Source: Sulfurimonas sp. HSL-1716
GTDB lineage: Bacteria; Campylobacterota; Campylobacteria; Campylobacterales; Sulfurimonadaceae
Assembly: GCF_039645975.1 (NCBI RefSeq)
Contig: NZ_CP147918.1
Span: 496,001-560,000, forward strand
DNA length: 64,000 bases
Reading direction: 5' to 3'
A program made the position numbers and the translations under genes. The notes below the pieces were generated by a model. That model was given only the letters and a program-made list of their open reading frames with translations, made no database searches and was not told where the DNA came from. This document shows positions 1-64,000 of the stretch, one piece after another. How positions within the stretch are numbered: the stretch's first letter is position 1; every line of letters begins with the position of its first letter.

Positions 1-395
<395 letters not shown>

Positions 396-406
396 TTTTT
401 CTCCTT

Positions 407-432
407 GCATGTAAGCACATCCGCTTACATGT
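407..432 (+). terminator. Hairpin after rpoC, possible terminator or attenuator
   Basis: Nine-base perfect arms (CATGTAAGC at 408-416 and GCTTACATG at 423-431) enclose a 6-base loop just after the rpoC stop. No clear T-run follows, so it may only reduce read-through from rpoC into rpsL or protect the mRNA 3' end. Confidence 0.45.
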
Positions 433-519
433 AAATAATCTAACCAACACTCTTGTATCAGTTTAATAAATACTTAAAATAAGCTAACTTTAATAGCTGA
501 TTATGTAAAATTACGCGTT

Positions 520-525
520 TATAAT
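520..525 (+). promoter_or_regulatory. Likely -10 box for the rpsL-rpsG-fusA transcript
   Basis: A consensus TATAAT lies 65 bases before the rpsL ATG in the AT-rich gap after the rpoC hairpin. No clear -35 box is visible, which is usual for vegetative promoters of Campylobacterota. The role is inferred from position and match only. Confidence 0.5.
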
Positions 526-589
526 TCTCTCTGTCATATGGGACTGAAGAGGATTAAATTCTACTGGAACATTTTAAGAAAGGAATTGT

Positions 590-964
590 ATGCCTACAAT
601 CAACCAATTGATTCGTAATGAGCGCAAAAAAGTGGTTAAAAAATCAAAATCGCCAGCGCTTGTTTCGTGTCCACAGCGTCGTGGTGTTTGTACTCGTGTT
701 TACACTACTACACCAAAAAAACCAAACTCTGCTTTACGTAAAGTAGCAAAAGTTCGTTTAACTTCAGGATTTGAAGTTATTTCATATATCGGTGGAGAGG
801 GTCACAACCTTCAAGAACACTCGATAGTACTAGTTCGCGGCGGTCGTATCAAAGACTTACCGGGGGTTAAATACCATATTGTACGTGGTGCGCTTGACAG
901 TGCCGGTGTTAAAGATCGTACTGTTGCTCGTTCTAAATACGGAACAAAAAAACCTAAAAAATAA
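590..964 (+). CDS. rpsL: 30S ribosomal protein S12
   Basis: The product is 124 residues, the normal S12 length. It starts with [14 protein letters not shown] and carries the decoding-centre motif [13 protein letters not shown], where the lysine associated with streptomycin sensitivity is the wild-type residue, and the later [13 protein letters not shown] segment. S12 sits at the 30S A site and monitors codon-anticodon pairing. An AAGGAA ribosome site lies just upstream of the ATG. It is first in an rpsL-rpsG-fusA (str) cluster. Confidence 0.98.
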
Positions 965-1022
965 TTTTTCACGAGTGTGACAGAAGCAGTAAAGCTTTTG
1001 AGTAAATTATCAAATTAATTGA

Positions 1023-1508
<486 letters not shown>

Positions 1509-1523
1509 TAGTTACTTTCCGTC

Positions 1524-1598
1524 GAACTTCACTTTTGTGAAGTTCTTACATGAAAACCTCTTTCATAAACTGAGAATCATCAGTTTATGAAAGAGGTT
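1524..1598 (+). terminator. Two consecutive hairpins between rpsG and fusA
   Basis: The first hairpin has 9-bp perfect arms (GAACTTCAC 1524-1532, GTGAAGTTC 1537-1545) around TTTT. The second has 19-bp perfect arms (1555-1573 and 1580-1598) around GAATCA. The second is not followed by a proper T-run; AAAAAAAGTTTTTT follows about 12 bases later. They probably act as a partial terminator or RNA-processing site inside the str cluster. Confidence 0.6.
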
Positions 1599-1636
1599 GG
1601 GCTCTCAAATAAAAAAAGTTTTTTAAGGTAAAATAA

Positions 1637-3727
1637 ATGGCAAGATCACATAAATTAGAAGATGTAAGAAACATCGGTATTGCTGCACACATCGATGCAG
1701 GAAAAACTACTACAACAGAACGTATTTTGTTCTATACGGGTGTTGAGCACAAGATCGGTGAGGTTCACGACGGTGCTGCTACAATGGACTGGATGGAGCA
1801 AGAGCAAGAGCGTGGTATTACGATCACTTCTGCTGCAACTACTTGTACATGGGCAGACAAACAGATCAATATTATCGATACTCCGGGCCACGTTGACTTC
1901 ACTATCGAAGTTGAGCGTTCTATGCGTGTGCTTGACGGTGCAGTTTCTGTTTTCTGTGCTGTCGGCGGTGTCCAGCCACAATCTGAGACTGTTTGGAGAC
2001 AAAGAAACCGTTACGGTGTACCTTCTATCGTTTTCGTTAACAAAATGGATAGAACGGGTGCAGATTTCTATGAAGTCGAAAGACAGATCCGTGAGCGTCT
2101 AAAAGGAAATCCTGTGCCTATACAGCTGCCGATAGGTGCTGAAGATGGTTTCCAAGGTGTTGTTGATCTTGTTAAAATGAAAGCGATCGTATGGGATCAA
2201 GATGCTGCGATGGGCTCGAACTACCACGTAGAGGATATTCCGGCGGACATGATGGACAAAGCTGAAGAGTATCGTGAAAAAATGATCGAATCAATATCTG
2301 AAGTAGACGGTAACGAAGAGCTTATGGAAAAATTCCTTGAGGGCGAAGAGTTGACTGAAGACGAGATCGTCGCAGGTATCAAAGCTGCAACGGTTGCTAT
2401 GCATATCGTTCCGATGACGGCGGGTACTGCGTTTAAAAACAAAGGTGTTCAAACTCTGCTTGACGCTGTTGTCGCTTATCTTCCGGCACCTACTGAAGTA
2501 CCGCAGATCAAAGGTACGATGATGGAAGATGAAACTAAAGAGGTTACTGTCGAATCAACTGATAACGGTCCATTCGCATCACTTGCGTTTAAGATCATGA
2601 CCGACCCGTTCGTCGGACAGTTGACATTTATCCGTGTTTACCGCGGGTCTTTAGAATCCGGTTCATATGTCCACAACTCTACAAAAGATAAAAAAGAGCG
2701 TATCGGACGTATCATGAAGATGCATGCTATCAAGCGCGAAGAGGTAAAAGAGATCTATGCGGGCGAAATCGGTGCGGTTGTCGGTCTAAAATCGACAACT
2801 ACGGGAGATACATTGTGTTCGGAAAAAGATCTTGTAGTATTGGAAAGAATGGATTTCCCAGAGCCGGTTATCTCTGTTGCTGTCGAGCCTAAAACAAAAG
2901 CGGATCAAGAAAAAATGGGTATCGCTCTTGGCAAGCTTGCTGCTGAAGATCCGTCATTTAGAGTTCATACAGATGAAGAAACAGGTCAAACTATTATTTC
3001 CGGTATGGGAGAGCTTCACCTTGAGATCATCGTTGACCGTATGAAGCGTGAGTTCAAAGTAGAAGCAGAAGTAGGTGCACCGCAGGTTTCTTACCGTGAA
3101 GCGATCAAATCTGAAGTTGAACAAGAATACAAATACGCAAAACAATCCGGAGGTCGCGGACAGTTTGGTCACGTCTTCTTGCGTATCAAGCCTAATGAAG
3201 CGGGTGCCGGTTTCAAATTTAACAATGAGATCAAAGGCGGGGTTATTCCAAAAGAGTATATTCCTGCAATTGAAAAAGGTGTCAGTGAAGCGATGCAAGG
3301 CGGTGTCCTTGCCGGTTATCCGATCGAAGATGTCGAAGTTACTGTATATGACGGTTCATATCATGAAGTCGATTCTAACGAGATGGCGTTCAAACTTGCC
3401 GCTTCTATGGGATTCAAAGAGGGATGTAGAAAAGCGGGTGCTGCGATTCTAGAACCGTTAATGAAAGTCGAAGTGGAAGTTCCGGAAGATTATATGGGTG
3501 ATGTTATCGGTGACCTTAACCGCCGCCGCGGTCAAGTCAACAACATGGGTGACCGTGCAGGTAACAAGATCGTCGATGCATACGTGCCGTTATCTGAGAT
3601 GTTCGGTTACTCAACAGACCTTCGTTCAGCTACTCAAGGACGTGCAACGTACTCTATGGAATTCCATCACTATGAAGAGGTTCCGAGAAACGTTTCTGAA
3701 GAGATTATCAAAAAACGTAACGGATAA
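1637..3727 (+). CDS. fusA: Translation elongation factor G
   Basis: The 696-residue product matches full-length EF-G. The GTPase P-loop AHIDAGKT is at residues 17-24, the switch region reads [12 protein letters not shown] and the G3 motif is [12 protein letters not shown] drives ribosomal translocation and, with RRF, recycling. The later domain with GGRGQFGHV and the C-terminal [13 protein letters not shown] motif are complete. It is the third gene of the str cluster, 128 bases after rpsG; tuf is not the next gene here. Confidence 0.98.
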
Positions 3728-3735
3728 TCATCTCA

Positions 3736-3753
3736 ACACTCCTTTTGGAGTGT
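3736..3753 (+). terminator. Hairpin terminator after fusA
   Basis: ACACTCC-TTTT-GGAGTGT forms a 7-bp stem 9 bases after the fusA stop. A T-rich run (TTTTTTTATTTTT) follows about 17 bases later. This is plausibly the end of the str transcript. Confidence 0.55.
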
Positions 3754-3823
3754 CCTCTGCAATTTATCTTTTTTTATTTTTGCCGATATCTATTCCGCTA
3801 TATAATAACCGTTAGGAACTGTA

Positions 3824-4495
3824 ATGTTAAAACTGTTTATTCTATCCGTTGTCTTTTTCTTTTCATTTGCCAAAAACCCTGCTGTTTACTCTCTGCTCGG
3901 CGATGTCGTTTATAATAATGTCAGCGAAATCAAAAGACTTTCCGATCTTTCTTTGTTTAGTTCCGAAAAACAAAATATCATCGAGTATGCTGCTGAGTGC
4001 GAAGAGTTAAAAAAGAAGGGGTTTTCTATCGAAGCAGGCGACGTGAAATATGATAAAATGGAGTATCTCAGCGAGCTTAGAAAGCTTTCTAAGATCAACG
4101 ACCGTTTTGTCAGGCTTGCCAATACCAAATTTATAAAATCTATCGATGATAACGACATTGGAACATTTAAAGAGCTGATAGATCTGAAAATCGTAAATAA
4201 ACAAGCAGAAAAAGAAAAAATAAGAAACTTTATATCCGAGCATAAAGCTCAACTTGAAACTACGCAGTATTATATGACGTATAAAGAAGAGATGGAAAAA
4301 GATAAGATAGAAAAAGAACGTTTAAGCAAGCAAAGAAATAAAAACTACGCTAAAGAGAAATATTCCAACATCGAAAGAATCAGGGATAAAGATAAAAAAC
4401 GTCAGGAATCATTGAAAAAAGAGCTTGAAAAGATGGTGGAAGATAAAAAGAAACAGATATATAAGCAGCAAAAAGAGGGATTACAAAACTATTAA
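3824..4495 (+). CDS. Putative secreted coiled-coil protein, unknown function
   Basis: I do not recognise this 223-residue protein. Residues 1-17 form a lysine-led hydrophobic stretch (MLKLFILSVVFFFSFA) that looks like a signal peptide. The last ~90 residues are almost entirely Lys/Glu/Arg/Gln with scattered Leu/Ile, which suggests a long alpha-helical or coiled-coil tail in the periplasm. GGAAC lies before the ATG. The gene ends in a 3-base convergent overlap with the stop of bpt, so the two transcripts must meet here. Confidence 0.7.
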   Translation: MLKLFILSVVFFFSFAKNPAVYSLLGDVVYNNVSEIKRLSDLSLFSSEKQNIIEYAAECEELKKKGFSIEAGDVKYDKMEYLSELRKLSKINDRFVRLANTKFIKSIDDNDIGTFKELIDLKIVNKQAEKEKIRNFISEHKAQLETTQYYMTYKEEMEKDKIEKERLSKQRNKNYAKEKYSNIERIRDKDKKRQESLKKELEKMVEDKKKQIYKQQKEGLQNY

Positions 4496-5205
4496 TCCCA
4501 TATATCCTCTTGCTCCTCCAATGGTCTTCCCTGTAGTGTCAGATAGGGTTTAAACTGACTTTTATAAGATAGGCTTTCGCACTCTTTTACGTAATATCCG
4601 AGATATATCCATTTTTTATCATATATCTTGGCAAATGCAATCTGCCTGTATAGAGAATATTTTCCAAGAGAGAGATTTTTATATTCGGGGTCATAATAAA
4701 AGTATATCGACGATATGCCGTTGTCAAGGATATCTATAAGATCCACTCCTATAAGTTTGTCTTGATCGTAATACAACACTTCATGTCCGAAGCTGTCATG
4801 TCCGCTGACAAAAGAGGTATAGTAATTTTTTGCATCGGTCTGATTGTTGTCCCATCCCTTTTTTTGATGCATATAGCGATGATACTTATTAAAAAGGTCA
4901 ATGTGCTTTTGTGTTACCGTAGGGTGCTGCAATACGGTTTTGATATGACTGTTTTTTCTGATAATTCTGCGTTCTGATTTTGAAAAATTATAATTTTGCG
5001 CGTCGATTTTAACGCTTTGGCACTCGCTGCATCCTTCGCATATCGGTCTGAAAAACATTTTACCGAATCTTCTCCATCCCCGTTGTGTCAGAGTCATACA
5101 ATAAGCACTGCTGCATTCGGACAATATCTTGTAATGTGCGGTCTGCTCTTTATTTTGAAGGTAGGAGCATTTGTCGGTCAGTGTGCATTCTTTTAATAGT
5201 TTCAT
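4492..5205 (-). CDS. bpt: Leucyl/arginyl-tRNA--protein transferase (N-end rule)
   Basis: The enzyme adds an amino acid from aminoacyl-tRNA to N-terminal Asp/Glu of proteins, marking them for ClpSAP degradation. From the chosen ATG at 5205 it is 237 residues. The N-terminal cysteines (CTLTDKCSYL, SSAYCMTLTQRGWRRFG, CEGCSECQSVK) and the GNAT-like C-terminal half (GVDLIDILDNGISSIYFYYDP) match the ATE/Bpt family. An upstream extension to 5274 is open but would overlap the divergent small gene at 5251, so the internal start is preferred. Whether Leu or Arg is transferred cannot be told by eye; Bpt-type is usual in this phylum. Confidence 0.88.
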   Translation of the reverse strand: MKLLKECTLTDKCSYLQNKEQTAHYKILSECSSAYCMTLTQRGWRRFGKMFFRPICEGCSECQSVKIDAQNYNFSKSERRIIRKNSHIKTVLQHPTVTQKHIDLFNKYHRYMHQKKGWDNNQTDAKNYYTSFVSGHDSFGHEVLYYDQDKLIGVDLIDILDNGISSIYFYYDPEYKNLSLGKYSLYRQIAFAKIYDKKWIYLGYYVKECESLSYKSQFKPYLTLQGRPLEEQEDIWD

Positions 5206-5250
5206 AATAGAGATTTTATAATAATATCCGTAAATAGTGTATAATTTTGA

Positions 5251-5571
5251 ATGCTTGAATTTATAATAAAACATAAAATAATGTTATTTCGTACGATCGG
5301 CATACTCTTTTTAGTAGGCGGAATCGCTGCTCTTTTTTGGACAAAACCCGATACCGCTTTGACCGAGAACCAGATCGCAGAAGCAAATATAGCCAGAATG
5401 GAGGCAAGTCTGCCTAAAAGCGTAGTCTCTGCGAAAAAAAAGCCCAAACCTCCCTCTTTTATGAAAGCATACAAAGAAAAACAAAAAGAACATATCCGCT
5501 ATCTTGTGATCTTCTTTATAATAAGCGGTATTGTGTTTTTAGCGTATAGTTTTATAAAAAAGAGAGAGTAG
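5251..5571 (+). CDS. Small two-helix membrane protein, unknown function
   Basis: The 106-residue protein has one hydrophobic segment near residues 12-30 (FRTIGILFLVGGIAALFW), a basic proline/lysine middle (KKKPKPPSF) and a second hydrophobic segment near 82-100. The start may be the ATG at 5251 or the ATG at 5281. It is divergent from bpt, 45 bases away, and ends beside a cluster of palindromic repeats. No family is recognised. Confidence 0.65.
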   Translation: MLEFIIKHKIMLFRTIGILFLVGGIAALFWTKPDTALTENQIAEANIARMEASLPKSVVSAKKKPKPPSFMKAYKEKQKEHIRYLVIFFIISGIVFLAYSFIKKRE

Positions 5572-5572
5572 G

Positions 5573-5700
5573 TTTTCTAAAGTAACCGCCTTATGAGCGG
5601 TTTTCCAAAGAAATAGATTAAGATCTATTTTCTGAAGAAATATTTTACTTCGTAAAAACGCTACTGCTTATTTTCTAAAGAAACAGGTCAAGACCTGTTT
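5573..5700. repeat. Cluster of four related palindrome-bearing repeats overlapping the prfB stop
   Basis: Four units begin with TTTTCTAAAG or a close variant at 5573, 5601, 5628 and 5671, and each carries its own inverted repeat. These are AACCGC/GCGGTT in unit 1, AAATAGAT-TAAG-ATCTATTT in unit 2 (5611-5630), TTTTAC-TTC-GTAAAA in unit 3 (5643-5657) and AAACAGGT-CAAG-ACCTGTTT in unit 4 (5681-5700). The arms differ between units but always pair, and the loops of units 2 and 4 share AAG. Unit 4 contains the prfB stop codon (5688-5690). They lie between two converging genes and could serve as a bidirectional terminator. Confidence 0.75.
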
Positions 5701-6785
5701 TGGGCGATAAGTACGCCTTCTATCATCGCATCTATATCACCGTCGAGAATAGCGGTGACATTTGTGAAGGCTTCGTTACTTCTGGTATCTTTTACCTGTT
5801 GATAGGGTTGAAGAACATAAGAACGTATCTGATGCCCCCATCCTATCTCGCTCTTTTCGATTCCCGCCTCTTTTGCCTTTTTCTGTTCGAGTTCATATTC
5901 GTAAAGGCGTGATTTAAGCATCTTCATTGCGGTAGCTTTGTTCTTATGCTGGCTTCTGTCGTTTTGACACTGGACGATGATATTGGTCGGAATATGGGTA
6001 ATGCGGATGGCCGACTCCGTTTTATTGACGTGCTGTCCGCCTGCACCGGATGCGCGATACGTGTCGATGCGGATATCTTTGTCTTCTATGACGATGTTTA
6101 TATTATCATCGATCTCGGGTGACACCATAACCGAAGTGAAAGAGGTATGACGTTTTGCATTGGAGTCAAAGGGTGATATGCGGACAAGCCTGTGAATACC
6201 GTTTTCGACCTTTAAGTAGCCGTAGGCGTTCTCACCGGATATCAGGATGGAGGCATCTTTTATACCGGCTTCTTCACCGTCTTGATAATCGAGCGTTTCG
6301 ACTTTAAAATCATGTCTCTCTGCCCATCTTTTATACATTCTAAGGAGTATGGATGCCCAATCTTGAGATTCCGTACCTCCGGCTCCCGGGTGAATGGAAA
6401 CTATAGCATTGTTGGGATCGGTCTCACCGCTCAATAGGACGCTTATCTCCATTTGACGGACATAGCTTTCCAGATTATCCGCTTCTTCAAAGAGCGTATT
6501 CATCGTATCTTCGTCGTTTTCGTCTTTTGCCATCTCATAGAGCTCTTTGGCATCGTTCAGTGCTCCAAAAGCATCTTTGTATTTTTTTAGTTTTCTTTCC
6601 AACTGGGTTTTCTCTTTTTGAATAACCGCCGCATTTGACGTGTCGTTCCAAAACTCCTGATCGTTCTCTAAGGCTTCGATCTCTTTGAGACGGGCTTCTA
6701 TCTTATCCGGCTCGACGACTCCCGCGATATTTTTCATCTTAAGCTGCAGTGTTTTTAAAAGTTCTGTATATTCGTAATTATCCAT
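5688..6785 (-). CDS. prfB: Peptide chain release factor 2
   Basis: The 365-residue protein terminates translation at UGA and UAA. The stop-recognition tripeptide SPF (in [16 protein letters not shown]) and the peptidyl-hydrolysis motif GGQ (in [14 protein letters not shown]) are both present. The frame is continuous from ATG to stop; there is no in-frame UGA near codon 25, so the autoregulatory +1 frameshift known from E. coli prfB is absent. The stop codon lies in the loop of a perfect hairpin. It is divergent from panC with facing -10 boxes. Confidence 0.97.
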
Positions 6786-6804
6786 AAAAGATTTCCTAAT
6801 GTTG

Positions 6805-6820
6805 TATAATTGCGATTATA
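6805..6820. promoter_or_regulatory. Facing -10 boxes of prfB and panC
   Basis: TATAAT at 6805-6810 on the plus strand lies 29 bases before panC. Its counterpart at 6815-6820 reads TATAAT on the minus strand, 30 bases before prfB. The 53-base divergent gap therefore holds two nearly overlapping promoters, so the genes may compete for polymerase. Confidence 0.5.
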
Positions 6821-6838
6821 TATCACAGAGGCTTAAAA

Positions 6839-7660
6839 ATGAGAGTTTTTCAATCCCCCGCAGAGCTAAAAAACGAGTTAAGAAGTTTAGACGGCAGTAT
6901 AGGATTTGTTCCGACAATGGGAGCACTCCACAACGGACATATATCGTTAATTAAAAAAGCAAAAGAGCAAAATGATATCGTTGTTGTCTCTATATTCGTC
7001 AATCCTACGCAGTTTTTAAAAGGGGAAGATCTTGAGAAATATCCAAGACGTCAGGACGCCGATAAACGTGTGTGTGAATTGGCGGGGGTAGATTATCTCT
7101 TTTATCCCGATGCAAACGACATATATGAAAAAGACGAAGTTTCTCTCTGTGCTCCTAACGTAAGAGGATATATCCTAGAGGGCAGCTCCCGTCCGGGACA
7201 TTTTAGCGGGGTACTTACCGTTGTCATGAAACTTTTAAACATCGTCAGACCCGCAAACGCATACTTCGGTAAAAAAGACGCACAGCAGCTGAATTTGATA
7301 ACTCTGATGGCAAAGCAGATGTTCATGGACGTGAACATCGTACCTGTCGATACTATGCGTGATGCTTTCGGATTGGCACTGAGCAGCAGAAACGATTATC
7401 TTTCCGCCCAAGAGAGGGAAGAAGCATTAAAGATCCCTGCATCTTTAAAGAAGGCTACGAGCATGATCATGTCGGGTATATGTGAGAGCGACAGGATAAT
7501 CGAGCAGATGAGAGCTATACTTTCACCGCTTGAGATATCTTACGTGGCTGTGGTCGATCGAGAGTTTAAACCCCTTCAAAGAGTAGAACCGGGCAATACG
7601 ATAATTCTGGTCGAAGCGGTATCGGGCACTACGAGACTACTTGACAATATTTGGCTTTAG
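6839..7660 (+). CDS. panC: Pantothenate synthetase (pantoate--beta-alanine ligase)
   Basis: The enzyme joins pantoate and beta-alanine with ATP to give pantothenate, the precursor of coenzyme A. The 273-residue protein has the nucleotidyl-transferase signature PTMGALHNGH near residues 24-33, the ATP/pantoate site GVLTVVMKLLNIVRPANAYF and FGKKDAQQL, and the KMSKS-like LSSRNDYLS loop. It stands alone (panB and panD are not adjacent) and overlaps the convergent penicillin-binding protein gene by 24 bases. Confidence 0.96.
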   Translation: MRVFQSPAELKNELRSLDGSIGFVPTMGALHNGHISLIKKAKEQNDIVVVSIFVNPTQFLKGEDLEKYPRRQDADKRVCELAGVDYLFYPDANDIYEKDEVSLCAPNVRGYILEGSSRPGHFSGVLTVVMKLLNIVRPANAYFGKKDAQQLNLITLMAKQMFMDVNIVPVDTMRDAFGLALSSRNDYLSAQEREEALKIPASLKKATSMIMSGICESDRIIEQMRAILSPLEISYVAVVDREFKPLQRVEPGNTIILVEAVSGTTRLLDNIWL

Positions 7661-9406
7661 GTAGTTTTCATCGATTAAAAGATCGACTATCTTTTTAAAT
7701 ACCGGCACGGCAGTCTGTGCTGCAAAATGATTGTTTGTCGGTTGTACGACCACGACACCGATTGTATATTTGTGGCTGGCATCGTTTGCAAAGCCCAAAA
7801 AGGATGTGTTGTATTTATAGACATACTCCCCCTCTTCGACTATATGAGCAGTTCCTGTCTTTCCTCCCACTTCAATGCCCGGTGTAATGGCTTTTTTCCC
7901 TGTTCCTTCCTGTACCGTTTTAATGAGAATTTTCTTCATTCTTTCTGCAGTTGCAGGATCTATAACCTGATGACTGGTATCCATAGGTATCTTTGTGACC
8001 TTTCCGTCTTTGTCTATAAGTGAAGAGACTAAGGTCGGTATCACTTCTCTTCCGTTATTATTAAAAGCGTCGTAGGCGTTTATCAGCTGTATAAGCGTCA
8101 CTTTCATGCCGTACCCGTATGATGCGGTGGCTTTGTATATTTCATCGTCGAGCTGCGAAGATGTCGGGATCGATCCCTCTTTTTCATATGAAAGGTCTAT
8201 ATTTGTTTTATGAGAAAGTCCAAACCGGCTCAGTCCTTCATAAAAATCAAGTCCGCTTAACTTTTGCGCAAGCTGTGCCATACCGATATTGGATGAATAG
8301 ACGATAACATTCTCCGCACTAAGCCAATCGAACTTATGCTCGTCGGTTATGACTTTTCTGCCTATCTTGAACTTTCCGTTGTGACCGTTTACCAGATCAT
8401 AGGGGTTTACCAGCTTTTTTTCCAAGAGCAGAGTAAAGGTCAGAGGCTTGATGACCGAACCGGGTTCAAAAGCATACTCAATAGCCCAGGTGTTCAGTGA
8501 AGGATAGTCGCTTTTTAATATATTTTGAGGAAGATATCTGTTTGAGCTTGCCAGAGACAGTATTCTGCCGTCTTTTGAGGACATGATCACGGCCATTATA
8601 TGTTTTGCGTCAAGCTCTTTTTTCATTTTGTCCAAAATTCTCTCGACTTTTATCTGGAGCGTCACAGGAATGTTCAGTTTAACGTCCAACCCGTCGATGC
8701 CGGGCTTTGTATAGCTGTCTTTGTTGAGTATCATATAGTTGTTTACGTCTCTTGGCGCGAACTGTTTGGCGTCCTGTTTCGATGAGAGCTCGTCTTCATA
8801 GCGTTTTTCCACGCCTTTGACCCCGCGTATCTTTGTGTAACCGTCATCTTCTATTTTGTGAGGATAGCCGATAACAGGAGTCAAAAGATTTCCGTACGGA
8901 TAGATCCTTGCTTCGCCGCTTTCTATGATATTGAGGCCCTGCATCGAGCGTATATGCGTTTTTGGGTTTTCGATCTCGACGAACACCTTGTAGCGTCTAA
9001 GCTCAAATGCAAGATTCTTTAAGTATTGAGCCTGTTTGGAATTGATGTTGTAGCTCAACACTACGACACCTTTCTTTTTATACAGAAGTTTTTGTATCTC
9101 TTTTGGATCGATATTGCTGTATATGCTAAACAGCTGTATAAAGAGATCCATTTTTTTCGGATCGATATAGTTGGTATTGACGATCGCCTTGTAAAGCTTC
9201 TGCGTTGTTGCTATATGAAAGCCGTCGGCACTGATGATATTGCCTCTTTTGGCGTTGGACGTGTCGGAAGTGTAAAGGGAGGGGATATCTCTGGGATTTA
9301 TCGCCGTAAAAAGCATAACGCTTAAAAAGACGACAAAACCTAGAACTATGATGGAAAAAAGAAGAAATATCTTATTTGATTTGGTTCTGTTTGAGATATT
9401 TTGCAT
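7637..9406 (-). CDS. ftsI: Penicillin-binding protein 2 / FtsI-type peptidoglycan transpeptidase
   Basis: The 589-residue protein is a monofunctional class B transpeptidase that cross-links peptidoglycan, probably at the septum. One membrane anchor lies at residues 13-34. The active-site motifs are S317-V-I-K320 in EPGSVIKP, S371-S-N373 and K516-T-G-T. It is the last gene of the flgB-flgC-fliE-pbp operon, 15 bases after fliE; the same order occurs in Campylobacter (pbpB) and Helicobacter (ftsI). This couples a cell-wall enzyme to flagellar rod genes. PBP2/MrdA is the alternative assignment. Confidence 0.92.
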   Translation of the reverse strand: MQNISNRTKSNKIFLLFSIIVLGFVVFLSVMLFTAINPRDIPSLYTSDTSNAKRGNIISADGFHIATTQKLYKAIVNTNYIDPKKMDLFIQLFSIYSNIDPKEIQKLLYKKKGVVVLSYNINSKQAQYLKNLAFELRRYKVFVEIENPKTHIRSMQGLNIIESGEARIYPYGNLLTPVIGYPHKIEDDGYTKIRGVKGVEKRYEDELSSKQDAKQFAPRDVNNYMILNKDSYTKPGIDGLDVKLNIPVTLQIKVERILDKMKKELDAKHIMAVIMSSKDGRILSLASSNRYLPQNILKSDYPSLNTWAIEYAFEPGSVIKPLTFTLLLEKKLVNPYDLVNGHNGKFKIGRKVITDEHKFDWLSAENVIVYSSNIGMAQLAQKLSGLDFYEGLSRFGLSHKTNIDLSYEKEGSIPTSSQLDDEIYKATASYGYGMKVTLIQLINAYDAFNNNGREVIPTLVSSLIDKDGKVTKIPMDTSHQVIDPATAERMKKILIKTVQEGTGKKAITPGIEVGGKTGTAHIVEEGEYVYKYNTSFLGFANDASHKYTIGVVVVQPTNNHFAAQTAVPVFKKIVDLLIDENYLKPNIVK

Positions 9407-9421
9407 GAAAAGCTGAACTGC

Positions 9422-9724
9422 TTACATTTGGGTTCTGCTGATCTCTTTGTATGCGTTCAATGCTTTGTTGCGTACCTCTAACATCAGTTTCATACTTATC
9501 TCCGCCTTGTCGATAGCAAGAGCCGCTTGATGAAGATCTTTTACCTGCCCCGTAGCTATGTCGCTCATAGCTTTTTCGCTGTCTTTTTGAAGATCGTTCA
9601 CTTCGTTCATGGCAGATTTCAGTTTATCGGCAAAAGCTTCTCCCGTATTGGGTGTTTGTGAGACAGAAGACTTTTTATTTAAAAGATCGGCTGTTGAGAG
9701 GCCGTTGATATTATTGATTGCCAT
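9422..9724 (-). CDS. fliE: Flagellar hook-basal body protein FliE
   Basis: The 100-residue protein joins the MS ring to the rod inside the flagellar basal body. The C-terminal pattern DLHQAALAIDKAEISMKLML and EVRNKALNAYKEISRTQM is the FliE signature, and the N-terminus is short and polar as in the family. It lies 15 bases after flgC in the rod operon. Export is through the flagellar type III apparatus, in keeping with the lack of a signal peptide. Confidence 0.95.
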   Translation of the reverse strand: MAINNINGLSTADLLNKKSSVSQTPNTGEAFADKLKSAMNEVNDLQKDSEKAMSDIATGQVKDLHQAALAIDKAEISMKLMLEVRNKALNAYKEISRTQM

Positions 9725-9739
9725 AATTTATTCCTTGCC

Positions 9740-10234
9740 TTACTGTAAAAGAGAAATAGCACTTGTTGCCATGTTTTTCGCACTTTCAAATGCGGCAACA
9801 TTAGCTTGATACGAACGTGTCGCTTCAACTAAATCGGCCATTTCCACAACTGGATTAATATTTGGATACGCCACATACCCGTTTGCATCAGCATCGGGAT
9901 GCGTCGGGTCATATTTCATCTTCGGTTTCGTATCGTCGCGCGATATCTTGTCAACTACTACACTCATTATAGCAGGATTTACTTTATTACCAACTTGACC
10001 TTCATCCAGCGGGTCTTCGTATCTTGCGGAATTCGTTTCGCCGTTTATAGCCTTATTTATCTCATCGTTAAAATTTATAGCCTTGAAAACGACCTCTTTG
10101 CGGCGATACGGTCCGCCTTCTGCTGTACGTGTCGTTTGTGCATTGGCAATGTTTGATGATATGACGTCTACACGCGTCCTTTGTGCAGAGAGTCCGTAAC
10201 CGCTGATGTCAAAACTGCTTAAAAAATTACTCAT
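9740..10234 (-). CDS. flgC: Flagellar basal-body rod protein FlgC
   Basis: The 164-residue proximal-rod protein has the N-terminal axial motif FDISGYGLSAQRTRVDVISS followed by NIANAQTTRT. The C-terminal motif is NINPVVEMADLVEATRSYQA, then NVAAFESAKNM. Both are needed for coiled-coil packing of axial proteins. The middle (residues ~50-110) is charged and variable. It is the second gene after flgB, with a 10-base gap, so translation is probably coupled. Confidence 0.96.
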   Translation of the reverse strand: MSNFLSSFDISGYGLSAQRTRVDVISSNIANAQTTRTAEGGPYRRKEVVFKAINFNDEINKAINGETNSARYEDPLDEGQVGNKVNPAIMSVVVDKISRDDTKPKMKYDPTHPDADANGYVAYPNINPVVEMADLVEATRSYQANVAAFESAKNMATSAISLLQ

Positions 10235-10244
10235 GATCGATTTC

Positions 10245-10676
10245 CTAACTTAATTTACCCGAAGCGTCGATAACGCTTTTAAAGATATTCGCATCTTTTC
10301 TGATCGATGCAATAAGAGCGTTATACATAGTCGAGTTTTTACTCATTTCCGTTGTCTCTACGTCTATATCAACGCTGTTCCCGTCGTTTCTGGCCATATG
10401 ACCGTCTCTGTAAAAAAGAGTGGCTTTTGAATTGTCGACTTCAGGCTGTGCGTCCAGATGCGCCCCGTCTGTTTTTGCCATAGCCAGAGTTCCTGATCTG
10501 TCGGCAAATATCTCTTTTTTCTTTTGTATAAGAGCGTCTTCAAATCTTATGTCGCGGGGTTTGTAAAACGGAGTATCTGCATTAGCGATGTTAGAAGCTA
10601 TCATATCTTGACGCATAGAGCGGTAATCCAACGCCTTTTCCATTAAAGAATATGCTCGCGATATTTCAATACTCAT
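10245..10676 (-). CDS. flgB: Flagellar basal-body rod protein FlgB
   Basis: This proximal-rod protein is 143 residues from the ATG at 10676, which follows AAAGGG; a longer open frame to 10712 would begin inside the promoter and is rejected. The motif ALDYRSMRQDMIASNIANAD is the N-terminal rod signature and the C-terminal TEMSKNSTMYNALIASI matches FlgB. First gene of the flgBC-fliE-pbp operon, with a sigma-54 type promoter 35-51 bases upstream. Confidence 0.95.
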   Translation of the reverse strand: MSIEISRAYSLMEKALDYRSMRQDMIASNIANADTPFYKPRDIRFEDALIQKKKEIFADRSGTLAMAKTDGAHLDAQPEVDNSKATLFYRDGHMARNDGNSVDIDVETTEMSKNSTMYNALIASIRKDANIFKSVIDASGKLS

Positions 10677-10710
10677 TTTAAACCCTTTGTTTTTTCTAGT
10701 CAATGTTAAC

Positions 10711-10727
10711 AAGCAATAATTATTCCA
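10711..10727 (-). promoter_or_regulatory. Sigma-54 promoter of the flgB operon
   Basis: On the minus strand the sequence reads TGGAATAATTATTGCTT, with the GG and GC doublets separated by exactly 10 bases as RpoN promoters require. The -12 element is about 37 bases before the flgB ATG. In Campylobacter and Helicobacter the rod and hook genes are RpoN/FlgR dependent, which fits. Confidence 0.75.
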
Positions 10728-10761
10728 TATATTGAGTATTTAAGAGTGAAGTATTAAAAAA

Positions 10762-10767
10762 TATAAT
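10762..10767 (+). promoter_or_regulatory. Possible -10 box for the first pilin gene
   Basis: TATAAT lies 87 bases before the pilin ATG at 10854. The implied leader contains an inverted repeat (TAATAAC with GTTATTA about 12 bases later). The flagellar and pilus transcripts diverge from this AT-rich gap. Confidence 0.4.
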
Positions 10768-10853
10768 TTAAGCAGGGATTAATAATAACTGATGAATAAT
10801 TGTTATTAAGGTTACTGGTGTAATCCTAATTTTTTATTTAAAAGGAGTTCTTT

Positions 10854-11330
10854 ATGAAAAGAGCTGGTTTTACTATGATCGAATTGATCTTCGTTATCGT
10901 TATTTTAGGTATTTTAGCGGCTGTCGCTATTCCAAAACTTGCAGCAACTCGTACTGATGCGCAAGTTTCAAAAATGGCTGCAAATGTTGCTACTCTTGTA
11001 ACCGATCTTGGTTCTTACTGGACATCAAAAGGTACGTGGGGAACAAATTGGGGTGATATGACAAATGTACCGTTGACTAATACGGGAGGTACAACTTCTT
11101 ATATCACTACAACAACTCCTTACACAACTCAAGCTTTTCTAACAAATGGTACAACAGCGTCTTGTTATAGTTTTGATTTGAATACTACAAACGGAGTAGT
11201 GACGGTGACTGAGCTTGGAAGTACCGATGCAGTGTGTGCCGGCTCATATACGGCAACGGAAACATCCAATTTATCTGCTTCAGGAACTTCGAAAACACAT
11301 TCATTCGGTAGTACAGGCGTAGTATATTAA
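10854..11330 (+). CDS. Type IV pilin/pseudopilin-like prepilin, first of three
   Basis: The 158-residue prepilin has a short basic leader (MKRAG), then FTMIELIFVIVILGILAAVA. The prepilin-peptidase site is G5/F6, and Glu is at mature position 5. The C-terminal domain is rich in Thr, Gly and Ser and has two cysteines (SCYSF and DAVCAG) that may form the pilin disulfide loop. AAAGGAG precedes the ATG. Which system it serves (type IV pilus, type II secretion or competence) cannot be told; no assembly ATPase or secretin is nearby, but comEC is 6 kb downstream. Confidence 0.88.
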   Translation: MKRAGFTMIELIFVIVILGILAAVAIPKLAATRTDAQVSKMAANVATLVTDLGSYWTSKGTWGTNWGDMTNVPLTNTGGTTSYITTTTPYTTQAFLTNGTTASCYSFDLNTTNGVVTVTELGSTDAVCAGSYTATETSNLSASGTSKTHSFGSTGVVY

Positions 11331-11335
11331 TATTC

Positions 11336-11367
11336 TTGAGAGGCCGGTTTTTCAGCCTGCTTCTCAA
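11336..11367 (+). terminator. Hairpin between pilin genes 1 and 2
   Basis: TTGAGA (11336-11341) plus GGC pairs with GCC and TCTCAA (11362-11367) across short internal loops, just after the first pilin stop. There is no T-run. It could stabilise the 3' end of the first pilin mRNA or attenuate downstream transcription. Confidence 0.4.
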
Positions 11368-11434
11368 TTAAAACATTATTGCAAAGAATAAAAATATGAG
11401 ATTTTAAACTTAGTGAGTGAGAGGAGTTTAGAAT

Positions 11435-11902
11435 TTGATATTTTCAACCAAACACTCAGCTTTTACAATGATAGAGTTGATCTTTGTTATTGTCATTATA
11501 GGTATCTTGGCAGCTGTTGCGATACCGAGGTTCACTGCTACTCGCGATGATGCAAAAGTTTCACAAATAATGATGAATATAAGTATTGCAACTACCGACA
11601 TAACATTGTATGCCGTAGCAAAAGGTAATGTGTCTAATGACCTTTCTGTAATGTCGGATGCCGTGAAAAGCATGGTAGATAGAGGTGAAGCGACTTTAGA
11701 TACGGCAAATAAAAAAGCAACATTTAAAGTCGGCGGTGTTGATTGTGTAAGTCTGGGAATAATGAGCAGCGCTACTAACGAAGATTTAAATGTCAGTTTG
11801 ATAGCGGCAGGCTCTTCTAATGCATTATGTAAACATTTACAAGATAGTTTGAATGTATCCATGTACGCTATACCCTTACGCGGAACATCTGTAGTTCAAT
11901 AA
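11435..11902 (+). CDS. Type IV pilin/pseudopilin-like prepilin, second of three
   Basis: The 155-residue prepilin starts at a TTG (11435) with GAGGAG 8 bases upstream; no ATG or GTG precedes the prepilin motif. The site reads HSA/FTMIELIFVIVIIGILAA, so the residue before the cleavage point is Ala instead of the usual Gly; Glu5 is kept. Two cysteines (GVDCVSLG and SNALCKH) are in the C-terminal half. It lies in a row with two similar genes, consistent with a minor-pilin set. Confidence 0.85.
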   Translation: MIFSTKHSAFTMIELIFVIVIIGILAAVAIPRFTATRDDAKVSQIMMNISIATTDITLYAVAKGNVSNDLSVMSDAVKSMVDRGEATLDTANKKATFKVGGVDCVSLGIMSSATNEDLNVSLIAAGSSNALCKHLQDSLNVSMYAIPLRGTSVVQ

Positions 11903-11918
11903 AATAAAGAGAGAAAAT

Positions 11919-12377
11919 ATGAATAAAAAAAGATCAGCGTTTACTATGATAGAGATGGTTTTTGTCATAGTGGTTCTTGCCATACTCGCAGGCATCGCCA
12001 TACCAAAATTCACCGCCACGAGAACCGATGCCATTATAGCAAAAGGGCGTTCGGACGTCGCTTCGATACGTACGGCGATATCTACCGAGAGGCAGAAGCG
12101 CTTTATGAAGGGAGACAGTTCCTATATAAGCGTACTTGACCATCAAGCGGCGGCGCCGGGAGAAGGAGTCGTTCTCTTTGACAACAACGGCACTGCGGGA
12201 AGCACTCTTTTGACATACGGCATAACGACAAAAAATGCCGATGGCGGATGGATGAAAACGGCGGCGAACACATATACTTTTCAAGTTGCGGGTACTACAA
12301 ATACATTTACATACAACAGCGCCAGCGGCACTTTTAGCTGTACTGCCGGCACATACTGCGACAACCTAACGAAATAA
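11919..12377 (+). CDS. Type IV pilin/pseudopilin-like prepilin, third of three
   Basis: The 152-residue prepilin has leader MNKKRSA and then FTMIEMVFVIVVLAILAGIA; Ala again precedes the cleavage point and Glu5 is present. The next helix reads KFTATRTDAIIAKGRSDV, as in GspG/minor pilins of this phylum. Two cysteines near the end (TFSCTAGTYCDNL) probably form a small disulfide loop. It starts 16 bases after the second pilin and is followed after 27 bases by priA. Confidence 0.86.
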   Translation: MNKKRSAFTMIEMVFVIVVLAILAGIAIPKFTATRTDAIIAKGRSDVASIRTAISTERQKRFMKGDSSYISVLDHQAAAPGEGVVLFDNNGTAGSTLLTYGITTKNADGGWMKTAANTYTFQVAGTTNTFTYNSASGTFSCTAGTYCDNLTK

Positions 12378-12404
12378 ATAGTTAGGTTAAAGTATAATTC
12401 TTTT

Positions 12405-14246
12405 ATGAATTACTACTTACTTTCTATCTTAGGCTCTCCTTTGCAGCCGCTTACGTATCAAAGCAAAGAAGATATAGCCGCCGACACGCTCGTAGAGGTT
12501 TTGTTAAACGGCAGACAAAAAAATGCCGTGATCATCTCTCAAACAAAGAAGCCTTCATTTAATACGCTTGATATATCCGGCATAAGCGATTTTTATTTTT
12601 CAAAAGAGCAGATGGAATTGGCGGTATTTATGTCCAATTATTATCTCTGTTCTCTTGGAGAAGCATTCTCTTTATTTGTTTCCTTTGATAGAAAACTTTC
12701 CTGTATGAGTGTTGAAAGTGATTTCGATGACGAGATAAAACTTTCTGCAAAACAAAACGAAGCACTTGCATTTATAAAAACAAAAGATGTCTCGCTTCTT
12801 TTTGGTGATACGGGAAGCGGTAAGACGGAGATATATATGAAGCTTTTTAGCGATGCCGTCCGCGAGGGCAGGCGCGCGATATTTTTGATGCCAGAGATCT
12901 CGCTTACGCCGCAGATGGAACACCGGCTTGAAGAGCATTTCGGGCAGCGCGTGGTGATGTGGCACTCGAAGATCACAAAAACAGCAAAAGAAAAGATATT
13001 AAAGCGTATCCGCAGCGGAGAGGTCGATATAGTCGCGGGAGCGAGGTCGGCACTTTTTACTCCCATGAAAGATGTGGGCGTCATAGTGGTAGACGAGGAA
13101 CATGACGACAGTTATAAATCATCCAGCAAACCGCGCTACAATGCGCGCGACATGGCGATATATATGGGACAAAACATCGGAGCCAAAGTGATTTTGGGAA
13201 GCGCTACGCCGTCTCTTGGCAGTTATGCGAAATTTCCCTCTTTCAGGCTGAAGGGCGGGCATTTTAAAGCAGATCGGGAGTATGTTTATGAGAGTTCGAT
13301 AGAAGCTATAACTCCGCGTATAGAAGATGAGATACGAAAAGTCAAACAAAAAAATGAACAAAGCATCGTCTTTATCCCGACAAGGGCAAACTTCAAATAT
13401 CTTATCTGTACGGATTGCGGACATAAATATCAGTGTCCGTACTGCAGTGTCGGAATGAGCGTACATCAAAAAAGCAAGACCTTAAAATGCCACTATTGCA
13501 GTTTTGCGACGCAGATCCCTCAGGTCTGTCCCGAGTGTAAAGAACACTCCTTAAAAAGTGCCAGACTCGGAACGGCAGAGGCTCTCAAGCATCTTCAAGA
13601 TAATCTAGAGAACGTGCATATAGAACAGTTTGACAGAGATGTGATCACTACGCAAAACAAGCTCATAAAGACACTTAAAAGGTTCAATGACAAAGAGATA
13701 GACGTATTGGTCGGGACACAGATGTTAAGCAAGGGACATGACTATCATGACGTGACGCTGGCCGTTGTTCTGGGACTTGACAATATGCTTAACATGAGCG
13801 ATTACAGAGCAAGGGAAAAAGCTCTTTCCTCACTTGTTCAGATAGCGGGACGAAGCGGGCGAAAAAAAGAAGCAAAGGTCATAGTGCAGACTTTCAACCG
13901 AGAGTTCTTTGAAGCTTACATAGATGATTATGAAAGGTTTTTAAAAGACGAGCTGGAGTTCAGACGCGGGGTATATCCGCCTTTTAAAAAACTCTGCCGC
14001 GTACTTTTTGCACATAAAAACGGAATGAAAGCCCAAAGCGAGATGTTGGACATGGCGGAAAGGTTAAAATCTTTTAGTGAAGTGGAGATCGTCGGCTTTG
14101 GCCCGTCAGCCATCGAGAAGATAGCGGGAAAATATCGATTTATGATACTTCTGCGCGCTCAAAAAAGTACCGAGATCATCAAAGCCGTCTTAGGATGTAA
14201 AAACGAGCTGGCGCAAATCGACATGGATCCCATCGAGTTCGCATAA
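12405..14246 (+). CDS. priA: Primosomal replication restart helicase PriA
   Basis: The 613-residue superfamily 2 helicase reloads DnaB at stalled forks. Walker A GDTGSGKT is at residues 134-141, and the DEEH box (VVDEEHDD), SSSKPRYNARDMAIYMG and the helicase C-terminal QIAGRSGRKKEAKV are all present. The zinc-binding insert has eight cysteines (CTDCGHKYQCPYC ... CHYC ... CPEC). It is shorter than E. coli PriA (~730 residues) mainly in the N-terminal DNA-binding part, as seen in the phylum. It is upstream of ispG and dnaB. Confidence 0.97.
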   Translation: MNYYLLSILGSPLQPLTYQSKEDIAADTLVEVLLNGRQKNAVIISQTKKPSFNTLDISGISDFYFSKEQMELAVFMSNYYLCSLGEAFSLFVSFDRKLSCMSVESDFDDEIKLSAKQNEALAFIKTKDVSLLFGDTGSGKTEIYMKLFSDAVREGRRAIFLMPEISLTPQMEHRLEEHFGQRVVMWHSKITKTAKEKILKRIRSGEVDIVAGARSALFTPMKDVGVIVVDEEHDDSYKSSSKPRYNARDMAIYMGQNIGAKVILGSATPSLGSYAKFPSFRLKGGHFKADREYVYESSIEAITPRIEDEIRKVKQKNEQSIVFIPTRANFKYLICTDCGHKYQCPYCSVGMSVHQKSKTLKCHYCSFATQIPQVCPECKEHSLKSARLGTAEALKHLQDNLENVHIEQFDRDVITTQNKLIKTLKRFNDKEIDVLVGTQMLSKGHDYHDVTLAVVLGLDNMLNMSDYRAREKALSSLVQIAGRSGRKKEAKVIVQTFNREFFEAYIDDYERFLKDELEFRRGVYPPFKKLCRVLFAHKNGMKAQSEMLDMAERLKSFSEVEIVGFGPSAIEKIAGKYRFMILLRAQKSTEIIKAVLGCKNELAQIDMDPIEFA

Positions 14247-14294
14247 AGTTGGTTTCAAAGCAGTTTTTTAGACCAAAAGAGATATTATATCTTT

Positions 14295-15353
14295 ATGATA
14301 AAAAGATACGAGACTAAAAAAATCTATGTCGGAGATGTTGCGGTAGGCGGGGATGCGCCCATAAGTGTACAGTCTATGACATATTCCAACACAAGAGATG
14401 TCGAAGCGACCGTGGAGCAGATAAACAGACTGCATTTTGCAGGATGTGATATCGTCCGTGTGGCAGTGCCTGATATGCAAGATGCCCTGGCGCTAAAAGC
14501 GATAAAAGAGCGCATCTCTTTGCCGCTTGTCGCAGATATCCATTTTAACCATAAATTGGCTTTAGTGGCGGCGGAAGTCGTGGACTGTATCCGTATCAAT
14601 CCCGGGAATATAGGCTCAAAAGACAAAGTACGCGAAGTCGTAAAAGCATGCCGGGAGAGAAAACTTCCTATCCGCATAGGCGTAAATGCAGGGAGTCTTG
14701 AAAAAGAGTTTGACAACAAGTACGGTCCTACAGCTGAAGCGATGGTGGCCTCAGCCGAGTACAACATCAAATTTTTGGAAGATATGGGATTCGATGATAT
14801 AAAGATCTCGCTCAAAGCCAGCGACGTACAAAGAACGGTCGAAGCGTATAGGATGCTTCGTCCGAAAAACAACTATCCGTTTCATCTGGGTGTCACAGAA
14901 GCCGGGACCATATTTCACGCGACCATTAAAAGCGCCATAGGATTGGGGACACTTTTGCTCGAGGGTATCGGCGACACGATGCGCGTCTCCATAACCGGAG
15001 AGCTGGAAGAGGAGATAAAGGTCGGCCGTGCCATCCTTAAAGACAGCGGTGCGGCACCTGAGGGGCTCAATATCATCTCCTGCCCTACGTGCGGGCGTAT
15101 CGAAGCCGATCTGGTAAGTGCGGTAAGCGAAATAGAAAAAAGAACGGCACACATAAAAACACCTCTGAACGTATCGGTTATGGGCTGTGTGGTCAATGCC
15201 ATAGGCGAAGCACAGCATGCTGATGTTGCTATCGCTTACGGAAAAGGAAAAGGGCTTGTGATGGTAAAAGGCGAAGTCGTGGCAAACCTGAATGAAGACA
15301 AATTGGTAGAACGTTTTATAAATGAAATTGAAAAGATGGCAAGCAATGACTGA
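14295..15353 (+). CDS. ispG: 4-hydroxy-3-methylbut-2-en-1-yl diphosphate synthase
   Basis: This [4Fe-4S] enzyme of the MEP isoprenoid pathway converts MEcPP to HMBPP. The 352-residue protein has the TIM-barrel start ([20 protein letters not shown]), the [12 protein letters not shown] loop and the cluster ligands in ISCPTCGR and [14 protein letters not shown]. It overlaps dnaB by 8 bases when dnaB starts at 15346, so the two are probably translated in a coupled way. Confidence 0.97.
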
Positions 15354-16791
15354 GAACAACCTTTATAACCTGACATTTGAAAAATCTATTTTAAGTTCGA
15401 TCATCTTCGAACCCAAGCAGTTCGACGAGCTTGAATCCCTACTCAAGCATGACGATTTTTATCTGCCTGCACATCAGGATATCTATAAAGCGATGGTCTC
15501 GCTTACGCGCAGGGATGAGCCCATAGATGAAGAGTTTATAAAAAAAGAGCTTTCCAAAGAGAAAAAATTTGATGAGAGCATCATGCTCGATATTCTTTCG
15601 GCGAATCCGATCGCCAATATCAAAGCGTATGTGAACGAGATAAAAGACAAATCTTTAAAACGCCATCTTTTGACGCTTACCACGGAGATAAAACGTGTAA
15701 CGCTTGAAGAGGAACTGCCAAGCGATGACGTGGTGAATCTGGTAGAGAAAAAACTTTACGAGATAACACAGGATTCTCAAACGAGCGATTTTAAAGATTC
15801 TCCGACCGTGACGTATGATACGATGGAGTACATCAAAGAGATGAAAGCCCGCGGTAACTCTACTCTTGTGGGAGTGGATACCGGGTTTAATGAACTCAAT
15901 AAAATGACGACGGGATTTGGCAAGGGCGATTTGGTCATTATTGCGGCGCGTCCTGCAATGGGTAAAACTTCTTTTGTCCTTAACACCGTAAACAAGCTGA
16001 TACATGACGGAAAAGGGGTGGCCTTTTTCTCGCTTGAAATGCCTGCCGAACAGCTGATGCTGAGACTCCTGAGCATCCAGACATCCATATTTTTACAAAA
16101 GCTTCGCGTGGGTGATTTGAACGACGATGAATGGAGCAAGCTCAGCGATGCGATAGACAAGATGAACAGAGCAAAACTTTTTGTGGACGATCAGGGTTCT
16201 GTGAACATCAATCAGCTTCGTTCAAAACTGAGAAAGCTCAAAAATCAGCATCCGGAAATCGAGGTCGCCGTTATCGATTACCTTCAGATCATGAGCGGTA
16301 CGGGAGGCAAGGATCGCCACTTGGAGGTCAGCGAGATATCCCGCGGTCTGAAAATGCTTGCCCGTGAACTCGGTATACCGATCATAGCGCTTTCTCAGCT
16401 CAACCGCGGACTTGAATCACGTAACGACAAACGTCCGATGCTCAGCGATATCCGCGAATCCGGCTCGATCGAGCAGGATGCAGATATCATCCTTTTTGTC
16501 TATCGTGACGACGTCTATCTCTATAAAGAGGAAAAAGAGCGTGAAAAAGCGGCTAAAGCCGAGGGAAAAGAGTTTCAGGCGACATATCAGGAAAAAGAGG
16601 TGGAGGAAGCTGAGATCATTATCGGTAAGCAGCGTAACGGGCCTACCGGACATGTAAAGCTGATGTTTCAGAAAAAACTTACACGCTTTGTGGATTATAC
16701 AAAAGGGATCGAAACCGTGTATGAGAACGTAGATACAAGATCGGCCGAGATCAGCGTCAGCAGCGATTCTGTCTCAATGCCCACGCTTTAG
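15346..16791 (+). CDS. dnaB: Replicative DNA helicase DnaB
   Basis: The 481-residue hexameric helicase unwinds DNA ahead of the replisome. The N-terminal domain (residues 1-110) and linker are followed by the RecA-like core with Walker [10 protein letters not shown], Walker [11 protein letters not shown] and the conserved [17 protein letters not shown] motif. The ATG at 15346 gives the usual start (MTENNLYN); an in-frame ATG at 15322 would add eight residues. No intein is present. The gene overlaps ispG. Confidence 0.97.
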
Positions 16792-16794
16792 GTT

Positions 16795-18051
16795 ATGATA
16801 GAGCGTCCCGATCTTTTCAGCGGACGCGGCTATCTTTATGTCCTTCTTCTCTTTCTTACGCTGTTTTTACTTTCGCTCTCAATCGAATATTTTTCATACA
16901 AAAAACTTTCTTCGCAAAAAAATGCGACTCTTACCTGCAAGGTTGTAAACCAATATGAAAAAAGCAGAGGTTCTCATAGTTACTATATCTTGAAACTCGA
17001 CTGCGGCGATACGTTGGTATATACCTCGCAAAGACTTTCTTTGGGCGATATGACCGGACAGAAAATAACTGCGGAGTTTTCTCTTAACAAACTTGATTTT
17101 TTAGGATATCTCAAAGGCTTTTATGCAAAAAGCAAGATTTTATACGGTGAGGACGAGGACGATTTTAAGACAAGGTTAAACACTTTGATCTCTGCACAGC
17201 ATTCAAATAAAGATGCCGCCGAGATATATAAGGCGCTCTACACCGCTTCGCCGCTGAAAAAAGAACTCCGTCAAAAACTCTCATCACTTGGGATAAGCCA
17301 TCTCATGGCGATCAGCGGATTTCATCTGGGCGTTTTGAGTACTGTTTTGTTTTTTTTCTTCGGGCTTTTTTATAAACCGCTGCAAAACAGATATTTTCCC
17401 TACAGATCGGCAGGCCGGGACCTGTTTGCCGCAGTTGCTTTCTTTTTGTTTTTTTATGTCTGGTTCTTGGATTTTACGCCTTCGTTGCTTAGAAGTTTCA
17501 CGATGCTTGCAGTCGGGTATTTTTTATATGACAGAGGATTAAAAGTGCTCTCGATGCAGACACTTTTTGTGAGTGTTTTGCTGCTTGTCGCCTTGATGCC
17601 GAAGCTGCTTCTTTCCATAGGATTTTGGCTTTCTGTGAGTGGCGTGTTTTATATATTTTTGTTTTTGATCCATCTGGGAGGAATGAAAAAGCTCTCTATT
17701 TTTTTACTGCTTCCCGTTTTCGTTTATTTGTCCATGCTGCCGTTTTCTCTTTATATCTTCGGGATATTTTCCCTGCTGCATCCGCTTTCGATCATCTGGA
17801 CGACACTGTTCACACTTTTTTATCCGCTTAGCATCTTGATGCATATGGCGGGCTTTGGAGGGATCTTTGACGGATGGCTTTTGAAACTGCTCTCACTTGG
17901 AGAAAGTTTTCAAACCCTGCATGTGAGTGCCACACTCTTTTACATACATATAGGTTTGTCATTTTTGGCTGTCAGATACAGGCTTTTTTTCTACGCTTTG
18001 GCTGTTTTCAGTTTTCTTTTCCTGATATATGCGATGCAGAATGTAGCATAG
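16795..18051 (+). CDS. comEC: ComEC/Rec2-type DNA uptake channel protein
   Basis: The 418-residue polytopic membrane protein has the DUF4131-like N-terminal region and the ComEC core. The hallmark LMAISGFHLGVLS is near residue 172, followed by multiple hydrophobic helices. It probably carries single-stranded DNA across the inner membrane during natural transformation. The C-terminal metallo-beta-lactamase domain of Bacillus/Gammaproteobacterial ComEC is missing, as is usual in Campylobacterota. It starts 3 bases after dnaB and its last 93 bases overlap the convergent yihY-like gene. Confidence 0.9.
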   Translation: MIERPDLFSGRGYLYVLLLFLTLFLLSLSIEYFSYKKLSSQKNATLTCKVVNQYEKSRGSHSYYILKLDCGDTLVYTSQRLSLGDMTGQKITAEFSLNKLDFLGYLKGFYAKSKILYGEDEDDFKTRLNTLISAQHSNKDAAEIYKALYTASPLKKELRQKLSSLGISHLMAISGFHLGVLSTVLFFFFGLFYKPLQNRYFPYRSAGRDLFAAVAFFLFFYVWFLDFTPSLLRSFTMLAVGYFLYDRGLKVLSMQTLFVSVLLLVALMPKLLLSIGFWLSVSGVFYIFLFLIHLGGMKKLSIFLLLPVFVYLSMLPFSLYIFGIFSLLHPLSIIWTTLFTLFYPLSILMHMAGFGGIFDGWLLKLLSLGESFQTLHVSATLFYIHIGLSFLAVRYRLFFYALAVFSFLFLIYAMQNVA

Positions 18052-18822
18052 TTTCATCCCATAGATGAAGATGATCCATGAGATGTATATCCAAAAAAAC
18101 AGGAATATGACCATCGCAAAAGAACCGTACATCGTTGCATAAGTCTTGTTGTAGACGACGTAGTAGATGAACGAAGATTTGGCGATAGAGAAGATAGTCG
18201 ATGTGATAAACGAGGCTATGAGCGAAGCTTTGGGTTCTATTTTGATGTTTGCGGCTATTTGATAGATAAGGAAAAAAAGCGCCCAGATGATGAGATAGGG
18301 AAATATCTTGATGATGTTTATCCAACCCGACAAGATGCTTTCATCGACGATCATGGCAAGTTTTCCGGAGATATAAAACGAAACACCTAACGCAATTGGC
18401 GTCAATGTTATAAGTGTCCAATACGTCGTCACGGATTCCCATACCGTTCTTTTTTGCGCGTGAAATATGCGGTTTACGATATATTCGAAGTTTTGGAAAA
18501 AAAGCATGGAGGCGATGATGACGCTCGCAAATCCGATCACTCCCATCTTTACCGAGTTTTTCAAAAATCCATCGATATAGCCCATGATAGCCTGTGAGTT
18601 CACGGGCATAAGATTTGAGAAGATAAAGTTCTTTATGGTCTCGTAATGTTCACTGAAGCTTGGAAGGGAGGTAATAAGAGTCATCACTATCATCAAAAGG
18701 GGGATGATGGTAAAGATGGTGTAAAAGCTCAGGCTTGCCGCAAAGAGCGTCAATTCTTTATCGATAAATCCGAGAATTACCGCTTTTCCTTCCAGCAATA
18801 GGTCTTTTGTCTTTTTATTCAT
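17959..18822 (-). CDS. YihY/UPF0761 family inner-membrane protein
   Basis: The 287-residue protein has the family features: an N-terminal basic segment, then LTLFAASLSFYTIFTIIPL, and about six hydrophobic segments. The family was once labelled ribonuclease BN in error; its function is unsettled. The ATG at 18822 overlaps the stop of the upstream arsR gene (ATGA), so the two are co-translated; an ATG at 18834 is the alternative. The 3' end overlaps comEC by 93 bases, unusually long for a convergent pair. Confidence 0.88.
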   Translation of the reverse strand: MNKKTKDLLLEGKAVILGFIDKELTLFAASLSFYTIFTIIPLLMIVMTLITSLPSFSEHYETIKNFIFSNLMPVNSQAIMGYIDGFLKNSVKMGVIGFASVIIASMLFFQNFEYIVNRIFHAQKRTVWESVTTYWTLITLTPIALGVSFYISGKLAMIVDESILSGWINIIKIFPYLIIWALFFLIYQIAANIKIEPKASLIASFITSTIFSIAKSSFIYYVVYNKTYATMYGSFAMVIFLFFWIYISWIIFIYGMKLCYILHRIYQEKKTENSQSVEKKPVSDSQK

Positions 18823-19148
18823 TTTATAGCGCATCCCTCAGCCTCCGACGAGCATTTTACGAACTTAGGCAGTTTTATATCCAGTGTCTTGATCTCTTTG
18901 AGAGCTTCCGTTCTAAATCTGTCCAAAGGGGATCTGACAGAGTAGTATGCCCAGGTTCCGCGTCTGTCGACCCGTAAAAACCCTGCGTCTTTAAGTATTT
19001 TTAGATGACGCGAGAGGCGGGACTGTATCATCTCAAACGACTCTTGCAGATCGCAGACGCACATCGCTCCGTTCTCGTCTATAAAGCGCAGAAGCTTTAC
19101 TCTCGTTTCATCGTTTAGTGCCGATACGGTAGTCAAAAAAATTTCCAT
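18819..19148 (-). CDS. arsR: ArsR-family metalloregulatory repressor
   Basis: The 109-residue winged-helix protein has the sensing motif CVCDL in the alpha-3 region (GAMCVCDLQESFEM), the recognition helix SRLSRHLKILKDAGFL and the wing DRRGTWAYY. The CxC motif is the As(III)/Sb(III) site in ArsR. Two further cysteines lie at the C-terminus (KCSSEAEGC). It is divergent from an arsB operon across an ATCAA-N6-TTGAT dyad and is translationally coupled to yihY. Confidence 0.92.
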   Translation of the reverse strand: MEIFLTTVSALNDETRVKLLRFIDENGAMCVCDLQESFEMIQSRLSRHLKILKDAGFLRVDRRGTWAYYSVRSPLDRFRTEALKEIKTLDIKLPKFVKCSSEAEGCAIK

Positions 19149-19174
19149 AGAAAATTATAGCACAGATTTTAAAT

Positions 19175-19190
19175 ATCAAGATATATTGAT
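19175..19190. promoter_or_regulatory. Likely ArsR operator
   Basis: ATCAA-GATATA-TTGAT is an AT-rich imperfect dyad midway between the divergent arsR and ars operon starts; a further TTGAT follows at 19194-19198. Its position 27 bases from arsR and 53 bases from the small cysteine protein gene suits repression of both. The assignment is inferred from position and symmetry. Confidence 0.55.
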
Positions 19191-19242
19191 TTATTGATGA
19201 AAAGATGGTATAGTTTTACATGACGAATATAAAGGACACACT

Positions 19243-19509
19243 ATGCAAAAAACAGTAAAAAGCTTCAAAAACGGTGTAAATATCTCTTTCACGGGTGAAG
19301 TCAAAAAAGAAAATATAGTGACTATGGTGCAAAACTGCCAGACTGGAAAATGCGACTGTATGAGCGATGAGACGAAAAAAAAGATAAAAAATATGGAAGT
19401 TTCGGGCAAAGACGGTGATGTAAACCTGACGCTTAGCGGCGATATTTTAAAAGAGGAGATAGAACAGGCTCTGTTGAAATCAAAAGTGATGAACGACAAA
19501 TGCTGTTAG
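19243..19509 (+). CDS. Small cysteine-containing protein of the ars operon, unknown function
   Basis: The 88-residue soluble protein has a cysteine cluster C-x5-C-x-C (in QNCQTGKCDCMSDE, residues ~31-39) and a terminal Cys-Cys. The remainder looks like a small alpha/beta fold with two similar segments (VNISFTGEVKKENI and VNLTLSGDILKEEI), suggesting an internal duplication. It overlaps arsB by 10 bases and faces the ArsR operator, so it is likely arsenite-induced. A metal(loid)-binding or chaperone role for ArsB is an inference; I know no named family. Confidence 0.75.
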   Translation: MQKTVKSFKNGVNISFTGEVKKENIVTMVQNCQTGKCDCMSDETKKKIKNMEVSGKDGDVNLTLSGDILKEEIEQALLKSKVMNDKCC

Positions 19510-20762
19510 CTGGCGGCATCTTTTTAATAACGCTCATCTTTATCATCTGGCAGCCTAAGGGGTTGCAGATAGGCACGACAGCGGTTGTCGGAGCACTCAT
19601 CAGCATAGTGCTCGGTGTGGTCAGTTTTAATGATGTTTTAACCGTGACTAACATCGTTTGGGACGCGACTTTGGCTTTTATAGGCATTATTATCCTTTCC
19701 ATGGTGCTTGACGAAATAGGTTTTTTCGAATACGCCGCACTTAAGATGGCGCGTTACAGCGGAGGAAACGGACACTTGATGTTTGTTTACATCCTGCTTC
19801 TAGGAGCTGTAGTGGCGGCATTCTTTGCCAATGACGGAGCGGCGCTCATCCTTACTCCGATCCTGCTTGCAAAGATGAAGCATCTCAAGATGAAGCCCGT
19901 AGCCGTATTTGCCTTTTTGATGGCAGGCGGATTTATCGGTGACAGCGCTTCAAATCCGCTTGTCATCTCCAATCTTACCAACATTGTGACGGCGGGATAT
20001 TTTCATATAGGATTTAGCGAATATGCAAAAAATATGTTCCTGCCGAATCTGCTTAGCATCATGGCTTCCATAGCGGTTTTATGGATCTATTTCAGAAAAG
20101 ATATTCCAAAAAGCATCGACATCGCATCTTTGGCAGAGCCTCGTTCGGTCATAAAAAATATGACGATGTTTAAACTTTCTTGGTTCTTTCTTGCATTTTT
20201 GATGGCCGGATATTTCATGGGAGACAGATTTCATCTGCCGGTTTCGCTCTTTGCTCTTGGCGGAGCAATACTGTTTTTGCTTATAGCAAATCATTACAAA
20301 GCGGTTAAACCCATTATGACCATTAAAGCTGCGCCTTGGCAGGTTGTTTGGTTTTCGATAGGACTTTACGTGGTTGTCTACGGACTTAAAAATGCGGGTA
20401 TCACGGATATCATCGCTTCATGGATAACCGAACTGATAAAACAGGGAGATACGATCGCCGTTATCGCAACGGGATTTTTGTCGGCATTTATCAGTTCGAT
20501 CATGAACAATATGCCGACCATTATGCTGATGGATATCTCCATAAATCATGTAGGATATGCAGGAAACGAGGCCTTGGCTTATGCAAATATTCTAGGCTCG
20601 AACTTAGGACCGAAAATGACGCCTATCGGTTCGCTTGCCACACTGTTGTGGCTTCATGTACTGGCAAAAAAAGGTGTCAAGATCACTTGGGGCGAGTATA
20701 TGAAAGTAGGTCTTGTGATCACTCCTCCCGTACTTTTCACGGCGCTTTTGGGACTTATCTGA
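19500..20762 (+). CDS. arsB: ArsB-type arsenite/antimonite efflux permease
   Basis: The 420-residue polytopic protein has the ArsB/NhaD signature regions: FANDGAALILTPILLAKM, GGFIGDSASNPLVISNLTNI and, near the end, NNMPTIMLMDISI and NLGPKMTPIGSLATLLWLH. It exports As(III)/Sb(III) from the cytoplasm using the proton gradient. It is co-transcribed with the preceding cysteine protein (10-base overlap). No arsA or arsC is nearby. Its stop overlaps the convergent membrane gene by 8 bases. Confidence 0.95.
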   Translation: MLLAGGIFLITLIFIIWQPKGLQIGTTAVVGALISIVLGVVSFNDVLTVTNIVWDATLAFIGIIILSMVLDEIGFFEYAALKMARYSGGNGHLMFVYILLLGAVVAAFFANDGAALILTPILLAKMKHLKMKPVAVFAFLMAGGFIGDSASNPLVISNLTNIVTAGYFHIGFSEYAKNMFLPNLLSIMASIAVLWIYFRKDIPKSIDIASLAEPRSVIKNMTMFKLSWFFLAFLMAGYFMGDRFHLPVSLFALGGAILFLLIANHYKAVKPIMTIKAAPWQVVWFSIGLYVVVYGLKNAGITDIIASWITELIKQGDTIAVIATGFLSAFISSIMNNMPTIMLMDISINHVGYAGNEALAYANILGSNLGPKMTPIGSLATLLWLHVLAKKGVKITWGEYMKVGLVITPPVLFTALLGLI

Positions 20763-21288
20763 TCTGTGATGCGAAGAGTGCTGCTAAAAGATAGAGCATT
20801 GTAGCGGCTATGTCTTTGATGCCGTTGATGTTTTTTAACGGAGTAAACGATGCCAGTATTCCAAAAAAAGCGGAAAGGACAACGGCACTTATAAAAGGCT
20901 CTGCAAGCATTGTGTGCAAGCTAAGAAATTGAGATGCCAAACTGACAAAAAAACTAAGAGCCAAGAGAAACCAGTAGCGTTTGGGGCCGATATTGCAAGA
21001 ACAGCCTATGCCGGAGCCTTTGAGCAGATTTTTAAGATCCAAATCCGTAAAGGTTAAAAAGATCATGGCGGGAAGCAGATTGTTTTTTAGTGTATGATAG
21101 ATGCTCTTTATCTCCTGCGTATTTGCAAAGATTCCCAGATACGATAAAAGAGATGTGCCGATAAATATGAAGAGTATGATATAAATATGCGAAGAAAAAA
21201 CTTTGAAACGGCTTTTTTGTTTCAAGTAGCCAAAAAATGTTCCGATAGCCGCAATGATTAACAGATATAATAGGGGTGATGTTATCAT
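20755..21288 (-). CDS. Putative membrane protein, possibly a half-length DUF819-like protein
   Basis: The 177-residue protein has about five or six hydrophobic segments. LLPAMIFLTFTDLDLKNLLK and the last part GIKDIAATMLYLLAALFASQ resemble parts of DUF819 transporters, but those are about 400 residues, so this would be an internally shortened form. A GCSC motif lies in the middle loop. The ATG at 21288 is preferred over the TTG at 21294. It faces arsB tail to tail, so an arsenic link is not certain. Confidence 0.6.
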   Translation of the reverse strand: MITSPLLYLLIIAAIGTFFGYLKQKSRFKVFSSHIYIILFIFIGTSLLSYLGIFANTQEIKSIYHTLKNNLLPAMIFLTFTDLDLKNLLKGSGIGCSCNIGPKRYWFLLALSFFVSLASQFLSLHTMLAEPFISAVVLSAFFGILASFTPLKNINGIKDIAATMLYLLAALFASQIR

Positions 21289-21330
21289 AAGCAAATTGTA
21301 GCATAAGCTTGAATGTGAGATAATAGTTTT

Positions 21331-21639
21331 ATGTTTTATAATCTGGAATTTTCTTTTTGGTATCTGTTTCTCGGCTCGATCCTTACATATCTGGTATGGG
21401 GATTCATAGTCGCTTTTGAGGTGGTACTGGGGATGGGCGGTTCAAAAATAGCGCTGAGTTGGATAAAAAAACATCATACGTATAAACTTCTGTATAAGGA
21501 AGTTGCCGCTTTTTATCCTATGATCCTTGTCGTATACCTGTTTTTAGAACTGATCCCTCACTATATTTTTAAAGAGGAACCATTGATAAAATTCGATTTA
21601 GATAAATTATTCGAGGATTTATATGCAGACGATCGATAA
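21331..21639 (+). CDS. Small membrane protein at the head of the exonuclease-MoxR-VWA operon
   Basis: The 102-residue protein has two hydrophobic segments (residues ~8-33 and ~60-78) and an acidic C-terminus (DLDKLFEDLYADD). No family is recognised. Its start is 42 bases from a divergent membrane gene, and its last 17 bases overlap the next gene, so it belongs to the operon that continues to 26229. Confidence 0.65.
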   Translation: MFYNLEFSFWYLFLGSILTYLVWGFIVAFEVVLGMGGSKIALSWIKKHHTYKLLYKEVAAFYPMILVVYLFLELIPHYIFKEEPLIKFDLDKLFEDLYADDR

Positions 21640-22012
21640 GAAACGGCTGATCAAAGAACCGTTGGACAAAGATACGCTAAAACTTGCACAAGCCATTTAC
21701 AGTACGTATATCGCCAATGAAAAAGATCCCTACATGTATATATCGTTAAAAAGATTGTTTAATCTTTTCGGGTTTGACGATAGTAGTGCGTCCTTGTCCA
21801 AAATAATAGAGATATTTATAGATCTGACGGAACCTATCGCAGTCGAGAACTTTGAATACGGCGGAAGAAAATACCCTAAAATCATACTTACTTTTTGTAC
21901 TTTTGAAGAGATACAAAAGGATGGAGACGGACATATGGAGATAGAGTTGAACGAGATGTATTTAGAAGCAATGAAAAACTATATGTTAGACCCTTTTTTG
22001 GATATCAAGTAA
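21623..22012 (+). CDS. Conserved-looking small acidic protein, unknown function
   Basis: The 129-residue soluble protein has a helical first half (LKLAQAIYSTYIANEKDPYM, SLKRLFNLFGF) and a second half with LTEPIAVENFEYGGRKYPKI and EIELNEMYLEAMKNYMLDPF. The layout resembles a winged-helix or replication-initiator fold, but this is only an impression. GAGG precedes the ATG. It overlaps both the gene before (17 bases) and the exonuclease gene after (1 base, TAATG). Confidence 0.6.
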   Translation: MQTIDKKRLIKEPLDKDTLKLAQAIYSTYIANEKDPYMYISLKRLFNLFGFDDSSASLSKIIEIFIDLTEPIAVENFEYGGRKYPKIILTFCTFEEIQKDGDGHMEIELNEMYLEAMKNYMLDPFLDIK

Positions 22013-22752
22013 TGGCAAAATATATCATCTTGGATACGGAAACGACGGGTGCGGGTGAGAGTGACCGTATCATCCAGCTTGGGTACATGGTCCTTGGAAA
22101 CGGCGACATCGAAGTGCAAAACGAATTTTGCTCCACAGACGTTCCTATCTCGTTTGGAGCGATGGAGGTTCACCATATCACTCCCGAGATGATCGCGGAC
22201 AAACCCGTATGCAAAGATACACAGGCGTATAAAAGGCTGCTTGAGCTCAATACCGAGGAGAATTATGTCATTATCCATAATGCTCCTTTTGATATCGGTA
22301 TGCTTGAAAAAGAGGGTTTTTCCCTAAAAATGAAACTGATCGACACGCTGAGGTGTGCAAAACATATCTTTGAAGATGAAGAAGCGCACAGACTACAGTT
22401 TTTTCGCTATAAGATGGGACTTTACAAACAAGAAGAAGCGGAAGCGAAAAAGCTCGGCATAGAGGTCAAAGCCCATGACGCTATAGGCGATGTGCTTACC
22501 TTAAAACTTTTTTTGACCGAGCTGAAAAAATCTATCGAAGAAAGATTTGCAGGTGAAAACCCGGTCGAAAAGATGGTGTATCTTACTCAAGAACCGATCT
22601 TTATAAAAACTTTCAGGTTCGGAAAATACAAAGGCAAAAGCCTGGCGGATGTTGCAGCCGAAGATGCCGGATATCTGCGATGGATGCTCAAATCGATGGA
22701 CAATATCGACGTCGATCTGAAATATTCGATAGAAAAAGTGCTCTCTTTATGA
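22012..22752 (+). CDS. DEDDh 3'-5' exonuclease (DnaQ-like) with a C-terminal DUF3820-like domain
   Basis: The 246-residue protein has ExoI DTETTG at residues 8-13, ExoII HNAPFD ending at Asp94 and ExoIII H155-DAIG-D160, so all DEDDh catalytic residues are present. The C-terminal 45 residues (FRFGKYKGKSLADVA, DAGYLRWML) form the small domain often attached to such exonucleases. It lacks polymerase-binding motifs that I can recognise and sits inside the MoxR-VWA operon with 1-base and ATGA overlaps, so a repair or nucleic-acid processing role linked to that ATPase is likely. Confidence 0.88.
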   Translation: MAKYIILDTETTGAGESDRIIQLGYMVLGNGDIEVQNEFCSTDVPISFGAMEVHHITPEMIADKPVCKDTQAYKRLLELNTEENYVIIHNAPFDIGMLEKEGFSLKMKLIDTLRCAKHIFEDEEAHRLQFFRYKMGLYKQEEAEAKKLGIEVKAHDAIGDVLTLKLFLTELKKSIEERFAGENPVEKMVYLTQEPIFIKTFRFGKYKGKSLADVAAEDAGYLRWMLKSMDNIDVDLKYSIEKVLSL

Positions 22753-24089
22753 AGATCGATGAGCTAAAAGATAAAACTCTCTTGCTTTTTGGTAAACCGG
22801 GAGCTTTTGAAAGAGATGAGTTTGATTATCAGCTTCATACTTTCAATATAACGGTCCTAAATGAGTATAGCGATAGCGTTTCATACATCGTAGAGGGCAG
22901 ACTGATGACCCCTTATGAGCAAAACGAATCAGACAGGCTCTATGAAAAGGGTTTAAAGGAGAAGTTTATAAGTATCGATGTATTGGAAGAGACCTTGATC
23001 GAAAATATCGATGCCGATTCACTTTTAATGAGTTTGAAACTTTCCCATGACAGGGTCAGATTGTTATCGTATATTAAGAATCCGAAAATAAACGACGCTC
23101 TTTTTTTTCAGCTGATGAAACTTTACGATTGGCAGAATGAAGGATTCTTTGAAAATGATGAAAACCGTGACGTCACCGCGGCATTGATATCCAGATTTTA
23201 CGAGAATATAGAAAGAAACCATAATGTACAATATGCGGCATTGGGGCTTATGCATTTGATAGAACAGACCACGGACGGGAATCTGATCGAAGCCATAAGC
23301 ACGCTTTCTCCGATAAAAAACGGGTTTTCCAACGCCTCTTTATATCCGATAATACTTTCGATCGCAAAAAACAGTGTCACTCCCGACTCAGTGCTAAAAA
23401 TACTGCTTAAAAACGGGAATCTAGAGATCAGAAAGATCATAGCGTCAAAAGAGAATCTTGATGCAGATTTGCAAAACATACTTTTTTCTTTGAACGAAGA
23501 ACAGATCAATATATCGCTTTGCAAAAATCCGAATCTTGCTCCTGAGCTTGTGAAACAGCTACAAGAGAATTTTTCCGATATCATCGCGGAAAATCTTTTG
23601 CTTGATAATGAATCTTTTGAATTTTTTTCACAGATTTCTCCTAAATATCTGGCAAAGAACAAGACATTGACAAAACGGATGCAAGATAAACTTTTGTCGC
23701 TGAATAACAAAGAGGTAACGGCATCCTTGGCGACAAATTCGAATATCGACGAGAATATCGCAGATGAGATATTGCTTCTCGGCGACGATGAGATAAATCT
23801 CTCTTTGTTCTCAAACGAAATGGTAAAAGAGGAGAACCTGAGAGAAGCTTATCTGCATGAAAAAAACTACCTCTCTCTTGCCGGAAACTCGAAGACACCG
23901 GAAGATATTTTGCGAAAATTGGCATCTGAAGGAGATATTGAGATCATCAAGGCATTGTGTAAAAATCCTTCAACCCCGGTAGATCTTTTGTATGAATTCA
24001 GGCTCGATCAAAGACTGGAGCGTTTAGTGAGCCAAAACGAAGCGTTTGCAGATCATATAAAAACTCAAAACATAGGATGGCAGGATTGA
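22749..24089 (+). CDS. BRCT-like N-terminal domain plus leucine-rich variant (LRV) repeat protein
   Basis: The 446-residue protein starts at the ATG at 22749 (ATGA overlap with the exonuclease stop). Residues ~5-85 resemble a BRCT fold (KTLLLFGKPGAFERDEFDYQ, then SYIVEGR and FISIDVLEETL). From ~130 onward come repeats of ~23-25 residues with an N-P/S-x-x-P-ped-lL pattern, for example LAGNSKTPEDILRKLASEGD and LCKNPSTPVDLLYEF, typical of LRV/HEAT-like solenoids. It is probably an adaptor that binds proteins or nucleic acid for the neighbouring MoxR-VWA pair. No catalytic motif is seen. Confidence 0.72.
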   Translation: MKIDELKDKTLLLFGKPGAFERDEFDYQLHTFNITVLNEYSDSVSYIVEGRLMTPYEQNESDRLYEKGLKEKFISIDVLEETLIENIDADSLLMSLKLSHDRVRLLSYIKNPKINDALFFQLMKLYDWQNEGFFENDENRDVTAALISRFYENIERNHNVQYAALGLMHLIEQTTDGNLIEAISTLSPIKNGFSNASLYPIILSIAKNSVTPDSVLKILLKNGNLEIRKIIASKENLDADLQNILFSLNEEQINISLCKNPNLAPELVKQLQENFSDIIAENLLLDNESFEFFSQISPKYLAKNKTLTKRMQDKLLSLNNKEVTASLATNSNIDENIADEILLLGDDEINLSLFSNEMVKEENLREAYLHEKNYLSLAGNSKTPEDILRKLASEGDIEIIKALCKNPSTPVDLLYEFRLDQRLERLVSQNEAFADHIKTQNIGWQD

Positions 24090-25075
24090 AAGCAAGCGAG
24101 ATAAAAAACTCCGTAGAAGCGATGGTAGAACAGAAAATACCGACATTTCTCTGGGGTGCTCCAGGAATCGGAAAGTCATCTATCATACGGCAGATAGCCG
24201 AACAAAAAGATATAGGCTTTATAGATCTGCGTCTCTCTTTGATGGACCCTACTGACTTGAAAGGGATACCCTTTTACGATAAGCATGAACACTCGGCCGT
24301 ATGGGCCGCTCCCTCGTTTTTGCCAAAAGAGGGGAGAGGAATACTCTTTTTGGATGAACTCAACTCCGCACCGCCTGCCGTCCAAGCTTCGGCATATCAG
24401 CTGATACTGGACAGACGTGTAGGAGAGTATGAACTTCCTGCAGGCTGGGCGATCGTGGCTGCGGGAAACCGGGAGAGTGACAGGGGCGTGGTCTATAGGA
24501 TGCCATCACCCCTTGCCAACCGTTTCGTGCATCTGGAGATGGATGTGGATGTGGGAGATTATAAGGAGTGGGCGTTTAAAAACGGTATCGATGAGCGTAT
24601 CATCGCCTATGTCGGCTACAAGAACGAGAACCTTTTTACCTTCGATGCTACAAAGAACGAAAAAAGCTTTGCAACGCCGAGAAGCTGGGAGTTTGTTGAC
24701 AGAGTCTTGAAATCACCTATGGACGAAAAGCTGCTTTTAGACAGTATAGGAGGGGCGGTCGGACACGATATCGCAGTCGATTTTTTGAGTTTTTGCAAAG
24801 TTGCCGGCAGACTGCCGGACATCGAGGAGATACTTGCTTCTGGTGAGGGTGAATACCCAAGCGATGTGGATGTACTTTATGCGCTTAGTGCAGGACTCGT
24901 TTCAAAGACTTTGAAAAATAAAGAGCGGCTGGACAACCTTCTGCGTTATACCTTGGAATTGCAAAGCGAATTTGCCGTCATGATAGTTCAGGAACTCCAA
25001 CGCTACGGTGTAAGGATGGAACACTCGCAGGAGTTTAAGAACTGGGTGCGAAAGTTTAGTTATCTGCTCTCATGA
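24077..25075 (+). CDS. MoxR-family AAA+ ATPase
   Basis: The 332-residue AAA+ protein has Walker A GAPGIGKSS at residues 27-35, Walker B ILFLDELN at 89-96, sensor-1 AIVAAGNRESD and the arginine-finger region SPLANRFVHLEM. MoxR ATPases act as chaperone-like remodelers together with a von Willebrand A partner. That partner is encoded immediately downstream with an ATGA overlap; upstream, the LRV gene overlaps by 13 bases. The target is not known; the linked exonuclease and LRV protein are candidates. Confidence 0.93.
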   Translation: MAGLKASEIKNSVEAMVEQKIPTFLWGAPGIGKSSIIRQIAEQKDIGFIDLRLSLMDPTDLKGIPFYDKHEHSAVWAAPSFLPKEGRGILFLDELNSAPPAVQASAYQLILDRRVGEYELPAGWAIVAAGNRESDRGVVYRMPSPLANRFVHLEMDVDVGDYKEWAFKNGIDERIIAYVGYKNENLFTFDATKNEKSFATPRSWEFVDRVLKSPMDEKLLLDSIGGAVGHDIAVDFLSFCKVAGRLPDIEEILASGEGEYPSDVDVLYALSAGLVSKTLKNKERLDNLLRYTLELQSEFAVMIVQELQRYGVRMEHSQEFKNWVRKFSYLLS

Positions 25076-26229
25076 GTCTGCAAGCAAAGATATCCCGCGC
25101 AAAGGCCAAACTTTTGGTCGATTATCCCTATTTCGGTACGCTTGCAAGCAGGCTAAAACTGATAAAAAATGAAAATATCTCCGCATTTCTAAGCGACGGA
25201 ACGAAACTGGAATATAACGACGAGTATCTGAAATCTTTAGAGATAAGCGAGCTGGAGTTTGCTTTGAGCAACGGTGCGATGCATACGGTACTTTCACATC
25301 AAAACCGTAAAAACTCCCGTTATGGCTGGCTTTGGCAGCTCTCTACCGACTATGCGATAAACTCCATGCTCGTTCAAAACGGTCTTGATATGCCTTTGGG
25401 CGTTAACTATGATCCGCGATTTGAGGGTCTGTATGCAGAAGAGATATACGAGATACTTCGCGACGAGATAAAAAACGAGGAGTTCAGCGATAATGAGAGT
25501 GACGAGACGGGATTCAACGAAGATAACAAACGTCACAACAACAAACAAAACAGTTCCGGCAGCAGCGATAAAAAAGATGAGAATGCGCCGAAGATGGAGG
25601 TTGAGAACATCGTAGATGAGGAACTGCTCTCAACAATGAACGAAAAGCTGATCCAAGATGAACTTATCCGCGGTGATCTGCCTTTAGGACTTGATAGGTT
25701 CTTTGATCTGACTTCTTCTTCGAAGATAGACTGGAGAGAAAAGCTGAGAGATGCGATAGACCGCTTTTATAAAGATGACTACAGGGTTCTTCCGCCCGCT
25801 AAAAAGCTGTTGTATCTCGGCACCTACCTGCCTTCGCTTACAAGCAACAGGTTTAAGCTTACTATTGCCATAGACAGTTCGGGTTCGGTAGATGAACAGA
25901 TGTTAAGTTCTTTTATGAGCGAGGTAAACTCCATAATGCTGAGCATTTCAAACTATGAAATAGATATTTTGGTTGCCGATGCGAAGGTATATTCCCATGA
26001 AACTTTTTATGAGGGAGACGAACTTCTCTACACGTTAAAAGGAGGGGGCGGGACCGATTTTAGACCTGTCTTTGAGTACATAGAACAAAATCTCTATGAC
26101 ACTGCATTACTGCTTTATTTTACCGATCTAAACGGGATGTTTCCAAAAGAGCAGCCGCTATATAACGTAGCGTGGATAGCACCTAAAAAAAGCGATATCC
26201 CTTTTGGAGAACTTATCGTTATGGACTAG
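25072..26229 (+). CDS. DUF2201-type VWA protein with degenerate metallopeptidase-like N-terminus
   Basis: The 385-residue protein has an N-terminal DUF2201-like putative metallopeptidase region (1-~130), a disordered Asn/Ser/Lys-rich linker (~138-175) and a C-terminal VWA domain with an intact MIDAS: D268-S-S-G-S272, T328 in GGGGTDF and TDLNG at 351-355. Where relatives have HExxH, this protein reads NGAMH at residues 67-71, so zinc peptidase activity is unlikely. It is the partner of the MoxR ATPase before it and is last in the operon. Confidence 0.85.
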   Translation: MSLQAKISRAKAKLLVDYPYFGTLASRLKLIKNENISAFLSDGTKLEYNDEYLKSLEISELEFALSNGAMHTVLSHQNRKNSRYGWLWQLSTDYAINSMLVQNGLDMPLGVNYDPRFEGLYAEEIYEILRDEIKNEEFSDNESDETGFNEDNKRHNNKQNSSGSSDKKDENAPKMEVENIVDEELLSTMNEKLIQDELIRGDLPLGLDRFFDLTSSSKIDWREKLRDAIDRFYKDDYRVLPPAKKLLYLGTYLPSLTSNRFKLTIAIDSSGSVDEQMLSSFMSEVNSIMLSISNYEIDILVADAKVYSHETFYEGDELLYTLKGGGGTDFRPVFEYIEQNLYDTALLLYFTDLNGMFPKEQPLYNVAWIAPKKSDIPFGELIVMD

Positions 26230-27467
26230 TTGAAGAGTATCTGGTTTTTGCCGCTGTTCTTTGCATTATAGAGAAGCATATCGGCGCTGTTGACGCTCTC
26301 TTGCAATGTGTCTTCAGGAGAGGTCTGTGCTCCGATGCACACTGTGTAGGATATCTCTGTTTGGGCGCTTTTGACATAGGAAGTTTCGACTTGATGCTGC
26401 AGCGTCTGTAACCTTTCCCTTGCTTCGTTTTGCGAGATCCCTTTGAAAAGGATACAAAACTCCTCATTGCCAAAACGAGCCACTATATCTTCGACACCGC
26501 TGTTTTTCGTAAGGATGTTCGAGAGGTTGACGACCACGTCATCAGCAGCCTCATGACCATACGTATCGTTTATCTTTTTATAGTCGTCTATGTCTATCAT
26601 AGCGATACAGAAGTTTTGTTCGCTCTCTTTGGCTTCATTGAAGTATTCATACGCTTTTTCATAAAAATGTCTGCGGTTATAGACACCGGTCAAAAAGTCT
26701 CTGCTGGCGTTATGCGTTATCTTTTCGATATTTTCCAAAGCCTCTATGGCGTTGTTGAGCCTGCAGGAAAACTCCTCTTTGGAAAAGGGCTTATATATGT
26801 AGTCGTTCGCTCCGTTTTTCAAAAATAGTGCGGTTATCTCATCATCCTGATTCGATGAAAGTGCTATGATGCTCAATTCGTTTTTAGAGTGAGTCTTTCT
26901 GATCTCTTTTGTCAGTTCAAGCCCGTTCATAACCGGCATATTATAGTCTGTCAGTACGATTTTTATGTCAGGATGGGTTTGAAGCATTCCCAATGCTTCT
27001 TCTCCGTGAGCGACCGTATAGACGTTGAAAAAAAGGTTCTTAACCATTTTTTGGAGCTGATTTCTAAACACAAGAGAATCATCGACTATGAGAACTTTAT
27101 GGTTCTGGTTCTTCACAAGACGCAAGATAGTGGATATGATATAGTCGATATTCTCCACGCCGTCTTTTTTTATGTAATCGATCACATCTTTTTGAAGTAT
27201 CGATTTTCTCAGCTCTTTGTTCATATTGGCACTGAGTATTATCGATTTTATATTTTTTGATATCATAAAATCGACGATCTCTCCGTTTGGTGCGTCGGGT
27301 AGGTTAAGGTCAAGAAGCGTCACGAAATATTCGTATTTTTTGGTAAAAAGTTTGGCTTCTTGCATCGAAAAAGCTATATCTATCTCAAAATTCAGAGAGG
27401 TTTTGAGTTTTTTTGCGATAAGTTTTGCCAGTGCCTTATTGTCTTCAACGATCAAAATTCTATGCAT
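26226..27467 (-). CDS. Response regulator with two receiver domains and a degenerate GGDEF domain
   Basis: The 413-residue protein has REC1 (1-~115; ILIVEDN, phospho-Asp in TLLDLNLPD), REC2 (~122-240; VLIVDDS, VLTDYNMPVMNG, YKPFSKEE) and a GGDEF domain (DFLTGVYNRRHF, MIDIDDYKKINDTYGHEAAD). The signature reads FGNEEF, so the second Gly is Asn; cyclase activity is uncertain. The allosteric RxxD site is absent. Its stop overlaps the VWA gene stop by 4 bases convergently, so it is a separate transcript. Confidence 0.9.
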   Translation of the reverse strand: MHRILIVEDNKALAKLIAKKLKTSLNFEIDIAFSMQEAKLFTKKYEYFVTLLDLNLPDAPNGEIVDFMISKNIKSIILSANMNKELRKSILQKDVIDYIKKDGVENIDYIISTILRLVKNQNHKVLIVDDSLVFRNQLQKMVKNLFFNVYTVAHGEEALGMLQTHPDIKIVLTDYNMPVMNGLELTKEIRKTHSKNELSIIALSSNQDDEITALFLKNGANDYIYKPFSKEEFSCRLNNAIEALENIEKITHNASRDFLTGVYNRRHFYEKAYEYFNEAKESEQNFCIAMIDIDDYKKINDTYGHEAADDVVVNLSNILTKNSGVEDIVARFGNEEFCILFKGISQNEARERLQTLQHQVETSYVKSAQTEISYTVCIGAQTSPEDTLQESVNSADMLLYNAKNSGKNQILFN

Positions 27468-27610
27468 ATTTTAAACTCCCTAGTTGTAACGGTATTGTAC
27501 CGACTATAATGTTAATATGCTCTAATAATTATGATTTTATGTGCAGTTTACGGGAGTTGATGTAAAATAAAAGATACATAAGGAACGTATCTGAATTTTG
27601 AGGAAAATAT

Positions 27611-28969
27611 TTGAGCATTTACAGAGAATATGATATACGGGGTATCTTTGAAAAAGAGTTGAACGAAGCAAGCGTCGTGCGCATCGGCTATGCGCTCGGC
27701 AAGAGAATAAAGGGAGAATATGTGGCAGTGGGATACGATGCCAGAAGCCATTCGCCGATCCTTTTTGAGTATCTGGTGCGCGGACTCAACGCAGGTGGTA
27801 AAAAAATACTTGACATGGGAATGGTCCCCACGCCGGTCAATTATTTTGCCAACTATCAGGAGTGGGAAGGCATCACTCCCGATGCCTCCGTTATGATCAC
27901 AGGTTCGCACAATCCAAGTGAATACAACGGCTTTAAGATCACGATAGACAAAGCCCCTTTTTTCGGGGAAGATATCTATGAACTGGGTCAAGAAGTAGAA
28001 TCGATGGATATGCCGCGTGAAACAAATAGGAGCGTAACGAAGATAGATGCCCTTAGCCGCTATGTAGATTTTATGGTCAAAGAGTTTTCCCATCTTCGCG
28101 GTATGAAAGAGCGTATAGTCTATGATTGCGGAAACGGCGTCGCCGGCATAGTGACACAGAGGATATTTGATGGTCTGGGATTAAATGCCAGAGGGATATA
28201 TACGGATCCCGACGGAACGTTTCCAAACCATCATCCCGACCCTTCGGTCGAACATAATCTCAAAGATATAAAAAAACTGCTTAAAAAAGAGGGCGATATC
28301 GCTTTTGCGTATGACGGAGACGCAGACCGCATAGCGGTTCTTACACATAAAAACAATATCAAAGGCGATATGATGGCGCTTTTATACTCGCTGAAGATAA
28401 AAAATCCCGTAGTCGTAGGCGAAGTGAAATGCTCTCAGGTGATGTATGATGAACTAGAACGCCGCGGCGGTAGGGCTGTCATGTACAAGACGGGACATTC
28501 AAATCTTAAAGTGAAGATGAAGGAGATTGGTGCCGATCTGGCATGCGAAGTAAGCGGGCACGTTTTCTTTAAAAACCGCTATTTCGGGTATGACGATGCG
28601 ATCTATGCGACTCTCAGGATGCTTGAGCTTGTGCAAGACGGTATCGATTTGGATGCCGAACTGGCGAAGCTGCCGGAAATTTTCTCGACTGAAGAGATAA
28701 AAATAGAGACGACCGAAGTCCAGAAATTCAAGATCATAATGAAAGTAAAAGAACTCTTGAAAAATCCTCCAAAAGACTTTCCGCACATTAGAGAGATCAT
28801 AAATGTAGACGGTGTAAGAGTAGTTTTTGACAAAGGATGGGGATTGGTGAGAGCGAGCAATACGACGCCTGTTTTAGTGACGCGTTTTGAATCGACATCG
28901 AAAAAAGAGCTTAAAACGTATGAGAATGTTTTAAACGCTCTTATAGAAAAAGCAAAACAAGATTTATAG
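27611..28969 (+). CDS. Phosphomannomutase/phosphoglucomutase
   Basis: The 452-residue alpha-D-phosphohexomutase interconverts hexose 1- and 6-phosphates for sugar-nucleotide synthesis. The phosphoserine loop is TGSHNPSEYNGFK, the metal loop AYDGDADR, the sugar-binding loop GEVKCSQV/CEVSGHVFF and the C-terminal phosphate site RASNTTPVLVTRFES. It starts at a TTG (27611) after GAGGAAAAT; no ATG is available before YREYDIRG. AlgC/ManB-type is likely. galU, 6 kb away, would act on glucose 1-phosphate. Confidence 0.93.
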   Translation: MSIYREYDIRGIFEKELNEASVVRIGYALGKRIKGEYVAVGYDARSHSPILFEYLVRGLNAGGKKILDMGMVPTPVNYFANYQEWEGITPDASVMITGSHNPSEYNGFKITIDKAPFFGEDIYELGQEVESMDMPRETNRSVTKIDALSRYVDFMVKEFSHLRGMKERIVYDCGNGVAGIVTQRIFDGLGLNARGIYTDPDGTFPNHHPDPSVEHNLKDIKKLLKKEGDIAFAYDGDADRIAVLTHKNNIKGDMMALLYSLKIKNPVVVGEVKCSQVMYDELERRGGRAVMYKTGHSNLKVKMKEIGADLACEVSGHVFFKNRYFGYDDAIYATLRMLELVQDGIDLDAELAKLPEIFSTEEIKIETTEVQKFKIIMKVKELLKNPPKDFPHIREIINVDGVRVVFDKGWGLVRASNTTPVLVTRFESTSKKELKTYENVLNALIEKAKQDL

Positions 28970-29058
28970 TAAAAGTAATAATAAATATAAATTTTACATA
29001 TAATTAATTTTAAGTGAGATAGAATTGCAGACTTTTAAACCACAAGGAAGTTTGAACA

Positions 29059-29415
29059 ATGATCTTTTTCACCGTTTTGTTTTTAGTATTTTTGTATTTC
29101 AAGATCGCCAGAGTCCATAAAAAAGAGGAGCTTATGAACACTGCGATGCTGGTGCAGCATCTGTTGGTAGGATTGAGCGCCGTCTCCCTTTTGTACTACG
29201 GCATCCTGTTTGTTAAGTGGTACTTTTTCATGCTTTTGGTCGTCTTGTTCGTGATCGTCGCATCTTTGGCGGTAACGACCGTTCAGCTGGGAATTTTTGT
29301 CGACGGAAAGCCGATGTTCGGGCTGAGCAAGACATATAAATATCTTCCGATCCTCACTATTGCGATCCTTTTATTCTCAACTGTTCTCTGGGGCTTTGAA
29401 ACAGGGGTTATCTAA
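29059..29415 (+). CDS. Small polytopic membrane protein, unknown function
   Basis: The 118-residue protein has four hydrophobic segments (about 2-14, 30-50, 52-76 and 92-110) separated by short charged loops. AAGGAAG precedes the ATG. No family is recognised. It lies between the phosphohexomutase gene and pyrC, with a 54-base gap to pyrC. Confidence 0.65.
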
Positions 29416-29468
29416 AGTTTTATTTGGATTTTGATATACTTTGTTTTATGACTAAAATAAGGAAAACA

Positions 29469-30476
29469 ATGAAAACCCATACTCTTTTAATGCCTCTTGA
29501 CATGCATCTTCATCTCCGTGACGGTGTTATGCTGGAAAACGTGGCGCCTCTGAGCGCTTACAGTTTCAGCGGTGCATTGGTCATGCCGAATCTCGTTCCT
29601 CCTCTGACGACAAAAGATGCCGTTTTAGCATATAAAGAGCGTATCATGGCGGCGGTTCCAAATGACTATTTCGAACCCTATATGACCCTTTTTTACCAAA
29701 ATTACGAAAGAGCGTTTTTAGAGAGTGTCGTCGATACTATCTTGGCGATCAAACTCTATCCCGCCGGTATCACGACAAACTCCGAGAGCGGTGTAAAAGC
29801 CTTTGATATCGAAGCGATGAGACCTACATTACAAGCTATGAGCGACCTTGAGATACCTTTGTGCGTTCACGGCGAGACGGACGGTTTCGTGATGGACAGA
29901 GAAGCGGAATTCATGAGCATCTATGAACTCCTGGCACAGAACTTTCCTAAGTTGAAGATAGTCATGGAGCATATCACTACAAAAGCGGCCGTGGAGATGC
30001 TTGAGAAGTATGAGAACCTTTATGCAACAATCACGCTTCACCATCTTTTGATAACGCTGGACGACGTGGTAGGCGGAATGATGAAACCACATCTTTTCTG
30101 CAAACCTATCGCAAAGCGCCCCGAGGACAGGGAAGCTCTTTTAAAAGTGGCTCTTGAAGCACATCCAAAAGTGATGTTCGGTTCAGACTCGGCTCCTCAT
30201 CCTCAGGATAAAAAAGAGTCTTGCGGATGTGCCGCGGGCGTATTTACCGCTCCTATCGCACTGCAGGTTTTGTGCGAAATATTCGACGAGTTTAATGCGC
30301 TTGAGAACCTTCAGAATTTTGTGAGCGACAATGCCCAGCGCATTTACGGGATATGTCCGGAGTTTAAAGAGGTCTCTTTAATCGCTTCGCCTTTTAAAGT
30401 ACCCCAGAATTACTCCGGCGTCATTCCGATGTATGCGGGCGAAACTATAGGATGGTCGATAGAAAATGTCGAGTAA
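29469..30476 (+). CDS. pyrC: Dihydroorotase
   Basis: This zinc amidohydrolase of de novo pyrimidine synthesis cyclises carbamoyl aspartate. The metal-binding motif MHLHLRD opens the protein, then [15 protein letters not shown] carries the bridging lysine, CVHGE and MEHITT the histidines and GSDSAPH the catalytic aspartate. The ATG at 29469, after AAGGAAAAC, gives 335 residues; an open frame to 29424 lacks a ribosome site. The last 11 bases overlap a response regulator gene, starting a six-gene run to 33023. Confidence 0.96.
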
Positions 30477-31128
30477 GATCCTGCTTTTAGAAGACGATCT
30501 TCTTTTGTGCGAGACTATCGCCGATCTTCTTGAAGACGAAGGATATGAGGTCACGCAGTGCAAAAACGGACAAGAAGTTCTTGACCTGACCTACAAAGAG
30601 AGGTTTGATCTGTACCTTTTGGATATAAACGTACCCATCATAAACGGACTCGATCTCTTAAAAGAACTTCGCCTCTCAAACGACAAGACTTCCACTATTT
30701 TTCTTACTTCGCACAAAGAACAGGAGATGCTTTCAATCGGCTTCCTTCACGGTGCGGACGACTATATAAAAAAACCTTTTGACTCCTATGAACTTCTTTT
30801 ACGCATAAAAGCCGTTTTGAAACGCTATAAAGGCGATGAGAACGAGTGCATCGGTCAATTGTGCAACGATAAGAACAGAAAGCGTATCCACTATAAGCAA
30901 AAAGAGCTCGACCTCTCTCAAAAGGAGTATGCGCTTTTATCGCTGCTGATGAAAAATGCAAACGAAGTCGTAACCAAAGAGATGATAGTCTATGAGCTTT
31001 GGAACAACAATGAAGACGTAAGCGACGGAGCTATCCGTGTCTATATAAACCGTTTAAAACATTTTCTGGATGAGGGCATGATCGAGAATATACGGGCAGT
31101 GGGTTACAGACTTGTTTTACAATCTTAG
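30466..31128 (+). CDS. OmpR/PhoB-family response regulator
   Basis: The 220-residue protein has an N-terminal receiver ([17 protein letters not shown], phospho-Asp in [15 protein letters not shown] switch, [13 protein letters not shown]) and a C-terminal winged-helix output ([36 protein letters not shown]). It overlaps pyrC by 11 bases and the sensor kinase by 17 bases, so it is paired with that kinase. The signal and targets are unknown. Confidence 0.93.
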
Positions 31129-31942
31129 ACGATATATATTTTTATATTATTTCATAACGGTCATCATCTTCGGCGGGGGATTTTCTTATGTAAAAGATAC
31201 CGCCAAACCCGTAGATGCGTATATAATAATCACGGTATTTTTGATCCTCGTCGTTATATCGGGTATCATCATATCAAAGCTTGCCATCGAACCCCTTGAA
31301 GAGTACGTAACAAATCTCGAAGAACTTTCACGCGACACCCTGCATGAACTCAACCTTCCCATCGCTACCATAAAAACGAATGTCGATATGATAGAAAAGA
31401 AGCTTTCCGATGAAAAATCTCTAAAACGTCTAAGCCGTATCAAAACCGCATGCAATATGCTGACGCAAAGATACAACGAGCTTGATTATATGATAAAGAG
31501 ACAGACAAAAAGGGAGATCATAGAGCGTTTCGATCTCAAAGAACTCATAGATGAGCGTGTAGAATTTTTACGGAATATTTACGTAGAAGTGGAATTTACC
31601 AAGGATTTAGAAAATTTTATTATAAATATGGATAAAATCGGGCTTAGTAAAGTGATAGACAATATCATAGATAACGGCGTGAAATATTCACAAAATGCAA
31701 ATAAGATAGATATAACACTCAAAAACAAGGTGTTACGCATCAAAGATTACGGAATAGGCATCGATGAGGTGGTGCTGCTTCGTATCTTTGACAGATATTA
31801 TCAAAATGACGACAGTATGCCCGGATTTGGCATCGGACTCTCTATGGTAAAAAGATTTTGCGATACGCATCGCATAAAATTAAACATAGAATCGAAAAAA
31901 GGTAGCGGGACTACCATATTTTTAGACTTTAAAGGCAGCTAA
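31112..31942 (+). CDS. Sensor histidine kinase
   Basis: The 276-residue kinase has two N-terminal membrane helices (~9-28 and ~36-55) with only a very short outer loop, then a dimerisation helix with H78 in TLHELNLPIATIK and an HATPase domain (NIIDNGVKYS, KDYGIGID, GFGIGLSMVKRF). With almost no sensory loop it may sense within the membrane or through a partner. The first usable start is the TTG at 31112, inside the regulator gene; no in-frame ATG precedes the helices. Next gene is exbB (1-base overlap). Confidence 0.9.
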   Translation: MFYNLRRYIFLYYFITVIIFGGGFSYVKDTAKPVDAYIIITVFLILVVISGIIISKLAIEPLEEYVTNLEELSRDTLHELNLPIATIKTNVDMIEKKLSDEKSLKRLSRIKTACNMLTQRYNELDYMIKRQTKREIIERFDLKELIDERVEFLRNIYVEVEFTKDLENFIINMDKIGLSKVIDNIIDNGVKYSQNANKIDITLKNKVLRIKDYGIGIDEVVLLRIFDRYYQNDDSMPGFGIGLSMVKRFCDTHRIKLNIESKKGSGTTIFLDFKGS

Positions 31943-32391
31943 TGGAAACATCGACTTTTTTAACGTACGCGGAAAATACACTTGATTACGGAATAATGGG
32001 AATACTTTTTTTGATGAGTATCGTGACATTATGGCTCTTTATAGAGAGGCTCATGTTCTACAGATCGGTGAGACTGGAAGATTATGACAATAAAGATACG
32101 CTCGAACTCGATCTCAGCGATAACCTTTCGACGATCGGTGCAATGGGTGCGAATGCTCCTTATGTCGGGCTTTTAGGGACGGTTATCGGTATTATGCTGA
32201 CCTTTTACAGTCTCGGTGATATAGGTGCAGTAGATGCAAAAAAAATAATGATGGGACTTGCCCTCGCTCTAAAAGCGACGGCTTTAGGCCTCGTTGTGGC
32301 TATTCCCGCCATCTCGTTTTATACGATCCTGCTTCGCAAAATGGAAAAAATAATTGTGAAGTTCGATATACTCCGCGAGGCGAAAAGATAG
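31942..32391 (+). CDS. exbB: ExbB-like MotA/TolQ/ExbB proton-channel protein
   Basis: The 149-residue protein has three hydrophobic segments and the core motif ANAPYVGLLGTVIGIMLTFY followed by ALKATALGLVVAIPAIS. With ExbD it forms the proton-driven motor that energises TonB-dependent outer-membrane uptake, or a Tol-like process. It is the short ExbB form. exbD follows directly at the next base; no tonB gene is in the window, so TonB must be elsewhere. Confidence 0.92.
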   Translation: METSTFLTYAENTLDYGIMGILFLMSIVTLWLFIERLMFYRSVRLEDYDNKDTLELDLSDNLSTIGAMGANAPYVGLLGTVIGIMLTFYSLGDIGAVDAKKIMMGLALALKATALGLVVAIPAISFYTILLRKMEKIIVKFDILREAKR

Positions 32392-32772
32392 ATGAAACAA
32401 AGAAGAAAGTTTGATCAGATAAACGTCATACCGTTTATCGATATTATGCTCGTACTTCTTGTCATGGTGCTTACTACCGCCACGTTCGTAAAACAGGGGA
32501 TCATTCCCGTAAATCTTCCCGAAGCCAAAACAAAAGAGAAGAACGATCTTCAAAAAGAGGTCGCCATCTACGTCAACGCCAAAGGCGAGATCTATTACGA
32601 CAAAGCCAAAGTGACACTAGAGGAGCTGGAAAAAAATTTATCGTTGATCGCTAAGACGCAGACGGTGGTTTTAAGAAGCGACAAAGAGTCGAGATTCCAA
32701 GATTTTGTGAATGTCATGAACATATTAAAACGTTTGAATCACGAGCAGCTTTATATCGTTACGAAAGAGTGA
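32392..32772 (+). CDS. exbD: ExbD-like biopolymer transport protein
   Basis: The 126-residue protein has one N-terminal membrane helix with the essential acidic residue ([20 protein letters not shown]) and a periplasmic domain ([39 protein letters not shown]). It pairs with the ExbB encoded directly before it, with no gap. The stop overlaps the start of the GIY-YIG gene. Confidence 0.93.
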
Positions 32773-33023
32773 TGTCTTACTTTGTCTACATCTTGAAGTG
32801 CAGCGACGATACTCTTTATACGGGAATAACCAAAGATATAACAAAGCGCTTAGCAGAGCATAACGGTTCGGTAAAAGGTGCAAAATACACAAAGACGAGA
32901 AGACCCGTAGAACTGCTGTATCAAGAAGAGTTCGACGACAGAAGCAGTGCGTCCAAAAGAGAATATGCCATAAAAAAACTAAGAAGGGACGAGAAGCTTG
33001 CGCTTATCATGAAAGGGGAGTAA
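32772..33023 (+). CDS. GIY-YIG nuclease-domain protein, YhbQ/UPF0213-like
   Basis: The 83-residue single-domain protein has [20 protein letters not shown] (the GIY-YIG core), the arginine in KRLAEHN and the catalytic-type glutamate region [13 protein letters not shown]. Related small proteins show nuclease activity on damaged or single-stranded DNA, but the cellular role is poorly known. The ATG at 32772 shares one base with the exbD stop; a GTG at 32769 is also open. Confidence 0.88.
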
Positions 33024-33051
33024 AAAGAGACAGCTTTTACTCCTGCTTGTT

Positions 33052-35046
33052 TTATGTCTTAAAGTGTCCGAGTTTGCCGTTTAGCTCTTCTGTCAACGAG
33101 TTGAGATGTTCGGAGGCAGAAGCTATCTCTTCGACGTTTCTTGCATTGGTGGAAGAGATGGCGTTGATCTCCTCCATTTTAGAAACGATGGTTTGCACAT
33201 GGTTGCCTGTCGTCTCAAAATCTTTTGCCGTTTTATCGCTGGCATGTACTGCGGAGAGGACTATATCGACGGTATAGTTTATCTTTGTCTCTACATCTTT
33301 GGATATTTTCGAAAGCTCTTCGATCTCTCTTGAGTTTTCGCTCATCTTACCCGATGCGTCGATAATGGACTGCACTACGACGTTTATCGTGGCATTTATC
33401 TCGGTGAGCGACTTCTGGGTACGTTCTGCAAGTTTTCTTACTTCATCCGCAACGACGGCAAAACCGCGTCCATGTTCGCCTGCACGTGCCGCTTCTATGG
33501 CAGCATTAAGCGCTAAGAGATTTGTCTGATCGGCGATATCGGAGATGATCTCCAAAACATTTTTGACTTCGTTTGCATCTTGGGATAAAGCTTCCATATT
33601 ATGCGAAAGCTCTATCTCTGTCTGAGCGGTCTCCTGTACTTTTGAGGTCAGGGAGATGATATTGTCTCTTGCGCTGCCGAGGTTTTCGTTGGCTTGGATA
33701 ATATTTTCCTTACTGTGCTGTGCTTCGGATATGGCGGAGAGTATCTCGGATTGTATATTCGAAGCAAAACTTGTCGCTTCGTTGACTATCTTCACGGAAC
33801 GTTCGACGTTTGTTCCGACGGTCAAAGAGGTGGTCGAAAGTTCATGGGATATCGCCGCATTTTCGGATGAGGAGCTTTTTGAGTTCTCTATAAGATTGCG
33901 CAGCTGATCTAAAAAACGGTTGAAGCTTTTAGCCATCTCATGTATCTCCTGCGGGGCATGTTCATCGACATGGATACTCAGATCATTTTCATCGCCTATT
34001 TTCGTAAGAGTGTTTTTAAATTTGTTCAGCGGTCCGTTCAAACCGTTTTTGATGATATATACCGCAAGTATCACTCCTAAGAGCAAACCGAATATAAGGG
34101 TATTTATCATCACTGCCTTTGAACTGTTCAAAGAGCTCATGGAGGAGTTGCTCAGTCTTATTGTCCCTTGTAAACCTGCACTGTTCACACTGTCGACATA
34201 TTTTAGAGCGTTGGCTCCGTTCTCTGTTACTTTCAGAGCATAGCTGTCTACCTCAAGAGAGACCGCATGGAGTTCTTGAAGGTTGACCTTATAGTCTTTG
34301 AGAGAGTTTTCCGCTTTTGCTATAGCTTCAAGATCGCTCTTTGAAGTGGTGGTTTTTCTGAGTTTGTCGTATAGAATATCGAGCTTGTCAAATATTTTTA
34401 GCCCGTCTTTTAAGACCTGATTATTTCTTCTGGCGGCGGATTTGAAGTTTGCGATGCGTATGCTGCTTGCAAGCAGGTTCGAATCATATAGGAGATGGAT
34501 CCTTTTCAATCTGGCATCTATCTTGATACCTTTTTTCATATCGGATTTTAAAAGTTCTTTTTGGTGGCGGGTCAGCTCGTTGGTAACGGCGACAAAGGTG
34601 TTTGCATCATCGTCCAATTTGGCTCTGAGAATCTTCTTTTGTTTAAACGCCTGATCGATCGCATCCAGTGCTTCATGGTATTTTCCTATCCGTTCTTCAA
34701 GAGGTTTTATCTCTTTTTTCAACTGCAACAGGTTCGGGAATCTGTCCGAGTGCTGTTGAGCGTCTTTGATCCATCGGTCGACCTTTTTGAAGTCGCTGTC
34801 CACCGATGCTTTGTATTTGGGATCTTCGGAATAGAGAAATTTTCCTACGTTGATCTGTACGTTTGCGAAATCACGTGCTATCGCAGAGACTATCTGCACC
34901 TCTTTTACATATTGTTTGCCTAGTCTATCCGAGTTGTCGACGGCTTTTAAGATGTTGCTGACACCGACAAAACCCATGATTATCAAGAAGAACAATAATA
35001 GCCCGAATCCGATGCTTATCTGTTTGCTTAAACTTATTTTATTCAT
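33052..35046 (-). CDS. Methyl-accepting chemotaxis protein with a long helical sensor domain
   Basis: The 664-residue chemoreceptor has a membrane helix at ~10-30, a periplasmic all-helical domain of about 280 residues (HBM/four-helix-bundle-like), a second helix at ~313-335, HAMP, and a signalling domain with the hairpin tip [20 protein letters not shown] and [32 protein letters not shown] precedes the ATG. The ligand cannot be inferred. It is transcribed alone. Confidence 0.93.
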
Positions 35047-35125
35047 CGTTCACCTTATTGTATTTTTTGCAGAACCGACAAAAAAGCCGGTGTTTACAAG
35101 AATTTTATAAGTGAATATACAATAG

Positions 35126-35368
35126 TTAGTAAACGTTTTTTTTCATCAAAATAATGGAGGGATTTTTCTCGCTTGTTTTTTTCTTGGGTGTTTTTTTTAC
35201 AGCGGGCTTCGCCGTGGTGTTTGTGTCAAAGACTTTTGTCTTCTCTTGTTTGATGTCATGAAAGAGAGTCGTAGCTATGAAGAACAAGATCATGATGACC
35301 ACTATTGCCGCATAAAAGAGAAGATAGTTTTTTATCTGTCCCGATTCAAAGGGATTGTCTATTTTCAT
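35126..35368 (-). CDS. Small single-pass membrane protein coupled to galU
   Basis: The 80-residue protein has one hydrophobic helix (residues ~14-36) and a basic Lys/Thr/Pro-rich tail outside it (KPAVKKTPKKKTSEKNP). The start overlaps the galU stop as ATGA, so it is made together with GalU. No family is recognised. Confidence 0.65.
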   Translation of the reverse strand: MKIDNPFESGQIKNYLLFYAAIVVIMILFFIATTLFHDIKQEKTKVFDTNTTAKPAVKKTPKKKTSEKNPSIILMKKNVY

Positions 35369-36195
35369 GATCGTCGTTTTTCTTTTTCGAAAAAGTAGTT
35401 CGTGGCCTCTACGAAGCCTTCGACGCTTCCACAGTCAAATCTTCTGCCTTTAAACTTATAGGCGAGTACTTTGCCCTGCTTTGCCATCTCTAAAAGAGCG
35501 TCGGTTATCTGGATCTCTCCGCCTTTTCCCGGTTTTGTTTCTCTTATGATATCGAAGATATCGGGCGTAAGGATGTAACGGCCTATGATCGCAAGGTTTG
35601 TAGGTGCATCGGCAGGGTCTGGTTTTTCGATCATATCGGTGACTTTTACGACGTCATCTTGAATGAAGTCGCCTGCGACGATACCGTACTTGTTGGAGTT
35701 TTTGATATCTATCTCTTCGACGGCAACGATACAGCATTTATGTTTTTTATACAGCTCACTCATCTGAGAAAGCACGGAGTTCCCGCTGTCGTTGTCACAC
35801 AGATCGTCTGCGAGTATAACGCAAAAAGGTTCGGTTCCTATTAACGTTTCTCCCGAGAGTATCGCGTGCCCGAGCCCTTTCATCTCTATCTGGCGCGTGT
35901 ATGAGAAGGTGCATTTGTCGATGACGTCGCGAATTTCGGTAAGGTAATGCTCTTTTGACGTGCCTTTTATCTGATGTTCAAGTTCATAGGAGATATCGAA
36001 GTGGTCTTCTATGGCGCGCTTGCCGCGCCCCGTGACTATGGCCATTGTATCGCATCCCGCTTCTATGGCTTCTTCTACGCCGTATTGGATAAGAGGTTTT
36101 GTAAGGATCGGAAGCATCTCTTTTGGCATGGCTTTTGTCGCAGGCAAAAATCTGGTACCGTATCCGGCAGCCGGGAATAAGCATTTTTTGATCAT
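35365..36195 (-). CDS. galU: UTP--glucose-1-phosphate uridylyltransferase
   Basis: The 276-residue enzyme makes UDP-glucose for surface polysaccharide and glycan synthesis. The nucleotide loop GYGTRFLPATKAMPKEMLPI near residues 11-30, IVTGRGKRAIEDHFD, the active-site region PFCVILADDLCDN and the sugar site RFDCGSVEGFVEATN are all typical. It is first in a two-gene unit with a small membrane protein. It is divergent from the thiamine-binding-like gene. Confidence 0.96.
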   Translation of the reverse strand: MIKKCLFPAAGYGTRFLPATKAMPKEMLPILTKPLIQYGVEEAIEAGCDTMAIVTGRGKRAIEDHFDISYELEHQIKGTSKEHYLTEIRDVIDKCTFSYTRQIEMKGLGHAILSGETLIGTEPFCVILADDLCDNDSGNSVLSQMSELYKKHKCCIVAVEEIDIKNSNKYGIVAGDFIQDDVVKVTDMIEKPDPADAPTNLAIIGRYILTPDIFDIIRETKPGKGGEIQITDALLEMAKQGKVLAYKFKGRRFDCGSVEGFVEATNYFFEKEKRRS

Positions 36196-36311
36196 AAAGT
36201 ATCCTATTTTTTACTAAGTCTGTAATTATATCTTGATATTTTTTAATGCAAGTTTGAATAAAGAGAAACAAAATTATAATAAACGCAGATAAAATCATAG
36301 AAAGGTCATAA

Positions 36312-36635
36312 ATGAGTGTTTTGTTAGAGTTTAGTATGTTTCCAACATCCGATGAGTGCAGAGAAGGGGCTTCGGTGTCCAAACAGGTAAGCCGGGTCAT
36401 AGATGCCATAGACAAGTCGGGTGTAAACTATCAACTGACGCCGATGGGTACCGTGGTGGAGACAGATACTATGAAAGAAGCGTTGAATATCATCGAGTTG
36501 GCATATGAACAGCTTGAAGGATGCGAAAGAGTCTACTCCTCTTTAAAATTCGATATCAGAAAAAATACAAAGAACAGGCTGAAAACAAAAATACAATCGG
36601 TAAAAAGGAATTTAAACAGGGAAATAAACACATAA
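36312..36635 (+). CDS. MTH1187/YkoF-family (DUF77) thiamine-binding-like protein
   Basis: The 107-residue protein shows the family pattern: EFSMFPTSDECREGASVSKQ, then VIDAIDKSGVNYQLTPMGTV and the later ECERVYSS-like segment GCERVYSSLKFDIRK. Members form ferredoxin-like tetramers, and some bind thiamine or its pyrimidine part. The C-terminus is extended by a basic tail (~20 residues). No thi genes are adjacent and no TPP riboswitch is seen upstream. Confidence 0.88.
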   Translation: MSVLLEFSMFPTSDECREGASVSKQVSRVIDAIDKSGVNYQLTPMGTVVETDTMKEALNIIELAYEQLEGCERVYSSLKFDIRKNTKNRLKTKIQSVKRNLNREINT

Positions 36636-36747
36636 TCAAGCGAATTTTTATCTTTCCTTGTGCTTTGTCCTTTATTCAGCTATACTCTTTTTAACAAAAG
36701 ATGATTCGAGTTATATCTTTGGCCTGCTTTATATTGATGACTTCCGG

Positions 36748-36777
36748 TTGACAGTTAAAAACACCTAAAAATAAAAT
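36748..36777 (+). promoter_or_regulatory. Promoter of the cold-shock gene
   Basis: TTGACA at 36748-36753 and TAAAAT at 36772-36777, separated by 18 bases, lie 60 bases before the csp ATG. The implied leader is about 50 bases, shorter than the long thermosensing cspA leader of E. coli. Confidence 0.6.
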
Positions 36778-36836
36778 TCATATTAGATTTTCGACCACTT
36801 TGGAAACAGGGTGTATTCAAACAAAAAGGTATAACA

Positions 36837-37055
36837 ATGGCAACATTAGTAAACGGAACAGTTAAATGGTTCAACAGTGAAAAAGGCTTCGGATTTATCG
36901 AACAAGAAAACGGCGGAAAAGATGTATTTGTACACTTTCGTCAGATCAACAGCAACGGATACGGCCGTGTATCACTAGACGAAGGTCAAAAAGTGACTTT
37001 CGAAGTAGGACAAGGTGAAAAAGGTCCGCAAGCAGAAAACGTTACAGCACTGTAA
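36837..37055 (+). CDS. cspA: CspA-family cold-shock protein
   Basis: The 72-residue beta-barrel protein binds single-stranded RNA/DNA. RNP1 is KGFGFIEQ and RNP2 is VFVHFRQI; the latter has FR where most have S, a mild variation. [14 protein letters not shown] is the family hallmark. It acts as an RNA chaperone, often in growth at low temperature or on rapid dilution. The protein is monocistronic, with a clear promoter. Confidence 0.96.
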
Positions 37056-37131
37056 CTTTTTTGTGAGTGGGTCTCCCCGCTCGATTTTCTACCGCATTAC
37101 CCTCACATTCTAAATCATAACGCACAAAAAA

Positions 37132-37323
37132 TCAGACTACTTTTTTAAGAGCTTTTTTTGCGGCTTTTTTCGCTTTTTTTGCAGTTGCAGGCTTTTTCTT
37201 CAGTACTATTTTTGCAGCTTGCTTTGCAACAGGTTTAAGTTTCTTTTTCGAAACCACTTTTTTTGCCGCTTTCTTTACAACTTTTTTGACCTCTTTTTTC
37301 TTTAGAGCTTTTGCCATTGCCAT
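37132..37323 (-). CDS. Histone H1-like lysine/alanine-rich basic protein
   Basis: The 63-residue protein is nearly all Lys, Ala and Val, with repeats of KKAAKK/KKVV type (VKKAAKKVVSKKK, PATAKKAKKAAKKALKK), like the tails of bacterial H1-type proteins (Hc1/AlgP-type). It would bind DNA non-specifically and compact the nucleoid. It is divergent from a small helix-turn-helix gene, and a perfect 23-bp palindrome lies between them, suggesting tight control. The start could be ATG1 or ATG3. Confidence 0.75.
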   Translation of the reverse strand: MAMAKALKKKEVKKVVKKAAKKVVSKKKLKPVAKQAAKIVLKKKPATAKKAKKAAKKALKKVV

Positions 37324-37356
37324 ATCCTTTTGAGATTTTTTATCACATCACCAAAA

Positions 37357-37379
37357 AATAGTAATATAATATTACTATT
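37357..37379. promoter_or_regulatory. Perfect 23-bp palindrome, likely operator
   Basis: AATAGTAATAT at 37357-37367 and ATATTACTATT at 37369-37379 are exact inverted repeats around one base. The site includes a TATAAT (37365-37370) and lies 33 bases before the histone-like gene and 70 bases before the HTH gene on the opposite side. Its length and perfection suggest a dimeric repressor site over a promoter. Confidence 0.65.
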
Positions 37380-37449
37380 GTATAGAATATATGGATATAT
37401 GTCAACTTTATATAGAGATTAGCTATAATTTGTATCATCAGGAGAGACA

Positions 37450-37743
37450 ATGACCTTTATCGAATTTAAAAAACTTTTGCTTGATGCCGACATCACTTTG
37501 CCTAAATTCAGCAAGCTTATCGGAGTAAGCGAAAAAAATCTTCAATCCTATAAAAAAAAGGGAGAGGTGCCAAATACCATCGCTGTCGTAGCGAGCTGTT
37601 TTGCACATATGAACCTGAACAAGATCGATTACCGCACCCTCGTTCAAAAACTTGAGCTTCAACCAAAAAGTAAAAAAAATTCCGGATTCGCAAAAAAGAA
37701 AAAAGAAAACAGGCAGACAACGGATAAAGAAACAGCAAAATAG
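37450..37743 (+). CDS. Small DNA-binding (XRE-like helix-turn-helix) protein
   Basis: The 97-residue protein has a short N-terminal HTH-like region (FKKLLLDADITLPKFSKLIG, then VSEKNLQSYKKKGEVPNTI) and a Lys/Asn/Gln-rich basic tail (KSKKNSGFAKKKKEN). GGAGAG precedes the ATG. It may bind the palindrome upstream and control itself and the divergent histone-like gene; this is inferred from layout. The basic tail could add non-specific DNA affinity. Confidence 0.7.
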   Translation: MTFIEFKKLLLDADITLPKFSKLIGVSEKNLQSYKKKGEVPNTIAVVASCFAHMNLNKIDYRTLVQKLELQPKSKKNSGFAKKKKENRQTTDKETAK

Positions 37744-37811
37744 GGCGTTTTTCTATCTATTTTCTTTTTTAAGTTATTGTTTTGGTTCGTTAATTATGAA
37801 TAGGAACAAAG

Positions 37812-38585
37812 ATGAGAAAAGAGATTGTAGATACAAGAGTGCCTCAGATCATTATATTGTACTGGATAATCAAAATAGCTTCCACCACTCTTGGAGAAAC
37901 AGGAGCCGATATGTTCTCGATGACATTTCAGTTTGGATATGCTGCTACTATCATGATCTTTATGACGATTTTTTTACTTTTTTTTGCAATCAAGCTTTCG
38001 CTTAAGAGATATGAACCCATCACATACTGGCTGACTTTTACCGCTACGGCGATCGCAGGGACGGCAATATCCGATTTTATAGACAGGACGCTTGAACTGG
38101 GATATAGCGTGGGCTCTTTGATCTTGGTATCTTTGCTGGGTATCGTTCTTTATGTCTGGCATAAAAAAGACAGATCCCTGTCGGTTGAAAAGATATATAC
38201 GACCTCTTCGGAAGTGTATTACTGGATAGCCTTTTTGATCGCAAATACGTTAGGCACAGCTGCGGGAGATTTTCTGGCCGATGACTTGAACATAGGTTTT
38301 GTGCAAAGCGCCACGCTTATATCACTCGTTTTGATCAGTCTGGTAGTGATGAACTACTATACAAAAATCTCCAAAGTATTTCTGTTCTGGCTGGCTTTCG
38401 TGCTTACCAGACCTTTTGGTGCGACTTTTGGAGACCTGCTTACAAAGCCGATAGATCACGGCGGGCTAAATCTGGGAACTGTCGGCGCTTCTTCGTTTTT
38501 TATGACAGTGCTTGTAATCGCATTGTTTTTAGAGATAAACTACGAGAAGATAAACCACTATAGAAAAAAAATATTTTACAGATAG
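37812..38585 (+). CDS. COG4705-family membrane protein with four internal repeats
   Basis: The 257-residue membrane protein has about eight hydrophobic segments. A motif G-x-T/E-x-x-G/S-D-x-L/F recurs four times, at residues ~26 (TLGETGADMFS), ~83 (GTAISDFIDRT), ~147 (LGTAAGDFLAD) and ~202 (FGATFGDLLTK), each followed about 10 residues later by Gly-Tyr/Phe or Gly-Gly. The family is predicted to be membrane-anchored with no proven function. It is 69 bases after the HTH gene. Confidence 0.82.
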   Translation: MRKEIVDTRVPQIIILYWIIKIASTTLGETGADMFSMTFQFGYAATIMIFMTIFLLFFAIKLSLKRYEPITYWLTFTATAIAGTAISDFIDRTLELGYSVGSLILVSLLGIVLYVWHKKDRSLSVEKIYTTSSEVYYWIAFLIANTLGTAAGDFLADDLNIGFVQSATLISLVLISLVVMNYYTKISKVFLFWLAFVLTRPFGATFGDLLTKPIDHGGLNLGTVGASSFFMTVLVIALFLEINYEKINHYRKKIFYR

Positions 38586-38668
38586 GACATAGAAAATATA
38601 GCGACCTAATGTAAAGTTTATGTTATTATTAACTGCACGTTTAATCCACTAATCTAAAAGGTTGTACT

Positions 38669-39289
38669 ATGGAAGTAAAATATGTAGGCCCAAAACCCGT
38701 CATTTCTCATACAAGTATACATTTTGACAGCAATAAAGAGGATAAATACGTATATCTGAACATAGCGCTGCAGCTCGTAGAAGCGCTCGATCATGACTAT
38801 ATAAAAAATAAGACGTATGATCATCTGCTTGATGTTTCATTGTCGGATAGAGAGATGCTGGATATACTGCAAAAACGGTGTCCGAATTTTTCAGACCTTA
38901 TGGACAGGACAAACAATAACGTAGAAGACGAAATAGAGGAAAATCTGCAAAGAACGCATGAAAACAGTATACTCAACGACGAAGAAAAAGAGGTTCTGGA
39001 GAAAAACATAAAGCTGATGCGCGATTATCTGATACAGCGCTCCATAAACAAAAAAGCGTACTACTGCGTGATGAAACTGCTGGCCGACATAGTCCAACAA
39101 GACCACATAGACCAGATCACTCTGCCTATGAAACAAAATTACGTCCATGTGCTTCACTCTTTGCAGGGAACTTTGGTAAAAGAGAAAATGCCTATCGATA
39201 CAAAGCTGACTATGTTTGAAAAAGACAAAGCGTTCTATGTCACTCTCAAAGTCGTAAATCTGCTTCAAAGCGGTCATAAACCGATATAA
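38669..39289 (+). CDS. Hypothetical soluble alpha-helical protein
   Basis: The 206-residue protein is acidic in the middle (NNVEDEIEENLQRTHENS) and mostly helical by composition, with no signal peptide or membrane segment. I recognise no family. AAAGG precedes the ATG. It is followed after 11 bases by the DUF2721 gene, so the two are probably one transcript. Confidence 0.7.
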   Translation: MEVKYVGPKPVISHTSIHFDSNKEDKYVYLNIALQLVEALDHDYIKNKTYDHLLDVSLSDREMLDILQKRCPNFSDLMDRTNNNVEDEIEENLQRTHENSILNDEEKEVLEKNIKLMRDYLIQRSINKKAYYCVMKLLADIVQQDHIDQITLPMKQNYVHVLHSLQGTLVKEKMPIDTKLTMFEKDKAFYVTLKVVNLLQSGHKPI

Positions 39290-39300
39290 AAAGGATCTTT

Positions 39301-39756
39301 ATGGTGCTTAGCGATCTTGTTTCCACCCTGCAGCTGTCTATCGGACCGGTCATCCTTATCTCCGGCGTCGGTCTGATCATCTTAAGCCTTACCAATCGTT
39401 TTGGACGTATCATCGACAGAACACGCCAACTCTCCGTCGAGTACCGCAGTGCTTCGGGCGCAGATCTTCACCGTATTTTATCCGAACTCAAGATACTTAC
39501 AATAAGGGCAAAAGTGATAAGAGGCAGCAACTTTATGGCCGTACTGAGCGTTTTGTTCGTCTCGTTTATTATCATCGGCCTGTTTTGGTCCGCTCTGTTT
39601 AAGATCAATATCGGTTATCTCATCGTCGCGCTGTTCATTGCAAGCATTATCAGCTTGATCTGGGCACTTTTTTTATTTATATATGATCTTGAACTCTCTC
39701 TAAAAGCGCTTTGGATAGAACTTCCCGACTCGATAGCCAAACCGGATAAAAAATAA
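39301..39756 (+). CDS. DUF2721-family membrane protein
   Basis: The 151-residue protein has three hydrophobic segments: ~10-28 (IGPVILISGVGLIILSLTNR), ~78-100 and ~106-128. The loop after the first carries RFGRIIDRTRQL, which is the DUF2721 signature. Function unknown. It follows the preceding hypothetical gene by 11 bases and converges on a tRNA gene. Confidence 0.85.
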   Translation: MVLSDLVSTLQLSIGPVILISGVGLIILSLTNRFGRIIDRTRQLSVEYRSASGADLHRILSELKILTIRAKVIRGSNFMAVLSVLFVSFIIIGLFWSALFKINIGYLIVALFIASIISLIWALFLFIYDLELSLKALWIELPDSIAKPDKK

Positions 39757-39796
39757 GAATCGTTTTATAGAGTGATTTTCGTCATGAAAGTTTGAA

Positions 39797-39873
39797 TGGT
39801 GTCAAGAGAGAGACTTGAACTCTCGACCTCCGGCTTATGAGACCAGCGCTCTAACCAGCTGAGCTACCTTGAC
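39797..39873 (-). tRNA. tRNA-Met (anticodon CAT)
   Basis: On the minus strand a 77-base cloverleaf folds with a 7-bp acceptor stem GTCAAGG/TCTTGAC (one G·U pair), D stem GCTC/GAGC, an anticodon loop CTCATAA with CAT, and T arm GAGAGTTCAAGTCTCTC; the 3' CCA is encoded. G1-C72 pairs, and the anticodon stem lacks three G-C pairs, so it is not the initiator. It is elongator Met or the Ile2 tRNA whose C34 becomes lysidine. TATAAT on the minus strand at 39893-39898 is a good -10 box. Confidence 0.95.
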
Positions 39874-40015
39874 ATTCTTTTTAAGAGGCAGAATTATATA
39901 TTACCAAACCTTTAGAAATCTTAAAAGACGGGTTCTTTTTTTGAAACAGTCTTGATGTTAAAAAAGTATAGTCCTTTATAGTAAATATAGTTTAGCTGTA
40001 TCGGCTCAATGTATA

Positions 40016-40044
40016 TTGACATTTTTACCTTTATCTTGTAGAAT
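40016..40044 (+). promoter_or_regulatory. Promoter of groES-groEL
   Basis: TTGACA at 40016-40021 and TAGAAT at 40039-40044 with a 17-base spacer form an unusually good vegetative promoter 25 bases before the groES ATG. No CIRCE inverted repeat (HrcA site) is seen in the leader or just upstream. Confidence 0.75.
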
Positions 40045-40069
40045 TTCAAAAAATTATTTAGGAGGACAT

Positions 40070-40330
40070 ATGAATTTTCAACCACTAGGAAATCGTATTT
40101 TAGTTGAACGTACGGAAGAGGCTAGTACAACATCCACTGGTATAATAATCCCGGATAATGCAAAAGAGAAGCCGTCTCAAGGCAAGGTCGTTGCAGTCAG
40201 CGGCGAAGTAAAAAGTATCTCAAACGGTGATACCGTGGTGTTTGGTAAATACAGCGGTAACGAGTTGTCTCTTGAGGGCACTAAGTATGTAGTTATTGAC
40301 GTTGATGACGTTTTTGGAATAATAAAATAA
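40070..40330 (+). CDS. groES: Co-chaperonin GroES
   Basis: The heptameric lid of the GroEL chamber. The start is ATG 40070 with AGGAGGA 4 bases upstream, giving 86 residues ([20 protein letters not shown]); the longer frame from 40016 would start in the promoter. The mobile loop ([19 protein letters not shown]) and C-terminal [12 protein letters not shown] are typical. It precedes groEL by 17 bases. Confidence 0.97.
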
Positions 40331-40347
40331 TTTAGGAGAGAGTTTTT

Positions 40348-41982
40348 ATGGCAAAAGATATAGTTTTTTCAGACGAAGCACGTAATAAATTGGCAAAAGG
40401 CGTCGCACAGCTCTGCGATGCGGTAAAAGTTACGATGGGGCCGCGCGGACGCAACGTACTTATCCAAAAGAGCTACGGAAGTCCTGTCATAACAAAAGAC
40501 GGTGTCTCCGTAGCACGCGAAATCGAACTTCAAGACAGACTTGAAAATATGGGTGCACAGCTTGTAAAAGAGGTTGCATCAAGAACTGCGGATGAAGCGG
40601 GTGACGGTACTACTACGGCTACCGTTTTGGCAAATGCCATCTTTAGCGAGGGGCTTAGAAATATCACTGCAGGTGCGAATCCTATCGAAGTAAAACGCGG
40701 TATGGATAAAGCATGCGAAGCTATTTTGGAAAATCTCAAAGCAGCATCAAAATCGGTAAAAGACAAAAAAGAGATAGCACAGGTCGCGACGATCTCCGCA
40801 AACTCGGATACACAGATAGGCGATATGATAGCCGAAGCGATGGATAAAGTCGGTCAAGACGGCGTCATCACGGTCGAAGAAGCCAAAGGTATCTCCGACG
40901 AGCTTGTAGTTGTCGAAGGTATGCAGTTTGACCGCGGATATCTTAGCCCGTATTTTATAACCAACACCGAAAAGATGACGGCAGAGATAGAACAGCCGTA
41001 TATCTTGCTGAGTGACCAAAAGATCACATCTTTAAAAGATCTTTTACCTGTTTTAGAGCAGGTGCAAAAAACTTCCCGTCCGCTGCTTATCATTGCCGAA
41101 GATGTAGAGGGTGAAGCTCTTTCTACGCTGGTCGTGAACAAACTCCGCGGCGTATTGAACATCACTGCCGTGAAAGCTCCGGGATTCGGCGACCGCCGTA
41201 AAGCTATGCTGCAAGATATCGCAGTTCTTACAAACGGTACGGTGATCTCCGAAGAAACGGGACATACGCTTCAAGGTGCGACCATCCAGCATCTGGGTCA
41301 GGCGGGGCGCGTCGTAATAGACAAAGACAACTCTGTCATTGTAAACGGTGCGGGAAGCAGCGAAGCCGTGAAGATGAGAATCTCGGAGATAAAAACTCAG
41401 ATCGAATCGACATCCAGCGAATACGACAAAGAGAAACTTCAAGAGCGTCTGGCAAAACTCAGCGGCGGTGTAGCGGTCATCAAAGTCGGTGCGGCGACGG
41501 AGACTGAGATGAAAGAGAAAAAAGACCGTGTGGACGATGCACTTTCTGCTACGAAAGCAGCAGTCGAAGAGGGTATCGTCATCGGCGGCGGAGCTGCGTT
41601 AGTGCGTGCTGCTTTAGATGTCAAACTCGAACTTGCAGGAGATCAGAAGATTGGCTGCGAGATCATCCTTCGCGCCGTAAAAGCTCCTGTAAAACAGATA
41701 GCGGTCAATGCAGGATACGATGCAGGTGTCGTAGTCAATGCAATAGAGAATGCGGATAACAAAAACGTGGGCTTCAATGCCGCGTCGGGTGAGTATGTGG
41801 ATATGTTCGATGCGGGGATTATCGATCCTCTAAAAGTCGAACGTGTCGCACTTACGAATGCTACATCGGTCTCAAGCCTGCTTCTTACGACCGAAGCGGC
41901 TATATTTGAGATCCCTGAAGAAAAACCGGCTCCGGATATGAGCGGTATGGGTGGTATGGGCGGCATGCCGGGTATGATGTAA
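40348..41982 (+). CDS. groEL: Chaperonin GroEL
   Basis: The 544-residue chaperonin folds non-native proteins in an ATP-driven cage with GroES. The ATP site is in [13 protein letters not shown] and [10 protein letters not shown], and the C-terminal tail is the expected Gly/Met repeat ([12 protein letters not shown]). GGAGAGAG precedes the ATG. This is the only groEL in the window and is followed by a hairpin terminator at 42008. Confidence 0.98.
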
Positions 41983-42007
41983 CCTTTGGGGTTACAAGAC
42001 CTCTTTT

Positions 42008-42033
42008 CCTCTTCTTTTTGAAGAGGATTTTTA
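42008..42033 (+). terminator. Rho-independent terminator of groESL
   Basis: CCTCTTC-TTTTT-GAAGAGG forms a 7-bp stem with a 5-base loop (42008-42026), followed by ATTTTTAA. It lies 26 bases after the groEL stop. Confidence 0.8.
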
Positions 42034-42132
42034 AAACTACACAACATGCAAAATTTTTTACTTTATTTGTATTTGGTTGTCTTTGATTCATTACAATGGT
42101 TTTTGCGTTAATCTATAAAAGGGATTTAAGAT

Positions 42133-42585
42133 ATGAAAAGAGAAATATTAATAGTCACGGTTTTGATGACGAACATTGCGTTTGCTTCCGTTTTACCGGC
42201 CGGAGTAAGAACGATCCGGGAGATAGATACAAATAAAAATACGATAAACACTCTTTCAAGCGCCGCGAGTATGCGTCTTTATAAAAGAGGTCTTGAAAAA
42301 GAGACCGCAAATCAAAAAGTTTTAAGATCGCTAAACGGAGATGAACATACGAACTCTCTCATGGCACAAAACATCATGGATCATTTCAAAGAGATAAAAA
42401 ACGAAGATATCGTCAGGTACATAAGTGACTGCGCTCTGTTTGAAAAAAAAGTAAATTTAAGTTCATATGACGATATCATAGCCCTTTTGCAAAAAACAAA
42501 CAGATTCAAACTGGATGAAGATAGTTTGAAAAAGATTCAAAAGATCAGTTTGGAGAATCAAAAAATAACACAAGTATTGTCGTAA
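42133..42585 (+). CDS. Putative secreted protein, unknown function
   Basis: The 150-residue protein starts with a likely signal peptide (MKREILIVTVLMTNIAFAS; cleavage after FAS or nearby). The mature part is helical and charged with no recognised motif. It lies 39 bases before the NMT1/THI5 kinase gene, so it may share that transcript and act as a periplasmic partner. Confidence 0.7.
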   Translation: MKREILIVTVLMTNIAFASVLPAGVRTIREIDTNKNTINTLSSAASMRLYKRGLEKETANQKVLRSLNGDEHTNSLMAQNIMDHFKEIKNEDIVRYISDCALFEKKVNLSSYDDIIALLQKTNRFKLDEDSLKKIQKISLENQKITQVLS

Positions 42586-42624
42586 AATCTGCAAATCCGC
42601 CGTTTATAGGATAAAATTGTCGAT

Positions 42625-44475
42625 ATGAAAAAAATAATTTTAATCCTGTTGGCGGCGGTATCGTTCTCTGCAGCTCAAAAAGTGGTTTTACAGCTGAGCT
42701 GGCTGAATCAATTTCAATTTGCCGGGTATTATGTGGCAAAAGAGAAAGGGTTTTACAGAGATGTAGGTCTTGATGTCGATATCAAAGAGTTTCAAAACGA
42801 CACAGATCTTTCCAGCGTCATCCAAAAAGGCAAAGCCGACTTCGCCGTAGGGCGTTCATCCCTGCTGATCGACAAGATAAACGGCAAAGACGTCGTCGCT
42901 CTTGGCTCTATTTTTCAAGAATCTCCTTTGATCCTGCTGACAAGAGACGATGCCAATATCAGCTCCGTAAAAGACCTTATGCACAAGCGTATCATGATGA
43001 CAAACGACGCCAAGGACACGGCATCGATTATGGCCATGCTGTTTTCAAACGGCATAGCTCAAAAAGATATCAAGATAATACCTCATAGTTTTAATCTAAA
43101 TGACCTTATAAACAAAAAAACCGATGCTATGGCTTCTTATATATCCAATGAACCTATCAGGATGGAAGAGAAAGGGATTGGGTATAAGATCTTCGATCCG
43201 AAAGATTACGGGTTTTATTTTTACAGCGATATCCTTTTCACCTCTTCTAAATTCATAAAAAATAATCCGAAATTGACAAAAGATTTTTATGAAGCCAGCA
43301 TCAAAGGCTGGAGATATGCCTTCGATCATATCTCACAGACTGCGGAGATCATACATAACCATTACAATACGCAGCACAAAACATTGATCGAGCTGATAAA
43401 AGAGGGGGAAGTGCTAAAGCATTTAGCTTTAAAAAAAGATACGCCTTTAGGTTATTTGGACAGAAACCAGCTAAACGATATCGTAAAGGTTTACAAAGTA
43501 CTGGGAATAGTTACGAAAAATATAGATCTGGACACGTTTATATACAAATATAACCATCCTACGGAACTTGCATTTAAACTGAAATATAGGGATATATGGT
43601 TTATAGGGATCATTTTCATACTGCTGCTGATAAGTTTGAACTTCATTCTTTTGTTCATAAGTCTCAGAAAAAGATGGATCCATACTCAAAGCCATCTGAA
43701 ACAGACGATAGCCGATCAAAAAGAGGAGATAGACAAGCAAAATAAGATCATTATCGTACAGTCCAAAATAGCTGCCATAGGCGAAATGCTCAGTAATATT
43801 GCTCATCAATGGCGACAGCCTCTAAATGTCATCTCGCTTAGCACGGCAAAGATCGAGACCGCTTTGCTTTTAGGCAAAGAGATGAAAAACGAGGATTTTC
43901 TAAAAATCAGTAACGATATCAACCTGCAAACAGAATACCTGTCGCAGACGATCGATGATTTTCGAAACTATTTTAGTCCAAACAGTGAAAATTTTGCATC
44001 GTTTAATATAAAAGATACTATCGGCAAAGTGAACGAACTGACCAAAGAGGTCTTTAAAAGCAGCGGCATCGAGATGATCATGAGTATGAAAGAGTGTGTT
44101 ATCACCCACAATGAGAATTTTTTGATACAGGCTTTGCTCAATATCTATAATAATGCCAAAGACGCGATCATCGAAAACGGTACGGCGCAGAGATATTTTT
44201 TTATCGATCTCAGATGTGATGAAGAGAAGATAGTCATTACGTTAAAAGATTCCGGCGGGGGTATCGACAGTGAGACGATAGAAAAGATCTTCGAACCTTA
44301 TTTTACTACAAAATACAAATCCAAAGGGACCGGACTGGGTCTATATATTACGTATTCGATCATCACGCAGCAGTTAAACGGAACGATATCGGCGCACAAC
44401 GTCAAGTATAGATACAAGGATCATGACCTTTCGTGTGCAGAGTTTGTTATAACCCTTCCGATCTATTTTTCTTAA
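42625..44475 (+). CDS. Sensor histidine kinase with periplasmic NMT1/THI5 (substrate-binding-like) domain
   Basis: The 616-residue protein has a signal peptide (residues 1-17), then a NMT1/THI5 domain (QLSWLNQFQFAGYYVAKEKG, GRSSLLIDKINGKDVVALGS), as in HMP/thiamine-precursor binding proteins, to ~305. One membrane helix is at ~327-350, followed by a coiled coil, a HisKA-type box with H394 (AHQWRQPLNVISL) and an HATPase (NNAKDAI, DSGGGID, GTGLGLYIT). No regulator gene is adjacent, so its partner is elsewhere. The likely ligand is a small periplasmic molecule; pyrimidine or related is only a family hint. Confidence 0.92.
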   Translation: MKKIILILLAAVSFSAAQKVVLQLSWLNQFQFAGYYVAKEKGFYRDVGLDVDIKEFQNDTDLSSVIQKGKADFAVGRSSLLIDKINGKDVVALGSIFQESPLILLTRDDANISSVKDLMHKRIMMTNDAKDTASIMAMLFSNGIAQKDIKIIPHSFNLNDLINKKTDAMASYISNEPIRMEEKGIGYKIFDPKDYGFYFYSDILFTSSKFIKNNPKLTKDFYEASIKGWRYAFDHISQTAEIIHNHYNTQHKTLIELIKEGEVLKHLALKKDTPLGYLDRNQLNDIVKVYKVLGIVTKNIDLDTFIYKYNHPTELAFKLKYRDIWFIGIIFILLLISLNFILLFISLRKRWIHTQSHLKQTIADQKEEIDKQNKIIIVQSKIAAIGEMLSNIAHQWRQPLNVISLSTAKIETALLLGKEMKNEDFLKISNDINLQTEYLSQTIDDFRNYFSPNSENFASFNIKDTIGKVNELTKEVFKSSGIEMIMSMKECVITHNENFLIQALLNIYNNAKDAIIENGTAQRYFFIDLRCDEEKIVITLKDSGGGIDSETIEKIFEPYFTTKYKSKGTGLGLYITYSIITQQLNGTISAHNVKYRYKDHDLSCAEFVITLPIYFS

Positions 44476-44482
44476 TGCAGCC

Positions 44483-45340
44483 TCATACCGCCCTTCTTCT
44501 GGTCAAAAAGATCAATACGGCAAGTGCCGTGATAATGAACGATATCCCTCCCATCAGGTATAGAGCGTTTACCATTTTGTCATAGTTTTCTATCGCGATC
44601 TTAAAGACGACCATCAGCGTTTCTATCGAAAGTGCTATCAGGATGGTGATAAGAAATTTTGTCAGCACTTTTATCTCGATCTTTGAATCTTTCGAATAAC
44701 TTTTAAAGAAGACTTCCTGTTCGAGAATGGTCTTTGCCAGATCGAAGATGGCGAGTCCGAGTGTCGTTGCGATCACCGGCTTAAAAATAGCATCGATGTT
44801 CAGGCTTTCATGAAAGATGTTTTTTAGAAAGTCGAATCCGCCGTATATGATCGCAGCAGTCGAGAGGATCATCATGAAAAAACCTGCGATAAGATAAAAT
44901 GCCTTGATAACCTTGCTAAAATATATATGCTTTTCGATCAGTCCGAGTCTCTCCAGTAGTTTCTCTAAGACAAAATCCATAAAGATTATCTTGTTTCCCT
45001 CTTTTTTCGATACGGTTACACAAAGAGTTCCCGTTGTAGCGCTTTGATAGGGAGCCGTAAAAGCGAAGTTGTTCTCTTTTATTTCGAGTTTGTTTATCAG
45101 ATAGCTTCTGCTTTTATCTCTTTGGCTGTCGTCATTGTATTTACTGTAGATATTTGCCGATGTCTGGATCTTTGATACCGCATCTACCGTATACACCACC
45201 TCCAAGGAGGGAAAAGTGGCAAAAAGTTTTTGATAGTAGTTTTCAGCCTCGTTGCTGAGCTTAAGACTCTCTATACTTCCTTCAAGGATGCTTTCTATTT
45301 TCTCTTTGTTGTTGTTATATATTTCGATATATTCTTTCAT
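44483..45340 (-). CDS. Membrane protein with Cache/PDC-like N-terminal domain, unknown function
   Basis: The 285-residue protein has a soluble N-terminus (1-~140) that resembles a PDC/Cache ligand-binding domain: VVYTVDAVSKIQTSANIY, then RDKSRSYLI and FAFTAPYQSATTGTLCVTVS. Four hydrophobic segments follow (~143-168, 185-205, 228-248, 258-280). There is no N-terminal membrane anchor or signal, so the Cache-like part would lie in the cytoplasm, or the topology is unusual. It converges on the sensor kinase gene 7 bases away. Confidence 0.75.
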   Translation of the reverse strand: MKEYIEIYNNNKEKIESILEGSIESLKLSNEAENYYQKLFATFPSLEVVYTVDAVSKIQTSANIYSKYNDDSQRDKSRSYLINKLEIKENNFAFTAPYQSATTGTLCVTVSKKEGNKIIFMDFVLEKLLERLGLIEKHIYFSKVIKAFYLIAGFFMMILSTAAIIYGGFDFLKNIFHESLNIDAIFKPVIATTLGLAIFDLAKTILEQEVFFKSYSKDSKIEIKVLTKFLITILIALSIETLMVVFKIAIENYDKMVNALYLMGGISFIITALAVLIFLTRRRAV

Positions 45341-45417
45341 TTTGAGCCTTTAACTATAATTGACGAACAAATTATAATTTAGTATGAAGAATATATATAC
45401 AGTTTATTGATTATAAA

Positions 45418-45960
45418 TTAAGCATTTTTGTCTATAAGGGAAAAACCGAGCTCGTTCATTTTTTTATCTATTGCTTCGAGAGCTTTGTCGATCGTCTTAT
45501 AGCTTATATCGGGAAGTTTGTCTCCCCATATCTGTTCGGCTTCTTTAAAACCCTGTAGTATTCCCTCGCGTCCTGCTCTAAGAAGTTTTTCATCATTCCC
45601 TGCGCCGTTTAGCACAAAACCGGCTATTCTGTCCGCGGTTTGAGCGATACCGAAAAAACCGTCTTCGCTTACAAGTTTTTTTGCTTCCTCCTGCGATAGT
45701 GAAGCGATGTTCTTACCGTTATAGCCTATATCTTTTAAAAAATTCTGAAAATCCTCCTGATTGATATCCAAAGTACTCTTTTCGTTATTTGCTATTTTGG
45801 ATTGGACATCTATGGAAACCGCACTGTAGCTCATCGAATTTTTTTGAAGCTTTGACTTTAAGTCGCTAAAACTGCTTTTTATCTCATCTTGTTTTTTGAT
45901 CTTTATCTCTTCGTACTTTTTGTACAGATCCGCCTGCTTTATATTGGAGTTTATCTGCAT
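45418..45960 (-). CDS. DUF5610-like cytoplasmic protein, unknown function
   Basis: The 180-residue protein starts at ATG 45960 with AAGGAC 5 bases upstream; an earlier in-frame start (45981) lacks a ribosome site. Gly-rich segments FFGIAQTADRIAGFVLNGAG and LLRAGREGILQGFKEAEQIW resemble DUF5610. Similar proteins in this phylum are sometimes labelled hydrogenase-4 component G; nothing here supports a hydrogenase link. No membrane segment is seen. Confidence 0.65.
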   Translation of the reverse strand: MQINSNIKQADLYKKYEEIKIKKQDEIKSSFSDLKSKLQKNSMSYSAVSIDVQSKIANNEKSTLDINQEDFQNFLKDIGYNGKNIASLSQEEAKKLVSEDGFFGIAQTADRIAGFVLNGAGNDEKLLRAGREGILQGFKEAEQIWGDKLPDISYKTIDKALEAIDKKMNELGFSLIDKNA

Positions 45961-46097
45961 TGTTGTCCTTTTTAGAATCACTAATATACAAAGTAAATCG
46001 GTAATAGAATCTTTTAGTAAAATTGATAGCTTTTTTTATTTAGCTCTCTCGAAGTACAAATGTACGACAATCACTTTTTAATAAAAAGGCCCTGCAT

Positions 46098-47162
46098 ATG
46101 GAGTATCTATCTATTTTTATAAATTCGCTTGTCGATCTGAGCAATGCTATGGCGCCATACATCCTTTTTGGACTTCTGTTTGCAGGAATATTGCATGAGA
46201 GCGTCCCTGAGACTTTGGTGACAAAGCATCTGGGAAAAGAGAGTATTGCTTCGGTCATCAAAGCTACGCTCTTTGGTGTGCCGCTTCCCGTATGTTCATG
46301 CGGCGTCATCCCGCTTGCAGCGAGCATCAAAAAGAGCGGGGCAAGCCGCGGGGCGACTCTTTCATTTTTGATATCGACGCCCATAACCGGAGTGGATTCC
46401 ATTTTGGCGACTTACGGGATGTTTGGATGGGCGTTTACACTGTACAGAGTATTTACCTCGATGATAGTGGCCATGGCGGCGGGGATACTGAGCAATCTCT
46501 TTGACAAAGAAAAAGAGGTGGTAAAACCGAAGTTCTCGCTTTCTGTGAACAAACCCGCAGAGCAGAGCTGCTGCACGACCTCGGCATGCTGCAGTTCATC
46601 AGATAAAACAGCGAAATTCTCTATGAAAAAAGCTCTGAGATACGGCTTTGTGACACTGCTTGGCGATATAGCAAAGCCTTTGTTTTGGGGTCTTGTCATC
46701 GGCGCATTGATAAGCTCGCTTATCCCTCAAAACCTGAGTGATATCCTGAGCGAACACTCCTGGCTTTCATATGCGATAGTGATCGCCATCGCGGTGCCGA
46801 TGTATGTCTGTGCCACCTCTTCGCTGCCCATCGCCGCGGCATTGATGCTCTCGGGTGTGAGTGCGGGAGCCGCGTTCGTATTTTTAAGTGCGGGGCCTGC
46901 AACAAACACGGTGACGATAGGCGTGGTTAAAAATATGCTGGACAAACGTTCGCTTTACATCTATCTGGCGAGTATCGTTCTTGGAAGTCTGGCCTTTGGG
47001 ATTGGATTGGATCATCTCTTTAGCTCTTTTGAGATAAACCCGAAATCGCTTTTACATATGAACGAAGAAGCGGGGATGATATCCGTTTTGAGCAGTATTG
47101 TTATGTGGATGTTCATTCTTTATTTTATGACGAAGACCTATCTTAAAAGAGCAAAGGCCTGA
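46098..47162 (+). CDS. SO_0444/ArsP-like (DUF318) permease, likely Cu/Zn or metalloid efflux
   Basis: The 354-residue polytopic protein has the family motif PLPVCSCGVIPLAASIKKSG near residues 61-80 and a second VPMYVCATSSLPIAAALMLS later; both carry the paired cysteines expected in the transport site. A cytoplasmic loop has a cysteine cluster (SCCTTSACCSSSD) that could bind metal. SO_0444-type members export Cu/Zn and ArsP members export organoarsenicals; which applies here is unknown. It overlaps ackA by 25 bases. Confidence 0.88.
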   Translation: MEYLSIFINSLVDLSNAMAPYILFGLLFAGILHESVPETLVTKHLGKESIASVIKATLFGVPLPVCSCGVIPLAASIKKSGASRGATLSFLISTPITGVDSILATYGMFGWAFTLYRVFTSMIVAMAAGILSNLFDKEKEVVKPKFSLSVNKPAEQSCCTTSACCSSSDKTAKFSMKKALRYGFVTLLGDIAKPLFWGLVIGALISSLIPQNLSDILSEHSWLSYAIVIAIAVPMYVCATSSLPIAAALMLSGVSAGAAFVFLSAGPATNTVTIGVVKNMLDKRSLYIYLASIVLGSLAFGIGLDHLFSSFEINPKSLLHMNEEAGMISVLSSIVMWMFILYFMTKTYLKRAKA

Positions 47163-48223
47163 TGTGCGATTTCAATCTCTTCATCGGTAGGGATCACGTA
47201 AAGAGGGATACGGCTTTTCTCTTTTGAGATCAAAGCCGTCCGCGCTACTGTTTGGCTGTTTTTTTCATCGTCCAAAAGTATATCAAACGCTTCATCAAGC
47301 CCTTCGAGTATCATTTTTCTTATTTGTGGACTGTTTTCTCCGATGCCCCCGCTAAATACGATGGCATCGACACGCCCGAGAACGGCGACGTATGCACCGA
47401 GGTATTTTTTTACCCGTTTGCTCATGATCTCCAGCGCCAGTTTGGCATCATGGTCGTCTCTGTTTAATATCTCTCTGAGGTCGCTGCTGCCGCAAAGCCC
47501 CAGCAAACCGCTTTTTTGATTTACAAGATCGTCAAGCTCTTGTTCGCTAAATCCCAGTTTTAAAAGATACAAAAGTATGGCGGGATCGAAATCACCGCTT
47601 CTGGTTCCCATAACAAGTCCCTCAAGCGGTGTAAAACCCATGGAGGTGTCATAAGATTTTCCGTTTTTCACGGCGCTGGCGCTTGCACCGTTTCCAAGAT
47701 GCAGCGAGATGAGGTTCGTCTCCTCTGTTTTTTTGTTCAGAAGCTTTGCACACTCTTTTAAAAGATAGCTGTGTGAAGTCCCGTGAAAACCGTAACGCCT
47801 GATACTGTATTTTGTATAGAGTTCCTGAGGCATGGCATACATATATGCCCAAGGCTCCATATCTTCATGAAAGGCCGTATCAAAAACGGCTATCTGCAAG
47901 ACGTCAGGAGCCAGTTGTTTTGCAGTAAGGATACCGTCGAGATTTGCAGGATTGTGCAGAGGGGCAAGATGTGAGAGGGCGTCTATCTCTTTTATCACCG
48001 CATCGTCGATGATCGTGGCTGTTTTGAAAGAATCTCCTCCATGAACAACCCTGTGAGCGATAAAATCGATCTTTTCCATACCTTTTATAATCTTTTCGAG
48101 CTCTTTGTGGCGGTTGCCTTTTAATTCCTCTATGATCCCTTTGTCAAGGATATTTTCGGATTCCATGTCAAATATCTTATATTTTATGGAGGAGCTTCCG
48201 GAGTTTAAGATAAGCGCTTTCAA
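47138..48223 (-). CDS. ackA: Acetate kinase
   Basis: The enzyme interconverts acetyl phosphate + ADP and acetate + ATP. The LILNSGSSSIKYKIFD start, AHRVVHGGDSF, FDTAFHEDM, RYGFHGTSH and HLGNGASASA motifs and the C-terminal GIGENSPQIRK are present. The start is a TTG (48223) whose last two bases overlap the pta stop (TTGA). The protein has 361 residues against ~400 in E. coli; the shortening is in the region before AHRVVHGG. It is downstream of pta in the operon. Confidence 0.95.
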   Translation of the reverse strand: MKALILNSGSSSIKYKIFDMESENILDKGIIEELKGNRHKELEKIIKGMEKIDFIAHRVVHGGDSFKTATIIDDAVIKEIDALSHLAPLHNPANLDGILTAKQLAPDVLQIAVFDTAFHEDMEPWAYMYAMPQELYTKYSIRRYGFHGTSHSYLLKECAKLLNKKTEETNLISLHLGNGASASAVKNGKSYDTSMGFTPLEGLVMGTRSGDFDPAILLYLLKLGFSEQELDDLVNQKSGLLGLCGSSDLREILNRDDHDAKLALEIMSKRVKKYLGAYVAVLGRVDAIVFSGGIGENSPQIRKMILEGLDEAFDILLDDEKNSQTVARTALISKEKSRIPLYVIPTDEEIEIAHQAFALLR

Positions 48224-50292
48224 CTGTTCTGCCCCGCTTGTATAGCGGTTATCGCTACCGTGTTCACGATATCCACGACGCTGCATCCTCGGCTGAGATC
48301 GTTTACGGGTTTGTTCAGTCCCTGCAGTACTGGGCCGATAGCGATGGCCCCGGTGGAACGCTGTACCGCTTTATAGGTATTATTGCCCGTATTGAGATCG
48401 GGGAAGATAAAGATGTTCGCTTGTCCTGCTACTTTTGAATCAGGAAGTTTTCTTTTGGCAACCTCTTTATCGATAGCTGCATCATATTGTATGGGACCCT
48501 CTACCAGCAAAGAGGGTTCTCTTTCTTTTACGAGTTTTGTAGCGAGCTTTACTTTGTCCACGTCTTCTCCGCTTCCCGAGCTTCCAGTCGAGTAGGAAAG
48601 CATCGCTATTTTTGGTTCTATGCCGAATTTTATCGCGCTTTTTGCCGTTGATACGGCGATTTGAGCAAGTTCTTCGGCTGTCGGGTTCTCGTTTATGGCA
48701 CAGTCGGCGTATATCAGGACCTCTGTTTCCAGGCAGATGAAAAACAGGCTTGAGACTATCGAGATGCCGGGCTGTGTCTTTATGATCTGCAATGCTGGGC
48801 GTATGGTATCTGCAGTCGTATGGGCGGCTCCGCTGACCATAGCATCGGCATCGCCTAAGTGTACCATCATCGTAGCAAAATAGGTTTTGTCATGCATCGT
48901 ATCAAACGCTCTGTCGATAGATATGCCTTTGGCTTTTCTCAGCTGATAAAAACTTTCTGCGTAACTTTGTAGTTTTCCGCTCATCTTCGGATCTATAATT
49001 TTTGCTTTGGATATGTCGATTCCAAGCTGCATAGAGCGCTGGTGTATCGTCTGCTCTTCGCCCAAGAGTATGATCTCTGCCAGATTAGAACGCAGGATTA
49101 TTTCCGTCGCTCTTAATATCCTGTCGTCTTCGCTCTCAGGCAGAACTATACTTCTTTTATGGTTTTTTGCTATGAACGAGATCTTATATTCAAACATCAT
49201 CGGGGTCATGATCTCAGAAGTCTTAAGCGCTATTCTTGATTCTATCGTCTTTGTATCTACATTGGCATTAAAGAGTCCAAGAGATAGGGCTATTTTTCTT
49301 TCATCACCTGCTTTTAGCTTCGCTTTTGTTGCGGTAATGTTTTGAACCGTAGTATATGTGTCCGTCTTTACGCTGAATATAGGGACGTTAAATCCGCCTA
49401 TGCCCTTTATGAGCTTTAAGATGTTGGGATGTATCTGCATATCAAAAGGGATGATAACGCCTGCGATGTTGGCAAAACTTTTTGACTGCAATGCACAAAA
49501 GACTCCCACTATTATTTCCGATCTGTCGGCGGGAACGACGATGAGGTCGCCGTCTTGTATATGGTCTAAAAAGTTGTTCAGAGTAAGAGCCGCGACCTTT
49601 ATCTGTCTTATCAATTTCGATCTGTCATGAAAATCCAGCATTATTGGTTTTGCCTGCAGATCGTCTATGATATCCCCCACGGTAGGCGTATCAAGCTCCT
49701 GTAATTCGGGAAGCAAAAAGATATTCTCTTTTGGGAGCTCTTTTACAAGCTGAGCGTAGACGGAACCCTCGATGCGGTTAATGAAGGTCGCAAAATGAAA
49801 ACATTTTTGCGCCGCGATGTTTTTGGCGTTTATCTCTACGGATTCGATGATATCCGTTACTTCCATATCTTTGGCATTTATCACGTCTATGAACGAAGCT
49901 CCGAAATTTTGCGCAATCTTTATATTTATGTCAAAATCGAACGATTGTTTTAAAAAAGGTTTTTGTATGCCCTGACAGATGATGAGATCATACTTTTGCT
50001 CCAATTCTTTATATTTTTCGATAAGATTCTCAAGAAGCAGATCCGTTTTGTCTTTGGCTATCATCATCTCGATATGAGGAATGTCAAAACCGAAGCACTC
50101 TTCATATGCGGCGTCAAGGTTGTATCTGGACCTTATGAACTCTATATCGGCGTCGGGCTCGTTTGCATTCGAGATGATCGGCTTAAAAAAACCTATCTTT
50201 TGCACTTTGCGGCTTATTATATCCATCATCCCCATCGTGACAAGCAGACTGCCGGCATTTTTGCTGTTTGATGCGATATAGATACTTTTCAT
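48220..50292 (-). CDS. pta: Phosphate acetyltransferase (long form)
   Basis: The 690-residue enzyme makes acetyl phosphate from acetyl-CoA. It has an N-terminal P-loop-like regulatory region (YIASNSKNAGSLLVTMG, with a poor Walker A), a DRTGG-like middle and the C-terminal catalytic PTA_PTB domain (RSIVLPESEDDRILRATEII, SGAAHTTADTIRPALQII, LSYSTGSSGSGEDVDKV). Start ATG 50292 follows AAGGAGA. It lies 14 bases after the GGDEF-EAL gene and is coupled to ackA. Confidence 0.95.
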   Translation of the reverse strand: MKSIYIASNSKNAGSLLVTMGMMDIISRKVQKIGFFKPIISNANEPDADIEFIRSRYNLDAAYEECFGFDIPHIEMMIAKDKTDLLLENLIEKYKELEQKYDLIICQGIQKPFLKQSFDFDINIKIAQNFGASFIDVINAKDMEVTDIIESVEINAKNIAAQKCFHFATFINRIEGSVYAQLVKELPKENIFLLPELQELDTPTVGDIIDDLQAKPIMLDFHDRSKLIRQIKVAALTLNNFLDHIQDGDLIVVPADRSEIIVGVFCALQSKSFANIAGVIIPFDMQIHPNILKLIKGIGGFNVPIFSVKTDTYTTVQNITATKAKLKAGDERKIALSLGLFNANVDTKTIESRIALKTSEIMTPMMFEYKISFIAKNHKRSIVLPESEDDRILRATEIILRSNLAEIILLGEEQTIHQRSMQLGIDISKAKIIDPKMSGKLQSYAESFYQLRKAKGISIDRAFDTMHDKTYFATMMVHLGDADAMVSGAAHTTADTIRPALQIIKTQPGISIVSSLFFICLETEVLIYADCAINENPTAEELAQIAVSTAKSAIKFGIEPKIAMLSYSTGSSGSGEDVDKVKLATKLVKEREPSLLVEGPIQYDAAIDKEVAKRKLPDSKVAGQANIFIFPDLNTGNNTYKAVQRSTGAIAIGPVLQGLNKPVNDLSRGCSVVDIVNTVAITAIQAGQNS

Positions 50293-50306
50293 CGATCTTC
50301 TCCTTT

Positions 50307-52430
50307 TCACAGATTGAACAAGTTTTTATACTCGTCTATGTTATTTATGATCTCATCCGCCGGTAACGCTTTGGAATAATAAAAGCCCTGTAAAACATCT
50401 ACGTTATTCTCTTTTAGGTATCGCGCATGTCTGTCTGTCTCGACTCCCTCTGCAGTTACGTCCATATTGAGCGCATGCGCCAAGGAAGTTATTGCGGTGA
50501 CGATATGCTCATTGCTCTTTTTTTCAAATACGGGAATAATAAAAGATTTGTCTATCTTTATGGTATTTACGGGAAGCTGTGCAAGATACTCAAAGGATGA
50601 GTACCCTGTTCCAAAATCGTCCAGTGCGACTTTAACGCCCGCTTTGCAAAGCAGATCAAGCTCTTTTACGGTTAGAGCTATGTCGTTCATAAGTATGGAT
50701 TCGGTCATCTCTACCTTTAAAAGATTCGGATTGACGCCGTAGTCGGCGGCATGCTTTAAGAAGGTCTCTGCAAAAGAGCTCTCTTTGAACTGCCGCGAAG
50801 AGATGTTGATCGATACGAATATCTCATGTGAACTGAGTTCGTTTACCCGTTTTGCGAATCGGCAGGCATTTTGCATCACGAATTCTCCGATTTTATGGAT
50901 GTCTCCGGTCGCTTCTGCAACAGGGATGAACTTGTCAGGCGGTATAGATCCGTGTTTGGGATGGATAAGTCTTAAAAGCGCTTCAAAACCGTATAGCGTA
51001 GAGGTTGACGAATCTACAAGAGGTTGAAAATACAGCTCGAAATAATCATGTGCGATCGCATCTTTTATATGGGTCTCTACCTCTAAAAACTCTTTGACGC
51101 TGGTGTTCATAGCGGTATCAAAGAAACTGTATCTGTTTTTTCCCGCAAGTTTGGATTCATACATCGCTGTATCGGCAGATTTTATCAGTTCTGTTGCATT
51201 GTTTGCATCGTCTGGATATATCGATATCCCGATGGAGGAGGTTATAAAGAACTCATGATCTTCCACTTTAAAAGGAGAGGTAAGCGAATCTATGATCTGC
51301 TGCGCTTTTATGGTTATGTCTTCTTTGTTTTGCATCTGCATGAGTATGACGAACTCATCGCCGCCGAACCTTGTACATATTCCTTTTGTCCCGATGGTTC
51401 CGCTTAATCTGTGGCTGACCTTTACAAGGAGCTCGTCACCTATGTCATGTCCCATAGAATCGTTGATATATTTGAAGTTGTCGAGATCTAAAAACAGCAC
51501 CGCAAAGTTCTGTTGGATGATCTGTGATCTTTTCAGCAGGGCGTTGATCTCGTTTTTTAAAAAAGATCTGTTTGGAAGAGATGTCAATACGTCATGATAG
51601 GCCATGAACTCCATGTTCTGCTGATCTTTTTTCTTTTGAGTGATATCATGCGTGACACCGATAAAGAAGTTTAAGGACGGATGATGCGTTATCGTGCTTG
51701 AAAGCCATCTGATGGACCCCTCTTTTTTTCGTATCCGAAATTCGATGCTGTCCGCTTTACTCGGCTTTATGCCATGGAAAAAATTCATGACGCTTTGTTT
51801 ATCCTCTTCGTGGATCATGTTTATCCAAAGCGATACATCGTTTAAAAAGTCCTCTTTTTTTTCTCCAAAGATGTGTTCTATAGCATTGGAAACGTACTTG
51901 ATTTCCATCGTTTTATCATCGATGTACCAGATGATCTCGTCTATGATGTTGATGATCTCGTCAAGCTGAAGCTGTTTTTCTACGATCTGTTTCTTATGAT
52001 CGTCAAGCATGTCGGAGAGTTGTTTTGAGCGTTCTTCAAGCTCTCTTTTAGAGCTGCTTAGTTCATAGTTTATGCGTTCTATCCTGCTGACGTCTCTTAT
52101 GTTGATGAAGATATACTCCTCATCGTCGATTTTTATCAGCTTCAGGTTTTTCGTCGTGGTCACGTGTTTTTTGTCTTTTGTTATGAAGATCGCGGACTGG
52201 TCTAGGCAGTGATGATTTTCATACAGTTCTACCAAACACTCCTGAACGATGGAATCGTCAATAAGATAGTTGATGATATTTTTATCTTGCATCTCGTCCG
52301 TTTCATAATTAAGAAGATTTGAAAACGATTCGTTGCAGAATTTTATGTTGCCAAGGGTATCGATGATAAGGATAGGGTCCGGCAGGCAGTTTAAAACATC
52401 GTTTACGTTCAGTTTTGAAAGAAATTCCAT
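50307..52430 (-). CDS. PAS-PAS-GGDEF-EAL c-di-GMP turnover protein
   Basis: The 707-residue protein from ATG 52430 (MEFLSKLNVND; the longer frame to 52604 lacks support) has two PAS domains (NCLPDPILIIDTLGNIKFC and IIWYIDDKTMEIKYVSNAIE), an intact GGDEF (TRFGGDEFVIL) without a recognisable RxxD inhibition site, and an EAL domain with EALLRLIHP, TESILMND, ALDDFGTGYSSFEYLAQ and AEGVETD. Both activities could exist. It is the first gene of the operon with pta-ackA, so c-di-GMP and acetyl phosphate metabolism may be linked. Confidence 0.93.
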   Translation of the reverse strand: MEFLSKLNVNDVLNCLPDPILIIDTLGNIKFCNESFSNLLNYETDEMQDKNIINYLIDDSIVQECLVELYENHHCLDQSAIFITKDKKHVTTTKNLKLIKIDDEEYIFINIRDVSRIERINYELSSSKRELEERSKQLSDMLDDHKKQIVEKQLQLDEIINIIDEIIWYIDDKTMEIKYVSNAIEHIFGEKKEDFLNDVSLWINMIHEEDKQSVMNFFHGIKPSKADSIEFRIRKKEGSIRWLSSTITHHPSLNFFIGVTHDITQKKKDQQNMEFMAYHDVLTSLPNRSFLKNEINALLKRSQIIQQNFAVLFLDLDNFKYINDSMGHDIGDELLVKVSHRLSGTIGTKGICTRFGGDEFVILMQMQNKEDITIKAQQIIDSLTSPFKVEDHEFFITSSIGISIYPDDANNATELIKSADTAMYESKLAGKNRYSFFDTAMNTSVKEFLEVETHIKDAIAHDYFELYFQPLVDSSTSTLYGFEALLRLIHPKHGSIPPDKFIPVAEATGDIHKIGEFVMQNACRFAKRVNELSSHEIFVSINISSRQFKESSFAETFLKHAADYGVNPNLLKVEMTESILMNDIALTVKELDLLCKAGVKVALDDFGTGYSSFEYLAQLPVNTIKIDKSFIIPVFEKKSNEHIVTAITSLAHALNMDVTAEGVETDRHARYLKENNVDVLQGFYYSKALPADEIINNIDEYKNLFNL

Positions 52431-52527
52431 ATATATTATCTTTTTTAAGTATCTTTTTGACGGGTGTATGATGAATAATGTTACTACAATATTGTTTTTG
52501 ATATGCTTATATAAAAATAAATTATCA

Positions 52528-53004
52528 ATGGATCGGTATATGGGATGTTTTTGCGGTTCGGACAAAAAGTTCGAAGAGTGCTGCGGGTTAATCATATCGG
52601 GCAAAAAAGGTGCGGCTACGGCCGAAGAGCTTATGTGTTCGCGCTACAGTGCGTACGTTAGGGCGGATGCGGAGTATTTGATAAAAAGTACGACAGAAGA
52701 GAACAGACATACCGAAGATATTCCTCTCATTTTGGAGTTTTGCAAAAATGTCGTCTGGCTGAAGCTCGAGATATTGCAGACAGAGCAAAAGGAGCAGAGC
52801 GGGGTGGTGGAGTTTAGGGCGTTTTATCTTGAAAATGATGAAATAGTCGTACTCCATGAAAGAAGTGATTTTGTAAAAAACGAAGGAGTCTGGGAGTATG
52901 ACAAAGGCAGATTCATCAACTCAAAAATAGAGCGAAACGACCCCTGTCCATGCGGTTCTGGAAAAAAATACAAGAAGTGCAAAGAGCACTTAACAAGCCA
53001 TTAA
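52528..53004 (+). CDS. YchJ-like protein with N- and C-terminal SEC-C zinc motifs
   Basis: From ATG 52528 the protein is 158 residues; ATG 52540 is possible. An SEC-C motif opens it (CFCGSDKKFEECCG), an NTF2-like domain follows (AEELMCSRYSAYVRADAEYL) and a second SEC-C motif closes it (RNDPCPCGSGKKYKKCKEH). This is the YchJ/UPF0225 layout, with Cys ligands intact. SEC-C motifs bind zinc and often SecB or ribosome-linked partners; the role of YchJ is unknown. It is divergent from the GGDEF-EAL gene. Confidence 0.85.
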   Translation: MDRYMGCFCGSDKKFEECCGLIISGKKGAATAEELMCSRYSAYVRADAEYLIKSTTEENRHTEDIPLILEFCKNVVWLKLEILQTEQKEQSGVVEFRAFYLENDEIVVLHERSDFVKNEGVWEYDKGRFINSKIERNDPCPCGSGKKYKKCKEHLTSH

Positions 53005-53016
53005 ACTACACTTGGA

Positions 53017-53022
53017 TATAAT
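53017..53022 (+). promoter_or_regulatory. Likely -10 box of the ABC-F gene
   Basis: TATAAT in CTTGGATATAATCGC sits 46 bases before the ABC-F ATG at 53068. A short inverted repeat ACCGC/GCGGT (53035-53052) lies in the leader. Confidence 0.45.
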
Positions 53023-53067
53023 CGCAAAATATTAACCGCAGAAAATAGCGGTACAAGAGAGAAGATA

Positions 53068-54684
53068 ATGTTAAAAACAGTAAATCTGACAAAGAGATTT
53101 GGCAACAGAATTTTATTTGAGAACATAAACATCAAGCTGGACCGTCATAAAAGATACGGTCTTATCGGTGCTAACGGTGCCGGAAAAACGACTTTTTTAA
53201 ACATATTGAGCGGTCAGAACAAAGAGTACGAAGGTGAGGTCATCATCGGTTCGGGACTCAAAGTAGGGACATTGGGGCAAAACCAATTTGCGTATGAAAA
53301 CTATACGATCATGGACGCCGTTCTTTACGGGAACAAGCGTCTGTACGATGCGGTAAAAGAGAAAGAGGAACTTTACACGACGGGTGATTTTGAAGACGAT
53401 GCGGTAAACGACCGTCTTGCAGAATTAGAGATGATCTGTGTCGAAGAGGATCCTACGTACGAATATGAGATAAACATAGCCAAGATACTTGAAAACGTAG
53501 GGATCTCTGCCGAACATCATCATGATCTGATGTCAAGCCTTAAAAGCTCCGACAAGTTCAAGGTCCTGCTTGCTCAGGTGCTCTTTCCAAAACCTGACAT
53601 CCTGTTCTTGGATGAGCCTACCAACAACCTTGATATTGAAACGATCAGCTGGCTGGAAGACGAACTGCAGCGTCATGAGGGGACTCTTGTTGTTATCTCT
53701 CACGACAGACACTTCTTAAATGCCGTCGTAACACACATCCTGGATGTCGATTATCAAAAGATAAGAGAGTTTACGGGTAATTATGACGACTGGTATATAG
53801 CAGCCAACGTTATTGCTAAACAGATGGAAGCCGATAACGCGAAAAAACTCAAAGAAAAAGAGGATCTTGAGGCATTTGTGCGCCGTTTCAGCGCGAACGC
53901 TTCTAAAGCAAAACAAGCAACATCACGTCAAAAACAGCTTGAAAAACTTAACATCGAAGAGATAAAACCCTCTTCACGCCGTGATCCGAGCATCGTGTTC
54001 AAACCAAAACGCCAGATGGGCGACGAAGCGCTTCTTGTCGAGAACGTTTCACACTCCTACGGGGATCTGCAGGTGTTAAAAGACATGACCTTTAGAGTCG
54101 AGCCGGGCGAAAAGATCGCGCTTATCGGCGGCAACGGTGTGGGAAAAACCACTTTATGTAAAATCATCATGGAAGAGCTCAAGCCGACGAGCGGCGAAGT
54201 CCACTGGGGTGCGACCATAGAGCAGAGTTATTTTCCGCAGGATACGACCGATCAGATCAAAGGAACGGGAACTCTTTACGAGTGGCTCAGAGGATTCGAT
54301 CCTAAACGCGATATCTCCGAGATAAGAAACTGTCTTGGGCGTATGCTTTTCTCCGGAGAACAACAGGAAAAATCCGTTGAAAAGATTTCTGGAGGGGAAA
54401 AGCACAGAATGATGCTCTCAAAGATGATGCTTGAGCAGGGGAACTTCCTGATTCTCGATGAGCCGAGCAACCACCTTGACCTTGAGGCGATCGTAGCCCT
54501 CGGCGAAGGACTTTACAACTTTGACGGAAATGTTATCTGTATCTCTCATGACCGTGAGCTTTTAGATGCCTTTGCCAATCGCATCATCGAGATCTTCCCT
54601 GGTGGAAAATATATAGACTTCAAAGGTACTTACGAAGAGTATGCAGAAGCAAAACATAACGGAACTCTCGAGTACGCTAACTAG
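53068..54684 (+). CDS. ybiT: ABC-F family ATPase, YbiT type
   Basis: The 538-residue protein has two ATP-binding cassettes: GANGAGKTT and GGNGVGKTT Walker A, and LFLDEPTNNLD and LILDEPSNHLD Walker B; there is no membrane domain. The second signature is SGGEKHRMM, while the first reads SSDKFKVLLAQ, lacking LSGGQ, as in YbiT. The linker has KASRQKQ-like TSRQKQLEKLNIEE. ABC-F proteins act on ribosomes (translation or antibiotic release). Confidence 0.93.
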   Translation: MLKTVNLTKRFGNRILFENINIKLDRHKRYGLIGANGAGKTTFLNILSGQNKEYEGEVIIGSGLKVGTLGQNQFAYENYTIMDAVLYGNKRLYDAVKEKEELYTTGDFEDDAVNDRLAELEMICVEEDPTYEYEINIAKILENVGISAEHHHDLMSSLKSSDKFKVLLAQVLFPKPDILFLDEPTNNLDIETISWLEDELQRHEGTLVVISHDRHFLNAVVTHILDVDYQKIREFTGNYDDWYIAANVIAKQMEADNAKKLKEKEDLEAFVRRFSANASKAKQATSRQKQLEKLNIEEIKPSSRRDPSIVFKPKRQMGDEALLVENVSHSYGDLQVLKDMTFRVEPGEKIALIGGNGVGKTTLCKIIMEELKPTSGEVHWGATIEQSYFPQDTTDQIKGTGTLYEWLRGFDPKRDISEIRNCLGRMLFSGEQQEKSVEKISGGEKHRMMLSKMMLEQGNFLILDEPSNHLDLEAIVALGEGLYNFDGNVICISHDRELLDAFANRIIEIFPGGKYIDFKGTYEEYAEAKHNGTLEYAN

Positions 54685-54699
54685 AAATATTTCAGATAT

Positions 54700-54721
54700 C
54701 TCCGTAAAACTTTTTGCGGAG
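54700..54721 (+). terminator. Hairpin between ABC-F gene and DUF5718 gene
   Basis: CTCCGTAAAA and TTTTGCGGAG pair over 10 bases with one G·U, around a tiny loop. No T-run follows. The DUF5718-like start is 19 bases downstream, so it may regulate ribosome access or stop part of the transcripts. Confidence 0.35.
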
Positions 54722-54739
54722 GATAGATAAAGGAACTCT

Positions 54740-55567
54740 TTGAATAAAGATTATAAAAATTTTCTCGGACTGGGCATAGCGGGAAACTTCGCACTTCATC
54801 TCAAACAAGCCGGAGAGCTTGAGGATTTTAAAGATGTCATCACCGTGGATGAAGCCGCTCCAAAGGGAGTCTTTCCTTTTTATATCCCAGGCGGTTCTAC
54901 GTTCTTAGGAACATATCCTATCTCAAACGATACTATAAAACTTCCTTCTGAAGAGGTGAATGTACAAGCTGAACCCGAAGTCGCTCTTATATGCAGACTG
55001 ACATACAAAGATGACAGGATCGATACGATAACGCCGACTCACTTTGGTGCTTACAACGACACCTCTCTCCGAAAGAACGCACCCAAGATCAGTCTGAAAA
55101 AGAACTGGGGAGCGCAAAGCAAAGGGATAAGCTCTCAGCTTATAGAGATAGACAGCTTCAGCGAAGGCGGAATCATGGACAACTACCGTATCTGCAGCTT
55201 TTTACGCCGCGGGGGCAATGTCTTTAGATACGGCGAAGATGTCGAACTCACAGGATACAGTTATTTTTACGAAAAACTTCTTGAGTGGATAAAAAATCAG
55301 ATAAATACCCAAGAAAATTTTGGACCGCTTGAACCTGTTTTGGAGTATATTAAAGAAGCTGCATATCCGCAAGAATTGGTAATAAGCATCGGCGCGACCC
55401 GTTACACGGAGTACGGGGAGACGACATTTCTGCAAAGCGGCGATGAGGTCATCGTAGTGCTTTACGACAATAGGATCCATTGTAAAAATCCCGTATTTTC
55501 AAAAGTAGTTGCAGGCAGTTACGAGCATGAAGGGATGAGCATTCTGGCTCAAAAGGTCATAGATTGA
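54740..55567 (+). CDS. DUF5718-like conserved protein, unknown function
   Basis: The 275-residue protein (KNFLGLGIAGNFALHLKQAG at the start) is of a type I associate with DUF5718, common in Campylobacterota. It is soluble, with no signal or membrane segment. The start is TTG 54740 with AAAGGA upstream. Some motifs (VQAEPEVALICRLTYKDDRI, HFGAYNDTSLRKNAPKISLK) resemble fumarylacetoacetase-type hydrolases, but this is weak. It is coupled to the SUI1-like gene (TTGA overlap). Confidence 0.75.
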   Translation: MNKDYKNFLGLGIAGNFALHLKQAGELEDFKDVITVDEAAPKGVFPFYIPGGSTFLGTYPISNDTIKLPSEEVNVQAEPEVALICRLTYKDDRIDTITPTHFGAYNDTSLRKNAPKISLKKNWGAQSKGISSQLIEIDSFSEGGIMDNYRICSFLRRGGNVFRYGEDVELTGYSYFYEKLLEWIKNQINTQENFGPLEPVLEYIKEAAYPQELVISIGATRYTEYGETTFLQSGDEVIVVLYDNRIHCKNPVFSKVVAGSYEHEGMSILAQKVID

Positions 55568-55899
55568 GCAGAGGAAAAAAGCTGGATCTTTTTATAGGTG
55601 CGGAGATAGATGAGGGCTGGAGCGAAGTAACAGAGCGCCGAAGCACGGTCGCAAAAGAGATACTTGCTCCTGAAAAGCATTTTTTGGTGTTGACAAAAGA
55701 GAAGCGCAGAGGCAAAATCGTGACGCTTGTCGGGGAATTTTGTCTTGAAGACAGTGCTGCTAACGATGTAGTGAAAACTTTAAAAAAGAAGCTCGCATGC
55801 GGCGGAACATATAAAGAGGGCTGGATGGAGTTTCAAGGCGAAGTGCAGGAGAGATTGAAATCAAATCTGCAGGAACTGGGATTTCGATTTAAGAAGTAA
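55564..55899 (+). CDS. SUI1/eIF1-like (YciH-type) translation initiation factor homolog
   Basis: The 111-residue protein has a basic N-terminal tail and the SUI1 fold signature: KRRGKIVTLVGEF, LKKKLACGGTYKEGWMEFQG and LKSNLQELGFRFKK. Bacterial YciH proteins can tune start-codon choice like eIF1. It starts with TTG 55564 overlapping the stop of the DUF5718 gene. It overlaps the HIT gene convergently by 11 bases. Confidence 0.85.
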   Translation: MSRGKKLDLFIGAEIDEGWSEVTERRSTVAKEILAPEKHFLVLTKEKRRGKIVTLVGEFCLEDSAANDVVKTLKKKLACGGTYKEGWMEFQGEVQERLKSNLQELGFRFKK

Positions 55900-56263
55900 A
55901 ACCTTCTAACCTTTTTTGCAGTCTCTCATAAAACAGCTCAAAGCTCGCAAGATCGAGCTTCGCTTCACGCTGTTTCTCTCCCCACATGGGATTTGGAAAA
56001 TAACTGTCATTTTTGTATCTAGCCATTACATGTATGTGTACACGCGGAAGCATATTTGCAAATGAAGCCATATTGATCTTGTCGGGGGAGAAGTAGTTTA
56101 TCATTTCGACCTCTACGATATCGTAAAGCTCGAAAAGTCTGAGTCTTTTTTCACGGGGCAGATCGCTTAATTCTTTGTATTCGATCTGTGTAAAGATCTT
56201 AAGCCACGGGATTTCGCTTTCTTCGGTTTCGATAAAAAAGTCGGTATCCTCGTAGATCTTCAT
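55889..56263 (-). CDS. HIT-family nucleotide hydrolase/transferase-like protein
   Basis: The 124-residue protein has the histidine triad as PRVHIHVMARYKND: the first two histidines, including the catalytic middle one, are present, while the third position of HxHxH is Met. ASFANMLPRVHIH resembles the HIT core. Substrate unknown; many members act on Ap4A or AMP-linked compounds. It starts 2 bases after the DEAD-box gene stop. Confidence 0.82.
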   Translation of the reverse strand: MKIYEDTDFFIETEESEIPWLKIFTQIEYKELSDLPREKRLRLFELYDIVEVEMINYFSPDKINMASFANMLPRVHIHVMARYKNDSYFPNPMWGEKQREAKLDLASFELFYERLQKRLEGFTS

Positions 56264-56265
56264 TT

Positions 56266-57801
56266 TTAAGCTCTTGGCTCGCGGGAACGGTTTCTATCTT
56301 TGCCCGGACGTCTTTCGCCGCTGCGGTTTCTGTCATTTGAACGACCTCTGTCTCCGCCGAAACGGTTTCCTTTAAATCCTCCGCGGCGGTTTCCTCCGCG
56401 GTTTTTGTTAGAGCCTTTGTCCGTACGGTTTATACGCGCAAGGATACCCTCGAGTCTCTCAGCAGGGATACCGATATTGTTAGGCCCCTGGATGGATTGT
56501 TTTTCTAAAAGCATAGAGATCATCTTAAAGAGCATCGTCTCTTCATCGATATCCTGTTTGAGCTGATCGAGTATTATGTGTGCTTCGTCATAGATGTTCT
56601 GCTCTTCGATAGAAGCGACAAGCGTAGCGATACTCGATGTTTTCATATCGCTTTTGCTCGGAACGTAAGCGTGCTCCATAGTCGTACCCACTTTTGCTTT
56701 GATGCGCTGAAGCTCTTTGAACTCTAAAGGAGTTAAGAGGGTAATGGCTTTTCCGACCCTGCCTGCGCGCCCTGTTCTGCCGATACGGTGAACATAGCTT
56801 TCAGGATCGAATGGGATATGATAGTTGAATACGTGAGAGATATCATTTACGTGGATACCGCGTGCTGCAACGTCTGTTGCGACCAGAACCTGAACATTTC
56901 CTGCTTTTACGGCTTTGATGACTGTTTCGCGCTGACGCTGTTCCATATCTCCATGAAGGCCGTTAGCCATGAATCCTGCGGCTGAAAGTACGTTTGCAAG
57001 ACGGTCGACTTCGCGTTTTGTACGGCAAAACACGATAGCTTTGTCCATCTCTTCGGCTTCCATCAAACGGATGATCGCAGCATCACGTTCGCTCTCTTCG
57101 ATAACGTAATACTCCTGCTTGATATCCTTGTTTGTCGTTTCGCCTTTTGTGATAGACACAAACGCCGGGTTTTGTAAGATGCGTTCGGCAAGAACTTTGA
57201 TAGGTGCTGGCATGGTCGCTGAAAAAAGAAGTGTCTGGCGGTCTGTCGGAAGATAGGAAAATATCTCGTTGATATCATCCAAAAATCCCATGTCAAGCAT
57301 CTCGTCGGCTTCGTCCAGTATGACGATCTTAGGAGCGAAATTATCAAGCATGTCGCGTTTTAAAAGATCAAGCAGACGACCCGGCGTCGCAACAACGACT
57401 CCGGCTCCGCGTTTGATAAGGTCAAGTTGGCGGTTGTACGAGCTGCCGCCGTAAATAGTTACGGTGTTTACTCCAAGGTTGCGCCCGTATTTGAAAAGTT
57501 CGTCGCTTACCTGAGTAGCAAGCTCGCGGGTCGGAGTGATAACAAGTACCTCTACGCCGGACTTCATACGCATAGCATTAAGGGCCGGCAGACCGAATGC
57601 TGCGGTTTTACCTGTACCTGTATGTGCTTGTCCGACTATGTCGCGTCCCTGCATAACCAAAGGGATGGCTTCGGCTTGAATAGGACTCGGTACTTTGAAT
57701 CCGGCATAATCGATGGCTCTGAGCAGGTCTTTTTTGAAGCCGAAGTCTTCAAACGTCATTTGTTTTCCTTCAGTCGCCTGAATCTGTGTTTCGTTTTGCA
57801 T
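56266..57801 (-). CDS. DEAD-box ATP-dependent RNA helicase
   Basis: The 511-residue protein has the Q motif (GFKVPSPIQAEAIPL), Walker A AHTGTGKTA, DEAD (VILDEADEML), SAT, and HRIGRTGRAG. The C-terminal extension ends in an RGG/RNR-rich tail (KNRGGNRRGGFKGNRFGGD). It resembles RhlE/CsdA-type helicases used in cold-shock ribosome assembly and mRNA turnover. Start ATG 57801 is preferred; the 57831 start is a TTG within a hairpin. The leader carries a strong hairpin (57819-57858). Confidence 0.95.
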   Translation of the reverse strand: MQNETQIQATEGKQMTFEDFGFKKDLLRAIDYAGFKVPSPIQAEAIPLVMQGRDIVGQAHTGTGKTAAFGLPALNAMRMKSGVEVLVITPTRELATQVSDELFKYGRNLGVNTVTIYGGSSYNRQLDLIKRGAGVVVATPGRLLDLLKRDMLDNFAPKIVILDEADEMLDMGFLDDINEIFSYLPTDRQTLLFSATMPAPIKVLAERILQNPAFVSITKGETTNKDIKQEYYVIEESERDAAIIRLMEAEEMDKAIVFCRTKREVDRLANVLSAAGFMANGLHGDMEQRQRETVIKAVKAGNVQVLVATDVAARGIHVNDISHVFNYHIPFDPESYVHRIGRTGRAGRVGKAITLLTPLEFKELQRIKAKVGTTMEHAYVPSKSDMKTSSIATLVASIEEQNIYDEAHIILDQLKQDIDEETMLFKMISMLLEKQSIQGPNNIGIPAERLEGILARINRTDKGSNKNRGGNRRGGFKGNRFGGDRGRSNDRNRSGERRPGKDRNRSREPRA

Positions 57802-57818
57802 ATAATTCCATTGCTTAA

Positions 57819-57858
57819 GGACACGGCTCAACTCTACGTATAGAGTTGAGAGGTGCCC
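57819..57858 (-). promoter_or_regulatory. Structured 5' leader of the helicase gene
   Basis: CTCAACTCTA and TAGAGTTGAG (57827-57836, 57841-57850) pair perfectly around CGTA. The flanks GGACAC and GTGCCC extend the stem across a 2-base internal loop; they pair fully (one G·U) only in the minus-strand RNA, i.e. the helicase transcript. The hairpin ends 17 bases before the ATG. Confidence 0.6.
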
Positions 57859-58004
57859 TATTAAATTTACCGCCGTATTTTTGCGGAACGGAATTATATC
57901 TAAATAATCTTATAAATAGGGCTTGAAAAATTTATAAGTTTATAATTAAGAAACAAAGCCTATAATATGTGTAAAAAATAATCGGAGATTCCTATGAAAA
58001 ACGT

Positions 58005-58253
58005 GTGTATAGCGGCTTTAAATCCGATACTGTTTTTCATAAAACGATACAGAAGATGAAGATACTTACAAAATACACTTATGAAAAAAGCTGGCGCCAG
58101 ACAAAAGAACAAGATCTTCTGCGGATCATAAAAGAGGAGATCGGAGAAGAGGGTGCCGAAGGAACACTTGCTTATGTAAAGGATGTCTGCAAAAAAGGCA
58201 GAAGCATAACCGTGGGTTCTTGCAGTTTTAAGGGTGAGGAACCTTCAGCTTAG
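58005..58253 (+). CDS. Small conserved-looking protein, possibly frameshifted at its 5' end
   Basis: The open frame from a GTG at 58005 gives 82 residues, but no ribosome site precedes it; GGAGA instead serves the ATG at 57994, which is in another frame and stops after 21 codons. Removing one GT from the GTGTGT run (58003-58008) would join ATG 57994 to this frame. An internal ATG at 58056 would give 65 residues. The segment MKILTKYTYEKSWRQTKEQ and LRIIKEEIGEEGAEGTLAYV is soluble and helical; no family known. Its end overlaps pssA by 26 bases. Confidence 0.55.
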   Translation: MYSGFKSDTVFHKTIQKMKILTKYTYEKSWRQTKEQDLLRIIKEEIGEEGAEGTLAYVKDVCKKGRSITVGSCSFKGEEPSA

Positions 58254-58782
58254 AGTTCAGGCTCCATCCTATGAGTGCCATAAGAACTATGACCGCGACA
58301 GCAGGGATGAGTCCGTAAACATTAGACAGATAGACCAGCCACAAAAGGATCGCGCCAAGAGGGGTCGGTACGCCTGTGAAAAATTTCGATACCTCTCCCG
58401 CATCCGAGTTTATGTTAAACTGTATCAGACGGCGAAGACCCGAGATGACGTAGTAGATGCTTATAACGGCAGCTGCTGCAAGAGCTCCGCCGTTCAAACT
58501 TGAATATACCGCCTGAAATATCAAAAACACGGGAACAAGCACAAAAGATAAAAAATCCGCAAAGCTGTCAAGCTGGATACCGAACTCGTTTGAGAGTTTG
58601 AACTTCCTGGCGATCTTGCCGTCGAATATATCAAATGCACCGCCGATCCAGGCAAGTATGACGGCTGTAAAAAAGTTGTTTTGGGTAATGAAGTATGTCG
58701 CCATAAGACCGGCCGTGATATTGACCATCGTAAAAAGATTTGCCAGATTGAAGTGAGAAGTGGATTGCCATAAAAATTTCAT
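58228..58782 (-). CDS. pssA: CDP-diacylglycerol--serine O-phosphatidyltransferase
   Basis: The 184-residue membrane protein has the CDP-alcohol transferase motif D-G-x2-A-R-x8-G-x3-D-x3-D, seen as DGKIARKFKLSNEFGIQLDSFAD (in two parts: DGKIAR and GIQLDSFAD). Five to six hydrophobic segments follow. The PssA type (phosphatidylserine, precursor of phosphatidylethanolamine) is most likely; a PgsA-like enzyme is the alternative. It converges on the small gene before it. Confidence 0.88.
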   Translation of the reverse strand: MKFLWQSTSHFNLANLFTMVNITAGLMATYFITQNNFFTAVILAWIGGAFDIFDGKIARKFKLSNEFGIQLDSFADFLSFVLVPVFLIFQAVYSSLNGGALAAAAVISIYYVISGLRRLIQFNINSDAGEVSKFFTGVPTPLGAILLWLVYLSNVYGLIPAVAVIVLMALIGWSLNSKLKVPHP

Positions 58783-58884
58783 TCATCGCCTTATCGGATT
58801 GGTGTTTATGTTCTTTATGGCTGGAATTATAGCATCAGTAGGCAAAAAACACTCTATGCGTATCAACCGAGCTCTAAAAGAACT

Positions 58885-60996
58885 CTAATTGATGCCAAGA
58901 AGCAGGACTGTTTTATAGGCTATAAATGCAAGGGAGTATGCTACGCCCGTTGTCAGCAAAAACAGATAAAACGCATATTTTATGCCGCCGGCTTCACGGG
59001 TAAATACGGTCGTAGCGGCAAAACATGGAAGATAGGTCATAATGATTATGATAAAAGCGACGGCCGAAGCGAACGAGATATTTTGATGTAGTCTTTTTTG
59101 AAGACCTTGATTGTTTTCGTCCGCATCGCCTCCGACGGAATATAAGACTCCAAGGGTCGAGACGACGACCTCTTTTGCCGCAAGACCGGTCTGAAGCGCC
59201 ACAGCCATCTTCCAATCCATCCCGATCGGTATGAACGCAGGTTCGATAAATTTCCCGATACGTCCTAAAAAGCTTTGTTCAAGCAGTTTTTCGCCTAGCG
59301 AATTCTGCAGCGCTTTTTTCTCCTGTTGGCTTTGTGAGCGTTCTATCTTGGCTTGAAAACTTTCACTCAACTTTGTATCGTGAGGATAATTGCTTAAAAA
59401 CCATACCAGCATAGAAGCCGCGGCAATAAAAGTTCCCGCTTTTTTGATATACATATAGGTCTTTGTCTTGACTGTATGCCAGATGAGAGAAAAGGAGGGA
59501 AGACGATATTTTGGCATCTCCATGACAAAGGGTTCGTCTTTTCCTTTAAACGCGGTCATCTTTAGAACTTTTGCTGCTATGAGGCCTATGACGGCTCCGC
59601 TTATGTAGATGGCAAAAAGCACGTTCCCCGCCGCATTTTGCGAAAAGAACGCCCCGGAAAAAAGAACGTAGACGGGAAGACGTGCTCCGCAGCTCATAAA
59701 GCCTATGATGAAAAGCGTAAGGAGCCTGTCTCTGTCGTTTTTAAGGATCCTTGCGCTCATATATGCGGGGATGGAACACCCAAAGCCCGTTACAAGCGGT
59801 ATGAAAGACTGCCCGTGGAGTCCGAATTTATGAAAAAACCCGTCAAGCAGGAATGCCACTCTGCTCATATATCCGGTCGATTCCAAAAGAGCGATGCCTA
59901 TGAAAAGTATCACGATGTTTGGCACGAACATAATGACGGCTCCCACCCCGCTGATGAGACCGTCGACTACCAAGGAGCGCACTTCATCATTTGGTATGGT
60001 CGTTCCGACCGTACTTCCAAGCCATGTGAAAAAGCTGTCTATCCAATCCATCGGAATGGAACCAAGCTCAAACGTAAGTTGAAACAGCCCCCACATGAAA
60101 AACAAAAATATCGGTATTCCAAAGACGGGATGGATCAGGACTCTGTCGATCCTATCCGTCGTACTTATCTCCTGAATAGCTACGTGATCCTGCTTTACGA
60201 CCTCGGTGATGATCCCCTTGTTAAAAGCCATATACTCTTCGGCGAAGATATCTTGCATATCCTCCGTGCCGTGATGCAGGGCTACGTGTTTGTTTGCTTC
60301 ATGCAAAATGGGCTGAAGTTCTATCCAGATCGGATCGTCATGCATCTTTTTATATGTCTTTTCCCTGTTTTGCAAAAGGTTGATGGCGATGCTTCTAAAG
60401 GAGTTGTAAGATTTGAAATGGTGCTTGTTCAGGCACTCTATGATATTTTCGATCTCCTCTTCTATCGGTTCGCTAAATACCAGCTTTGCCTCGTTCAGCT
60501 CATTCTCATAGGTTTGTATTATTTTGTCTAAAAGAGTCTTTATGCCCTCTTTTGTCACGGCGGAAACCTTGATGGCGCTTATTCCGAGCAATTCGCTAAG
60601 CAGGTCGGCATCTATTTCGATACCCTCTTTTTTCGCTTCGTCGCTCATATTTAAAGCGATGAGCAGTTTTCTGTTCAGATTTAAAAGTTCGCTGGTAAGC
60701 TGCAGATTTCTCTCCATATTGGTCGAATCCACAACGTTTACGATTATATCGTAAGGTTCATCGCATAAAAAATTTATGGTAACTTTTTCTTCTATGGAAT
60801 AATCGCTCAGCATATAGGTACCGGGAAGATCGACTATATTTATCTCATAACCCTTGTATTTTAGGAGTACTTCCGTTTTTTCGACCGTTACTCCCGTGAA
60901 GTTTCCTACATGCAGATGGGCGTTGGATATAGAGTTTATAAGCATACTTTTGCCCACATTGGGCTGACCGACCAGTGCGATCTTTATCTTTTTCAT
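58885..60996 (-). CDS. feoB: Ferrous iron transporter FeoB
   Basis: The 703-residue inner-membrane Fe2+ transporter has an N-terminal G domain (GQPNVGKSMLIN, DLPGTYMLSDYS, NMSDEAKKEG) and two Gate/nucleoside-recognition core regions (LLESTGYMSRVAFLLDGFFH, GFGCSIPAYMSARIL). The start overlaps the feoA stop (ATGA). It is the last gene of the porin-feoA-feoB operon under Fur boxes and is the route for iron under low oxygen. Confidence 0.97.
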   Translation of the reverse strand: MKKIKIALVGQPNVGKSMLINSISNAHLHVGNFTGVTVEKTEVLLKYKGYEINIVDLPGTYMLSDYSIEEKVTINFLCDEPYDIIVNVVDSTNMERNLQLTSELLNLNRKLLIALNMSDEAKKEGIEIDADLLSELLGISAIKVSAVTKEGIKTLLDKIIQTYENELNEAKLVFSEPIEEEIENIIECLNKHHFKSYNSFRSIAINLLQNREKTYKKMHDDPIWIELQPILHEANKHVALHHGTEDMQDIFAEEYMAFNKGIITEVVKQDHVAIQEISTTDRIDRVLIHPVFGIPIFLFFMWGLFQLTFELGSIPMDWIDSFFTWLGSTVGTTIPNDEVRSLVVDGLISGVGAVIMFVPNIVILFIGIALLESTGYMSRVAFLLDGFFHKFGLHGQSFIPLVTGFGCSIPAYMSARILKNDRDRLLTLFIIGFMSCGARLPVYVLFSGAFFSQNAAGNVLFAIYISGAVIGLIAAKVLKMTAFKGKDEPFVMEMPKYRLPSFSLIWHTVKTKTYMYIKKAGTFIAAASMLVWFLSNYPHDTKLSESFQAKIERSQSQQEKKALQNSLGEKLLEQSFLGRIGKFIEPAFIPIGMDWKMAVALQTGLAAKEVVVSTLGVLYSVGGDADENNQGLQKRLHQNISFASAVAFIIIIMTYLPCFAATTVFTREAGGIKYAFYLFLLTTGVAYSLAFIAYKTVLLLGIN

Positions 60997-61217
60997 TTCG
61001 TTTTTACCTCAATAGCTTTTGCTTCCTCTTTGCGAAGGGCGATATTCATCTTTCCGACTTTTATTTCGACGGTGCTTTTTGTCGGTGAATAGCCTAAAAA
61101 ACTTATAGTAGCACCTTTGATGACGCCAAAAGAGATAAGCCTCTGTTTTAAAACGCCCTGTGTGTTAAGTTTTACAACCTCTAATATATCGTTTCTGTTA
61201 CACTCTAAAAGATTCAT
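60993..61217 (-). CDS. feoA: Ferrous iron transport accessory protein FeoA
   Basis: The 74-residue SH3-like protein (LNTQGVLKQRLISFGVIKGA, LRKEEAKAIEV) partners FeoB. It starts 8 bases after the porin stop and overlaps feoB by 4 bases, so the three are one transcript. Confidence 0.95.
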   Translation of the reverse strand: MNLLECNRNDILEVVKLNTQGVLKQRLISFGVIKGATISFLGYSPTKSTVEIKVGKMNIALRKEEAKAIEVKTK

Positions 61218-61225
61218 CTAATGCC

Positions 61226-62497
61226 TTAAAAATTGTATGCTGCCATTATCTGCAATCTGTTAAAATTGGTCGCTGCGTCGCCTGGGATCTCTTTGTTCTC
61301 TTCTACGGCATATACCGCAGAGACTCTGAAGTTTTCGTTCATGTCATACTCAAAACCGACATTTTGTTCGACAATGTGCGCTTTTTGGTTTAAACTGTCT
61401 TTATCGCCTTTAAAATCTCCGTAGGCATAAAAGAGGTTCAAACTTTTATATACGTAGCTCGCTCCGCCGACAACCGCATCTGCATCTCTGTCGACGGCTA
61501 TGTTGTCGAGTATCATCGTATCCATACTCGTAAAAAGCGTTCCTCCGCCGAATCCGGAAAAGCTCTGTTTTCCTTTTGGCACTACTGCTTTGTTGTAGGC
61601 TATGTTCACCCCGAACCCGTAGAATTGAGCTTCTGCCGAAGCTCCGTAGATATCAGCTTCGTTTGCGCTGCCGTTCAGCTCTTTTTCTATCAGTGCCTGA
61701 GCGCTTGCCGTGAGAGTGGTATTCTCGTTTATTTTGCGGTTCAGCGAGCTGTCTATGTAGTAGGCGTCAACGCTTTTTGTTATCTTGTAATACCATGCGG
61801 AACTTTCGAAGTTATCGTTTGAAAAAGAGACCGATGCCATCCATGTGCCGTTTTCTCCCGTTTTCTGCCAGCCGTCGTCCAGACCTGCGTCGTACCCCTG
61901 CCATTTTTGTATATTTGCGGCTAAAAACGTAAAGCTGCCCATGTTCAGAGTGGCTACGTAAGCTTCAAAAGTATTTGGGATCATCCTTATGTCGTCGCTG
62001 TCGGCAAGAGGAGTGTCGAGCAGCTGACGTCCGCCGCGAAAGTTAAATCCCTCTTTTTTATAGTTGATATAAGCTTCCGTCACGTCTGTATAATGGCCTT
62101 TTGATGAGGAAAGTTCGTTGTTTTGTTTTGCACCGTCGCCTGTTGCGAAGTCCAGGTCGTTTGCAGTGTAGAATGCTACGGCTCCGTTGAAACCGTTGAG
62201 CTGGGCAAGCTCATATTTCAGCTGACCGCCCAGAGAGGTTGCGTAGGTGTCCGTATCGTTTTTGAAATCGTATCCTGCGTACATCGCTCTTATCTGACCG
62301 GTTACTTTACCGTTTTTGAACATATTTTTAAATTTTTCGGCAGTCGAAATATTTTTTTCTTCCGGCTCTCCTATATTATTGATGACGTCTCTTACGGATT
62401 CGGCACGTTCGTTTTTTTGATTATCCACTTCGATATCGTGAGCCAACAGTGCGGAAGATGTTATTAAAAACGCCATTGTTACTATTTTTATTTTCAT
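61226..62497 (-). CDS. Outer-membrane porin, OprD/Campylobacterota type
   Basis: The 423-residue protein has a signal peptide (MKIKIVTMAFLITSSALLA) and a short coiled region, then a beta-barrel with alternating hydrophobic strands and a terminal Phe (RLQIMAAYNF), the usual OMP sorting signal. Motifs GRQLLDTPLADSDDIRMIPN and TEAYINYKKEGFNFRGGRQL fit the OprD family. As first gene before feoAB it could pass iron or iron chelates under iron limitation. Confidence 0.88.
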   Translation of the reverse strand: MKIKIVTMAFLITSSALLAHDIEVDNQKNERAESVRDVINNIGEPEEKNISTAEKFKNMFKNGKVTGQIRAMYAGYDFKNDTDTYATSLGGQLKYELAQLNGFNGAVAFYTANDLDFATGDGAKQNNELSSSKGHYTDVTEAYINYKKEGFNFRGGRQLLDTPLADSDDIRMIPNTFEAYVATLNMGSFTFLAANIQKWQGYDAGLDDGWQKTGENGTWMASVSFSNDNFESSAWYYKITKSVDAYYIDSSLNRKINENTTLTASAQALIEKELNGSANEADIYGASAEAQFYGFGVNIAYNKAVVPKGKQSFSGFGGGTLFTSMDTMILDNIAVDRDADAVVGGASYVYKSLNLFYAYGDFKGDKDSLNQKAHIVEQNVGFEYDMNENFRVSAVYAVEENKEIPGDAATNFNRLQIMAAYNF

Positions 62498-62528
62498 GTT
62501 TTTTCCTAGTTAGAAACATTTTATTTAG

Positions 62529-62546
62529 TAATGATAATAATTATCA
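62529..62546. promoter_or_regulatory. Fur box 1
   Basis: TAATGATAATAATTATCA closely matches the Fur box (GATAATGATAATCATTATC). It lies 32 bases before the porin ATG, in a position to block the porin-feoAB promoter when iron is plentiful. Confidence 0.85.
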
Positions 62547-62563
62547 ACTTAAATAATGCTGAA

Positions 62564-62581
62564 TAATGATAATAATTATCA
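62564..62581. promoter_or_regulatory. Fur box 2
   Basis: An identical copy of the 18-base Fur site, 35 bases from the first. The pair lies between the divergent porin-feoAB operon and the response regulator gene, 60 bases before the latter, so one regulator may act on both. Confidence 0.85.
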
Positions 62582-62640
62582 AAAAAATAATTGTTTCGAT
62601 TATTATCTAAATATTAATACAAATTGGTTAAAGTATCATT

Positions 62641-63303
62641 ATGAATAAAATACTTATGATAGAAGATGATCTGGAATTAGCGGAGATACTAACGGAGTAT
62701 CTTGAGCAGTTTGATTTTAAAGTGATTACAGAAGATGATCCGTTTAAAGCTGTAAGCATCTTAAAACTTGAACCTTTTGATCTGGTGATATTGGACTTGA
62801 CGTTACCGGGAATGGACGGTTTGGAGGTCTGCGAGGCCATACGTGAACGTCAGGATATACCTATTATCATCTCTTCGGCGCGCAGCGACGTTACCGATAA
62901 GGTGAGCGCTTTGGAACTCGGAGCCGATGATTATATGCCAAAACCCTATGATCCTCGAGAACTGGAGGCCCGTATACATTCCGTACTCCGTAGATACGAG
63001 ACCAAGATTCTGCAAAAAGATGAAATGAAAAGCGACTTTAAATGTGACGCATCATCCATGCAGATCAGCTACAAAGGACGTGCTTTGGATCTTACAAACG
63101 CCGAATACGGAATACTCTCGTATATGATCCAAAAACAGGGCAATGTCGTTTCACGAGAAGACCTTATCCATAACGTAAACGCCATAAACGAAGATTCGTC
63201 GAACAAAAGTATCGATGTTATGGTCGGGCGTATAAGAAACAAACTCGGTGACAAATCACTTATCGAATCTGTTCGCGGCGTAGGGTATAAACTTATTAAA
63301 TGA
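62641..63303 (+). CDS. OmpR/PhoB-family response regulator
   Basis: The 220-residue protein has an N-terminal receiver (MIEDDLELAEILTEYL, phospho-Asp in VILDLTLPGMDG, YMPKPYDPRELEAR) and a C-terminal winged helix (DLTNAEYGILSYMIQKQGNV, SIDVMVGRIRNKLG, VRGVGYKLIK). It resembles the ArsR acid-response regulator of Helicobacter. It is coupled to the kinase (ATGA) and is divergent from the Fur-controlled operon. Confidence 0.93.
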   Translation: MNKILMIEDDLELAEILTEYLEQFDFKVITEDDPFKAVSILKLEPFDLVILDLTLPGMDGLEVCEAIRERQDIPIIISSARSDVTDKVSALELGADDYMPKPYDPRELEARIHSVLRRYETKILQKDEMKSDFKCDASSMQISYKGRALDLTNAEYGILSYMIQKQGNVVSREDLIHNVNAINEDSSNKSIDVMVGRIRNKLGDKSLIESVRGVGYKLIK

Positions 63304-64000
63304 AGCGCCACGCAGTATTACTAACCGTTCTGTTCGCATTGAGCGTGACGCTTATCAGCGTCAGCTACATCTTTTGGGAGTTTTTTCAGTTAAACTACAA
63401 AAGATATGTGAACAATATCTTCAATAAACACTCGATCATTACACAGCTTTTTCATGAGTACCAGCAAAACAGAAGTTCTCTTGCTATCTTTGAAGCCAAT
63501 CTTGCTATTTATAATATGTCTACTATCTCGGAAAAATCGAGTAAGGAGATATTGAAAAAAGGAAAGATACTAAAAGAGGACGGAGAAAAGCAGATTGACA
63601 GTACGATCTTTTTCAGCAAAGATATGATCTACAGACAAAATGTCACCTCGCATATGAGAACCACCATGCTGCAGTATAAGCGTTCGATCTATTTTTATAT
63701 AAACTCCGATACGGGGACCATTATGATCATAGACAACTCGTTAAAACCCTATAAACCCTGGAGCCTGATCTCGGCATATGTGAGTATCATATCCATTATC
63801 ATCATCTCCTTCATGCTGATCCTACAGCGGCTGCGGCCGCTTATCAGGCTTTTTCAGCGTATCGCTTTGTTCGGCGAGGGTAACTTGAACGTTTCGTTCA
63901 AAGTAAAAGGAAGCGATGAGATAGCCGTTATCGCAAACGAACTGGAGACTGCAAGGATAAAGATAAACTCTATTTTAGAAGCGAGAACTCTGTTTTTGCG
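63300..64000 (+). CDS. Sensor histidine kinase, N-terminal part (runs off the window)
   Basis: The frame begins at ATG 63300 (overlapping the regulator stop) and is open to the end of the window, ~233 residues. A membrane helix lies at ~5-26, a periplasmic sensory domain at ~27-155, a second helix at ~160-180 and a HAMP-like region (RPLIRLFQRIALFGEGN) after it. The His-box and ATPase are beyond the window. An ArsS-type kinase is the likely class given the paired regulator. Confidence 0.85.
   Translation, partial: MKRHAVLLTVLFALSVTLISVSYIFWEFFQLNYKRYVNNIFNKHSIITQLFHEYQQNRSSLAIFEANLAIYNMSTISEKSSKEILKKGKILKEDGEKQIDSTIFFSKDMIYRQNVTSHMRTTMLQYKRSIYFYINSDTGTIMIIDNSLKPYKPWSLISAYVSIISIIIISFMLILQRLRPLIRLFQRIALFGEGNLNVSFKVKGSDEIAVIANELETARIKINSILEARTLFL

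Follow-up and report, generated by a model that had tools for sequence, protein, structure and literature searches.

Six overlapping genes in Sulfurimonas sp. HSL-1716 place a MoxR ATPase and a VWA protein downstream of an intact exonuclease, and raise the question of whether the ATPase works on that nuclease or on some other client. RavA-ViaA, CoxD-CoxE, NorQ-NorD and CbbQ-CbbO are MoxR and VWA pairs that remodel their clients, and while such pairs are widespread, few have known clients. An initial annotation of the window, the 64,000-nucleotide stretch of DNA analysed here, proposed that the ATPase-VWA pair activates a nucleic-acid-processing complex with a solenoid protein as adaptor, in a repair or defence-like system. 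Our analysis suggests instead that the last three genes probably encode a three-component remodelling machine, which is cotranscribed here with a separable WH1-ExoX module.

Results

The locus comprises the following genes:

g1, 21331-21639, + strand: small membrane protein of 102 aa (open reading frame)
g2, 21623-22012, + strand: WH1 winged-helix protein of 129 aa (structure model, Foldseek, hhalign)
g3, 22012-22752, + strand: ExoX-like DEDDh 3'-5' exonuclease of 246 aa (Pfam)
g4, 22749-24089, + strand: protein of 446 aa with a BRCT-fold domain, helical linker and LRV/HEAT-like solenoid
g5, 24077-25075, + strand: MoxR-family AAA+ ATPase of 332 aa (Pfam)
g6, 25072-26229, + strand: DUF2201 protein of 385 aa with a VWA domain (Pfam)

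From g1 to g6 successive genes overlap by 17, 1 (TAATG), 4 (ATGA), 13 and 4 (ATGA) bases, in agreement with the overlaps of 1-17 bases first described. The g4 start used here, ATG at 22749, is backed by homologues, while the mechanical open reading frame opens at 22680. The best upstream promoter-like site (21315-21342) falls in the 36 bp that separate the unit from a divergent gene, and a search of the + strand within the unit gave no terminator-like site. Promoter-like matches within the unit number 19 against 10.9 expected by shuffling; all are weak matches to consensus, so that an internal promoter may be present. The same tight operon occurs in close relatives, and the complete six-gene set in 6 of 80 loci. 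These loci belong to the best 80 of 135 g4 relatives from a genome scan, on which the adjacency and residue counts below also rest. The unit consists of two adjoining modules, a g4-g5-g6 core and a g2-g3 exonuclease module that sometimes includes g1.

Genes g4, g5 and g6 form a conserved trio defined by obligate linkage and co-occurrence. Among the best 80 of 135 relatives, 72 loci extend for 1 kb or more downstream, and in 72/72 of them MoxR is the next gene 3' of g4 in the same orientation; a VWA gene lies within 8 kb in 42/46. Full-length g4 is present in 20 of 200 genomes of the class and the identical 20 carry MoxR (at least 51% identity) and VWA, one of them with MoxR as a fragment. G023 and G149 have a MoxR at 53-54% identity without g4 and carry only nif-linked pairs, which indicates that g4 tracks the MoxR-VWA of the trio specifically. 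This co-occurrence of the LRV gene with MoxR-VWA upholds the earlier view of a chaperone-like pair with a solenoid adaptor, and supports g4 as a dedicated third component of the pair. In single genomes, g4 is 64 kb away from MoxR-VWA (G030), the locus is rearranged and MoxR reduced to a fragment (G202), or VWA is kept without g4 or MoxR (G224). Partial distance correlation over 27 loci was strong for g5-g6 only (0.73), with 0.41 for g4-g3 and 0.19 for g4-g5; as g4 correlates more with g3 than with g5, this test does not single out the trio. All g4 relatives with a taxon in their title, among the best 80 of 135, are Campylobacterota.

The structure model of g4 (pLDDT 91) contains a BRCT-fold domain at residues 1-87, with beta-alpha-beta-beta-alpha-beta-alpha topology, followed by a helical linker and an LRV/HEAT-like solenoid. 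The N-terminal domain aligns with the BRCT domain of the RFC large subunit over ~80 residues at 3.1-3.6 A (Z up to 6.8), and matches the LigA-BRCT profile with an hhalign E of 5e-5 and 67% probability, against 0.095 or worse for controls. Neither g4 nor the homologues searched reached the Pfam BRCT gathering score, and none gave a match. A phosphate-binding role for this domain was rejected, since the Ser/Thr of the Ser/Thr-Gly pocket is replaced: every one of the 80 sequences that are ungapped at the position before G15 (best 80 of 135) has Phe or Leu in that place. The solenoid resembles LRV structure 1lrv (Z 9.3 over 192 residues). While g4 of the window scores under the Pfam LRV cut-off, LRV_2 is matched by 12 of 21 homologues at an E-value of 0.1 or lower (best 6e-14). 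A [4Fe-4S] protein like the LRV protein of Azotobacter was also considered and rejected because the aligned homologues share no invariant cysteine.

The g5 protein matches Pfam AAA_3 and AAA_5 and, in alignments, has invariant Walker A (K33-S34), Walker B (D93-E94), sensor-1 (N131) and arginine finger (R149) motifs. Its sole matches among solved-structure sequences were midasin and the uncharacterised structure 2r44, and the bpMoxR model scored 15.8 bits against a cut-off of 27. A clean clade of g4-linked ("type 1") MoxR proteins was not recovered in a FastTree tree, in which the nif-linked type-2 clade (support 1.0) is nested among them; "type 1" therefore means g4-linked rather than monophyletic.

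Pfam assigns g6 to DUF2201_N (2e-29, 103.6 bits) and DUF2201 (1e-22, 80.9 bits), and no match was found among solved-structure sequences. Position-wise counts over 62 sequences show an intact VWA MIDAS (D268, S270, S272, T328, D352). An active metallopeptidase was rejected, as the catalytic HExxH is lost: N67-G68 replaces its His-Glu, with N67-G/A68 in 62/62 sequences (best 80 of 135 relatives), while a relative on plasmid pSYSA keeps an intact HELLH. The pair differs from RavA-ViaA and the other characterised pairs in that g5, outside its AAA+ core, shows no RavA C-terminal domain by Pfam even with E as high as 1, and in that g6 is a DUF2201 protein and not CoxE or ViaA.

The exonuclease g3 matches RNase_T (6e-17) and ExoX-like_C (4e-11), with catalytic D8, E10, D94, H155 and D160 intact and invariant in the alignment. 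It shares the DEDDh domain and ExoX-like C-terminal motif of E. coli exodeoxyribonuclease X, but differs from it in pairing with a WH1 protein and in scoring 104.2 bits against the NCBIfam equivalog cut-off of 202; no match was found among solved-structure sequences. The initial annotation named the DEDDh, BRCT-like/LRV, MoxR and VWA domains correctly, as judged by Pfam, models and profiles, and its remaining "unknown protein", g2, can now be identified as a WH1 winged helix. The g2 model (pLDDT 93) retrieves the WH1 of RctB, RepA and RepE with Foldseek, and hhalign joins g2 (96.9%, E 1.8e-10) to a Hydrogenimonas plasmid Rep that itself matches Rep3_N. Unlike Rep_3 plasmid initiators, whose N-terminus it resembles, g2 is a single domain lacking the second winged helix. 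It adjoins g3 in 14/14 loci (best 80 of 135 relatives), and its genomic partner is the exonuclease rather than MoxR. No Pfam or NCBIfam family scored above cut-off for g1, whose homologues occur in 8 of 22 loci; in some members of the family g1 is an accessory component of the exonuclease module.

Whether the trio loads or activates the exonuclease and WH1 protein at DNA ends, as a repair system, depends on how firmly the two modules are joined. The tight operon in the window and close relatives favours such a role, as do the combination of BRCT and WH1 domains in one unit, the partial correlation of g3 with g4, and the distribution of the exonuclease, which 19 of the 20 trio genomes encode and which lies no more than 9 kb upstream of the trio in 27/49 loci (best 80 of 135). 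However, only 22/71 loci have g3 immediately upstream in the same orientation, and in 10/49 it lies within 9 kb on the opposite strand (both best 80 of 135). In one genus (labelled g2) it is 7-15 kb off on the opposite strand, and in G017 and G010 it is unlinked to the trio. The exonuclease occurs in 50 genomes, including 31 of 180 trio-less ones, and forms its own conserved pair with g2; the altered BRCT pocket also speaks against this role. We therefore consider a loading or activating function unlikely, and the proposal that the nuclease is a part of the machine, activated by the ATPase-VWA pair, is not supported given that the exonuclease is separable from the trio. It is more likely an independent repair nuclease that shares a promoter in some lineages than a client, although its presence in nearly all trio genomes may reflect a functional tie. 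A narrower form, in which a further MoxR-VWA ternary machine, built of BRCT-LRV and pseudopeptidase-VWA proteins, remodels a DNA-end complex of the WH1 protein and ExoX-like nuclease in the fused-operon lineages, appears distinctly improbable. If true, it would place an ATP-driven chaperone in bacterial DNA repair.

Discussion

Our results favour a model in which g4, g5 and g6 act together as a remodelling machine. We infer the formation of a complex, its direction of action and its client from gene linkage and domain content. In such a machine the g5 MoxR would assemble an ATP-driven AAA+ ring, and the g6 VWA would grip a client segment via its MIDAS metal, with the g6 N-terminal domain, devoid of the catalytic His-Glu, only binding or positioning the client. 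The g4 solenoid would recognise the client while its BRCT fold, without the canonical phosphate-pocket Ser/Thr, may act as a protein-protein contact. ATP hydrolysis would then remodel or mature the client complex. The trio, with its intact ATPase and VWA, dead peptidase and obligate BRCT-LRV protein, offers a clean case for how a third component picks its client, and it corrects a tempting reading, as sharing an operon with a nuclease does not make a nucleic-acid machine.

Ternary MoxR-vWA systems have been described in VMAP, iSTAND, FtsH and beta-propeller classes, and peptide capture by the VWA with ATP-driven restructuring has been proposed for them (PMC7159879). The trio is similar in its intact MoxR AAA+, MIDAS-bearing VWA and dedicated third protein. 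It differs in that the third component is BRCT-LRV rather than VMAP, iSTAND or FtsH, no beta-propeller is fused to the VWA, and the VWA is instead fused N-terminally to a degenerate DUF2201 peptidase domain. No BRCT-LRV third component for MoxR-VWA was found in the literature searched, and none of the papers searched joins MoxR with DUF2201 or with BRCT. A jumbo-phage MoxR-vWA pair with an N-terminal metallopeptidase, for which virion assembly with peptidolytic processing has been proposed (PMC7824862), likewise combines MoxR with a VWA protein bearing an N-terminal peptidase-like domain, and g6 shares about 27-31% identity with DUF2201 phage proteins across most of its sequence. The trio departs from this pair in the loss of the g6 His-Glu, the added third protein and a chromosomal locus.

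The shared layout with the ternary conflict systems, together with type III restriction genes or an MNT-HEPN pair inserted between MoxR and VWA in a few genomes, could suggest an anti-invader function, and the locus had been called defence-like at the outset. Yet the variable C-terminal effector of those systems is absent, the DUF2201 match reaching the last residue of g6 (385) so that the protein ends with its VWA domain. PADLOC returned only generic DEDDh and AAA matches and nothing specific to the trio, and g4 was not found in the phage and viral-contig collections searched. Unlike the diversifying systems, the trio is strongly conserved and mostly vertical in appearance, with recurring chromosomal neighbours. 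A role in defence is thus highly improbable. A plasmid-borne or mobile trio was separately rejected, the sole plasmid match to g4 being the LRV repeats of a Deinococcus protein.

A third possibility, which narrows the three-component reading, is that the trio serves as a chaperone in the maturation of a metabolic or respiratory (metallo)enzyme complex and lies beside the exonuclease only incidentally. CoxD-CoxE, NorQ-NorD and CbbQ-CbbO do likewise for their own enzymes, with PMC4240915 providing the CoxE-type precedent, and the named g4 loci are mostly Sulfurimonas and Sulfuricurvum (best 80 of 135). Within the phylum, two related MoxR-DUF2201 pairs adjoin NifQ, NifO-like and ferredoxin-like proteins; nifH is present in all seven genomes with these nif-cluster paralogues, 15-29 kb from the type-2 pair in five. 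Against this, no conserved client gene lies beside the trio, whose frequent neighbours resemble housekeeping synteny. Just 8 of the 20 trio genomes have nifH, which means that nitrogenase is not the client of the trio, and a nitrogenase chaperone role was rejected. Enzyme maturation is therefore a tentative option for the trio. For the three-component machine in general, the nif-linked sister pairs provide a natural comparison. Their MoxR proteins are 50-54% (type 2) or about 39% (type 3) identical to g5, and their adjacent DUF2201-VWA also lacks the catalytic Glu. These pairs lack g4, and in five loci a different conserved protein of ~234 aa comes next. Their position in nif clusters, with a third protein of another kind, speaks for assembly or remodelling that is specific to a client.

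Six overlapping genes form a probable single transcription unit

The six genes lie in a portion of one 2.26-Mb contig and are arranged as follows.

21331–26229, + strand: six genes with overlaps of 17, 1, 4, 13 and 4 bases, encoding a small membrane protein (g1), a WH1 protein (g2), an ExoX-like DEDDh exonuclease (g3), a BRCT-LRV protein (g4), a MoxR AAA+ protein (g5) and a DUF2201-VWA protein (g6)

This arrangement confirms the overlaps described in the initial annotation, which had read the six same-strand genes as one unit. Cotranscription is a sound inference, though not proven, because no terminator-like site was found on the + strand within 21331–26229. Weak promoter-like matches are present inside the same interval.

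Conserved linkage of the BRCT-LRV, MoxR and VWA genes

Linkage was assessed in 80 loci chosen by g4 similarity, the best 80 of 135 relatives, among which the named near relatives belong to the Sulfurimonadaceae and other Campylobacterota. Within this sample a MoxR gene lies immediately downstream of g4 in all 72 scorable loci, and a VWA gene is found on the same strand within 8 kb in 42 of 46. An exonuclease gene is immediately upstream of g4 on the same strand in only 22 of 71 loci. In 10 of 49 loci one lies on the other strand, no more than 9 kb away, and in 22 of 49 none was seen within 8–9 kb. The complete six-gene set occurs in 6 of the 80. It had been proposed that the MoxR-VWA pair loads, activates or remodels a nucleic-acid-processing complex with the solenoid of g4 as adaptor. 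The partnership of MoxR-VWA with the solenoid protein is upheld by these counts, whereas the exonuclease as a component of the same system is not.

The phyletic pattern across 200 genomes of the class is concordant for g4, g5 and g6 (hereafter the trio). Full-length g4 is present in 20 of the 200, and all 20 also carry a VWA gene and a MoxR of at least 51% identity, the latter as a fragment in G202. Two further genomes, G023 and G149, encode a MoxR of 53–54% identity without g4, and the pairs there are different and nif-linked. The Fisher value for trio co-occurrence (6e-28) ignores relatedness and is to be read only as near-perfect agreement. The trio members are jointly absent from G047 and G059, though their genus otherwise has the trio, and these concordant absences add weight to the co-occurrence. 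The exonuclease is distributed more widely, being present in 50 of the 200 genomes, which comprise 19 of the 20 trio genomes and 31 without the trio.

At one locus (L185, in G224) the VWA gene is present while MoxR and g4 are missing. Its neighbours, named by sequence reading, are presumably dxs-like and flagellar fliF/fliG-like genes and a convergent response regulator. At four other loci (L058, L113, L116 and L121) cargo is inserted either between MoxR and VWA or immediately 3' of MoxR; examples are type III restriction-modification, RhuM, an Eco57I-type methylase and an MNT-HEPN pair.

Architecture of the trio and a possible mechanism

In the structure model of g4 (pLDDT 91), residues 1–87 have the order of elements of a BRCT domain, and an LRV/HEAT-like solenoid lies C-terminal to them. 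Comparison of the model with RFC-BRCT and with 1lrv gave Z of 6.8 and 9.3 respectively (VIA-align), values that are middling if taken alone. An independent profile comparison aligned the g4 N-terminus with LigA BRCTs over 74 columns (E 5e-5), the seven control alignments giving 0.095 or worse. The position of the phosphate-binding BRCT Ser/Thr is occupied by Phe or Leu in all g4 sequences aligned. Residue 18 of g4 (window 22800–22802) is Gly here and Arg in 79 of 80 aligned sequences, reflecting either a natural variant or a sequencing error.

g5 is a MoxR-type AAA+ protein with Walker, sensor and Arg-finger residues invariant in alignments. Both DUF2201 domains are matched in g6, and its VWA MIDAS residues are likewise invariant. 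All 62 g6 sequences compared have Asn-Gly/Ala where the zinc-peptidase His-Glu would stand, and therefore, judged from sequence, g6 is predicted to act without proteolysis. HELLH is retained in a Synechocystis plasmid relative of g6.

For MoxR-VWA pairs, peptide capture via the VWA MIDAS and restructuring of complexes by the AAA+ ring have been proposed (PMC7159879). By analogy with such known pairs, the g4 solenoid may serve in client recognition. A defence role for the trio, which the initial annotation had entertained alongside repair, appears very improbable.

Nif-linked paralogues and the nature of the client

MoxR-DUF2201 pairs without g4 fall into two further types, type 2 and type 3, each found in six genomes. 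Together they occupy loci L135–L145 in seven genomes (G006, G017, G023, G087, G149, G169 and G201), all seven of which carry nifH. Proteins encoded beside the pairs include NifQ, a nitrogenase-associated TIGR01616 protein and ferredoxin-like proteins; a limited literature search found no publication linking MoxR to nif clusters. In the DUF2201 proteins of both types the catalytic Glu is missing and HExxH is degenerate. In the MoxR tree the type-2 clade is nested within the g4-linked MoxRs, and in five type-2/type-3 loci a conserved protein of ~234 aa is encoded after the VWA gene. Neither of the two copies scanned matched a Pfam or NCBIfam model. These paralogues suggest that a change of client may bring with it a change of the third protein. 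The main specific proposals for the client of the trio are a metabolic complex, which we regard as a tentative possibility, and a DNA-processing complex, which we consider unlikely.

The exonuclease and its WH1 partner

g3 matches RNase_T and ExoX-like_C, and its five catalytic residues are all invariant among relatives. g2 is a WH1 winged helix in its structure model (pLDDT 93) and aligns with a Hydrogenimonas plasmid initiator that has a Rep3_N match (E 1.8e-10). The g2-g3 pair (window 21623–22752) and its relatives represent a chromosomal WH1 protein, kin to plasmid initiators, with an ExoX-like exonuclease gene beside it at all 14 loci where the WH1 gene was found. Most family members have two ExoX-like exonucleases, and in the present genome a second paralogue, 36% identical, is located outside the window (G000:C1:678263-678958).
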